Of a DNA stretch of 44,369 nt, positions 1 through 44,369 are shown one piece after another. Position numbers and translations under genes: made by a program. The stretch is taken from the NCBI GenBank assembly GCA_949285835.1, contig CASEAR010000008.1, positions 1 to 44,369 of the forward strand, read 5' to 3'. The notes beneath the pieces are model-generated. The model worked only from the letters and a program-made list of their open reading frames with translations. It was not told the origin of the DNA and did no database searches. This DNA comes from an uncultured Verrucomicrobiota bacterium. Lineage in GTDB: Bacteria > Verrucomicrobiota > Kiritimatiellia > RFP12 > UBA3636. Positions within the stretch are counted from its first letter, which is position 1; every line of letters starts with the position of its first letter.

Positions 1-189
1 CGGGCGCGCCACCAAACACTCTGAGCATACCTTCCCGCAGATGAATGCCAATGCCGGTTTATATCGAGCCGCCGGAGCGGCGAATCCGGGAAGCCGTGGG
101 CGCAGCTAAAAGCGGAAGACTCAGCCGGGGCGCGGCGGTTCTGTGCGGAAAGAACAGGCTTCTCCGAAATCTGACCTCCCGCCTTCCGG
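1..189. other. Left-edge non-coding stretch, possible start of a further gene
   Basis: No complete gene is visible in this stretch. On the minus strand, a purine-rich GGGAAGGT sits directly before an ATG at 28-26, and the frame from it stays open to the window edge, so a truncated gene start is possible. It would lie downstream of the radical SAM gene in the same direction. Only nine codons are visible, too few to identify anything. Confidence 0.2.
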
Positions 190-1311
190 CTAGCTGAACA
201 CGCCGTAACGCATTGCCTTGAGCGCGGTTTTGCCAAGGACCCCGGCATCTGCCCATGACGTGAGCCTGCGTTCACGGCGGCAGTCGACAATGCGCCGGGC
301 CGCTACCGGCCCTATGCCGGGAATCCTGAGCAGCTCCATATAATCGGCCTTGTTCACCTTGACGGGGTAGAACTCCGGATGCGCGTCCGCCCACAACTGT
401 TTTGGGTCCCGCAGCCTGTCAAAGTTCCCGGTCTCGTCAAAGAGAAGCTCGTCCGACGAAAACCCGTAGCTGCGCATGAGGAAATCCGCTTGGTACAGCC
501 TGTGTTCCCGGTCAAGAAGCGCGTCTCCGGAGCCGTCGTCAAGGGTGAATTCGTCGGGATTCTTTTCCTTCTGATACGCCGAATAGTACACGCGCTTGAA
601 CTGCAGCCGGTCGTAAATCGCGCCGGTGTAGCGTACGATCTCGCGGTCCGTCTCCGTGGACGCCCCCACAATGAACTGAGTGGTGCACTTCACGCGGTCA
701 TAATCCGCACCTTTGACCGTGTTCTCTGAAATAAACTTCAGCGGAGCCACAATGTCAGTATCAAAATGCTTGTACGAGGACAGTTCCCTGAAATACTTTT
801 TGCCGGGCGTCTCTATGTTCAGAGACACCGCCGAGGCGAGCTGTAGCGCCCGCAGGATTGCCGAACGCGAAGCCCCCGGCAGGATTTTGAGATGTATATA
901 TCCCCTGTAGCGGTATTTTTTCCGCAGGATTTCGGCGGCGGCGATCAGCTTCTCCATCGACCGGTCGGCATTCCCGACTATTCCGGAAGAGAGGAAAATC
1001 CCCAGAAGCCACTGCTTCTCAAGATGCCGCATAAAGACCGCCGCAATTTCGTCCGGAGTTATGGAACACCTGTTCGATATGCCGTCCTGCCGGAACGGGC
1101 AATACTTGCAGTCGCTGGAACAAGCGTTGGTCATGAGCGTCTTGAGCATGATCCCCTTGCCGCCGGAAGCCAGCTGCACGGGATAAAGCCACGCCCCGTC
1201 GGATGTGCGCTTACGGTGTTCCTCCGCGTCCTTGGACGAACATGCGCAGGAAAGGTCGTACTAGGAACTTTCCGCCAGAAGAGAAAGCCTCTCTTGTACG
1301 CTCAGCACCAT
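190..1311 (-). CDS. Putative DNA modification/repair radical SAM protein, interrupted by an in-frame TAG
   Basis: Resembles the radical SAM family annotated as putative DNA modification/repair (often linked to a uracil-DNA-glycosylase-like partner). The CX3CX2C cluster (CSSDCKYC) that binds the 4Fe-4S cluster lies just after the MLKTLMTNA stretch. The C-terminus carries a helix-hairpin-helix (RIPGIGPVAARRI), which suggests contact with DNA. The uninterrupted frame begins at a GTG at 1179 (329 aa), but that lacks the usual N-terminus. Upstream in the same frame, ATG 1311 with a GGAG about 10 bases before it encodes 16 residues (ending LLAESS), then TAG at 1263-1261, then YDLSCACSS. Members of the family have a similar 'LA..AKYD.SC' there, so the TAG replaces about one residue, often Lys. 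The ATG at 1311 is only 16 bases from the end of the kinase gene, as expected in an operon. The product may be read through, start at the internal GTG, or be non-functional. Function is inferred from the family only. Confidence 0.75.
1261..1263 (-). other. In-frame TAG codon inside the radical SAM gene
   Basis: On the minus strand the codons read GCG GAA AGT TCC TAG TAC GAC CTT TCC TGC. Residues on both sides match the conserved N-terminus of the family, so the stop is internal to the ancestral gene. A single base change from AAG would create it. It may be a nonsense mutation, an assembly error or a UAG that is read as an amino acid. Confidence 0.7.
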
Positions 1312-1327
1312 GTCGCAGCGTCTCCGG

Positions 1328-3046
1328 TCAACTCCGTTTGCCCGCGGCGGCGGTTTTCCTGACTTCCGAGGAGATGGTCATAAGCTCCTTCATAACGCCG
1401 GACAAATCGTCGCGGTGTCCGCGCACACCGAACGAATCGTGCAGCTGCCGATATATCCGGAACAGGCGGGCGTACACTGCCGCACGCCGCCGGTCCGGCC
1501 TGAACACCGTGTCCTTCACGCCGGTCATCACCTTCTCGGCTTTCTGGACGTCTCCGTTAAATCTTCCCGCCGCCACGGCGCCGAACATCGCCGCGCCGAG
1601 GGCGCAGGTCTGTGAACTGCGGCTGATCTTTATGGAGCGGTTCAGCACATCCGCGTAGATCTGCATCATGAACGGGCTCTTTTCCGCGAGTCCGCCGCAC
1701 GCGACGACTTCGCGGACCCTGGAGCCGTATTCCTCCAAACGCTGGATTATCACAAGCGCACCGAACGCCGTCGCCTCCACAAGCGCCCGGTATATCTCAG
1801 GGGCCGTGGTGTGAAGCGTCAGCCCTAACATCATCCCGGAGAGCATGGGATCGACCAGCACGGTGCGGTTACCATTGTTCCAGTCCAGCGCCATGAGGCC
1901 GGATTCGCCCGGCAGGAGCCTTCCTGCCTCAGCCTCGAGCGCGGCATACGGATTGTCCCCGCAGAAGTCCTTCGGGAGGAGCTTGTCCACATACCACTTG
2001 AAAATGTCGCCCACCGCGGACTGCCCGGCCTCTATTCCGAGCATGCCCGGAACAACGGAACCCGGCACCACGCCGCACACACCGGGAATATCCCGCGTGC
2101 CGCGCCCGCCGCGCATCACCATGACGTCGCACGTGCTGGTGCCCATTGTCTTCACGAGCACGCCAGGCCTTACGCCGCACCCCACGGACCCGTGATGACA
2201 GTCAAACGCACCCACGGCCACCGTTATGCCTTCAGGCAGCCCGGTGAGAGCGGACATCTCCCGCGTGAGCGTGCCCGCCGGCCAGTCCGACGGCACCGCC
2301 TGCGAGTACAGACGGTCCCGCAGTTCCGCGAGCTCCGGCGCGAGACCGGCAAGAAACTCCTTTGAAGGGAGGCCGCCCCATTCGCTGGAAAACATGGCCT
2401 TGTGCCCCGCCGCACATATGCTGCGCCGCATTTTCAGCGGATCCGTATTGCCGGTGATGAAAGCCGGGATAAAATCGCACAGTTCGACCCAGGAATAGGC
2501 TGCGTCGAAAACGGCGCGGTCGGTTCTGAGGCAATGCCATATCTTCGACCAGAACCACTCCGACGAATACACGCCGCCGCACTTGGTCAGATACTTTACC
2601 TTGAAGCGCGAGGCCGCTTCAGTTATCGCCGAGGCCTCCTCGTGCGCCGTGTGATCCTTCCAGAGCCATGCCTGCGCATTCAGATTCCTGCGAAAGCGCC
2701 TCTTCATCCCGAGCGGCATGCCATCCGCATCCACGGGCATGGGCGTTGAACCGGTGGAGTCGATGCCGATCCCCACCACTCGGTCGGGACTGAACTCCGC
2801 AAACGACGAGGCCAGCCGGACTGCCTCCGACACCGTGCTGACAAAGCCCTCAATGTAGTCCCCGGGGTGCTGCCGGGCGAGACGCGGGTCTTTGTCCGAC
2901 ACAAGCACGCCGTCGACGCCCGACGGATAACCGAAACTGCTGGAAGCAAGCTCTCTGCCATCCCGCAAATCCACCACCACAGCCCTCACGCTGTTGGTCC
3001 CGAAATCAACCCCGACAGAATATTCTCCGCTATCCGCTCTGTTCAT
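1328..3046 (-). CDS. FGGY-family carbohydrate kinase, ribulokinase type
   Basis: ATP-dependent sugar kinase of the FGGY family, closest in character to ribulokinase (L-ribulose to L-ribulose 5-phosphate). The N-terminal VGVDFGTNSVRAVVVD phosphate loop, the GIGIDSTGSTPMPVD block, the ALLWKDHTA-like stretch (AWLWKDHTAHEE) and the C-terminal VACGGLAEKSPFMMQIYADV block are all present. Length (572 aa) fits AraB. I chose ATG 3046, preceded by ACGGAG, over the longer TTG-started frame at 3067. No araA, araD or sugar transporter lies nearby, so the physiological substrate is uncertain. The gene is in the same reading frame as rsmA upstream; only two TAG codons (3100-3098 and 3091-3089) separate the two frames. 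Confidence 0.85.
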   Translation of the reverse strand: MNRADSGEYSVGVDFGTNSVRAVVVDLRDGRELASSSFGYPSGVDGVLVSDKDPRLARQHPGDYIEGFVSTVSEAVRLASSFAEFSPDRVVGIGIDSTGSTPMPVDADGMPLGMKRRFRRNLNAQAWLWKDHTAHEEASAITEAASRFKVKYLTKCGGVYSSEWFWSKIWHCLRTDRAVFDAAYSWVELCDFIPAFITGNTDPLKMRRSICAAGHKAMFSSEWGGLPSKEFLAGLAPELAELRDRLYSQAVPSDWPAGTLTREMSALTGLPEGITVAVGAFDCHHGSVGCGVRPGVLVKTMGTSTCDVMVMRGGRGTRDIPGVCGVVPGSVVPGMLGIEAGQSAVGDIFKWYVDKLLPKDFCGDNPYAALEAEAGRLLPGESGLMALDWNNGNRTVLVDPMLSGMMLGLTLHTTAPEIYRALVEATAFGALVIIQRLEEYGSRVREVVACGGLAEKSPFMMQIYADVLNRSIKISRSSQTCALGAAMFGAVAAGRFNGDVQKAEKVMTGVKDTVFRPDRRRAAVYARLFRIYRQLHDSFGVRGHRDDLSGVMKELMTISSEVRKTAAAGKRS

Positions 3047-3097
3047 AACCGCTCCGTAACTGGTCAATGTAACAAAGGCCCGCTTCCCCTACGGATT

Positions 3098-3955
3098 CTA
3101 AGCGCCCCACAGCTCCGACAGGCGAACCCACTGTTCCACAGAAAGTTCCCCGGGCCTTGCGGCCGGAGAAGCCCCTGCGGCAGCAAGCGCGTTCCGAACA
3201 AAGTCCGGGGCTCTCGCGTACCCGCCGCCCGCACTGCGCATGGAGGAAGCCAGCTGCTTGCGCCTGTGCGCGAACGCCGCTTTCACGAGTCCGTCAAAAT
3301 AAACGCTCTGCGCCCCTTCCATCCTCCATCTGCCGTGACGCCTGAACCTCACCACGCAGGACATGACGTCCGGCCGCGGCATGAAACACTGGGGCTTCAC
3401 GCTGTGCAGCACCTCCACGTCATACCTGCGCTGCAGGCGCACCGAAACTGAACCGATGTCTTCGCTGTCCGGAGCCGCCGCAAACCTTTCCGCAACCTCT
3501 TTCTGAACAAGCACCACCATTATCTCCGGAGGATTTTCGCACTCGGCTGCTATCATCAGCACCCTGACGCCCACGGAATACGGCAGATTCGAGACGACGT
3601 GCGTCACTCCGGCTCCAAGTATGCCGGGGATGCCGGCGTCCAGCGCATCCGCATGAATCAGCTCCGGATTCCCTGCGCCGCCCCATCGCTCGAAAAGCAC
3701 GCTGAACAGCGCATCGTCCTTTTCTATCGCCGTTACGTGCGCGGCCTCTTTCACGAGCCTTTCTGTAAGCACGCCGAGTCCGGGCCCGATTTCCAGCACC
3801 TTCTGCGTCCCGTTGAGCTCCGCCGCCGCGACAATTATGTCAAGTATGTTGCGGTCGATTAGAAAATTCTGCCCCATGGCCCTGCTTGGTTTGATCCCGT
3901 GCTCGGACAGTATGCGCGCGACAACGCCAGGACTTGTAAGGTTAAGCTCTGTCAT
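3098..3955 (-). CDS. rsmA: 16S rRNA (adenine1518-N6/adenine1519-N6)-dimethyltransferase
   Basis: RsmA/KsgA dimethylates two adjacent adenines in the 3' terminal helix of 16S rRNA, using S-adenosylmethionine, late in 30S assembly. Seen: RAMGQNFLID near residue 25, the SAM-binding loop LEIGPGLGVLTE near 57, the acidic AIEKDDALF, and the catalytic NLPY motif (SNLPYSVG) near 121. Length 285 aa is normal. The gene starts only six bases after the surA-like stop, and no strong ribosome site is seen, so translational coupling is likely. It ends in TAG followed two codons later by another TAG. Pairing of surA with rsmA is also found in proteobacteria, which supports both calls. Confidence 0.96.
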   Translation of the reverse strand: MTELNLTSPGVVARILSEHGIKPSRAMGQNFLIDRNILDIIVAAAELNGTQKVLEIGPGLGVLTERLVKEAAHVTAIEKDDALFSVLFERWGGAGNPELIHADALDAGIPGILGAGVTHVVSNLPYSVGVRVLMIAAECENPPEIMVVLVQKEVAERFAAAPDSEDIGSVSVRLQRRYDVEVLHSVKPQCFMPRPDVMSCVVRFRRHGRWRMEGAQSVYFDGLVKAAFAHRRKQLASSMRSAGGGYARAPDFVRNALAAAGASPAARPGELSVEQWVRLSELWGA

Positions 3956-3961
3956 CAGAGA

Positions 3962-4930
3962 TTATTCATACGGAGGATATATCACGATCGAAGCGTTCCC
4001 CCTGAGCTTTCGGATCCATTCCGAACGCAGGCGCTCCGCCTCGCGCTCGAAGATGGATTCCCTTATCTTGTCCTGAACCTCGGCCAATGAGATCCTGCCC
4101 GCCAAAGTCTCGCTGTCTTTGCGAACAAAATAGTTCATGCCGCCGATCTCCACGGGACCGGCCGTCTCCCCGGCGGAGATGCCCTCCAGCGCCTCCGCTA
4201 TCACGGGGTTCAAATCCTCAGATGGGACGAGGCGTCCCATTTTTCCGCCGTCTTCCGCATTGCTGCCGACGGAATACCGGCGCGCCAGCTCCGCAAAATC
4301 GCTTCCGGAGGCAATTCCCTGCGCCACAACGTCAAGATTGTTAGTGCCGTTAAGCGCAATCAGGGACACTTCGGCCTCGGCCTTTTGCGTATACAAATCC
4401 GAATTTTTCCTGTACTCACTGAGAACATCGCCCACCGACACATGCACGTTGTCGTACACGAAAGAACGCTCCATCGCCATGACTATGAGCTGTTTGCGGA
4501 TATTCTCCCGCCAGTCGTCGTATTTCATTCTAGCCGCCGAAAGCATGTCCATCAGCTTCGAACGGTCTCCGCCGAAGTTGCGCTCCACAATATCGGCCAC
4601 GCGCCGGTCCAGCATGTGCTCCGGCACCCTCAAATCGCCTGACTCGTATTCCTCCACGATAAGCTCCCGGTCTATCGCCTCGTCAAGAGCCCTCTCGTAC
4701 ATTCTGCGGAACACGGTTTCACGATCCGCCCCGGACGCCTCATCCGCCGGATCCATACGCATGTACGACACGACCTCGGACACCGTGATGCCCTTGCCGT
4801 TCACCGATGCCGCCACCCCGTCGACCGCATTGTTTATGCCGAGCCGCTCCACCGTCGCCGCACCGGCGGCAACCGCCGAAACCGCCGCAAAAACAGCGCA
4901 ATAGAACGGCGCTGCGAATCTATGAGCCAT
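3962..4930 (-). CDS. SurA-like periplasmic peptidyl-prolyl isomerase/chaperone
   Basis: Secreted folding factor for outer-membrane proteins, by family. A signal peptide covers about residues 1-25 (hydrophobic core ending AAGAATV). A SurA-N-like helical region follows (MRMDPADEAS to about 165). A parvulin-type domain at about 185-275 contains the typical DFAELARRYS, DGGKMGRL and ISAGETAGPVEIGGMNYFV elements. A single rotamase domain and 322 aa make it shorter than E. coli SurA (two domains, about 430 aa). An excellent ribosome site, AAGGAGG, lies 8 bases before the ATG. It is the first gene of the minus-strand operon with rsmA, driven by a TATAAT promoter at 4963-4991. Confidence 0.85.
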   Translation of the reverse strand: MAHRFAAPFYCAVFAAVSAVAAGAATVERLGINNAVDGVAASVNGKGITVSEVVSYMRMDPADEASGADRETVFRRMYERALDEAIDRELIVEEYESGDLRVPEHMLDRRVADIVERNFGGDRSKLMDMLSAARMKYDDWRENIRKQLIVMAMERSFVYDNVHVSVGDVLSEYRKNSDLYTQKAEAEVSLIALNGTNNLDVVAQGIASGSDFAELARRYSVGSNAEDGGKMGRLVPSEDLNPVIAEALEGISAGETAGPVEIGGMNYFVRKDSETLAGRISLAEVQDKIRESIFEREAERLRSEWIRKLRGNASIVIYPPYE

Positions 4931-4943
4931 AGTCCGTACCTCC

Positions 4944-4991
4944 TTGACACTTTCTGCCGCGTATTATACGCTATTGCGACCTGTTTATAAA
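4944..4991. promoter_or_regulatory. Overlapping divergent sigma70-type promoters (surA-like / trmH)
   Basis: Minus direction: a perfect TATAAT (plus-strand 4963-4968) with TTTATA 17 bases upstream (4986-4991), giving surA-like a short leader. Plus direction: TTGACA at 4944-4949, with the weak -10 candidates TACGCT (4967-4972, 17-base spacer) or TATACG (4965-4970, 15-base spacer) before trmH at 4999. The plus -35 overlaps the surA ribosome site (4939-4945), so the two promoters cannot be occupied independently. Confidence 0.6.
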
Positions 4992-4998
4992 GAATCAA

Positions 4999-5889
4999 AT
5001 GACTACGCATTCCACATCTCCGCAGCTGTATATATCCAGTCTCTCCAATCCCCGTGTAAAGGACATCGTCCGGCTCAGACGGCGCTCGCACCGTGACGAT
5101 GAAAAAGTTCTGCTCACGGAGGGATACCGCGAGGTAAAACGCGCGCTGGACAACGGGTACGTCCCGTACGCGCTGTACATATGCAGGGAGTTGTTCATGG
5201 GGGAACACGAGGACGCCATCATAGCCGGAGCCGCCGGCGCCGGGGCGGAAATCGTGTCGTGTGCGAAAAACGTCTTCATGAAGCTCTCAGCCCGGGACAG
5301 GCCGGACGGCCTGCTCATGACCGGGCCGCAGATATCACGTTCGCTTGAATCCCTCAGTCTTCCGGAAAACGCGCTTGTAATAGTGGCGGAAGCCATCGAA
5401 AAACCAGGCAACCTCGGCACCATCCTGCGTTCCGCGGACGCCGCGGGCGTTTCCGCCGTGTTCGTATGCGACCACTGCACCGACGTGCAGAATCCCAATG
5501 TCGTGCGCGCAAGCATAGGCGCTCTCTTCGCCGTGCCGGTTGTCGATGTGTCGAGCGACGAAGCCATAGACTTTCTGAAACGCGGCGGATTCACCATCCT
5601 CTCCTCCACGCCGCACGCGGAGGCGTTCTATTCCGACTTTGATCTTACCGGCCCCACTGCAATTGTGGTGGGTTCCGAGCAGTACGGACTCAGCGACAAA
5701 TGGATGAAGGCGGCGAACGCCCTCGCCCGCATACCCATGCTCGGACAGTGCGATTCTCTGAACGTGGCGTCCGCGACCACAATACTGCTCTTTGAGGCTG
5801 TGCGGCAGCGCGTGTCAAAAGACCGCCGCATTGTTCCGGTCCCGCACATACACGAGCACACGTCTCACCATACCGCATCTTCCGACTGA
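4999..5889 (+). CDS. TrmH/SpoU-family RNA 2'-O-methyltransferase
   Basis: SPOUT-class methyltransferase acting on the ribose 2'-OH of rRNA or tRNA; the exact nucleotide cannot be told from sequence. An N-terminal SpoU substrate-binding domain (VLLTEGYREVKRAL near residue 38) precedes the knotted domain, with motif 1 KPGNLGTILRSADAAG at about 135-150, IVVGSEQYGLS near 222-232 (motif 2), and SLNVASATTILLFEAVRQR near 253-271 (motif 3). The ribosome site is weak and the 5' leader short. It is the first gene of a plus-strand group with the unknown protein, the AEC transporter and the HAD protein. Confidence 0.9.
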   Translation: MTTHSTSPQLYISSLSNPRVKDIVRLRRRSHRDDEKVLLTEGYREVKRALDNGYVPYALYICRELFMGEHEDAIIAGAAGAGAEIVSCAKNVFMKLSARDRPDGLLMTGPQISRSLESLSLPENALVIVAEAIEKPGNLGTILRSADAAGVSAVFVCDHCTDVQNPNVVRASIGALFAVPVVDVSSDEAIDFLKRGGFTILSSTPHAEAFYSDFDLTGPTAIVVGSEQYGLSDKWMKAANALARIPMLGQCDSLNVASATTILLFEAVRQRVSKDRRIVPVPHIHEHTSHHTASSD

Positions 5890-5917
5890 GCCGCAAACAG
5901 CAACCAAACGGAGAACT

Positions 5918-6550
5918 ATGGCAACCAGAAAGACCGTAGAAGGCGTAATCCGAGCCCTTAAAATACAGAAAAATCCGGGAGGAGCCCCGTCCGGCGCCTG
6001 CTCCCATGTGCTGACGGCGGAAGTCATATGGCCGAGACCCGCCATACAAACCAAAATCTACGCATCGGCAGCAACTTTCAACAACGGGGAAATGGACTGC
6101 GGCAACTGGCTTAAAAGCGTAGTCTTCAAGGAAACCGTAGAAGGTTCGTTCGGCGTGAGGTTCGGCGTGTCGGAACCCGCCACATCAAGCGAGATACGCA
6201 AGTTTTTTGGGAATATTCTGAAAGCCGGGGTTTCTCTCGTCACTGGATTCGCTGCGGACGCCGCCGGGAACGAGGATCTGTCCGAGTTCATCACAAGCCC
6301 CGTTTCACAAGCCGCATCCATGACGGCATCATCGCAGATCCGTACAATCGCTCAATGTGAAGCGGCACTGTCGCTGCAGGAGATAATCGACGCGGGAGAC
6401 GGCGGACTCCTCGTCAGGCTGCCGCTGGTATGCCCGTCGGATTTCGTGCGCCGCGTCAGCAGCGCCGGGCAAAAGGTCCACCGTACGAAAAAGATGATCT
6501 CCAAGGGAGAGGCCAACGGATACGCGGAAGTAATTTTCAACGCGACATAA
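5918..6550 (+). CDS. Conserved-looking protein of unknown function
   Basis: I do not recognise this 210-residue protein. The start is ATG 5918, with GGAG a few bases upstream; the longer open frame from 5792 only overlaps trmH. It has no signal peptide and no membrane segment. It looks like a soluble mixed alpha/beta protein with a central stretch of small and hydrophobic residues (ILKAGVSLVTGFAADAAG at about 107-124) and a basic C-terminal part (SAGQKVHRTKKMISKGE). It sits 28 bases after trmH and 12 bases before the AEC transporter, so it is likely cotranscribed. Confidence 0.65.
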   Translation: MATRKTVEGVIRALKIQKNPGGAPSGACSHVLTAEVIWPRPAIQTKIYASAATFNNGEMDCGNWLKSVVFKETVEGSFGVRFGVSEPATSSEIRKFFGNILKAGVSLVTGFAADAAGNEDLSEFITSPVSQAASMTASSQIRTIAQCEAALSLQEIIDAGDGGLLVRLPLVCPSDFVRRVSSAGQKVHRTKKMISKGEANGYAEVIFNAT

Positions 6551-6562
6551 CGGGACACAGAA

Positions 6563-7549
6563 ATGCTCGAAAGTCTTTTGATCGTGGGACGGCAGGTCGC
6601 AATCCTGTTCGTCCTGATAGGCATTGGCTACGCCTGCAACCGTCTGCGCGTGTTCGACAAGGCGGCCGTACGCGGGATGACGGATCTCATGCTTTACATC
6701 GTAACCCCGGCCCTGCTGGTGCACGTGTTTCAGGCGGAACGCACTCCGGAGCTTACCGCATCGCTGAAGCTCGCATTCGTATCCGCTGTGGTCTATCACT
6801 TTTTGAACATAGTCACGGCGCACCTTTTCATGCACGACCGCGTCCGCGAGCGGGAGAGCGTCCTACGTTTTTCCATAGTGTTCTCAAACGCAGGATACAT
6901 GGCCATCCCGCTTCAGAAAAACATCCTCGGCGACCAGGGCGTGCTGTGCGGCTCTGCGGTCATCGCCGTCTTCAACGTCCTGCTCTGGACGTACGGGTAC
7001 ATGGTCATGCACGGCCCGGAAGCGGACCGTGAAACCGCAGACGCAACTCCGGCGGCACGGCAGCATGGGGCCGCGGCGCGCATATTGAAACTGATTTTCC
7101 TCAACCCGGGCACTTTGGGGGCGCTCGTGGGAATCGCATTCTTCATGCTGAGGATAAAACTGCCGTACGTAGCCGACGAACCGCTGCGCTTTCTGGCGGA
7201 ACTCAATACGCCAGTCCCCATGCTTATAATAGGATTCTATCTGGCGGAAGCAAATATCGGCAAAATCTTCAAGGACGCAAAAGTATACCTCAACATGCTG
7301 CTGCGGCTGACCGCGGTGCCGCTCATCCTCCTGGGCATATTCATGGCGGCCGGAATCCGCGACAGGATACTCGTAGTATCCTCCATCATCGCCGCAAGCG
7401 CGCCGTCCGCCGCAGTAACGACGATGTTCGCCGCAAAATTCAAACAGGACGCGGAACTTTCCGTCGGCATAGTCTCGTATTCGACCCTTGTGTCCATAAT
7501 AACTATGCCGGTTGTTATCGGTTTTGCACACTATCTGACCGGATTGTAA
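6563..7549 (+). CDS. AEC-family transporter
   Basis: Integral inner-membrane carrier of the auxin efflux carrier (AEC) family, whose bacterial members move organic acids such as malate or malonate. About ten hydrophobic segments are visible. Family features include the N-terminal IGIGYACNRLRVFDK, TPALLVHVF, FSNAGYMAIPL near residue 110-120, and the C-terminal ASAPSAAVTTMFAAKF. Length 328 aa is typical. The substrate is unknown; the neighbouring HAD protein does not indicate one. Confidence 0.88.
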   Translation: MLESLLIVGRQVAILFVLIGIGYACNRLRVFDKAAVRGMTDLMLYIVTPALLVHVFQAERTPELTASLKLAFVSAVVYHFLNIVTAHLFMHDRVRERESVLRFSIVFSNAGYMAIPLQKNILGDQGVLCGSAVIAVFNVLLWTYGYMVMHGPEADRETADATPAARQHGAAARILKLIFLNPGTLGALVGIAFFMLRIKLPYVADEPLRFLAELNTPVPMLIIGFYLAEANIGKIFKDAKVYLNMLLRLTAVPLILLGIFMAAGIRDRILVVSSIIAASAPSAAVTTMFAAKFKQDAELSVGIVSYSTLVSIITMPVVIGFAHYLTGL

Positions 7550-7571
7550 TGCGCGAAACGGAGAGCAGGCA

Positions 7572-8450
7572 ATGAAATCCGACATAGAATCAATCGCAAA
7601 GTTTACGCCCGCACACTCCACATTCGTCGGCGTGGACTCCGACGGATGCGTATTCGACACCATGACCGCGAAGCAGTGCGGGTATTTCCATCCGCTTATC
7701 ATTGAACACTGGAGCCTTCAGGGCATCGAAAAACAGGTGCGCGCCGCAGCGGAATTCATAAATCTGAAGTCGCGCTGGCGCGGGAGGAACCGATTCCCCG
7801 CCCTGCTTATGACGTTTGAAATGCTGCCAGGAATGAAGGGCGTGCCTGAATCAGGCGTGCGGATCCCGGAAACAAAAGATCTCAAGTCCTATTGCGAATC
7901 AGGGCTGCCGCTTGGGAACTGCACCCTTGAAGCCGAAGTAAAACGGACAGGTAGCCGGGAACTGGCGCAGGTTCTCAAATGGAGTCTAGACGTAAACCGC
8001 AAAATTTCCGAGGAAATGCCGCCAGCCAGTCCGTTTCCCGGCGCGGTGGAAACGCTGCGCATGATGTCCGGACAATCAGATTTGGCAGTCGTCTCCCAGA
8101 CCCCTCTGCAGACGCTCATACGCGAATGGGAGCATTTCGGCATAATAGGCATCCCGAGCATTATCGCGGCGCAGGAGGCCGGGTCAAAGTCCGAACATAT
8201 AAGGCTCGCGGCCAAAGGCAAATACCCGGACAGCCACATTCTGCTCGTGGGCGACGCCCCCGGAGACATGGAGGCCGCACATTCGCAAAACATCCTCTTC
8301 TACCCCATAATCCCCGGCCGAGAGGAAAAATCCTGGGCAGAACTGCGTAGCTTCTACTATGACGAGTTTCTGCGCGGCAATTTTGAGAAGTACGAGAGAC
8401 GTCTGACAGACGCTTTCCTGGACGCGCTGCCGTCGGAATTCCATCAGTAG
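7572..8450 (+). CDS. HAD-superfamily hydrolase-like protein
   Basis: Haloacid-dehalogenase fold, probably a phosphatase. Motif I is VDSDGCVFD with nucleophile Asp22 and acid/base Asp24. A large helical cap lies between about residues 45 and 145. Motif II is likely AVVSQT near 175, a lysine (GSKSEH) near 205 could serve as motif III, and motif IV is GDAPGDMEAA near 226-235. The cap is longer than in small phosphoglycolate-type enzymes, so the substrate is open. The gene is 22 bases downstream of the AEC gene and ends in TAG. Confidence 0.75.
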   Translation: MKSDIESIAKFTPAHSTFVGVDSDGCVFDTMTAKQCGYFHPLIIEHWSLQGIEKQVRAAAEFINLKSRWRGRNRFPALLMTFEMLPGMKGVPESGVRIPETKDLKSYCESGLPLGNCTLEAEVKRTGSRELAQVLKWSLDVNRKISEEMPPASPFPGAVETLRMMSGQSDLAVVSQTPLQTLIREWEHFGIIGIPSIIAAQEAGSKSEHIRLAAKGKYPDSHILLVGDAPGDMEAAHSQNILFYPIIPGREEKSWAELRSFYYDEFLRGNFEKYERRLTDAFLDALPSEFHQ

Positions 8451-8464
8451 CCGCGCCTGCGCGC

Positions 8465-8534
8465 CCCCGCCGGATGCGAGCGCTTTTTGTAGGACTCGCC
8501 CACGGCAGAGCGCAAAAAACGCACCCCGGCGGGG
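8465..8534. terminator. Candidate bidirectional terminator between convergent genes
   Basis: The HAD and nudC genes converge here. A 9-base perfect inverted repeat (CCCCGCCGG at 8465-8473 and CCGGCGGGG at 8526-8534) encloses a smaller repeat (GCGCT at 8480-8484 and AGCGC at 8509-8513) flanked by T5 and A6 runs, so each strand has a U-rich stretch inside the structure. The loops are long, so this is a moderate call. Confidence 0.4.
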
Positions 8535-8558
8535 AAATCGGGACGTGGTCGGCACCCG

Positions 8559-9347
8559 TCACGTAGAGGAATTAAGCCAATCGTCGATCAAACGGCGGGC
8601 CAGACTGAGCTTCTGCGGAAGTTCCGGCATGGAATCGCGGCGGAAAAAATCCGCGCACAGGAGCTCTTCTTCCTGTATTTTCAACTCTCCGCGCAGATAC
8701 TCAGCAGTAAACCCGAGCATTATGCCGCACGGATAAGGCCACGGCTGACTCGCAAAATACCTGATATTACGAACTTCAAGCCCGGTTTCTTCAAAGAGCT
8801 CGCGGACAACGCAATCCTCCAGCGTCTCACCGTACTCCACAAAGCCTGCCACCAGTCCGTACCAGGGGCCTTTGAAATTGCGAGCCCTCACCATCAGTAT
8901 TGAGTCTCCACGGTCAACCCTGACTATCACCGCAGGAACAATGCTTGGAAAAACCTCGCGGCCGCAAGAAACGCACCGCTTCAATATCCGGGACTCGGTT
9001 TTCAGCCTGCCGCCGCACACGCCGCAGAACTTGTTGGTCGTGTCCCAGTATACGGTCTCGGCCCCTTTGCCCGCCGCCGCATACGCAGACGCGTCAAGCA
9101 GCGTTCCATACGCTGTCCTCAGCGGCACAAATCCGGCGCCCTCCGGAACAGGGGCATCCTGATCCGCGCAATACGCACGGAAAATTCTTCCGTCCCCGGA
9201 ACTCACGTCAAAAACCGAAGCGCCCGCCGCCGGACGCACCGGCGGCGAGGAGCTCTCAGGGAGGACAAGCTCACCGGACGAATTCCTCACAAACAAAAGC
9301 GCCCCGGCCCGGAAAGCAAGCCAAGGCGCATCAGACGAACCGTTCAC
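8559..9347 (-). CDS. nudC: NADH pyrophosphatase (NudC-type Nudix hydrolase)
   Basis: Cleaves NAD(H) to AMP and nicotinamide mononucleotide, and can remove NAD caps from RNA, by family. A zinc ribbon is formed by Cys108, Cys111, Cys125 and Cys128. The Nudix box runs from Gly168 to Gly189, with the essential RE..EE residues at 182-183 and 186-187. The downstream SQPWPYP block is the NudC signature that separates NADH pyrophosphatases from other Nudix enzymes. Starts at a GTG just after the SGNH gene ends (5-base gap), the last gene of a minus-strand operon. Confidence 0.93.
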   Translation of the reverse strand: MNGSSDAPWLAFRAGALLFVRNSSGELVLPESSSPPVRPAAGASVFDVSSGDGRIFRAYCADQDAPVPEGAGFVPLRTAYGTLLDASAYAAAGKGAETVYWDTTNKFCGVCGGRLKTESRILKRCVSCGREVFPSIVPAVIVRVDRGDSILMVRARNFKGPWYGLVAGFVEYGETLEDCVVRELFEETGLEVRNIRYFASQPWPYPCGIMLGFTAEYLRGELKIQEEELLCADFFRRDSMPELPQKLSLARRLIDDWLNSST

Positions 9348-9352
9348 TCCGC

Positions 9353-10042
9353 TCAGCCCTGCCTGTTGTAGTCAAAATCCATTGCATCGAGCAGCGCATG
9401 AGCAATGCAGTGATGCCCCGGAATATTGGGATGAACGCGGTCCCACGCCACAAACGACGAATGCGCGCACCCAGCGAGCATCCTGTCGGCATACGACTGC
9501 GCGTCCACGAAAAAGATGCCCTGAGCTTCCGCAATCTCACGACAGATTGCGCCGTACTCGCGTACCCTGGCCCCCATGGCGTCCTTTAAATTGGTCTCCC
9601 AGTAAACCGGGGTCATGAGGAATATCCCCTTGACAAGCGGCCTGGTTCGCCCTACGAGCTCAGAAAGCGTCTTCCTGTATTCATCCGGAAGCACATGCAG
9701 TTCCGGCATCGACTGCACGTCGAACTGCCTCCATACGTCGTTCACGCCGATCATAATGGAGACCCAGTCCGGCTTGAGATCGATGACGTCGGTCTGCCAG
9801 CGTTCCTTGAGATTACGCACCGTATCCCCGCTGTTGCCCATGTTTACAACACGTATCATCAAATCCGTGTAGACCGAAGTGATCATGCCGTAAACGATGT
9901 TGGGGTAACCGGCGCCGTGAGGATTGAACAGACCCTCCGACACCGGGCGCGTACGCCCGGCGTCAGTCACGGAGTCCCCGATCATCAGCAATTTCTCGCC
10001 TTTTCCTATTTTCACAGATTTTCCATACACCTTCGAGGCCAA
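9353..10042 (-). CDS. SGNH/GDSL-family hydrolase
   Basis: Esterase or acyl-hydrolase fold of 229 aa. Block I is MIGDSVTDAG (catalytic Ser), block III is MIGVNDVWRQ (oxyanion Asn), and block V is DRVHPNIPGH (catalytic Asp and His), so the triad looks intact. There is no signal peptide, so it is probably cytoplasmic; the substrate could be an acetylated sugar, but nothing fixes it. The start is TTG at 10042, with GAGG ten bases before it. It lies between a lipoprotein gene and nudC, with 12- and 5-base gaps. Confidence 0.85.
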   Translation of the reverse strand: MASKVYGKSVKIGKGEKLLMIGDSVTDAGRTRPVSEGLFNPHGAGYPNIVYGMITSVYTDLMIRVVNMGNSGDTVRNLKERWQTDVIDLKPDWVSIMIGVNDVWRQFDVQSMPELHVLPDEYRKTLSELVGRTRPLVKGIFLMTPVYWETNLKDAMGARVREYGAICREIAEAQGIFFVDAQSYADRMLAGCAHSSFVAWDRVHPNIPGHHCIAHALLDAMDFDYNRQG

Positions 10043-10054
10043 TAAACGATCGCC

Positions 10055-10504
10055 TCAAAGCTTTGTTCCCGTGTAAACAACTTCCTTGTATGGACTGTGC
10101 CAGTGCTCTATAAACCGGAAGTCCATCGTGGCGCCGTCCGCACTGATGGTGCCTTTTATCTCGCCTGTCCCTACGCCGGGATTCTCCATATCGCCGGAAA
10201 ATTCGGAGCCGCTCACCTTGTACGTACCGTAAACGCGCAGTGCGTTGCCCGCACGGTCATCGGTTATTTTCCAAGTCCCATCCGAAGAAAACGTCACATA
10301 CCAGGACGACCCTCCGGAATCAACCAGCTCCCACATCCCTACTATCACGGAGCCCGAGACGGCAGCATTCCCTCCGCTGGAGGATCCGCTTCCCCCTTCG
10401 TTTCCGTATGGACCATCGTTGGAGCTGCTCTCGCATCCGGACCATAGCGCGGCGGCGCATACCATGGCGGCAAGCGCCGATCTTACCCGACAAAAGGCCT
10501 TCAT
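10055..10504 (-). CDS. Small putative lipoprotein
   Basis: I do not recognise a family. Starting at ATG 10504 (GGAGG nine bases upstream, a better choice than the upstream in-frame starts that overlap the previous gene), the protein has a lipoprotein-type signal peptide ending LWSGC at Cys24. A Gly/Ser-rich linker follows (about 26-45). Next comes a beta-rich domain with repeated W and F positions (VGMWELVD, GTWKITDD, GTYKVSG, GTISADGATMDF), resembling the small lipocalin-like domains of other lipoproteins. The lipobox is imperfect, with Trp at -3. Lgt, which would lipidate it, is encoded at 39576. Confidence 0.7.
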   Translation of the reverse strand: MKAFCRVRSALAAMVCAAALWSGCESSSNDGPYGNEGGSGSSSGGNAAVSGSVIVGMWELVDSGGSSWYVTFSSDGTWKITDDRAGNALRVYGTYKVSGSEFSGDMENPGVGTGEIKGTISADGATMDFRFIEHWHSPYKEVVYTGTKL

Positions 10505-10523
10505 ATCCGGCATCCTCCGCTTA

Positions 10524-12113
10524 TCACTTGTTTCCCGAAGCATATCCATGCGAAACCATAAATCGATAGCTCTCCTCTATGGCCTTCCACATCTCAACTT
10601 CACAGTAGTCGAGTTCGACGACTATGCTCGAGACCTGCTCCGGAAGCTCAAGCACGAGTTCACGTATGGGCAACTCGCCCTGACCGAGAGGCAGCAGAGA
10701 TATCTTCCTGTCCAGAATCCCGTTCACATACTTCTGTTCGGCATCCTTCTGGTGAAGAGCCCCGTCCTTGATATGGATAAGAATCATCCTGTCGCTGAAC
10801 AAGCGCATCATATCGACCGCATTCTCCACCCCGATGTTGGTGGACCAGAACGAATCTATCTCAAACTTGACTTCCGGGCACAATTCCGCGTAAATCTCGT
10901 ACTTCAGTCTTCCGTCTATACGCTCGAACTCGAAGGCATGATTGTGCTGGAAAAGCGTTATGCCGGCCGCCTTGAATTTCTCCAGCATCAAATTTGTATT
11001 TTCCGCTGTTCTTTTTATGGAGTCCATGTCCTTGAATTCAGCCGCGCTGTAACCGCAGACGCACTTGTCTAGCCTCAGCTCTCCGAGGTCGTCTATAATT
11101 TTCGAACAGTCGTCCGGAGAGTGGGCCCATGGCGAATGCGACGAATACATCTCAAGCCCGAGATCGTCGATTATCCGGCGGAACTCCCTGCAGGGAATAT
11201 CATGAAACCCGGCCGGTTCAACGGCTTTGTACCCTATGTCTGCCACTCTCTTTATTACGTTTATAAAGTCATCCCTGGTCTTTGAATATTCACGCAGGGA
11301 ATAAAGCTGCACGGCTATCGGTTTAGGCATCTCTGGTGTCCTTTCATTTGGGGCCGCAGGCCCTTCGTTCACTTTCTCTGCCGGAAATCTAGCACACATA
11401 CGTTTTTTTTGCAACAAACTACGTCTCCCTCGACCTTCCGCGCCTTCCGGCCACCCCTCTGCTCCAGCTTTGTTTTTCAGGAAGATTATGACCGCTGCGG
11501 AAACTGCCGACATTGCCACTGCAGATACGATGTCCGCCGTCCCGCTTCCGCGCAAGGCGAGTTCCCCCGCAAAAACAATGAGAACCGTGGAAGGCAGAAA
11601 TCCCACTGCAGAACCAATTGCAAAATCCCGGAACCCGGTGCCTGTAACGGACATGTAAACGGAGGAAAAAACCCCGGGAACGGGCAGCTGACGGACAAGG
11701 ATCACCGCCGGAATTCCCCGTACGCGCCCCAGCCTCCAGAACATGTCCCGAGTCCTCCCGCCGGACACGGCCTGCTTCTCCAGGCTCCCGATCTTCGCAA
11801 GGAAATACGTCACCGAAGCCCCTGCCACCGATGCGAACATGGACGCAGCAAAAGCGGGCCACGGATCGAGCAGAACAACCGCAGACGCCGCAATCCACAT
11901 TCTGGGGACCCCAAACCCGCACAACAATGTGCAGACCGCCGCAAACACCACGAAAAACCACCGATGCGACGAATACGCATCCGCCGTATCCACAAGCGCG
12001 CTGCGCAGCGCCTCCGCTTCTCCTCTGAAAATTACGGAGCACAGAGCGGCCGCCGCCAAAAGCAATACAGCGGCCGTACCGACTGCTCGGAACATCCGTC
12101 TCCGGCGGTTCAT
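10524..12113 (-). CDS. VTT-family membrane protein fused in frame to a TIM-barrel sugar isomerase/epimerase-like protein
   Basis: One open frame covers two unrelated modules. The N-terminal part (to about residue 230) is a TVP38/TMEM64 (VTT, DedA-like) membrane protein with several transmembrane segments and the family motif region RGIPAVILVRQLPVPG followed by GSAVGFLPSTVLIVFAGE. The C-terminal part is a xylose-isomerase-like TIM barrel beginning MPKPIAVQLYSLREY, with HNHAFEFE, FEIDSFWS and HIKDG elements typical of sugar phosphate isomerase/epimerase homologues. Barrels of this type normally start exactly there as separate proteins. ATG 11330 has its own ribosome site (AAAGGA about 9 bases upstream), so the barrel (10524-11330, 268 aa) may also be made alone. 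Between the parts lies an A8 run (11410-11403); adding or losing one A would end the VTT protein shortly afterwards. ATG 12113 is my start, with ATG 12095 (after CGGAG) an alternative. Confidence 0.7.
   Translation of the reverse strand: MNRRRRMFRAVGTAAVLLLAAAALCSVIFRGEAEALRSALVDTADAYSSHRWFFVVFAAVCTLLCGFGVPRMWIAASAVVLLDPWPAFAASMFASVAGASVTYFLAKIGSLEKQAVSGGRTRDMFWRLGRVRGIPAVILVRQLPVPGVFSSVYMSVTGTGFRDFAIGSAVGFLPSTVLIVFAGELALRGSGTADIVSAVAMSAVSAAVIIFLKNKAGAEGWPEGAEGRGRRSLLQKKRMCARFPAEKVNEGPAAPNERTPEMPKPIAVQLYSLREYSKTRDDFINVIKRVADIGYKAVEPAGFHDIPCREFRRIIDDLGLEMYSSHSPWAHSPDDCSKIIDDLGELRLDKCVCGYSAAEFKDMDSIKRTAENTNLMLEKFKAAGITLFQHNHAFEFERIDGRLKYEIYAELCPEVKFEIDSFWSTNIGVENAVDMMRLFSDRMILIHIKDGALHQKDAEQKYVNGILDRKISLLPLGQGELPIRELVLELPEQVSSIVVELDYCEVEMWKAIEESYRFMVSHGYASGNK
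11403..11410 (-). repeat. A8 homopolymer at the VTT/TIM-barrel junction
   Basis: On the coding strand TTG CAA AAA AAA CGT: eight adenines after a C. One extra A would lead to TAG at 11391-11389 within five codons; one fewer would lead to TGA some 14 codons on. In either case the membrane protein would end and the TIM barrel would depend on ATG 11330. It may be a slippage site or a base-calling error. Confidence 0.6.
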
Positions 12114-12129
12114 TCGGGACGAAGGGTTC

Positions 12130-13743
12130 TCAATACGCTTCCGGCTGCAAATCAAAAACCTTCCAGACATAGACTTTCGACCCCATGGCGAACGTCCCGC
12201 CGTCCCCCGTCAGACAGCCGAATCTCGCATCCAGATTTTCTGCATCTTTATCCAGAAACACTGCTACGCCATGCTCTTCTATCTGCATCGCATTAAGCAT
12301 TTCTGCGTCCGTATCCAGTCTTTTCCCTGTTCGGCCCGCATGGAGGGCCAGAGTTTCGCCGTAGATGTCGTACAAAAGCAGCCTGCCGTCCTCCGGTATG
12401 TACTTCTGCGCTATCTCCTTCATCTCCATCGGCTCCTTGAGCTCATTGAACGCCGGATACACTATCCAGCTGCACAATGAGAACACCGCCGAGACAAACA
12501 GGCAGAACCGGACGAACCAGCTGCCCTTGCGGATACCGGCAAGAACCCCGGCGCTGAATGCAAGCGAAACCAGAAAGCACATGTGAAAAGGTACGAAGTC
12601 CGGCAGCTGGACGGCGGCATATTCCGAAACCCGTTCTTCGATCAGCCAGCGTGTCCAAGGGAAAAACAATACCATGGATACAGCCGCAAAAACCGCGGGC
12701 ACCAGAAACGCGAAAAGAACGGCCACCCCGCGGCAATAACGGTTTTCGCGAATTGACGATGCCGCACACGCCAGAATCAGCGCCAGAGGAGGAAACGCCG
12801 TCATGATGTAGACGCCCCGTTTTGAAACTGGAATGGAGAAAAAAACAACAACAAACAGACACCACGCGCACAGCCTGCGCAGCTGCATCCTGTCGGTCTT
12901 GTAAAGGAACACGGCGGCAGGCGGCAGGAACAGCGTCCACGGCATGAAATCCCCCGGCAGACGAAACAGATAATACCATACAGGCTTGACATGCCCGTAT
13001 GATCCGGCAGCCCGGGATAAATTCTGCGAAAACAATATCTCCTTAAAATACGCATCCGTGCCACTCCCCAAAGCTGCAAATGCGAGCCACACTGCCGGAA
13101 CCGCCAGACTCAGCGCGAACACCAGTGCCCACTTCCCCGCGCCCATTCCGATACGTTCTTTTCCACCCCATTTGAACGCCAGAAAAGACCCCAGCGGAAT
13201 TATCAGCCCTACAGGGCCTTTAGCAAGAACAGCCAAACCCATAAGCAGAGAAGCGCACGCCGTGCGCCGCACGGACTGCCCGGAAACGAGCAGGTAAAAT
13301 GCCGACAGTTCCAGGCCTGTCAGAAGGGCGTCTATCTGACCAATACCGCACGTCTCCCAGAACTGCACCGCTGTGGACACAATAACGCACGCAAGAAGAC
13401 CTGTTCCGGCGCCGCGTATTCTTCGGCCTATGCCGTACACAGCCAGAAGCGCAAGCGCTGCGCCGACAAGATTCGGCAGCCTCTCTCCGAACGGCGAGGG
13501 TAAAACAGCCGACCCGGCGTTTATAAGCCAGAACATGAGCGGAGGCTTGTGCCCGTACGCCTCGCCATGACGCTGCGGTACAGCCCAGTTCCCAGTATCT
13601 GCCATCTCTCTGGCCACATACACAAATCTTGCCTCGTCAGGCTCCCAAAAGCCGCGCAAAGCATACTGTCCGCCCCACATCAAAATAACAAAAAGGAGTA
13701 TGAAAAGCAGCGGATGCCTTTTGAAAAAATCTATCGCTTTCAT
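12130..13743 (-). CDS. GT39-family (ArnT/PMT-like) membrane glycosyltransferase
   Basis: Polytopic inner-membrane enzyme that transfers a sugar from a polyprenyl-phosphate carrier to an acceptor on the periplasmic side. The first loop holds the FWEPDEARFVYVAREM motif with the conserved Asp-Glu pair, followed by HKPPLMFWL, LSAFYLL and LAKGPVGLIIPL, all typical of ArnT-like proteins. About twelve hydrophobic segments precede a periplasmic C-terminal domain (from about residue 430). ATG 13743 is preferred over the GTG two codons earlier. Immediately upstream is a GT2 enzyme that could make its polyprenyl-phosphate sugar donor. The acceptor (lipid A, protein or glycan) is unknown. Confidence 0.88.
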   Translation of the reverse strand: MKAIDFFKRHPLLFILLFVILMWGGQYALRGFWEPDEARFVYVAREMADTGNWAVPQRHGEAYGHKPPLMFWLINAGSAVLPSPFGERLPNLVGAALALLAVYGIGRRIRGAGTGLLACVIVSTAVQFWETCGIGQIDALLTGLELSAFYLLVSGQSVRRTACASLLMGLAVLAKGPVGLIIPLGSFLAFKWGGKERIGMGAGKWALVFALSLAVPAVWLAFAALGSGTDAYFKEILFSQNLSRAAGSYGHVKPVWYYLFRLPGDFMPWTLFLPPAAVFLYKTDRMQLRRLCAWCLFVVVFFSIPVSKRGVYIMTAFPPLALILACAASSIRENRYCRGVAVLFAFLVPAVFAAVSMVLFFPWTRWLIEERVSEYAAVQLPDFVPFHMCFLVSLAFSAGVLAGIRKGSWFVRFCLFVSAVFSLCSWIVYPAFNELKEPMEMKEIAQKYIPEDGRLLLYDIYGETLALHAGRTGKRLDTDAEMLNAMQIEEHGVAVFLDKDAENLDARFGCLTGDGGTFAMGSKVYVWKVFDLQPEAY

Positions 13744-13770
13744 AAACACACGCTTTCCGTCTCGCCCAGC

Positions 13771-13872
13771 TCAGGCAAGCTCCGTATATTCCGGCGCTCC
13801 GGCGCGGCTTTTAAGCCACCTTACGCCGAACATGTCACGCACTGTCCTGAACAGCCTGCCCATATGCGTCTA
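13771..13872 (-). other. In-frame TAG and the conserved C-terminal tail of the GT2 gene beyond it
   Basis: After GRSK the frame has TAG (13872-13870), then continues 32 codons without a break to TGA at 13773-13771. The encoded tail contains GRLFRTVRDMFGVRWLK, which matches the expected end of DPM1-like GT2 enzymes ('SKY...RLFRT..D..GVRW'). The TAG stands where these enzymes have Tyr, one base from TAT or TAC. With the tail included, the gap to the next gene shrinks from about 126 to 27 bases, as usual in this operon. Confidence 0.7.
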
Positions 13873-14487
13873 CTTGCTCCTGCCGACAGTCCTGCTGCGA
13901 TGCGAGACCGGGATTTGCGTTATCTTCGCCCCCTGCATCATAGCAAGCGCCGGGAGAAATCTGTGCATGCCATCCCAGTACTGGAGGTCTTTCACAAAAC
14001 CGGCCCTGAACGCCTTGAGCGAACATCCCGTGTCGGCGATGCCGTCGCCTATCACCGCCCTCCTTACCGCATTGGCAATACGACTGCCGGCCCTTCTGGA
14101 AAAACTGTCCATGCGATTTCGCCGGAACCCGCAGCATACGTCCGATGCCCTTAGCGCATCCACACAATTCGGAATGTCCGACGGGACGTTTTGCCCGTCC
14201 CCGTCCAGCGTCACAACAATATCGCCGCGCGCCGCCCTGAACCCCGCCCACATCGCTGCGCTCTGCCCCCAGTTGCGCCGCATCGATATAATCCTGAGCT
14301 CAGGAAAACCTCTGCCGCGGATGTCCTCCAGAAGCTGTCCGGTGCCATCATCCGAGCCATCGTTCACCACAACGATCTCGTACCTTCCCATCTCCGAACA
14401 GGCATCCCGCACCTCTTCGAGCAGCGGAGCAATACTGCCGCACTCGTTGTAAACCGGAATAACAACACTTATCATATCCTCAGCCAT
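13870..14487 (-). CDS. GT2-family glycosyltransferase (dolichol-phosphate-mannose-synthase-like), C-terminus cut by a TAG
   Basis: Cytoplasmic, probably membrane-associated enzyme that transfers a sugar from a nucleotide donor to a polyprenyl phosphate. The GT-A fold motifs are present: VVIPVYNE near residue 7, VVVNDGSDDGT near 39, VTLDGDGQN near 91 (metal- and sugar-binding DXD-like), and DTGCSLKAFR near 147. ATG 14487 is chosen because GAGGAGG lies nine bases before it; ATG 14496 directly abuts that site. The protein ends at TAG immediately after GRSK, about 32 residues before the family's usual end; the missing part lies in frame downstream. It is first in an operon with the GT39 enzyme, which probably uses its product. 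Confidence 0.85.
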   Translation of the reverse strand: MAEDMISVVIPVYNECGSIAPLLEEVRDACSEMGRYEIVVVNDGSDDGTGQLLEDIRGRGFPELRIISMRRNWGQSAAMWAGFRAARGDIVVTLDGDGQNVPSDIPNCVDALRASDVCCGFRRNRMDSFSRRAGSRIANAVRRAVIGDGIADTGCSLKAFRAGFVKDLQYWDGMHRFLPALAMMQGAKITQIPVSHRSRTVGRSK

Positions 14488-14522
14488 GTCTGCCATCCTC
14501 CTCTTTTCTCTCAGGGAGCGAC

Positions 14523-14549
14523 ATTATACAATGAAAAATCCGCCCGCAA
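14523..14549 (-). promoter_or_regulatory. Promoter of the GT2-to-nudC operon
   Basis: A perfect TATAAT on the minus strand (plus-strand 14523-14528) lies about 30 bases before the GT2 ribosome site. The -35 is weak: TTGCGG at 14549-14544 with a short 15-base spacer, or TGGATT with 19. The long AT-rich stretch just upstream could act as an UP element. Confidence 0.5.
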
Positions 14550-14718
14550 TCCATTCCGTAAATTATATTTCAGTAATGTTTTATAACTTATTTAAAATAA
14601 ATGATATATATAAAATAATACACACCGGAAAATCCTTTCAAAAGGGCTGAAGAGACACAAAAAGGCCAATATTGCGTACAAAACAGGCTCGTGCCGCGCC
14701 CCCAGAATAGAACCAATC
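14550..14718. other. AT-rich divergent intergenic segment
   Basis: No gene is seen here. About 14560-14630 is nearly all A and T, in marked contrast to the surrounding sequence. It holds an inverted repeat TTATTT-A-AAATAA at 14588-14600 and a TATATATAAAATAATA run. It separates the divergent GT2 and PepSY lipoprotein genes. I see no DnaA-box-like repeats. Confidence 0.5.
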
Positions 14719-14747
14719 TTGACCTGAAACTTTTTTTCGTATATACA
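14719..14747 (+). promoter_or_regulatory. Sigma70-type promoter of the PepSY lipoprotein gene
   Basis: TTGACC at 14719-14724 and TATACA at 14742-14747, separated by 17 bases that include T7. The leader that follows has an inverted repeat (CAGCCG at 14762 and CGGCTG near 14797), then an A12 run (14806-14817), and AGGAG before ATG 14836. Confidence 0.7.
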
Positions 14748-14835
14748 TAACGTCCGCAATGCAGCCGTATGTGCGAGGGCATAAACGCCGGTATCTGCGG
14801 CTGTCAAAAAAAAAAAAGACTTAGGAGTGAAACAC

Positions 14836-15186
14836 ATGATGAACAACAAGTGTGGCGTGTTAGCGCGGCTTGCTGGTATCGCAGGCGCTGTCGCAGTTTC
14901 TTTCGGACTTGTATCATGCGAAGGAGATTCCCACGATGGCGATAAGCCCACCGATGAAGAATATGCCAACCTGATCGGTGACGAGAAAGCGGAAAGCATC
15001 GCTTTCAAGGCCGCCGGGGTTTCGGAATCAAGTTTGATCTGGTGGGAAACCGAATTTGACAGAGAAAACGGAATCCTTGTCTACGACATTGACTTCAGAA
15101 CAGCGTCCGCCGAATACGAATGCGATGTGGTGGCAACGACTGGAGAAGTTTACAAGCTTAAAAAAACCTGGGAAGAATCGCTGTAA
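14836..15186 (+). CDS. PepSY-like domain lipoprotein
   Basis: Exported lipoprotein of 116 aa. The signal peptide ends in a good lipobox, LVSC, with Cys28 as the lipidation site. The mature part after an acidic linker matches the PepSY pattern: AESIAFKAAGVSESSL, then WETEFDRENGILVYDIDF, then VATTGEVYKL. PepSY domains are often found in secreted inhibitors or binding proteins. I chose ATG 14836, eight bases after AGGAG; GTG 14827 lies inside that site and ATG 14839 is possible. Transcribed alone, between a strong promoter and a terminator at 15221. Confidence 0.75.
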   Translation: MMNNKCGVLARLAGIAGAVAVSFGLVSCEGDSHDGDKPTDEEYANLIGDEKAESIAFKAAGVSESSLIWWETEFDRENGILVYDIDFRTASAEYECDVVATTGEVYKLKKTWEESL

Positions 15187-15220
15187 CAGGCCGTTCACTT
15201 ATTCTGAAAAACGTTGTAAT

Positions 15221-15256
15221 GAACAAACTCCGGAATCAGCTCCGGGGTTTGTTCTT
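15221..15256 (+). terminator. Rho-independent terminator after the PepSY lipoprotein gene
   Basis: AACAAACTCCGG (15222-15233) pairs with CCGGGGTTTGTT (15242-15253) with one G-U pair, leaving an 8-base loop, and is followed by CTTTTAT. The stem is long and the T-run short but adequate. Confidence 0.75.
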
Positions 15257-15297
15257 TTATGCGGGCAATACCACATGTCCGCCCGGAGAAGCGCCAG

Positions 15298-16218
15298 ATG
15301 AATTCCATGGCAAAAGGCTTAATTTTCGCCGCAGCAGCCGCGGCAGCATACGGAACGAATCCGCTTTTTGCCTTGCCGCTGTACAAACTCGGCATGTCAT
15401 CGTCATGCGTCCTTGTTTTCAGATACTTTATAGCGGCGGTTATCCTCGGCGCTCTGGCTTTTTTCCGCAATGGGACGCTTAAACTCCCGCACGGCACGTT
15501 CCCCGCGGCCGTCTCCGCCGGAGTACTTTTGTCCGTCTCATCCATCACTCTATTCGAATCGTACAGGCATATGAACGTTGGACTGGCTTCTACGATTCTT
15601 TTCGTGTATCCGGCCATGGTTGCCGTTATCATGGCGGTGTTCTACAGAGAAAGACTCTCCGCACTGTCGGTAACGGGCATAGCCGCATCTATGCCGGGAA
15701 TAGCGCTGCTTTCCGACATCGTCGGAGGACAGACCTCATTCACAGGCATTGCTCTCGTACTCGCTTCTTCACTGTCGTACGCCGTGTTTATCGTCGAAAC
15801 AAAAGAATCCCGCCTCCGCACTATCCCGCCTGACATGATGATTTTTTACGCAGTATGCTGCGGAATTCCCGTGTTTACGGCGGCGGCGGGTCTCCGGGAA
15901 ATTCAGACATATATGACATCGCCGGAAGTCTGGGCATTTTCGGCATGCCTGGCGCTTTTCCCCACGCTGATATCGTTCGTGTTCACCGCCGCCGCAATAA
16001 AGCTGGCCGGGCCCACGCCCACATCCGTGCTCGGGGCGCTGGAACCCGTCACAGCTGTGCTGATCGGAACTTTTGTTTTCGGGGAACATCTCACTACGTT
16101 GCATGTGTCCGGCATTGCAATTGTTATAATTTCGGTGACACTCGTCGTCGCCGACGGAATGCGGACCAGCAGAAAGCCCGAGAACGCACCGCCGCACGGC
16201 AATCGCATGAGTTTGTAA
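15298..16218 (+). CDS. EamA-family (DMT superfamily) transporter
   Basis: Integral inner-membrane protein with about ten transmembrane segments in two EamA repeats, of the drug/metabolite transporter superfamily. The N-terminal LIFAAAAAAAYGTNPLFALPLYKLG and the second-repeat LGALEPVTAVLIGTFVFGEHL are characteristic. ATG 15298 is preceded nine bases upstream by GGAG; the longer open frame from 15259 overlaps the terminator. The substrate cannot be told (amino acids, nucleotides or drugs are all known in the family). Confidence 0.88.
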   Translation: MNSMAKGLIFAAAAAAAYGTNPLFALPLYKLGMSSSCVLVFRYFIAAVILGALAFFRNGTLKLPHGTFPAAVSAGVLLSVSSITLFESYRHMNVGLASTILFVYPAMVAVIMAVFYRERLSALSVTGIAASMPGIALLSDIVGGQTSFTGIALVLASSLSYAVFIVETKESRLRTIPPDMMIFYAVCCGIPVFTAAAGLREIQTYMTSPEVWAFSACLALFPTLISFVFTAAAIKLAGPTPTSVLGALEPVTAVLIGTFVFGEHLTTLHVSGIAIVIISVTLVVADGMRTSRKPENAPPHGNRMSL

Positions 16219-16268
16219 GACGCCCCGGCCTCCATTCAGCGCCTCGCACCGCACATAAAGCGTCCAAG

Positions 16269-16297
16269 TTGTAATCAGGCTCGCTGTATGGTACAAT
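16269..16297 (+). promoter_or_regulatory. Candidate promoter of the GDP-mannose epimerase gene
   Basis: TTGTAA at 16269-16274 and TACAAT at 16292-16297 with a 17-base spacer, about 60 bases before ATG 16357. It is probably the start of the transcript that includes the diacylglycerol-kinase-like and ankyrin-MORN genes. Confidence 0.6.
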
Positions 16298-16356
16298 TGT
16301 GAAACGTTGGTAAATTGTTTTCGTAAACTAATGAAAAAACTACGGGTTTTCAAAGG

Positions 16357-17322
16357 ATGAAACGAGTCGTCGTATGCGGAGCCGGAGGTTTTATCGGCTC
16401 GCATTTGGTAAAGACATTGAAGAACGAAGGATGCTGGGTTCGGGGCGTTGACCTTGTACATCCCAAATTCTCGGCGTCCCCTGCTGATGAATTTGAGCTT
16501 CTTGACCTGCGCTTCGCGGAAAACTGTGAAAAAGCCGTTTTAATGCCGGATGGAACCGCCGCCGATGAGGTGTATCAGCTCGCGGCCGATATGGGCGGCA
16601 TGGGTTTCATACATTCCGCCGAATGCGAAATCATGTACAACAGCGTCCTGATAAACGCAAACATGATCAAGGCTGCAGCAGAAGCCGGAGTGCCGAGATA
16701 CTTCTTTTCCTCTTCCGTCTGCGTGTACCGCGACATGACGGCGGACGAAAGTATGATCGCGGAAGACGGCGCATATCCGGCCATGCCGGACAACGAATAC
16801 GGATGGGAAAAACTCTATTCTGAAAGAATGACCGCCGCCTTCGGCAGAAAGTACGGAATGACCGTGAGAATCGCTCGGTTCCAGAACTGCTACGGACCGG
16901 AAAGCGAATGGACCGGCGGCCGTGAGAAAGCCCCGGCGGCTCTCTCCCGCAAAGTCGCTGAAGCCAGCGATGGAGGAGCCGTTGAAATCTGGGGAGACGG
17001 ACAGGCTGTACGCAATTTCATATTCGTGGATGATCTTATCAGAGCCGTCATAATGCTCATGCGCTCTAACTTGGAAGGCCCCGTAAACATCGGCACCGAA
17101 GAGTACGTCACCGTGAGGCAGCTCCTTGAAGAAACGGCCCGGGCCGCCGGCAAACATGTCGTTCCGGTATCCGTGCCCGGCCCCGTCGGAGTGGCTTCAA
17201 GAAACTTCTCCGCGCAGAGAATTAGATCCATCGGCTGGAAACCCGAAACATCTCTGGCGCAGGGAATGCGCATTACCTACCCCTGGGTGGCGGCGCAGCT
17301 GCGTGTCGGCAGCAGGGCATGA
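16357..17322 (+). CDS. GDP-mannose 3,5-epimerase-like SDR enzyme
   Basis: Extended short-chain dehydrogenase/epimerase. The NAD-binding GAGGFIGSHL motif is at residues 9-18. The sequence follows plant GDP-D-mannose 3',5'-epimerase closely in its diagnostic places: AADMGGMGFIHS, IMYNS, SSSVCVY with the catalytic Cys, YGWEK with the Tyr and Lys, GGREKAPAA with the second acid/base Lys, and EIWGDGQAVRNF. The likely reaction is GDP-D-mannose to GDP-L-galactose (or the gulose form) via C3 and C5 inversion. In bacteria, relatives serve polysaccharide synthesis. Gmd and a reductase for GDP-deoxysugars are encoded at 24932-26934. Confidence 0.75.
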   Translation: MKRVVVCGAGGFIGSHLVKTLKNEGCWVRGVDLVHPKFSASPADEFELLDLRFAENCEKAVLMPDGTAADEVYQLAADMGGMGFIHSAECEIMYNSVLINANMIKAAAEAGVPRYFFSSSVCVYRDMTADESMIAEDGAYPAMPDNEYGWEKLYSERMTAAFGRKYGMTVRIARFQNCYGPESEWTGGREKAPAALSRKVAEASDGGAVEIWGDGQAVRNFIFVDDLIRAVIMLMRSNLEGPVNIGTEEYVTVRQLLEETARAAGKHVVPVSVPGPVGVASRNFSAQRIRSIGWKPETSLAQGMRITYPWVAAQLRVGSRA

Positions 17323-17338
17323 CGAAAAGTTATCGCTT

Positions 17339-18247
17339 ATGAGATTCCGCAGAATCAGAGTGTTTTACAACAGCAGATCCGGAACCGGAACTTCGTTCAT
17401 GAAGATCCAGAGCGCCGTATCAAGATACTGGGCAGACATGTCCGGCGATATCGCATGGTACTTCCCAGATTCCGCCGCACAGTCGCTCAGAATGCTTCGA
17501 GCAGCTCTCGACGATGGCACGGACTGCATCGCGGTATGCGGCGGAGACGGCACCGTGCGGACAATATGCAGCGAGCTCATAGGATCCGGAATCCCGGTTG
17601 CCGTCGTGCCGACGGGCAGCGGCAACGGTCTCGCAAGGCACTTCTCCATATCCACAAATCCTGTCGAAGCCGTGCGGCAGATTTCCGAAGGCTCTCCATA
17701 CATGATGGACGCAGGATTTGTTAACGACAACCCGTTTTTCGTATCCGCAAGCGTTGCATTCGATGCGGCTATTGCCGCTGCCTACGAACAGCTTCCGTTC
17801 CGTGGTGTCGGATCCTATGTTGCGGCCGGCTTCTACAAGTTCTTCGACTATGTACCGCAGCCTGTAACGATTACCGCTGACGACGGCAAACCCGAATACA
17901 TAGAAAAGCCAATGATACTGTCCATAGGAAACCTGTCCGGATGGGGAGGCGGAGCCTATATCAACAGGTTTACGGACTGTTCCGACGGACTTATGGATCT
18001 CATTGCCGCCAGACAGCAGGACACCCCGGTACTGCTCTCGCACATAGCCGACGTGTTCTCCTCGGGGCTGGCTCATGTGCCCAAAGTCATGCACAAGACT
18101 TTCCGCAAGCTAGTGATCGAACGCCCTCAGGCGCAGCCGATTCAGCTGGACGGAGAAATCGTTTACACCGATAAAAACCTCTGCGTATCCACACGGACAA
18201 AATGCATCCCTATTATCGCCACGAACGGATTCGACAAAGCAAAGTAG
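17339..18247 (+). CDS. Diacylglycerol/lipid kinase family protein
   Basis: DAGK catalytic-domain protein (YegS/DgkB type) that phosphorylates a lipid such as diacylglycerol with ATP. The nucleotide-binding CGGDGTV motif is near residue 66, and PTGSGNGLARHF near 92-103 is the second conserved block. The C-terminal beta-rich domain carries LDGEIVY, the expected match to the 'xDGE' element. Length 302 aa is typical. ATG 17339 lies 16 bases after the epimerase stop; the longer frame from 17126 only overlaps that gene. Ends in TAG. Confidence 0.9.
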   Translation: MRFRRIRVFYNSRSGTGTSFMKIQSAVSRYWADMSGDIAWYFPDSAAQSLRMLRAALDDGTDCIAVCGGDGTVRTICSELIGSGIPVAVVPTGSGNGLARHFSISTNPVEAVRQISEGSPYMMDAGFVNDNPFFVSASVAFDAAIAAAYEQLPFRGVGSYVAAGFYKFFDYVPQPVTITADDGKPEYIEKPMILSIGNLSGWGGGAYINRFTDCSDGLMDLIAARQQDTPVLLSHIADVFSSGLAHVPKVMHKTFRKLVIERPQAQPIQLDGEIVYTDKNLCVSTRTKCIPIIATNGFDKAK

Positions 18248-18263
18248 AAGAGTGAAACAGAAA

Positions 18264-19514
18264 ATGCAAAAAAAAATCGCATTGTTTGCCGCAGTCTTAT
18301 CGACGGTTTCTGCGGTCTGCCAGACAAACGCCGCACAGACCTCCATATTTGAAGCAATCGCAGGAGGCGACTCCAAACGCATAGCGGAATTGCTGGAGAA
18401 CAGCAGAGAAGAGGTGCTGAACGCGCGTTTTGACAACGGAGTGACGCCGCTGCAGTGCGCCGCCGCCAATGACAATGCAGACGCCATATACAGGCTCATT
18501 CAAGCCGGATTTGATGTAAACAACGTCGCCGCGAAAAGCAAAACAACCGCACTGCATTGGGCGGCCAGCAAAGGCGCAACCGATTCCGCAAGGGTGCTCA
18601 TACAGTACGGGGCCGATGTAAATTCGCGCGCCGTCAACGGATGGACGCCACTCCATTTCGCCGCACAAAAAGATCATGCGCAGGTCATAAAAATACTCAT
18701 TGAAAACGGTGCGGATCCCAACGCCACAGACAGCGCGAAGTCCACTCCCCTGCATATCGCGGCCAAAAATGGCAGCGCCGGCGCAGTTCGTGAACTGCTC
18801 TCCTGCGGAGCCTCTCTTTCGGCAGTAAACAACAACGGGAAAAAACCTGCCGACGTCGCCGCCGGTGACGCCGCCGCTTTGCTGAAGGAATCCACTGCAC
18901 CGTCAGCTCCCGCAGCTGCCGCCGCAGCAGAAGAGACGGCACGGCCCGGCTCTACAGACGGCGCAGGCAGCCCGCAGGCTCTCCCCGCCGCAGCTGAACC
19001 TGCCCCCGCCGCAGCCGCGGCAAACGACGGCGCAAAAACCGCAGCAGCAGCTACTGCCGGGAATCAGGCTGATGTCGAAAAATTGACAAAACGCCGGATG
19101 CTGGAGCTCTTTTTGCAGAATCCGGCGACCGTCCACTTCCCGGACGGATCCGCGTATCAGGGGGAAATGAAGCGCGGCTCCTTCCACGGATACGGTACGT
19201 ACGTTCTGCCATCCAGAGAATACTACACCGGCCAGTTCAAACACGGAAAACGCTTCGGAGTAGGCACTTACACGTACACAAACGGCGATTCGTACACCGG
19301 TCAGTGGAAAAACGACGTCCCTCACGGGATTGGGGTATTCTCATACAGTGACGGCGGGAAAGTTTCAGGCGAATGGAAAAAAGGCCTACTCATCCGCGGC
19401 AATGGCATCATCACGCATGCCGGAGGCAAACAGTTTGCGACAAGGTGGGAAGACGGAAAAATAATATCGTCCGAGGAACTTGCCGCGGACGGCTCCGGTA
19501 AATCCGCAGAATAA
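18264..19514 (+). CDS. Secreted ankyrin-repeat and MORN-repeat protein
   Basis: An unusual two-part exported protein of about 416 aa. A signal peptide (residues 1 to about 24) is followed by five or so ankyrin repeats with the usual G-TPLH-AA cores (NGVTPLQCAA, KTTALHWAA, NGWTPLHFAA, KSTPLHIAA). Next is a long Ala/Pro-rich linker (about 205-270). At least three MORN repeats follow at the C-terminus (YQGEMKRGSFHGYG, YTGQFKHGKRFGVG, YTGQWKNDVPHGIG). Both repeat types bind partners (ankyrins proteins, MORN proteins or lipids), so an extracytoplasmic scaffold is likely. ATG 18264 is preferred over GTG 18252; codons 2-5 form a run of nine A. Confidence 0.85.
   Translation: MQKKIALFAAVLSTVSAVCQTNAAQTSIFEAIAGGDSKRIAELLENSREEVLNARFDNGVTPLQCAAANDNADAIYRLIQAGFDVNNVAAKSKTTALHWAASKGATDSARVLIQYGADVNSRAVNGWTPLHFAAQKDHAQVIKILIENGADPNATDSAKSTPLHIAAKNGSAGAVRELLSCGASLSAVNNNGKKPADVAAGDAAALLKESTAPSAPAAAAAAEETARPGSTDGAGSPQALPAAAEPAPAAAAANDGAKTAAAATAGNQADVEKLTKRRMLELFLQNPATVHFPDGSAYQGEMKRGSFHGYGTYVLPSREYYTGQFKHGKRFGVGTYTYTNGDSYTGQWKNDVPHGIGVFSYSDGGKVSGEWKKGLLIRGNGIITHAGGKQFATRWEDGKIISSEELAADGSGKSAE
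18268..18276 (+). repeat. A9 tract directly after a start codon
   Basis: ATG CAA AAA AAA ATC: nine adenines at codons 2-5 of the ankyrin-MORN gene. Runs this long are rare in this GC-rich window. A change of one base would abolish translation from this start, so it could act as a phase-variation site, but it is also a simple way to encode Lys-Lys. Confidence 0.5.
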
Positions 19515-19644
19515 ACTGTGCGTGGAGTTAACGGCGCCGTGCACGCATGCAGGCGCCGCCGCATCACGCGCCGCATCACTGGCGGCGTCAGGTGCGCCCT
19601 GTGCTCAAGGACGCTGCATCACAAGAAACTCCGGAGTCCGGACT

Positions 19645-22600
19645 GTGATTCCAGAACAAAAAGAACCGTTCACAGAAAAGAAGACGGACGAATGCGCCGC
19701 AGCGGCGCTTCCGGCGGCTGCAGCGAAGGAAGAAATACTGGACGCACTGCGCAGATGCCGTGTCGCGGTGGTTGCAGGGGAAACCGGATGCGGCAAAACC
19801 ACGCAGATACCAAAATTCTGCATGGAACTCGCGCCGCACGGAATAGTGTGCTGCACACAGCCCCGGCGCGTAGCAGCCATAACGGTCGCTGAAAAAGTCG
19901 AGAGAGAACTTGGAGGCCGAGGCCTCGTGGGCTGGCAGCACCGTTTTAAAAGCAGCATACGCCCGGCAAACCGCATACACTTCGTCACGGACGGCATTCT
20001 TCTGGCACGAATCAGGCATGACCCGAAACTGCTGAAATATTCCGTGATAATGGTGGACGAGGCGCATGAACGCACCCTCAATATAGACTTCCTCCTCGGA
20101 CACCTCAAAGGCCTTCTCGCCGTCCGTCCTGATTTGAAGGTCGTCATATCTTCGGCGACACTTGAAACCGGGAGATTCTCTGCATTTTTCGGCAGCGCGC
20201 CGGTAATACGCATTTGCGGTCGGACATTCCCGGTCGAAGTGCGCTACGCCCCACCTCAGGAAGAAAACAGCGAGGATATTCCTGAAACCGCCGCCGCAGC
20301 GGTCGATTCCGCCATCGCCGAAAATCTGCCGGGCGACATGCTCGTCTTCATGCCGGGTGAACGCGACATCCGCCAAACATGCGAAAAACTCAGACTGCGG
20401 AATTACGAACACACCGAAGTCATCCCGCTGATGGCCAACCTGCCACCCGGGGAACAGCGACGCGCTTTCAGAACAATCGCCGGTACAAGGCGCATCATCG
20501 TATCTACGAATGTCGCCGAAACTTCCGTGACCATTCCCGGGATAAAAGTCGTCATAGACTCCGGACTGGCGCGCATCAGCAGATACAACCACCGAGCGCA
20601 CACAAAAAAACTGCTCGTCGAACCAATATCAAAAGCTTCCGCAAACCAGCGCGCGGGCCGATGCGGACGCATCGCCCCCGGAATATGCATCCGTCTCTAC
20701 TCCATGGAAGATTTCGAGTCCAGACCGGAATTCACCGACCCGGAAATAAGGAGATCTTCCCTCGCCGGCACAATACTGTCCATGATGGAATGGGGACTGG
20801 ATGACATCGAAAAGTTCCCATTCATCGAACCGCCCTCCCGGACAGCCGTCAGAGAAGGCCGGCTGGAGCTTGTCAGACTCAACGCCATCCGGGAAAATCC
20901 GGGCGGGGCCAGCGCATTCACGCTCACGGCTGCCGGACGCGAGATGGCGCGGCTCCCGATCGAACCCCGCCTTTCAAAAATCCTGCTCGAAGGCCGCGCG
21001 TCAAATGTCGCGCAGGACGCGCTCACAATCGTGTCGTTCCTGTCGTGCGACAATCCGCTGGTGCGTCCGGCAGAATTGTCCGAGGAAGCTTCCGCCGCGC
21101 ATTCGAAATTCAAGTCGGACGTCTCGGATTTCTCGGGAATACTCATTCTCTGGCGCTTTTTTCATCCCGACGCGCCGCTGTCGAATACCGCGCTCCGCAA
21201 GCTTTGCAAAAAGAACTTCGTGTCGTACAGGCGGCTCGCGGAATGGGAAGACGTCCGCAAACAACTTTCAGACGCGCTCCCCGAAGCCGCCGCCCGCCCG
21301 CCGGATCCGGAAGAAACCGGCCGAAAAAACCCGCGCGGCAAGCGCCGCGCAAAACAGCAGCTTTTCTCTTCCCCTGCGGAATCGGCGCTTCACATGGCCA
21401 TTCTGTCCGGAATGCTCGCAAACATCGGGAAATGGAACCCTGAACGAAAAGAGTACATAGACCAGAACGGCAGGCCGTTCGTTATTTTCCCGGGTTCCGG
21501 ACTGGCAAAAAAGCATCCAGACTGGATTATGGCGGCGGAAATCGTGGAAACCTCGAAACCGTTCGCCAGAAATGCGGCCGGCGTAAACCCCGAAGACATC
21601 GAAAGCGCCGCCGCGCATATCTGCAAACACCATTTTACATCGTTCTACTGGGACGCTGCCACCGGGACGGCCAGAGGCATACGCCACACCACCCTCGGCA
21701 CGCTCACGCTCTCCGTGAACGAACAATGCGACATCTCACGCATATTCCCGGAAAAAAGCCGTGATATGTTCATAGCGCACGGCCTCGCCGGAGGCGAATT
21801 CCCGCCGCCGGTTCCGGACATCCTGAAACAGTCTCTGTCCAACGCCGCAAAAGCACGGGCGGCATCCGCGCACGACAGGTCTGCGGATGAATCCGAGATC
21901 ACGTCGCAGTGCGTGAGATTTTTTGACTCCGTCATTCCGGATACCTGCGTAAACGCGGCCGCGTTCAGGCGCTGGGCCGCTTCGCTGAAACACGAAGAAA
22001 AGGAAAACGCCGTTTTTCGCCCCGAAACGCTCCGGTCGGGAATGTCGCTGTCAGAAGACAACTTCCCGCACTCCATATCCTTCGCCGGAGTGCGCTTCAG
22101 GCTACGCTATAAAAACCACCGCGGCAGCCCGGACGACGGCATCACGGCAATAACCACCCCGGAAAACATCCCCGCGGCGAAACTCATGCGTCCCGAATGG
22201 CTTGTCCCCGGATTCCTCCAGATGAAAATACGCAGCGTCATCGCGTCGGCTCCCGGAGACCTCATCGCGCAGGCCGCGTCGCGCATGCCCGGCGGCAACC
22301 TGAGGGACAGAACAGACCGCCTCGCCGAAATATGCTTCGAAACCCTGGGAGACTGCGACAGGTCGCTCCCCTCCGCTATCTCCGCCGCCATATACAGGGC
22401 CTCCGGCGTCTTTGTACACCCGGCGTACCTCGACCCGCATGACATGCCGGAACACATGCGCATCAGGTGGATAATAGCAGATGCAAACGGACGCCACCTG
22501 TTCCAGTCCAGGAATTTCGCCGAAATCATGGACTTTTACACCGAACTCAACAAGCTCACCCCGCTTGATCCGTTCTCCGCGCAATCCCTCGGCGGCGCAG

Positions 22601-23448
22601 GCCCCGCACCGGAGTGCATCGCCGCTGGGAAAAACGGAAGCAAAATCATATACACCTTCGCCTTCAAGTGGGAAGGTTCTGTAAAATGCTTCACGGACAT
22701 GACCTCCGCCCGAGCAGCAGAATCGGCATTGAAACTCGAAAAAGTAAAATCGTCCTGCCCGGAACTTCTCAAATTCTCCCGTCACGGGAACTCCCGTTCC
22801 AGTGTCAAATCGCTGTCGGAACTCAGCCTCGGCAGCGCAGACCGCTCGCGCAGGACAGACGGAATCCCCGCCGGCTCAGAACTTTTCTCCGAATCAGATG
22901 CGTTGGACGCCGCCATCCTCGGGCAACTTCCCGCATACGGCGGAAGCCTGTCCGGACGGCTGGCGCACCGCGAACTCGCGCAGATCATGGATTCCGCCTC
23001 CGAAATATACGCTCTGGCCGAAGAAATAGTCCGCCTCCGCAACGATTGCACGGACATGATTGAGACAATCGAGGACGATGTCTCCGCCGGGGACATGATA
23101 AGCCAGCTGAACTGGCTGGTTTTCCCCGGATTCGTGAGGCATACGGCCCCGGCTTTCATGGCGGAAATCCCCCGCTATATCGAGGGAGCCATGATACGGG
23201 TCACAAGCTCCGCACAAAAACCCGAACTCGAAAAGCGCAAAATGTTCACGTTCGGCGATTCCTGGGAACGATACGTATCCATGTACTCATTTCCCGGATA
23301 CTTCCCGGAGTACGACCCGGATGCCCTCTGCCGGTACAGGCGGGCCGTGGAAGAGACGCGGCTGGCAATCTGGGCTCCGAAACTCGCACAGCCCGGGTTT
23401 TCCCGCAAGCGCCTTGACGACATGTGGAACGACGTTGTCTCATCCTGA
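19645..23448 (+). CDS. hrpA: ATP-dependent RNA helicase HrpA-like (DEAH box)
   Basis: Large DEAH-box helicase of about 1267 aa, similar in length to E. coli HrpA (1300). Visible motifs: I GETGCGKTTQIPK (Cys in place of the usual Ser), Ia TQPRRVAA, II DEAHERTLNIDFL, III ISSATLE, V STNVAETSVTIPG and VI QRAGRCGRIAPG. They are followed by the HA2/winged-helix region and the long C-terminal DUF3418-type extension. HrpA resolves stalled ribosomes or processes mRNA in E. coli. I chose GTG 19645 because CCGGAG lies eight bases before it; the longer frame from 19480 overlaps the previous gene and its extra part shows no domain. Confidence 0.93.
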   Translation: MIPEQKEPFTEKKTDECAAAALPAAAAKEEILDALRRCRVAVVAGETGCGKTTQIPKFCMELAPHGIVCCTQPRRVAAITVAEKVERELGGRGLVGWQHRFKSSIRPANRIHFVTDGILLARIRHDPKLLKYSVIMVDEAHERTLNIDFLLGHLKGLLAVRPDLKVVISSATLETGRFSAFFGSAPVIRICGRTFPVEVRYAPPQEENSEDIPETAAAAVDSAIAENLPGDMLVFMPGERDIRQTCEKLRLRNYEHTEVIPLMANLPPGEQRRAFRTIAGTRRIIVSTNVAETSVTIPGIKVVIDSGLARISRYNHRAHTKKLLVEPISKASANQRAGRCGRIAPGICIRLYSMEDFESRPEFTDPEIRRSSLAGTILSMMEWGLDDIEKFPFIEPPSRTAVREGRLELVRLNAIRENPGGASAFTLTAAGREMARLPIEPRLSKILLEGRASNVAQDALTIVSFLSCDNPLVRPAELSEEASAAHSKFKSDVSDFSGILILWRFFHPDAPLSNTALRKLCKKNFVSYRRLAEWEDVRKQLSDALPEAAARPPDPEETGRKNPRGKRRAKQQLFSSPAESALHMAILSGMLANIGKWNPERKEYIDQNGRPFVIFPGSGLAKKHPDWIMAAEIVETSKPFARNAAGVNPEDIESAAAHICKHHFTSFYWDAATGTARGIRHTTLGTLTLSVNEQCDISRIFPEKSRDMFIAHGLAGGEFPPPVPDILKQSLSNAAKARAASAHDRSADESEITSQCVRFFDSVIPDTCVNAAAFRRWAASLKHEEKENAVFRPETLRSGMSLSEDNFPHSISFAGVRFRLRYKNHRGSPDDGITAITTPENIPAAKLMRPEWLVPGFLQMKIRSVIASAPGDLIAQAASRMPGGNLRDRTDRLAEICFETLGDCDRSLPSAISAAIYRASGVFVHPAYLDPHDMPEHMRIRWIIADANGRHLFQSRNFAEIMDFYTELNKLTPLDPFSAQSLGGAGPAPECIAAGKNGSKIIYTFAFKWEGSVKCFTDMTSARAAESALKLEKVKSSCPELLKFSRHGNSRSSVKSLSELSLGSADRSRRTDGIPAGSELFSESDALDAAILGQLPAYGGSLSGRLAHRELAQIMDSASEIYALAEEIVRLRNDCTDMIETIEDDVSAGDMISQLNWLVFPGFVRHTAPAFMAEIPRYIEGAMIRVTSSAQKPELEKRKMFTFGDSWERYVSMYSFPGYFPEYDPDALCRYRRAVEETRLAIWAPKLAQPGFSRKRLDDMWNDVVSS

Positions 23449-23460
23449 CGGCGGCGCGAC

Positions 23461-23490
23461 TTGACCGGATGCGCTCGCCTGTGGTAGACT
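23461..23490 (+). promoter_or_regulatory. Promoter of rpsU
   Basis: TTGACC at 23461-23466 and TAGACT at 23485-23490 with an 18-base spacer, shortly after the hrpA stop. The leader of about 85 bases contains CATATGG and a GGGGGTG ribosome site just before GTG 23580. Confidence 0.65.
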
Positions 23491-23579
23491 TGTGTTGGTT
23501 TGTCATTGCATATGGCAATATTGGCAGAAGGCGCATCAAAAAAACTTCGGCGCCGTGCCGCGACAGGGGGTGACTAAGC

Positions 23580-23798
23580 GTGATACAAATCAGGGTAAAG
23601 AAAGGCGAGGCCATCGACAAGGCAATCAAGCGCCTTAAGAAAGCCGTTGACAAAGAAGGCATTATAAAGCAAGTGCGTGCAGAGCGCTACTTCGAGAAGC
23701 CGTGCGAAAAGAAACGCAAAAAGTCCGCCCGTGCTCGCTCGCGCGCCCGCAATCTGGCGCGGCGTGCTGCGATGCCTCAAGCTGCAGCACATATGTAA
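23580..23798 (+). CDS. rpsU: 30S ribosomal protein S21
   Basis: Small, very basic 72-residue protein of the 30S platform, needed for mRNA binding in initiation. The N-terminus IQIRVKKGEAIDKAIKRLKK and the following EKPCEKKRKKSARARSRARN match the family. It starts at GTG 23580 with GGGGGTG seven to eight bases upstream. It stands alone, with its own promoter and no dnaG or rpoD neighbour. Confidence 0.95.
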   Translation: MIQIRVKKGEAIDKAIKRLKKAVDKEGIIKQVRAERYFEKPCEKKRKKSARARSRARNLARRAAMPQAAAHM

Positions 23799-23939
23799 TT
23801 CTGCCGGCCGGCGCATGGGATCGGCAGGCGGTTCGCGGCTGACGTTCCCGCGCCGGGTGGGTGTTGCGCCTCCGCCGGTCGCAGTGTTGACGGCAGGAGG
23901 CGCGTTCGGTTTTACACGGCATTATGACGGTCCGGCTCG

Positions 23940-25921
<1,982 letters not shown>

Positions 25922-25923
25922 AG

Positions 25924-26934
25924 ATGATGACGGAGGTGTTGTCTGTTTCGGGGAATCCATCGGATAAACTCCGCTGCCCGCGCGTACTTATCACGGGAGC
26001 AGCCGGGTTCGTAGGCCGTCATCTTGTACGGGAACTCGAATCGCACGGACACACGGTCTTCACCACGGACACCCTCCCGCCAGACGCCCCCTCCGCCGCA
26101 GGGCTGCCCAGCTACGCGTCAGGAGATCTACGCAGCTGCGCCCGCATGCGGGAGATATTCCGTTATGCCGCGCCGGACGCGTGCATACATCTCGGGGCGG
26201 TGTCGTTCGTGCCTGATGGGGAGAACGACCCCTCCACCTTGCTGTCCGTGAATGTGGCAGGTTCCCGCAACGTCGCCGAAGCGGCGCTCAGGGAGACCCC
26301 ATCCTGCAGGCTGCTTCTCGTTTCCACGTCTCAAGTCTACGGGCCCGTGACGTCTGTCCGGTCGGCCAACGTGCCAATCGCCGAAAACGCACCGCTGCTG
26401 CCGCTCTCGATGTACGCGATTTCGAAGGCCGCGGCGGAGGCCGCATTCTCCGCATACGGAGCTGCATACGGACTCGAAACCATGTCCGCGCGTCCCGCGA
26501 ACCACACGGGCCCCGGCCAGTCCGACAGATTTGTGGCAGTGTCTTTCGCAAAACAGGTGCTCGCTTTCCGAGCAGGAAAAATCGACCGCATACGAGTGGG
26601 GAATCTCGAATCCATACGCGATTTCACCGATGTGCGGGACGTAGTGTACGCGTACAGGTCGATAATAGAGCATGGGCAGAGCGGATGCGCATACAACATA
26701 ACTACAAACGCACGGGTAAGGATAGGCGAACTACTGCAGAAGCTTCAAGAAATCGCCGGCACGGACGCCCCGTATGAAGTCGATCCGGCGCTCTTCCGCC
26801 GAAGCGACGCATCGCTCCGGCTGGATACATCCCGGCTGCGCGAACACACCGGATGGAAATACCGATTTACGCTCGAACAAACCTTTTCCGATATACTGGA
26901 ATGGCTGAAAAATGAAAAATCTGAACATAACTGA
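25924..26934 (+). CDS. GDP-4-keto-6-deoxy-D-mannose reductase-like SDR enzyme
   Basis: NAD(P)-dependent SDR of 336 aa. The coenzyme loop is TGAAGFVGRHL near residues 24-34, and the catalytic Y-X3-K lies in SMYAISK. HLGAVSFVPDGENDP, SARPANHTGPGQS and RDFTDVRDVV resemble RMD reductases, which make GDP-D-rhamnose. Its start is two bases after the gmd stop, so the two enzymes probably act in sequence on GDP-mannose to supply a 6-deoxyhexose for surface polysaccharide. It could instead make another GDP-6-deoxyhexose (for example a talose form), which sequence alone does not settle. Confidence 0.8.
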   Translation: MMTEVLSVSGNPSDKLRCPRVLITGAAGFVGRHLVRELESHGHTVFTTDTLPPDAPSAAGLPSYASGDLRSCARMREIFRYAAPDACIHLGAVSFVPDGENDPSTLLSVNVAGSRNVAEAALRETPSCRLLLVSTSQVYGPVTSVRSANVPIAENAPLLPLSMYAISKAAAEAAFSAYGAAYGLETMSARPANHTGPGQSDRFVAVSFAKQVLAFRAGKIDRIRVGNLESIRDFTDVRDVVYAYRSIIEHGQSGCAYNITTNARVRIGELLQKLQEIAGTDAPYEVDPALFRRSDASLRLDTSRLREHTGWKYRFTLEQTFSDILEWLKNEKSEHN

Positions 26935-28873
26935 GAAACTTCTTTCCGCGCATCTCGTTTCCGGAGAGCTTATTCCAGGAAACGAAATCGCAATACGCAT
27001 CGACCAGACGCTTACTCAGGACGCCACGGGGACGATGGCGTACCTGCAGTTCGAAAGCATGGGCGCGGACCACGTCCGCACAGAGCTGTCCGTAAGCTAC
27101 GTCGATCACAACACAATACAAGTCGGTTTCGAAAACGCTGACGACCACGCCTACCTGCAAAGCGTAGCCAGACGTTACGGCATAATCTACTCCAGAGCCG
27201 GCAACGGGATTTGTCACCAGCTTCACCTCGAACGTTTCGGCAAACCGGGCAAAACGCTGATCGGCTCCGACTCGCATACCCCCACCGGCGGCGGCATCGG
27301 GATGTTCGCCATCGGCGCCGGAGGCATAGACGTGGCGGTGGCCATGGGCGGCGGCGCGTTCTACCTTTCCGCGCCCAAAGTCATAAACGTGCGGCTGAGC
27401 GGCCGTCTCTGCCCCGGCGTATCCGCCAAGGATGTGGCGCTCAAAGTACTGGAAAGATACGGATCCAGCGGCAACGTAGGCAAGGTCATCGAATACTCCG
27501 GGGAAGGCGTGAGCACTCTGGATATTCCCTCGCGCGCCACCATCGCCAATATGGGGACGGAGCTCGGAGTCACCACAACCGTGTTCCCCAGCGACAGCGT
27601 AACAAGAAAATTCCTTGAATCACAAGGCCGCGGCGAAGATTGGACCGAACTCTCCGCCGACCCCGGCGCCGGGTATTACGAGGTGTTCGATCTGGACTTG
27701 TCAAAAGTGGAACCCATGGCGGCGTGCCCCCACAACCCGGCGAACACCGCGTACGTGACGGCGTTAGCCGGCATGAAGGTGAATCAGGTGCTCATAGGCT
27801 CCTGCACGAATTCCTCCTACAGGGACCTTAAAACGGCGGCGCTCATGCTAAAGGGGCGCAAAATACACCCGGATGTCTCCGTGGGCGTAGCGCCGGGTTC
27901 CCGACAGGTCGTCCTCGCCCTGGCCAGAGAGGGACTCCTCGCGGAACTGGTGCTCTCCGGGGTGCGCCTTCTGGAGAACGCGTGCGGCTTCTGCATCGGG
28001 AATCATCAGTCTCCAGGCACAAACGCGGTGTCCCTGCGCACAAGCAACCGCAACTTCGAAGGCAGGTCGGGGACAAAATCCGCCAGCGTGTACCTTGTGA
28101 GCCCGGAAACCGCCGCCGCCGCCGCGCTCACCGGAGTCATCACAGACCCGCGCACCCAGTCCGTCCCGGCCGTTTCAATGCCGGAAAAATTCGAAATCGA
28201 CGACTCCATGTTTCTTTACAGGGATACCGCAGGTCTGGGCGTACCCGGTACGCAGGTCGTCCGCGGCCCGAATATCGGCGAAGTTCCCGCCGGCACACCC
28301 CTGCCCCGCTCCATCAAAGGCGAGGCTGTGATCAAAGTGGGAGACAAAATCACAACTGATCACATCATGCCTGCCGGGGCGCGCCTCAAGTTCCGCTCCA
28401 ACATTCCCGTATACGCAAAATACGTGTTCGAGCCGTGCGACCCCACGTTCCACGACAGGGCGCTCGCAAACAAGGAGGCCGGCGTGGCAAACATCATAAT
28501 CGCCGGAGAAAGCTACGGACAGGGCTCCAGCCGTGAACACGCCGCGCTGTGCCCGATGTATTTGGGTGTGCGCGCAGTCATCGCAAAGAGCATCGAACGC
28601 ATACACTACGCCAATCTCATAAATTTCGGCATCGTCCCGTTCGTTTTCGAAAACCCAGCGGACTACGACGCCGTGTCTCAGGGCGACGTCCTGTCCTTCG
28701 ACGGACTTCTCGACACGGTATCCGGAGATGGAACCGCGGTCGTGCGCGATGAAACCGCCGGACGCGAATTCAAGGTCGTGTGCAGGCTCTCCGACAGGCA
28801 GAAAGCCATAATTGCCGACGGAGGGCTCATGAAGCACATCGCTGCGCAGCACAGCGATCGGAGCGCCGGATAA
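26912..28873 (+). CDS. Aconitate hydratase (monofunctional fused large/small domain type)
   Basis: Interconverts citrate and isocitrate with a 4Fe-4S cluster in the cytoplasm. The 653-residue form has the large catalytic part followed by the swivel domain (from about residue 480: KVGDKITTDHIMPAG, then ESYGQGSSREHAAL with the substrate-binding SSRE). Cluster ligands are Cys298 (GSCTNS), Cys358 and Cys361 (CGFCIG), and SDSHTPTGGG is present. Its start overlaps the reductase gene by 23 bases. It is distinct from the long AcnA/IRP type and resembles the shorter bacterial-archaeal aconitases. Confidence 0.9.
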   Translation: MKNLNITEKLLSAHLVSGELIPGNEIAIRIDQTLTQDATGTMAYLQFESMGADHVRTELSVSYVDHNTIQVGFENADDHAYLQSVARRYGIIYSRAGNGICHQLHLERFGKPGKTLIGSDSHTPTGGGIGMFAIGAGGIDVAVAMGGGAFYLSAPKVINVRLSGRLCPGVSAKDVALKVLERYGSSGNVGKVIEYSGEGVSTLDIPSRATIANMGTELGVTTTVFPSDSVTRKFLESQGRGEDWTELSADPGAGYYEVFDLDLSKVEPMAACPHNPANTAYVTALAGMKVNQVLIGSCTNSSYRDLKTAALMLKGRKIHPDVSVGVAPGSRQVVLALAREGLLAELVLSGVRLLENACGFCIGNHQSPGTNAVSLRTSNRNFEGRSGTKSASVYLVSPETAAAAALTGVITDPRTQSVPAVSMPEKFEIDDSMFLYRDTAGLGVPGTQVVRGPNIGEVPAGTPLPRSIKGEAVIKVGDKITTDHIMPAGARLKFRSNIPVYAKYVFEPCDPTFHDRALANKEAGVANIIIAGESYGQGSSREHAALCPMYLGVRAVIAKSIERIHYANLINFGIVPFVFENPADYDAVSQGDVLSFDGLLDTVSGDGTAVVRDETAGREFKVVCRLSDRQKAIIADGGLMKHIAAQHSDRSAG

Positions 28874-30102
28874 TGCCACAGTTTTCTTATTTTTCCGACG
28901 AGCCGAGCCGCCTTGTCGCCACGTGTTCGGAAGGCGCGGCCCCGTATCTGGAGAGGGAAATACGCGCTCTGGGGTACCGGACCCGGGATTACGGACAAAA
29001 ATCCGGACTCGCAGTGGAACTCGAGGGCACGCTCCGCGACTGCATGCGGCTCAACCTCCATCTCAGAACCGCGCACAGGATACTGTATGCTCTGGATATG
29101 TTCCGCGCCCGCGGCCCTGCCGATCTTTACAACGCCGTATCGGCCATACCATGGGAGCGCTATATATTGCCGGACGGATATTTCTCCGTCGACTGCCGGG
29201 TGGACACGCCGTCCATAAACGACACGCGCTACGCCTCTCTAAAAGTGAAGGACGCCATCGCCGACAGAATGCGGAGACATTTCGGATACAGGCCGGATTC
29301 CGGCAGCGAACGCACCGGGGCGTGCGTCTTTCTGGTGTGGAACGGCTCCTCCGCGGCCATTTACCTCGACACGTCCGGAGAGTCGCTCAGCCGCCGCGGA
29401 TACAGAACAGAGCAATCGGACGCCCCCGCCCGCGAATCGCTGGCGGCAGCCGTGATTATGGCGTCCGGATGGTCCCCGGCTCGCAATTTCCTCAACCCGA
29501 TGTGCGGATGCGGCACATTCGCCATAGAAGCCGCCATGATCGCTGCAAATATGCCTCCCGCAATGCTTCGCAGGAACTTCGCTTTCATGCATCTCGCCGG
29601 ATTCGACGCGGAGGCCTGGACGGAAATCCGCCGCGCAGCCGCAGCCGCCATCAGCACTGAGAAAACCTGCCGCATCACTGCCAGCGATATCGATTCCGAA
29701 TGCGTGGCAATGTCCGTACGCAACGCCGGACGCGCGGGCGTCGGCGATATGATCGAGTTCGAAACCTGCGACTTCCTCAAATCCTCCGTTCCGCCGGTCT
29801 CCGGTCACGAACGGGGCGTCGCCGTCATGAATCCGCCGTACGGCAACCGGCTTGGAGACCCCGCGGCCCTCCTCGATCTGTACGCCGCCATCGGCATATT
29901 TACGGAAGACAGGCTGGATAGCTACGACACCTACGTGCTCGCCGGCAACCCGGAGCCTGTCGAGAAAGCAGGACTCACATACGAAAAGTCCTATGTCTTT
30001 GCGAATGGCGGCATACAATGCGAATTGATGTGCAATCCCGTCGCGGGAAGCAATTCCAGCGCCCGCGTGCGGTCGCTCAGACGCAGGATGAAACGCGGAT
30101 AG
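28873..30102 (+). CDS. THUMP-domain class I RNA methyltransferase (RlmL N-terminal half-like)
   Basis: N2-guanine-type RNA methyltransferase that resembles the N-terminal half of RlmL. The THUMP domain occupies about residues 10-160. The Rossmann methyltransferase domain has NPMCGCGTFAIEAA near 212, ASDIDSECV, and the catalytic NPPYGNRLGD near 317, as expected for N-methylation of a guanine. ATG 28873 shares its A with the aconitase stop (TAATG). It ends in TAG, after which ten codons without another stop lead in the same frame to the next gene's ATG. Confidence 0.9.
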   Translation: MPQFSYFSDEPSRLVATCSEGAAPYLEREIRALGYRTRDYGQKSGLAVELEGTLRDCMRLNLHLRTAHRILYALDMFRARGPADLYNAVSAIPWERYILPDGYFSVDCRVDTPSINDTRYASLKVKDAIADRMRRHFGYRPDSGSERTGACVFLVWNGSSAAIYLDTSGESLSRRGYRTEQSDAPARESLAAAVIMASGWSPARNFLNPMCGCGTFAIEAAMIAANMPPAMLRRNFAFMHLAGFDAEAWTEIRRAAAAAISTEKTCRITASDIDSECVAMSVRNAGRAGVGDMIEFETCDFLKSSVPPVSGHERGVAVMNPPYGNRLGDPAALLDLYAAIGIFTEDRLDSYDTYVLAGNPEPVEKAGLTYEKSYVFANGGIQCELMCNPVAGSNSSARVRSLRRRMKRG

Positions 30103-30132
30103 AACCCGCATAACACGGAGGCGCAGAACAGT

Positions 30133-30570
30133 ATGACAGCCGGTTTGAGTTCTCTCCTCGAGGAACGCATTTACCTTGACGGATACCGCGACGGCAGCCG
30201 CGACCGAGCCATTTCCGCGGCGCAGAAACTGCTGCCGCGCGACACCGATGATGAAATAGCCTTCGTGACAGGCCTTTCCGCCGAAGATGTGGCGGGACTG
30301 AGACAGGGCAGGCTCCCCGCTGATAAGAGGATTCACCGTCGCAGAGAACCATACGCGCGCGAGGCCGAACCTCCGGCCATGATGTCGGCTGAGCCTGATT
30401 TTGTCAGGCTCGTGCGCGAGCGCTGCGGGATGACGCAAAAAGAATTTGCAGATGCCGTAGGTGTAAACGAACGCACGGTCCGCGCCTGGGAAGGCGGAAA
30501 CAGACCTGTCAGGATGAAATCGACGGCGTATGCGCGGATAATGGAACTCGGAGAATGCCTCGGAAAATAA
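30133..30570 (+). CDS. XRE-type helix-turn-helix DNA-binding protein
   Basis: Small 145-residue protein. The C-terminal half carries an XRE-like helix-turn-helix (MTQKEFADAVGVNERTVRAW at about 100-119, followed by EGGNRPV), so it probably binds DNA. The N-terminal half (ERIYLDGYRDGSRDRAISAAQKLL, then DDEIAFVTGLSAEDVAGL) resembles the tail helices of Rpn/PD-(D/E)XK transposase-like proteins, without their nuclease core. It could regulate the genes that follow, but no operator is obvious. GGAGG precedes the ATG by about 11 bases. It overlaps the next gene by 16 bases. Confidence 0.7.
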   Translation: MTAGLSSLLEERIYLDGYRDGSRDRAISAAQKLLPRDTDDEIAFVTGLSAEDVAGLRQGRLPADKRIHRRREPYAREAEPPAMMSAEPDFVRLVRERCGMTQKEFADAVGVNERTVRAWEGGNRPVRMKSTAYARIMELGECLGK

Positions 30571-31037
30571 AACTGCCGCCTGCAGAGACGCCTCATCACA
30601 AGAGAGACGGATTCACCCTGGCGGAAGTGCTCGTCGCCGCAGGCGTAGCCGCGGCGGCCTTCCCCATAGCGCTGGCTCTCGCCGGACGTTCCGTGAAAAT
30701 CGTTTCAGATTCTCAGAACGCACTGCGGACGGAAACGGTCCTGTGCGCTCTCGTCTCTTCCGCCGTGTCCGAATATACGGCTGAGATGGAGCTCGACACT
30801 CCGCGATATTACGCCCGCCCTGTCCCATGTTACGTGAGAACGGATGAACCAGAGGAGCCGGACGGACTGTCGACGGTCTTTTATTCCGCCGGAGCGGACG
30901 AAAACGGGAGTCCTCTGAGAACGGGCAGGATAAATCTGCCGCCCAAATCCGGAAATCTCCGGGAAACGGCCGAAGAAGGCGTTTCCGGGGGCAACACTGC
31001 GCAGGAACCCGCGCAGGAATCCGCAGGCGCGCTGTGA
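30555..31037 (+). CDS. Type II secretion-like minor pseudopilin (GspI-like)
   Basis: Prepilin-type protein with an N-terminal leader and the cleavage motif DGFTLAEV (Gly/Phe at about residue 19/20), followed by a hydrophobic helix of about 20 residues, as in GspI. It would be cleaved and N-methylated by prepilin peptidase and assembled into a periplasmic pseudopilus tip. The start overlaps the XRE gene. The C-terminal half is low-complexity (Gly, Glu and Ala rich) with little resemblance to a family. Assignment to GspI rather than another minor pseudopilin is by position. Confidence 0.7.
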   Translation: MPRKIKLPPAETPHHKRDGFTLAEVLVAAGVAAAAFPIALALAGRSVKIVSDSQNALRTETVLCALVSSAVSEYTAEMELDTPRYYARPVPCYVRTDEPEEPDGLSTVFYSAGADENGSPLRTGRINLPPKSGNLRETAEEGVSGGNTAQEPAQESAGAL

Positions 31038-31045
31038 GGTTGCCC

Positions 31046-31672
31046 ATGAAGTGCGTCGAAGTTCACCGTCCGGCGGGATTTACGCTTGTAGAACTGCTTA
31101 TAGCCATAACCGTGTCGGTAATCGTGTTTGCCGCATGCGCGGCGTCCCTCGGGGCTGCGGCGCGCGCGTGGGCCGCCGTGGCGTCCGCTTCGGATGAGGA
31201 TCTGCTCCGGCTGGAGATGATGATTGCCATGCAGCGCGATGCGGCCGCAGCAGCACCGTTCCTCGGAATAGAATTCTCCGGCGGGAGTTCCGCAATGTCG
31301 TTCGCCGCACTTTCCGCACAGGGCAAATCGGAGGATATGCTGCGCCCTCAGTTCGTAACATGGAGCCGCAATGCGGACGGGCGCATCGTCAGAACGTCTC
31401 GCCCCGCCGCCGGCGCCGAGAACCCGGATTGCGAACTCGAAGTGAAAAAAGTATACTGCAAAACGCCGTCATTTGCGCTTCGGTTCGCCGGAAGGCGCGA
31501 TTCCTCCGAAAATACCGGAGAAACGCCCATCCACGGCGAGAGAACCGGCGAATACATCGAATGGTTCCCGGAATGGGAAAAGCCTGAAATGCCGCGTCTG
31601 GTGGAACTGTCCATGGACGGCATTCGAACCGCCTTCCCAATAATGGCGGAAGCAAAGGACAGCGGGCAATGA
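31046..31672 (+). CDS. Type II secretion-like minor pseudopilin (GspJ-like)
   Basis: Short leader ending AG, then FTLVELLIAITVSVIVFAA, the classic prepilin methylation motif with Glu at position 5 of the mature form, followed by a helix and a mixed domain. About 208 aa from ATG 31046 (GAGG seven bases upstream); a GTG at 31034 overlaps the previous stop and is less likely. The mature domain is acidic and Ser/Thr rich, with a Trp-rich patch (EWFPEWEKP). It overlaps the next gene by four bases (ATGA). Confidence 0.75.
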   Translation: MKCVEVHRPAGFTLVELLIAITVSVIVFAACAASLGAAARAWAAVASASDEDLLRLEMMIAMQRDAAAAAPFLGIEFSGGSSAMSFAALSAQGKSEDMLRPQFVTWSRNADGRIVRTSRPAAGAENPDCELEVKKVYCKTPSFALRFAGRRDSSENTGETPIHGERTGEYIEWFPEWEKPEMPRLVELSMDGIRTAFPIMAEAKDSGQ

Positions 31673-32559
31673 ACAGGCACGGCGCACAAAACCGCAGGGC
31701 AGGCTCCGTACTAGTCTTCGTGCTTGCCGTAGTGGCCGCGGTGACGGCCCTCGCAGCGCTGTCCGCCGCCGCAGCATTGTCGCGAGTCTCCGCAAACGTC
31801 CGCGCATCCAAAACGCCCGAGCTGAGAATGCGCGCCTTTTCGGCGGTATCGGACTGCGCCGCGCTCATAAATGCCGATACAAACGATTTCGACTGCCTGG
31901 CCGAGGCCTGGGCGACCCCGCAGCTGCCCGAAGGCGTAACAGCGAGCGTAACGCCCGAAAATTCAAGAATCTGCTTTACCGAGGCCACCAGAGAGGAGAC
32001 CACAGCCCTTTTCGCAGGGCTCGCAAACGAGGAAACACGCCCCCAGGCGCTGGAAACCGCGGCGGCTTTGATGTCATGGTGGGAAGAGCAGAAGGCCGCC
32101 GATTCGAATCTGGTTCTGTCTGCGGCGGAAGAACTTTTCGGAGCCCCGGGCGCAGACGAAAACACCGTCGCTTCTGCCATCCCGTTCCTTACCGTGACCG
32201 GAGATGGCAAAATCAATATAAATACTGCTCCCGCGGAAGTGCTCAGAAGCATTTTTGAGGGCGCCGGGGCGGACGCCGAAATATCTGCCGGACTGGCAGA
32301 CAAAATCGTGCGGATGAGAAATGCCGGACTTTACTTCGAGCGCATAGACGCGGAATCCGCGGCGGCTATTCTCGCAGCGTCGGGCGAGGAGTCAGACGCC
32401 CGGGAGCATGAAATCCTGCTCCGCACTTCTTCAAGGTTCTGCGCCTCCAGCAAAATTTTCAGGATTACGGCAACTGCCTCGGACGGAATTGAGAAATATA
32501 CAGTACGGTGTATGTTTGAACGCAAAACATCAAAACGGACAGGATGGGCGGAATGGTAA
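31669..32559 (+). CDS. Type II secretion-like minor pseudopilin (GspK-like)
   Basis: N-terminal basic leader, then a hydrophobic segment (SVLVFVLAVVAAVTALAALSA) without the usual glutamate at position 5, as is typical for GspK. The large periplasmic domain of about 296 aa contains the ININTAPAEVLRS stretch found in GspK proteins (a helix-hairpin-helix-like element). It closes the three-gene set I-J-K. No gspD, E, F or G is in the window, so the rest of the machine, if present, lies elsewhere. Confidence 0.75.
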   Translation: MNRHGAQNRRAGSVLVFVLAVVAAVTALAALSAAAALSRVSANVRASKTPELRMRAFSAVSDCAALINADTNDFDCLAEAWATPQLPEGVTASVTPENSRICFTEATREETTALFAGLANEETRPQALETAAALMSWWEEQKAADSNLVLSAAEELFGAPGADENTVASAIPFLTVTGDGKININTAPAEVLRSIFEGAGADAEISAGLADKIVRMRNAGLYFERIDAESAAAILAASGEESDAREHEILLRTSSRFCASSKIFRITATASDGIEKYTVRCMFERKTSKRTGWAEW

Positions 32560-33842
32560 AGCCGCGTATAGCCGTAAAAACAATGGGATGCAGGCTGAAC
32601 CATGCGGAAAGCGCTTCCATAAGGGGGCTGCTTTGCGCCGGTGGCTTTGCGCCGTCTGACAGTTTCGAGGGCGCGCATGGGGCCGTCATCCACACCTGCG
32701 CGGTCACGGGGACGGCACAGCGCGAGGCGCACAGGCTCGTCCGCACGGCGCGCAGGCACTGCCCGGGCCCGGTCGTTGTGTCCGGCTGCGCGGCCACCGT
32801 GGACACTGTGGAGTCCCTCATAAAATGCGGAGCCGACGCGGTCGTGTGCGGCGGCACCGGGGAGGTGCGCCTCTCGGGAGCCGGGGAGGCCGCCGTACTC
32901 AGCCGAATAGTTTCGGACGCCATATGCGGCAAAATGTGCGGGGTGCGCCCGGAATTCAACGCGGCTCGCGCCTCGATTAAAATACAGAACGGCTGCAGCT
33001 TCAGGTGTTCCTACTGCATTGTTCCGGACGCCAGGGGCGCGCCCGTAAGCCGTCCCGCAAGGGAAATACTGCAGGAAGCTGAAGCTCTTGCATCCGCGGG
33101 CTTCCGCGAAATCGTGCTCACAGGCGTCAACGTGGCGTGCTGGCAGGACGGCGGACTCAAAATAGACGGCCTCATAGAGCTCGCAAGCCAGGTGAACGGA
33201 ATCGCTCGCATAAGGCTGAGTTCCATCGAACCCGGCACAGCCGAACGCGGGGTGATCGACATGATGGCGCGGCCAGGCGGCAGACTGTGCCGCAGCCTGC
33301 ATTTCCCTCTGCAGAGCGGCTCCGCAAAGATACTGCGCCTCATGAGGCGCAGATACTCCCCGGAAGAGTATGCGGACACGGTTGAGTACGCCGTTTCCAA
33401 AATGCCCCTTCTGGGGCTCGGGGCGGATATCATAACCGGCTTCCCGGGAGAAACGGACTCTGATTTCGAGGACACTCTGCGCATGGTAAGAGATCTCCCG
33501 TTCAGCAACCTCCACGTCTTCCCTTACAGCGAACGCCCCGGAACACCGGCGGCATCTCTGCCGGATCCGGTGGACGTGAGGGTCCGCAGAGACCGCGCCA
33601 GGATAATCATCGCGGAAGGCGAACGCAAGAGGCGCCTCTTCGCCGGACGCTTCATCGGACGCACCGTAGACGTACTTGTTGAAAGAGTCGGCGATGACGG
33701 AATCGGACGCGGGTGGACCGGAGAGTATCTGGAAACGGAAATAGAAGGCTGCTCAGCCTGCGATCAGGGAACCCTGCTGCATGCAGCATGCATCGGAAGG
33801 GAAAATGAGCGGCTGTTATGCACACGGGGCGCAGTCAGATGA
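32553..33842 (+). CDS. mtaB: tRNA (N6-threonylcarbamoyladenosine)-methylthiotransferase MtaB-like
   Basis: Radical SAM enzyme that methylthiolates the modified adenosine at tRNA position 37. The N-terminal UPF0004 domain supplies three cysteines for a second cluster (MGCRLNHAE, HTCAVTG, SGCAAT). The radical SAM motif is CSFRCSYC near residue 152. The short C-terminal extension and HFPLQSGS, TGFPGETDSDF blocks fit MtaB better than MiaB or RimO. I prefer ATG 32553 (AGGA eight bases before it); ATG 32544 is a close alternative. The start overlaps the GspK gene and the end overlaps the peptidase gene by four bases. Confidence 0.88.
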   Translation: MVKPRIAVKTMGCRLNHAESASIRGLLCAGGFAPSDSFEGAHGAVIHTCAVTGTAQREAHRLVRTARRHCPGPVVVSGCAATVDTVESLIKCGADAVVCGGTGEVRLSGAGEAAVLSRIVSDAICGKMCGVRPEFNAARASIKIQNGCSFRCSYCIVPDARGAPVSRPAREILQEAEALASAGFREIVLTGVNVACWQDGGLKIDGLIELASQVNGIARIRLSSIEPGTAERGVIDMMARPGGRLCRSLHFPLQSGSAKILRLMRRRYSPEEYADTVEYAVSKMPLLGLGADIITGFPGETDSDFEDTLRMVRDLPFSNLHVFPYSERPGTPAASLPDPVDVRVRRDRARIIIAEGERKRRLFAGRFIGRTVDVLVERVGDDGIGRGWTGEYLETEIEGCSACDQGTLLHAACIGRENERLLCTRGAVR

Positions 33843-34393
33843 ATTCCGAACGTAAACGCTGCTATCTACGGCATTGCAGAATCTTTCTGGAGGACGGGGA
33901 CTTTCTGGAGACGTCCGCGTTCGGCGGGCGCACTCACCCTGTCACCGGTGTTTACTCTATGCATTCCGGCATGGACGGCGTGCTCTGGAACGGCAAATGC
34001 TCGGAAGCATGGATCACCGCGCTCGCAGACGGACGCATCACCGAATGCGTGACGGACGTAGACGGATTCTCCCGGGAGCATCCGGCGGGAAACCATGTGG
34101 CCATCGACCACGGCAACGGACTCGTTTCAAAATACCTTCACATGGAACCCGGAACCGTGAAAGTCCGGAACGGCGATGTCGTCCGCCGCGGGGACGTCCT
34201 GGGGTACATGGGCAAAACCGGCATGGCCACAGGAGAGCACATACACCTGCAGCTGGAACGCAAAGGCGTCCCGATAAATCCGCTCGGGTTCCTCCTCACC
34301 GGCTCATTCAGTCCGCTGAAATGGCGCGCCGCAGAACTCATGCTCGCGCTCCGGCGGCTGCTCAACGAACATCCACACCCGCAACGCCGGTAA
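33839..34393 (+). CDS. M23-family metallopeptidase-like protein without a signal peptide
   Basis: LytM/M23 zinc peptidase fold. The zinc ligands are visible as HSGMD (His and Asp) near residue 43, and HIHLQ (His-X-His) near 137. The GNHVAIDHGNGLVSKYLHM and VVRRGDVLGYMGKTG stretches are typical beta-strands of the domain. By family it cuts peptide cross-links in peptidoglycan. The 184-residue protein lacks any signal peptide or membrane segment and starts in the ATGA overlap with mtaB, so how it would reach the wall is unclear. Confidence 0.78.
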   Translation: MNSERKRCYLRHCRIFLEDGDFLETSAFGGRTHPVTGVYSMHSGMDGVLWNGKCSEAWITALADGRITECVTDVDGFSREHPAGNHVAIDHGNGLVSKYLHMEPGTVKVRNGDVVRRGDVLGYMGKTGMATGEHIHLQLERKGVPINPLGFLLTGSFSPLKWRAAELMLALRRLLNEHPHPQRR

Positions 34394-34397
34394 CGGG

Positions 34398-34425
34398 GCC
34401 GCCCTGAAAATATCCGCCGGGCGGC
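34398..34425. terminator. Inverted repeat between convergent genes
   Basis: GCCGCCC at 34398-34404 and GGGCGGC at 34419-34425 form a perfect 7-base stem with a 14-base loop. No clear T-run on the plus strand; a few T or A on either side. Probably a bidirectional terminator for the M23 and DUF6941-like genes. Confidence 0.45.
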
Positions 34426-34818
34426 TTAAGTCTGCTGATGCACGGTGCGCACGGTGAGCGGGCTGCGCATCTTCATGTCCCCGTCAAGTATCGTCTCGAT
34501 CCAATAAGTGCCTTCCTCCCTGAGCGGCACACCCATCATTATTTCGACGGCGGTACTGTAATCAGTAACATTCTGAAGCTTTATCTTTATCTCTTTCCCG
34601 GCGACCACTTCTGTGGAATCATCCGGAGCGATAATACGCGTCCTCTGCGTAAATTCCCCCTGGCCGCAGCACCATCTGCTGAAAATGCATAATTTCGGGA
34701 TCACCACGGGCAGCTGCTTCACTTGGATCACATCCAGCATCCCGATAATCATGAACTTTCCGGAACGCTCCTGCCTTACATCCTCGCACGCCACTGAAAC
34801 CTGCAAATCTGGTATCAT
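34426..34818 (-). CDS. DUF6941-like protein of unknown function
   Basis: Soluble protein of 130 residues from ATG 34818 (strong GGAGGAGG site upstream); the longer frame from 34851 overlaps that site. The opening stretch PDLQVSVACEDVRQERSGK recalls the proteins labelled DUF6941 in other bacteria, and the rest is a beta-rich fold (LREEGTYWIETILDGDMKMR near the end), perhaps immunoglobulin-like. No function is known to me. It follows the DUF1846 gene in reverse order on the minus strand, as a separate unit. Confidence 0.6.
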   Translation of the reverse strand: MIPDLQVSVACEDVRQERSGKFMIIGMLDVIQVKQLPVVIPKLCIFSRWCCGQGEFTQRTRIIAPDDSTEVVAGKEIKIKLQNVTDYSTAVEIMMGVPLREEGTYWIETILDGDMKMRSPLTVRTVHQQT

Positions 34819-34946
34819 GTAAATCCTCCTCCGCCGCATGTCGTCATCCACCGGCGCGCCGCGCCGGGACGGCCTGCTGCGGCGCGCCTTTGAGTTCCGC
34901 CGTTTATTACCCGGCTACGCATGCCGGACATCGTTCCGCACGGCGC

Positions 34947-36479
34947 TCACTGCACAAAAAGCTGGCTTGTAGGATACTTCGGGTCGGTGGTCACACGGAC
35001 GCCGATCTTTCTCAGGCCGTCGGCGTCCCCGGCCCCCATCATGTGCGTAAGATGCACCTCGCATCCGTTTAGTTCCGGCAGTTTGTTGATCGCCAATTCC
35101 GCCGCGTTGCTGTTCGCCGCGCAAATGCCAAGCGCAATGAGAAGCTCCGACACGTCAAGGCTGGAAGCCTTCTGATTGAATGTCGAAACTTTCATCTCCT
35201 TTATGGAACGTATATAGTTTGCCGGAAGCAGATGAAGCCAGTCAGGAATCCCTGCAATATGCTTGAGAGCGTTTATTACCATGCTTGAGGCCGCATGCAT
35301 GAGCGGAGAATTCTTCCCGGTGATGATCGTGCCGTCCCTGAGCTGGATCGCGGCGCCGCAGTAAATGTCGAGAAAGCCCTTATCTTTGTTGAGACGGGCT
35401 TCCTCCGCAGCCTTCCTCGCCGGCAGCACCACCGGACGGTCTTCGACTTTCATCCCCAGAACGCTGACCAGTTCCGCCGTTTTCTCATAGGTCTCCCGTC
35501 CGGCCCGTCCCGTAAGCACATCGCAGGAAGACTGCAGATGCCTCCGAAGTATTTCCTGCTCAGAAGCCCGCCGTACAATTTCATCATTGGAAATTGCCAA
35601 CCCTACGCAATTGACGCCCATGTCGGTGGGAGAACGGTACACACCGTCCCCCATAAGACGTGACAACAGCTTGTGAAGGATCGGGAACGCCTCCACATCA
35701 CGGTTGTAGTTCACTGCCGAAACCCCGTACGCGGCCATATGAAACGTGTCGATCTGATTTTTGTCAAGCAAATCAGCCGTGGCTGCTTCGTACGCCATGT
35801 TCACGGGATGATCAAGCGGCAGATTCCATACTGGGAAGGTCTCAAACTTCGCGTACCCGGCCCGGATACCCCTCTTGTTCTCATGGTAAAGCTGCGTCAG
35901 ACAGGTAGCAAATTTGCCGCTCATCGGCCCCGGAGCAATGACCGCCACCACCGGGCGTTCGGTCTTTATATACTCGTTGCGGCCGCATCCCTCCTCACTG
36001 AGAATTTTGTCTATATTATCCGGATAACCGGGGACAACGCTGTGAAAGACTACGTTTATACCGAAATTGCGGAGCTTGTTGGCAAAACCCTTCGCGACCT
36101 TCATGCGCGGCTCGTAACGCGTCATCACCACCGTCTTCGCAAGGACCCCCCACTCTCTGAGCCTGTCCAGAATACGGAGCACCTCGTTTTCGTATGTGGT
36201 GCCGAAGTCCGCACGGTACTTGGTATGTTCAATGTCGCCCGCATATATGCACACGAGCATCTCTATCTTATCTCCGAGCTTCCGCAGCATCCTGAGCTTA
36301 ACGTCCGGATCGAAGCCGGGAAGAACCCGCCCCGCGTGCATGTCCTGAAAAAGTTTTCCGCCTATTTCAAGATACAACTTTCCGAAGCGCTCCGCACGCT
36401 CCATGATTCTGGCGCTCTGGAGCTGTATGTACTTTGCGTTATCGAAGCCCAATATATCGTGTTTGTCGTGCGAGTGCAT
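34947..36479 (-). CDS. DUF1846 (UPF0371)-family protein
   Basis: A 510-residue protein matching the DUF1846 family: the opening LGFDNAKYIQLQSARI, FGKLYLEIGGKLFQD, VIAPGPMSGKFATCLTQLYHE and TDMGVN are all expected. The fold combines a P-loop-like N-terminal part (PGPMSGK) with a second domain. The biochemical role is not established. There is no signal peptide. It precedes the kinase stop by about 100 bases on the same strand. Confidence 0.9.
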   Translation of the reverse strand: MHSHDKHDILGFDNAKYIQLQSARIMERAERFGKLYLEIGGKLFQDMHAGRVLPGFDPDVKLRMLRKLGDKIEMLVCIYAGDIEHTKYRADFGTTYENEVLRILDRLREWGVLAKTVVMTRYEPRMKVAKGFANKLRNFGINVVFHSVVPGYPDNIDKILSEEGCGRNEYIKTERPVVAVIAPGPMSGKFATCLTQLYHENKRGIRAGYAKFETFPVWNLPLDHPVNMAYEAATADLLDKNQIDTFHMAAYGVSAVNYNRDVEAFPILHKLLSRLMGDGVYRSPTDMGVNCVGLAISNDEIVRRASEQEILRRHLQSSCDVLTGRAGRETYEKTAELVSVLGMKVEDRPVVLPARKAAEEARLNKDKGFLDIYCGAAIQLRDGTIITGKNSPLMHAASSMVINALKHIAGIPDWLHLLPANYIRSIKEMKVSTFNQKASSLDVSELLIALGICAANSNAAELAINKLPELNGCEVHLTHMMGAGDADGLRKIGVRVTTDPKYPTSQLFVQ

Positions 36480-36575
36480 TTGTAAAAGAATCCGCTTCTG
36501 TAAACAACCGCGAGACCGGCGTCCGTGCTCCTGTGCGCGGCGGCCGGTTCCAGTGCAGTACTCTGTCTGCTGCTA

Positions 36576-39416
36576 TTACTCAGTTTCGAAAAGAGACGGA
36601 AAATCAGAATCTTCAAGGATCGGAATTAGCTTGCGGGCATCCGATCTGAGCGCCGTGCGAGACTTCATCGCCATCTTGGCAAATTCCCTGGCCGCCTTTT
36701 CTGCGTCAGGCGCACCCTTGCCGTGTACGTAGAAGAATACCGCCGCATTGAACTGCTGCGTCCCTTTGTCGTTGTAACCGATGGGCCTGTTTTGATCGCG
36801 GGACGGTCCAAGTATTCCGTAAACAAGACGGCTCCAGTCGCCAAGGACGAGTTCTGAAACAGGGACTTCGCGCCCGGTGGCTATCAGCAGATTGTTCCCG
36901 TCCGGGGAAACCCCTGTGACATCCTGCCCGCGGAAACCCCGCCTCAGGCCAGTATTTTGGGAAAGGTCTTTGATCAGGAACTCCCGCAGCGAAATAAGCC
37001 CCTTGAAACGCTCAATTGTCCATTTGAGTTCTTCTTTGCCCTCAGGAGTACGCAGCTCCGGGATCATGCGTTCCATATCCGAAATCACTTTCGCATAGTC
37101 GAACTTGTCGATGTACTCTTCCTTTTCGCCGAGAACCTGCTTAACCCGGTTTGCCTCCTCTTCTCCGGCAGCCTTGCGTCTCGCCTCGGCGATACGCTCT
37201 TCGGAGGCCTTGCGTTCGTTTTCCGCGGCGATCTTGGCTTCCTCGGCAAGCCTGTTCCTCTCCTCGATGAACCGTTTGGCGAATCCGTCCAGCCGCACCA
37301 ATCCGCGCTGCATCTCCTTCAGCAGCTTGGCAGACTCCTCCGCGCGAAATTCAATGCCGGATATGGCTTCCTCACGCGCCGCATACAGCGCTTCGCGCTC
37401 CTTCAGCGCAGCGAGAACCTGCGCCGGGGAAGGTTTGCCGGAGAACGGATTAAATGCAGGGACTTCCTCCGAAGCGATGCTCTCACACTCTCTCAAATAG
37501 CGCCTTATCTTTCTGGCATGGACGTAAATGTACTCTTCCGCTTTTTTGTCGAGTTCCATGGCGCGCTTCTGCTCCGTTGAAAGCTCCTCCGCGGGTTCTG
37601 GAGCCTCTGCAGTCTGCGCCGCCGCATCAGGATTACCGGCGGACTGCGCCGCACCCGGCTCAGCCGCGGCCGTCTCAGCCGCATTTGTCTGTGAAGCACC
37701 TGCCATAAGAGCTTTCGCGAGCACCGCCACCTGCTCCGGCGTAGGCGAAGCCACGCCGGTGGCCTTCAGCGTCGCCTCCGCTTTCGTTATGAGCTCGACA
37801 GGGATCTGAACTTCCTTTTCCGCCTGCGCTCCTGCGCCGCCTTCGGCAGACGGTTCCGAGGATTCCGCCGCCGGTTCCGGAGGCGGTTCGAGATCCGGGA
37901 TCTTCACATGCAGATTCACTGCGCTCATGTATATTCTGTCCAGAGACGCGAAGACATTCGTCATGTCGCCGTCGCACCGCTTCATCCTGTCGAGTACAGT
38001 CGGAAGTTTTTCTTCCAGAGCAAAGAACTTGCCCTCCACATCTTTCAGCTGCTGTTCATTGCGCGCCGCCGTCTGAGCCGCGTCCCTTTTGCTCGTAAAC
38101 ATCATCAGAAGCCCGGCCACGCCGCCTAGTATCACAAGCAGGATCACAATTGAAAATGTGATAAACATTACCTTGGCGACGTTCACCTCTTTCCGGCGCT
38201 GCGGCTCCGGCGTAGAAGCAGACTCCTCTGAATTCGGAGTCTGCCCGGCCGGGGAAATCGATGGCATCGAAGCTGCAATCGTCATAGCACCCTTATGGAT
38301 GACAAGCTTCTTGCCCGATTTTTTCGAAAGAGGCTCAAACTCGCCTGTTTCGGTCTCGTATTGCGCGGTGCCGTTGCTGTTTACGGTGGTACGCCTTCCG
38401 ATGCCTAACTGCGGCCCCGCTTTGCGGGACTCAGGCACCTGCGCAAGATATGTCTTGATGTCGTTTATAAGCGAGTTGTAGTTCGGATACCGCATGAAAA
38501 GATCGTTGTACATCATGCGGCTTATGATGCGCGACACCTCGGGCTCCACATCGGGCCGTATCTGCTCAAGCGGCTTGGGAGGCCCTTTGAAACGCGCCTT
38601 TATTACGGCGACAGCGTCCTCCCCTTCATATGGAGGCTGGCCGGCAATGGCATGGTACAGCGTCGCACCCAGGCTGTAGATGTCGCTCCTGGCGCTGTTC
38701 TTCTTCTTCTGGACCTTTTCCGGGGCGATGTAGTACGGCGTGCCCCACAGCTCGTCAGACTGCCCCTGAGACGCCATGCTCGCAATGCCGAAGTCCACAA
38801 GCTTCGCCTGCATATTCTCGTCGAAGAGAATGTTGTCCGGCTTTATGTCACCATGAAACAAACCGGCTTCCTCCGCCGTCTTCAGCCCTTCCGCTATCTC
38901 CATCCCCACCCGGAGCACAAACGCCGGATCCAGCTTCATACCTGATGCAATCATGCTGTCCAGACTGCTGCCGCTCACATACTCCATCTCAAGATACGGC
39001 AGCCCCTTCTCCATACCGAAGGAGTAAATCTGCGCCACATGCGGATGATTGAGACGGGCCGCGCTCTGCGCTTCGTTGCGGAATATCTCAAAAAGCTCCG
39101 AATTGTCTCCCAGAGACTTTTTCATCACCTTTATGGCCACTTTGCGCCCGAGGTTGTCATCCTGGGCAAGGAATACGGTTCCCATCCCTCCGGAACCTAT
39201 CACCTTCAGCAGCGTAAAATGACCCAGCTTTGCCTGAACGGTGTTCAGCGCTCCGCATACAGGGCACTTTATCTCGGAAAACGACGGTATGCCGGATACG
39301 TCCATCTCAGTCTTGCAGGACTGACAGTTCATTTTCTCGACGGGATCCGTCTCCGCTATGGCTTCCGTCTCGGGAACCGGGACGGCGTCCTCCCGAATGT
39401 TTTCTTCTTCGCTCAT
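36576..39416 (-). CDS. Zinc-ribbon Ser/Thr protein kinase with large C-terminal extracytoplasmic region
   Basis: Membrane-anchored Hanks-type kinase of 946 aa. An N-terminal zinc ribbon uses Cys31, Cys34, Cys51 and Cys54. The kinase domain has the glycine loop GSGGMG (74-79), Lys96, the catalytic Asp190 in HGDIKPDN (Gly replaces the Arg of RD kinases), and DFG at 208-210. One transmembrane helix lies near residue 430. The rest has Ala/Pro-rich linkers, a Glu/Arg-rich coiled coil (about 690-790) and a small C-terminal domain. Substrates are unknown. The start is ATG 39416. Confidence 0.9.
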   Translation of the reverse strand: MSEEENIREDAVPVPETEAIAETDPVEKMNCQSCKTEMDVSGIPSFSEIKCPVCGALNTVQAKLGHFTLLKVIGSGGMGTVFLAQDDNLGRKVAIKVMKKSLGDNSELFEIFRNEAQSAARLNHPHVAQIYSFGMEKGLPYLEMEYVSGSSLDSMIASGMKLDPAFVLRVGMEIAEGLKTAEEAGLFHGDIKPDNILFDENMQAKLVDFGIASMASQGQSDELWGTPYYIAPEKVQKKKNSARSDIYSLGATLYHAIAGQPPYEGEDAVAVIKARFKGPPKPLEQIRPDVEPEVSRIISRMMYNDLFMRYPNYNSLINDIKTYLAQVPESRKAGPQLGIGRRTTVNSNGTAQYETETGEFEPLSKKSGKKLVIHKGAMTIAASMPSISPAGQTPNSEESASTPEPQRRKEVNVAKVMFITFSIVILLVILGGVAGLLMMFTSKRDAAQTAARNEQQLKDVEGKFFALEEKLPTVLDRMKRCDGDMTNVFASLDRIYMSAVNLHVKIPDLEPPPEPAAESSEPSAEGGAGAQAEKEVQIPVELITKAEATLKATGVASPTPEQVAVLAKALMAGASQTNAAETAAAEPGAAQSAGNPDAAAQTAEAPEPAEELSTEQKRAMELDKKAEEYIYVHARKIRRYLRECESIASEEVPAFNPFSGKPSPAQVLAALKEREALYAAREEAISGIEFRAEESAKLLKEMQRGLVRLDGFAKRFIEERNRLAEEAKIAAENERKASEERIAEARRKAAGEEEANRVKQVLGEKEEYIDKFDYAKVISDMERMIPELRTPEGKEELKWTIERFKGLISLREFLIKDLSQNTGLRRGFRGQDVTGVSPDGNNLLIATGREVPVSELVLGDWSRLVYGILGPSRDQNRPIGYNDKGTQQFNAAVFFYVHGKGAPDAEKAAREFAKMAMKSRTALRSDARKLIPILEDSDFPSLFETE

Positions 39417-39479
39417 TTTGGATCTCTCTGCGATAATTTGCCCCGCGCGCAGTCTCCGGACTTCGATGCCTGAAATGGT

Positions 39480-39531
39480 TTGACATCAGAAGCAAAATAT
39501 CGGAGTATACTTTCGATTTCCGTATCGAAAG
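39480..39531 (+). promoter_or_regulatory. Promoter and inverted repeat before lgt
   Basis: TTGACA at 39480-39485 and TATACT at 39506-39511 face lgt, although the 20-base spacer is longer than normal. A perfect 8-base inverted repeat, CTTTCGAT at 39510-39517 and ATCGAAAG at 39524-39531, begins at the -10 and covers the expected start point. It could be an operator or a leader hairpin. Confidence 0.45.
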
Positions 39532-39575
39532 CCTTCTGCGGCATTGCCTTCCTCAATCTTTATCACTGGTATTAT

Positions 39576-40385
39576 ATGCATCCTATACTGTTTCGTCTAG
39601 ACCCAATTGTTATACATACGTTCGGTTTCTGCATGGCTGCTGCCGTGCTTCTGGCCTACTGGGCACTCTTGAAAATGGGGAAAAGAACCGGCTTCAGCGA
39701 AAACAACGTCTCCGCCATGCTTACCATAATCATGCTCGCTGCGGTTGCGGGTGCGAGAGCCGGATACGTCTGGGAACATTGGGCCGAATTTTCGCAAAAA
39801 CCTCTGGAAATATTTATGCTGCAGCACGGCGGCCTCATGTTTTACGGAGGACTGATAGGCGCGTGGATTGCGGTTACGGGCTACGCCCTGATTACTCACA
39901 GAAGCGTGATGCAGGTTTACGACATCTCGGTTTCCGCGCTTCCCCTCGGCCATGCCATAGGCAGACTGGGATGCTTCTTCAACGGATGCTGTTACGGGCG
40001 TGTTTCAGACTGTTTTCTCGCCGTAACGTTCCCGCGCGGGTCTTTCCCGTGGGAGTCGCAGCTCTCCCGCGGCCTCATAGACTACTCCGCCCGGAGATCC
40101 CTGCCGGTTCTGCCGTCTCAGCTTTTTGAAGCCGTACTGGATCTCATCCTTTTTGCCGTCCTCTTCCGTTCTTACGGACGCCCCGGAAGACGCGCAGGCA
40201 TGCAGGTAGCCGTATACGCCCTCTCCTACTCCGCAATTCGTTTCATTGTGGAGATGACGCGCGACGATGAGCGCTTCCACATCGGCTCGATTTCAATCGG
40301 GCAGCTGATCAGCCTAGGCATATTTGCATTCGGCGCGGCAGTGCTTGTGTTCGTCCTCTGCCGCAGGCCGTCACGGACATATTGA
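39576..40385 (+). CDS. lgt: Prolipoprotein diacylglyceryl transferase
   Basis: Inner-membrane enzyme that transfers a diacylglyceryl group from phosphatidylglycerol to the lipobox cysteine of prolipoproteins. It has about seven transmembrane segments, with the Lgt motifs HGGLMFYGGLIGAW near residue 88 and GRLGCFFNGCCYG near 129-141. Length 269 aa from ATG 39576; the upstream open frame from 39480 adds nothing recognisable and covers the promoter. No good ribosome site is visible. Its substrates in this window are the lipoproteins at 10055 and 14836. Confidence 0.93.
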   Translation: MHPILFRLDPIVIHTFGFCMAAAVLLAYWALLKMGKRTGFSENNVSAMLTIIMLAAVAGARAGYVWEHWAEFSQKPLEIFMLQHGGLMFYGGLIGAWIAVTGYALITHRSVMQVYDISVSALPLGHAIGRLGCFFNGCCYGRVSDCFLAVTFPRGSFPWESQLSRGLIDYSARRSLPVLPSQLFEAVLDLILFAVLFRSYGRPGRRAGMQVAVYALSYSAIRFIVEMTRDDERFHIGSISIGQLISLGIFAFGAAVLVFVLCRRPSRTY

Positions 40386-40772
40386 CGGCGGTGAACGCCG
40401 CGGCATATTGTGCAGAACCCGGCATAAAACACCGAAAATCCGAGTTCGCATCCTTTCTTTTCAAAAACCCTTCATCCAGTTCCGGCGTCTCCTGCCGGGC
40501 GCTGCATCCGGCGAATGGAACCGCGGATGCGCTTCCTGCGCTCTGTATCTGAAAAGACTCCGCATGATACCTGCCAGAGCCCGGCTACCGCCTGAGCAAA
40601 AAACGGGATACAAAGCTACCGGGAAGGTCGCTCAGGGACAGCAACTGCCATCCAGCGGTGGCAGACGCGTTTCTTCTGTCTTCCACGCCCCTGCAGACGC
40701 GGACTTAATTTAGCGCCGCCGGGTGACGCGCGGTTCCACGCCGCCCGCGGGGCTTTATTCGCGCTCAGACGT
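40386..40772. other. 387-base gap without a convincing gene; some structured sequence
   Basis: An open frame of 129 codons (40324-40713) overlaps lgt and has no domain or codon signature, so I do not call it. The interval contains inverted repeats: CCTGAGC (about 40591-40597) with GCTCAGG (about 40630-40636), and CTGCCA with TGGCAG at 40647-40666 around an 8-base loop. A partial match of CCGGCTACCG and CTACCGGG lies between them. It may hold a small RNA, or only a decayed gene. No RNA family is recognised. Confidence 0.35.
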
Positions 40773-41915
40773 TCATTTCGGCTGCGGACATGCCGCTTCG
40801 GCGATTTCCTTCATCACCGGCATTTTGTCAATCATCCGCTCTCCGAGCGCAAGCTGCGCTTTCGCCCGCTGAAGATTATGCTCCGGGAACTTCGTGCGGA
40901 AATACGTGTCGCCGGACAAATAGTCCGTCAGGAAACGCACAGCCACTTCCAGCGTCATTGCCACCGCGCCGTCAGGGAGCGTCAGTATCTCCTCCCTGGT
41001 GAGCGCACCGTCCGCACCCGAAACGTATCCGGTCACAATGCTCTCGAACATGTCAAGCCTGACCGAAATTCTGGAGGTGTCAGGTTCATCTTCGGGAGAA
41101 TCGCTGCAAATGCTCCGCGCCAAATCCCCGAAGTCATGCCCCGCCAGCCCGGGCATGCACGTGTCAAGGTCTATGACGCAGACCGGATGGAAATCGGACG
41201 CATCGAGAAGCACGTTTGAAAGCTTCGCGTCATTGTGTACCGTGCGCTCCGGTATTTCGCCGTTTTCAGACGCAGCCTGCAGCTTTGTCGCAAACTTCTC
41301 AAGCTCCAGCAGATGCCCGTAAACTCCGCGGCATGAATCAAGCCGCCCGCAGACGTCTTTCGATGCCGCGTCCCTGAGCGCGGCAAACCTGCCCCTGGTG
41401 TCATGGAACCCGGCGATCGTTTCATTGAGGCGCGGCCCATTCATGCCTGCAAGCATGTTCTGAAATTTCCCGAAAGCGAACCCGGCCGAATACGCCTCCG
41501 CATTCGTCTCCGCCACCAGCTTGCCGACGGCGTTCCCGATGTACCTGTACATCCTCCAGAACCCAAGCTTTTCAGACTTGAACGCATATTCGCCGGATAC
41601 GGTTCTGATAAAATGCAGGTAACACCTTTCAACGTCAGGGCCGCCCGACTTCCTTGCTGCCCGTGCCATCTGTTCGGACACCCTGATCACGTTCTGCATC
41701 AAGCCGTCAAGATCGCGGAAGACCTCCCCGTTCATGTACTGAAGCACAAACCTGACGCAGCAGCCGCCGCGGTCGGAACAATCGACAAAATAAGTCCTGT
41801 TTATGTGGCCGGCGAACCACTGCTCTATACCGGACACTTCAGCCCCCGGAAGGAACTGAGATACGACGTACGTAATGACGTCAGCCGAATCCGTCAATTT
41901 GTTGTGTATCTTCAC
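40773..41915 (-). CDS. N-acetylhexosamine 1-kinase-like phosphotransferase (NahK-type)
   Basis: Aminoglycoside-phosphotransferase-fold kinase of 380 aa. The catalytic HNDAKLSNVLLD and metal-binding VIDLDTCMPG blocks (about residues 228-257) match NahK-like sugar kinases, which phosphorylate GlcNAc or GalNAc at C1 with ATP. FAGHINRTYFV lies near the N-terminus. It starts at GTG 41915 with GGAG seven bases upstream, about 70 bases after prfA on the same strand. The actual sugar is not certain. Confidence 0.8.
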   Translation of the reverse strand: MKIHNKLTDSADVITYVVSQFLPGAEVSGIEQWFAGHINRTYFVDCSDRGGCCVRFVLQYMNGEVFRDLDGLMQNVIRVSEQMARAARKSGGPDVERCYLHFIRTVSGEYAFKSEKLGFWRMYRYIGNAVGKLVAETNAEAYSAGFAFGKFQNMLAGMNGPRLNETIAGFHDTRGRFAALRDAASKDVCGRLDSCRGVYGHLLELEKFATKLQAASENGEIPERTVHNDAKLSNVLLDASDFHPVCVIDLDTCMPGLAGHDFGDLARSICSDSPEDEPDTSRISVRLDMFESIVTGYVSGADGALTREEILTLPDGAVAMTLEVAVRFLTDYLSGDTYFRTKFPEHNLQRAKAQLALGERMIDKMPVMKEIAEAACPQPK

Positions 41916-41984
41916 GAGTAAACTCCATTCTCAGGCATATGAAATTTTCAGCGTGGAACGCTGTCCCGCTGCCTCCGGCGCCGC

Positions 41985-43085
41985 TCAGCTGCCGGAGGCG
42001 ACGCGCCCCAGTTCCGCCGCAAGCCGCAGTTCCGCATTCGAGTCCGCCAGAGCCGCAATAAGCTCGTCCATCATCCCCTCCATTATACGGTCGAGACTGT
42101 ATAGCGTAAGATTTATTCTGTGATCGGTAAGCCTGTTCTGTGGGAAGTTGTACGTCCGTATGCGTTCGCTCCTGTCGCCGGAGCCGATCATAATTCTTCT
42201 CACAGCGCCCACGCGCTGCTCTTCCCGGGTGCGGTTCAAATCAAGTAGGCGGGTTCTGAGCGCGGCCATGCACTTTTCCTTGTTCTGGTGCTGCGACCTT
42301 TCGTCCTGACTTTGGACGACGATCCCCGTCGGTATGTGCGTTATGCGCACGGCGGAATCGGTTTTGTTGACGTGCTGTCCTCCCGCGCCGCCGGACCGGA
42401 AGTAGTCTATCCGCAAATCCTGGGGGTCTATGACGAGAGAGTCATCCTCATCGGCCTGCGGGAACACCGCCACCGTCGCCGCCGAAGTGTGTATGCGCCC
42501 CTGCGACTCTGTTTCAGGCACGCGCTGCACACGGTGCCCCCCGCCCTCATACCTCAGCGCGGCGTATGAGCCTTCGCCTTCAACTGCGAAGACGATCTCC
42601 TTGTAGCCGCCCAGCTCGTTGGGACTTGCGTCCACGGGCGTTACCTTCCATCCGCGCGACTCCGCGAAACGCGAATACATTCTGAAAAGGTCCCCCGCAA
42701 ATATCGCGGCTTCGTCTCCGCCGGTACCCGCCCGTATTTCAAGCATTGCGTCGCGTCTTTCATCGGGATCAGGAGGAAGCAGAGCTATGGAGAGCGCCCT
42801 TTCCGCAGCGGGGATGCGGCCGGTACACGCTTCCAGTTCTTCGGCGGCAAGAGCCCTGAACTCTTCGTCCGCCGATTCATCCTCCATGACAGCTCTCGCC
42901 TCGTCCGCGGCGTCCACAAGCCGGAAATACTCGCCGGCCTTCTGCTCGAGCTTTCTCAGCGAAGAATGCTCGCGCACCAGAGCGCGGTACTTCTTCTGGT
43001 CGGACGCAGCCGCCGGATCGGACAGCTCCTTCTCAACCTCCCGCAGCCGCAGAAGAATGTTACCAACCTGTTCCTTTTCGATCAT
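41985..43085 (-). CDS. prfA: Peptide chain release factor 1
   Basis: Class I release factor that terminates translation at UAA and UAG. The GGQ catalytic motif lies in [14 protein letters not shown] near residue 233, and the codon-reading PXT motif appears as PET in [17 protein letters not shown] near 187. The length of 366 aa is normal. All parts look intact, so UAG should be read as stop here. This matters because two genes in this window are cut by TAG. It is preceded on the strand by the rpmE terminator and has a weak ribosome site. Confidence 0.97.
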
Positions 43086-43112
43086 ATCCGGCGATTAGTG
43101 ACTGGCATAAAT

Positions 43113-43149
43113 AAAAAAACAGCGGCGTCCGCTCATCCGCAGACGCCGC
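43113..43149 (-). terminator. Rho-independent terminator after rpmE
   Basis: Read on the minus strand: GCGGCGTC (43149-43142) pairs perfectly with GACGCCGC (43129-43122) across a 12-base loop and is followed by TGTTTTTTT. It ends the ribosomal protein transcript and limits read-through into prfA. Confidence 0.85.
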
Positions 43150-43172
43150 CCGTCATAGCGTGACGGCCCATC

Positions 43173-43376
43173 TTACTTCTTCTTGCCGTAGCGGCGGTTG
43201 AAGGAGTCGATTCTTCCCTCTGTATCGATGAACGTCTGCTGCCCGGTGTAGTACGGGTGACATGCGGAACATGTGTTCACGTGCATGTCCTTTACTGTGG
43301 AATTCGTCTCCAGGACATTGCCGCAGGAACACGTCACCTTGGCCGGACCGTATTCAGGATGTATATTCTTCTTCAT
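43173..43376 (-). CDS. rpmE: 50S ribosomal protein L31 (zinc-binding form)
   Basis: 67-residue protein. It starts [10 protein letters not shown] and has two cysteine pairs (CSC and CSAC), the zinc-binding C+ type rather than the zinc-free paralogue. It ends NRRYGKKK. It lies 29 bases downstream of rplT on the same strand, and a terminator follows its stop. Confidence 0.95.
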
Positions 43377-43405
43377 GGTAAAAAACTCCGTGATCTGGCT
43401 GAAAT

Positions 43406-43762
43406 TCAGCCTATGCAGGCCCTCGCCTGCTCGACGAGTGCGGAAAAGGCCGCCGGATCGTTGATGGCGATCTCCGAAAGCATCTTCCGGTTGAGTTTAA
43501 TCCCCGCTTTGGTAAGCCCTTCCATAAACCGGCTGTAGGTTATTCCGTTCGCGCGGGCCGCGGCGTTGATGCGCACGATCCACAGGCTGCGGAAATCGCG
43601 CTTGCGCAGTTTGCGGTGCTCCGTGGCCATAACCATGGCCCTGTCCACCGCCTCGGTCGCCACTCTGAAAGTCTTGCTTCTGTTGCCCCTGAACCCGCGA
43701 GCAAGCTCAAGCCTGCGACGGCGGCGTTCTCTTGAAGCCGGAGCATTTGTTGCCCTTGACAT
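43406..43762 (-). CDS. rplT: 50S ribosomal protein L20
   Basis: 118-residue protein, the usual length. The [28 protein letters not shown] and [17 protein letters not shown] blocks match L20, which is needed early in 50S assembly and represses its own operon in E. coli. AGGAGG stands ten bases before the ATG. It follows rpmI by 46 bases; the initiation factor gene infC, usual neighbour of rpmI, is absent here. Confidence 0.97.
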
Positions 43763-43808
43763 GTTTCGTTCTCCTCCTGATTTTCGCTCTATGTTTTTTT
43801 ACGCCGTC

Positions 43809-44003
43809 TTAGGACGCGAGCATACTCTTGATGCGCTTCTGCTCCGCGGGGGCGAGCACCGCCGTTCCCCGGAGATTGCGTTTGCGTTTGCGAGACTTTG
43901 CAGCCGCCAGATGGCGCTTGCCGGCGCGGGAGGAGAGAACCTTTCCGGTCGCCGTTACCTTGCAGCGTTTGGACGCCGCCTTATGTGTCTTTTTCTTCAG
44001 CAT
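43809..44003 (-). CDS. rpmI: 50S ribosomal protein L35
   Basis: 64-residue basic protein starting MLKKKTHKAASKRCKV, with the expected AGKRHLAAAKSRKRKRNL core. I choose ATG 44003, with CGGGGT shortly before it; an in-frame extension to 44108 lacks homology. Forms a unit with rplT and rpmE, behind a tRNA-Ala gene. The 215 bases up to the tRNA show no gene. Confidence 0.95.
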   Translation of the reverse strand: MLKKKTHKAASKRCKVTATGKVLSSRAGKRHLAAAKSRKRKRNLRGTAVLAPAEQKRIKSMLAS

Positions 44004-44218
44004 TGTGTTACCCCGTTTTGCGGACGCTCCTGCACGGGCGCCCGGTTGTCTGTGCGTCCCGCATATACTCTTGAAGCGGCGCATACGCGGCCGCTCCACA
44101 CCCGACACCTGATTTTTCCATTCCCTGCTTCGCCTTCGGACGTACGTGGCGGGCGTCCGGACGTGACAAGCCGTCTATCGCTCGAGGGAAACCCAGCGGC
44201 GGGACCTTTTCACCGGAA

Positions 44219-44294
44219 TGGTGGAGCGAAGGGGATTCGAACCCCTGACCCCCACGTTGCGAACGTGATGCTCTACCAACTGAGCTACCGCCCC
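44219..44294 (-). tRNA. tRNA-Ala (anticodon CGC), CCA encoded
   Basis: The acceptor stem begins GGGGCGG and pairs with TCGCTCC. The D arm is TAGCTCAGTTGGTAGAGCA. The anticodon stem TCACG/CGTGG encloses the loop TTCGCAA, giving anticodon CGC, which reads GCG (Ala). The T arm contains GGTTCGAATCC. Discriminator A and the CCA end (44221-44219) are encoded. Length 76 nt is standard. Confidence 0.96.
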
Positions 44295-44318
44295 TTCCGG
44301 ATATGCGAAAACACGGGG

Positions 44319-44347
44319 AATATACACCAAGACCGCAGCCAGTTCAA
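44319..44347 (-). promoter_or_regulatory. Promoter of the tRNA-Ala gene
   Basis: On the minus strand: TTGAAC (plus-strand 44347-44342), a 17-base spacer, and TATATT (44324-44319), about 25 bases before the tRNA. CCCCG follows the -10, a GC-rich discriminator as in stable RNA promoters under stringent control. Confidence 0.75.
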
Positions 44348-44369
44348 GCAAATATTTCGCCGCCTCGAA

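Follow-up and report, generated by a model that had tools for sequence, protein, structure and literature searches.

The window, by which we mean the whole 44,369 nt stretch of DNA that was analysed, is on contig 8 of a draft genome of an uncultured Verrucomicrobiota bacterium (2.67 Mb, 143 contigs, 91% complete). On its minus strand there is a gene for a GT2 glycosyltransferase (Table 1), which starts at 14496, reads to a C-terminus of ...HRSRTVGRSK, and is then stopped by a TAG. The frame does not close there. It continues as THMGRLFRTVRDMFGVRWLKSRAGAPEYTELA until a TGA, and with the TAG decoded the full protein would have 241 residues. A sequence-only reading of this DNA had claimed a TAG followed by 32 open codons, and both are present on the minus strand. 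It had also claimed that the spacing to the next gene is 27 nt when the tail is counted. That gene is a GT39 gene. We measured the same 27 nt from the TGA to its ATG at 13743, and the distance would be 21 nt if it starts at the in-frame GTG at 13749. Without the tail, the TAG and the downstream ATG are 126 nt apart.

Table 1. Features of the window that bear on the interrupted GT2 gene.
Feature	Position	Strand	Remarks
GT2 glycosyltransferase ORF as it stands	13870..14496	-	208 codons + TAG; PF00535 E 1.4e-30
In-frame TAG at residue 209, invariant Tyr site	13870..13872	-	TAC/TAT in 108/108 relatives
32-codon tail, untranslated or read through	13774..13869	-	residues 211-231 model as one helix
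TGA closing the frame, level with the C-termini of relatives	13771..13773	-	alignment to short-form orthologues
GT39/ArnT-like lipid-linked sugar transferase, downstream	12130..13749	-	start GTG 13749 or ATG 13743
prfA, release factor 1	41985..43085	-	intact, above curated cut-off

There are a few other things to see in and around this cluster. A long antisense open frame (13570-14449, plus strand) overlies the GT2 gene, and gene pickers that go for the longest frame would prefer the antisense one. At 10524-12170 on the minus strand there is an ORF of 548 codons that combines a VTT/DedA-type membrane domain (88-203) with a xylose-isomerase-like TIM barrel (307-520). The linker between these domains has the look of intergenic DNA: there is an A8 run in it and, ahead of an ATG at about 11331, a sequence resembling a ribosome-binding site. 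This ORF is probably one of three things: two genes with an out-of-frame stop between them, a real fusion, or the result of an indel error. Farther away, a protein encoded at 18252-19514 on the plus strand has ankyrin repeats and C-terminal MORN repeats.

From its sequence, we classify the interrupted gene as a polyprenyl-phosphate glycosyltransferase of the DPMS/ArnC type within GT2, in a short form that lacks terminal transmembrane helices. It is placed with the polyprenyl-phosphate GT2 family by descent, and the product as encoded would be without interface helix 2. ArnC (undecaprenyl-phosphate 4-deoxy-4-formamido-L-arabinose transferase; PDB 9asc, 9bhc, 9bhe) is the best match in sequence (E 4.5e-39) and also in fold (33-36% identity over about 225 columns). 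ArnC has an SKY motif in the same place, and with the window GT2, too, an ArnT-like GT39 gene comes next. However, ArnC is longer than members of the window GT2 family, which end after the interface helix; ArnC has two transmembrane helices beyond it. The window GT2 scores 143 bits against the ArnC equivalog, far under the cut-off of 529 bits, so we did not assign a sugar from ArnC. The dolichyl-phosphate mannose synthase of Pyrococcus furiosus (PfDPMS; PDB 5mlz, 5mm0, 5mm1) shares the GT-A core, R202/K208 of the acceptor loop (A-loop), and interface helix 2 (IFH2) behind the A-loop, but it is only 25% identical to the window GT2, whose family has no transmembrane domain. IFH2 is present in PfDPMS, whereas the TAG cuts off its equivalent in the window GT2.

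The sequence-only reading had the TAG standing at the site of a conserved tyrosine, and this turned out to be the case. The codon aligned with the TAG is a Tyr codon in all 108 relatives (TAC in 72, TAT in 36), which were drawn from two sources, with some genomes possibly in both, and include longer paralogues. ArnC in the PDB likewise has Tyr at the equivalent position. For PfDPMS the phmmer alignment has Leu at this site, so a Tyr here characterises the ArnC-like members of the family and not every DPMS enzyme. In the search for relatives, the gene itself was the sole match with a stop inside, and the matches in 162 genomes of the order and 346 genomes of the class were all free of internal stops, the window's own gene apart. 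The reading had named as evidence against itself any relatives that end equally early and have no conserved tail; we looked for them and the relatives do not have this form. About 57% was the highest identity of any relative in our searches, which covered the relatives set, the genomes of the order and class, and a collection of genome contigs; a search of viral contigs gave no closer relative either. Nor did the relatives set or the order and class genomes contain another genome of the species or genus.

Past the stop, the tail aligns without gaps to short-form orthologues from the same family and order, to which the whole alignment is 46-54% identical, and almost every one of these orthologues continues with SK-Y-TN..RL...D..GV.W..R at the tail. 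Averaged over all relatives, identity is 42% for residues 210-232 and 47% for the body, and to the nearest relatives it is about 57% for residues 210-232 and 56% for the body. Because identity in the tail is about equal to identity in the body, chance is ruled out as the source of the tail. Of the positions that at least 11 of 12 orthologues conserve, the window gene keeps 9 of 11 in the tail and 56 of 59 in the body. We simulated the decay of the tail with a simple neutral model, in which a divergence of 0.1 per site leaves those nine tail residues intact with P 0.12, and a divergence of 0.2 per site does so with P 0.011. The simulation thus leaves room for a neutral divergence of only about 0.1 per site after the stop arose, and 0.2 is unlikely. 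Since 9 of the 11 positions are kept, the TAG should be young, an artefact, or read through. The comparison with orthologues would then mean that the tail was selected until recently, or is still selected, or that the TAG is not real. If there is a stop, it would be recent on the scale of species, because the tail has not decayed.

The AlphaFold2 model, made with 40 sequences, has a mean pLDDT of 93.9 overall, and in it residues 211-231 are a single helix. Among solved structures, ArnC and Pyrococcus DPMS come closest to the model and GtrB is next, and helix 211-231 models as the equivalent of interface/juxtamembrane helix 2. The catalytic residues are otherwise retained, among them D98, D100, Q102, R125, R128, R202, and K208, which are invariant in the alignment of relatives. 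D46-G47-S48 is invariant as well, so that together with D98 and D100 the DGS and DxD motifs of the GT-A domain are present, and R202 and K208 of the acceptor loop align with R202 and K208 of PfDPMS (phmmer). Interface helix 2, on the other hand, is missing from the ORF as it stands and is found only past the TAG. The claim that the stop cuts off the usual C-terminus of DPMS-like enzymes thus agrees with the model and its PDB matches as well as with the alignments.

Published work on related enzymes bears on what this loss would do. In PfDPMS, IFH2 comes after the A-loop with its R202 and K208 and is in contact with the first isoprene units of the dolichyl acceptor, and a variant without residues 230-352 that retains IFH2 is still active (PMC5526996). 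The juxtamembrane helices of GtrB are highly sensitive to substitution, and changes there abolish activity (PMC4728340). Because IFH2 binds the lipid acceptor in the archaeal dolichyl-phosphate-mannose synthase, we predict that the enzyme is inactive once truncated. The TAG separates the catalytic core from the lipid-binding helix, so loss of function is what one would naturally expect, and by this analogy the 208-residue product should be inactive or nearly so.

We rank first, with a little more confidence than doubt, a recent and real nonsense mutation in an otherwise intact polyprenyl-phosphate GT2 gene. The stop is a lone one in an otherwise intact frame and the orthologues are intact, as in a recent nonsense allele or incipient pseudogene. 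The sequence-only reading had left the choice between error, mutation and readthrough open, and we saw no positive sign of readthrough or recoding. A single-base change would have converted the conserved Tyr codon to TAG, and RF1 would end translation there. The product would retain the GT-A catalytic core through Lys208 of the acceptor loop and would lose helix 211-231, which in related enzymes rests on the membrane and supplies half of the cleft for the lipid acceptor, leaving a protein with little or no activity. What we show is the stop, the conserved Tyr, the conservation of the tail, and the predicted helix; we infer that the base is real, that the stop is young, and that activity is lost. 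The places we give to this and the other four explanations are judgements and were not computed. Premature-stop alleles occur widely among bacteria, and most do not last long (PMC7918605). The in-frame stops of Belinky et al. 2021 (PMC7918605) are likewise premature stops in otherwise conserved genes and likely short-lived, but that study used stops common to several genomes and the window stop is in one genome only. The observation is sound, and it is ordinary in kind, an instance of a phenomenon that is already known.

Second, and possible rather than probable, is a consensus error at the TAG: low coverage or mixed strains would have put a wrong base into this metagenome-assembled genome, and the gene would be intact in the living organism. 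Such an error would look just like a recent nonsense allele. An error of this kind would fit a draft genome in 143 contigs and a gene that is intact save for one codon, with a tail that has not decayed and a downstream spacing that suits the full-length gene. The fusion ORF with the A8 run is in the same cluster and could be a second local error. However, the TAG is well inside the contig (13.9 kb into 44 kb) and outside any homopolymer. In addition, we found no internal stop in 63 other domain copies of the genome (45 ABC-transporter and 18 GT2), which gives no obvious hint of a high error rate.

In third place, and improbable in our view, is functional readthrough of the UAG. Most ribosomes would stop at K208 and some would insert an amino acid and go on to make the 241-residue enzyme, which would lower or regulate its amount. 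The tail is conserved about equally with the body, a result that readthrough would also give, and there are published cases of bacterial in-frame stops under purifying selection (PMC7918605). Against this, the stop is in the window genome only, and since no relative carries the same stop it is without evolutionary conservation. A maintained form of readthrough predicts a stop that is common to relatives and we do not see one, though even the nearest relative shares only about 57% identity. Compared with shuffled sequence, the RNA after the stop has no significant excess of structure (z -1.30), and there is no suppressor tRNA among the 38 decoded tRNAs. More doubtful still is the specific form in which the UAG is kept as a leaky stop and sets the amount of a polyprenyl-phosphate-sugar synthase, with most chains let go ahead of the lipid-binding helix.

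It is very unlikely that the 208-residue protein is a working enzyme in its own right, a true short variant. Truncation leaves the GT-A core complete, but Tyr209 is kept in every relative and the tail is kept in the short-form orthologues. The published work on DPMS and GtrB places the helix in acceptor binding (PMC5526996, PMC4728340), and only a very young change would have left the tail undecayed.

That TAG is reassigned in this organism, or decoded as pyrrolysine or through a suppressor tRNA, has next to no chance of being right, even with the TAG sitting at an invariant sense position. The window itself carries an intact prfA, and release factor 1 takes UAG and UAA as stop. TAG is not depleted as a terminator, with 60 of 367 long ORFs ending in it (about 675 kb of the genome), and the coding score downstream of TAG is not above that after TAA or TGA, given the spread. 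For PylS, there was no match above the cut-off in 30 genomes, the window's included; sub-threshold matches scored about 20 bits, and such matches also occur in most control genomes. MttB is absent. We found no CTA anticodon among the 38 decoded tRNAs of this 91% complete genome, in a screen that is imperfect, as the Rfam search missed a tRNA-Tyr that ARAGORN found and one match was cut by a contig end. On the strength of RF1, the usage of TAG, the 63 stop-free domain copies, the tRNA set, and the absence of pyrrolysine genes, we rejected genome-wide TAG recoding, pyrrolysine, and a suppressor tRNA. We also ran a codon-usage screen over about 675 kb for other genes broken by one stop, and it showed no obvious broken genes, but its score is weak and many of the listed pairs are adjacent genes in the same frame. 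It missed the window GT2 as well, because the longer antisense ORF covers it.

For the genetic code, there is nothing new in this TAG. There is a practical consequence in that gene callers may log the truncated protein as complete. The rest concerns the pathway. The GT39/ArnT-like neighbour is likely the user of the GT2 product, and if the stop is real it would be left dependent on another donor synthase. Elsewhere in the genome, on contig 52, there is a longer polyprenyl-phosphate GT2 paralogue (G000:C52:6232-6906) with 41% identity, an open frame of 337 aa, and no internal stop. If the window copy is dead, this paralogue might supply the lipid-linked sugar. A nonsense mutation, if that is what the TAG is, would mean that the gene has been caught at the onset of its loss, and that the part lost is the lipid-acceptor helix.
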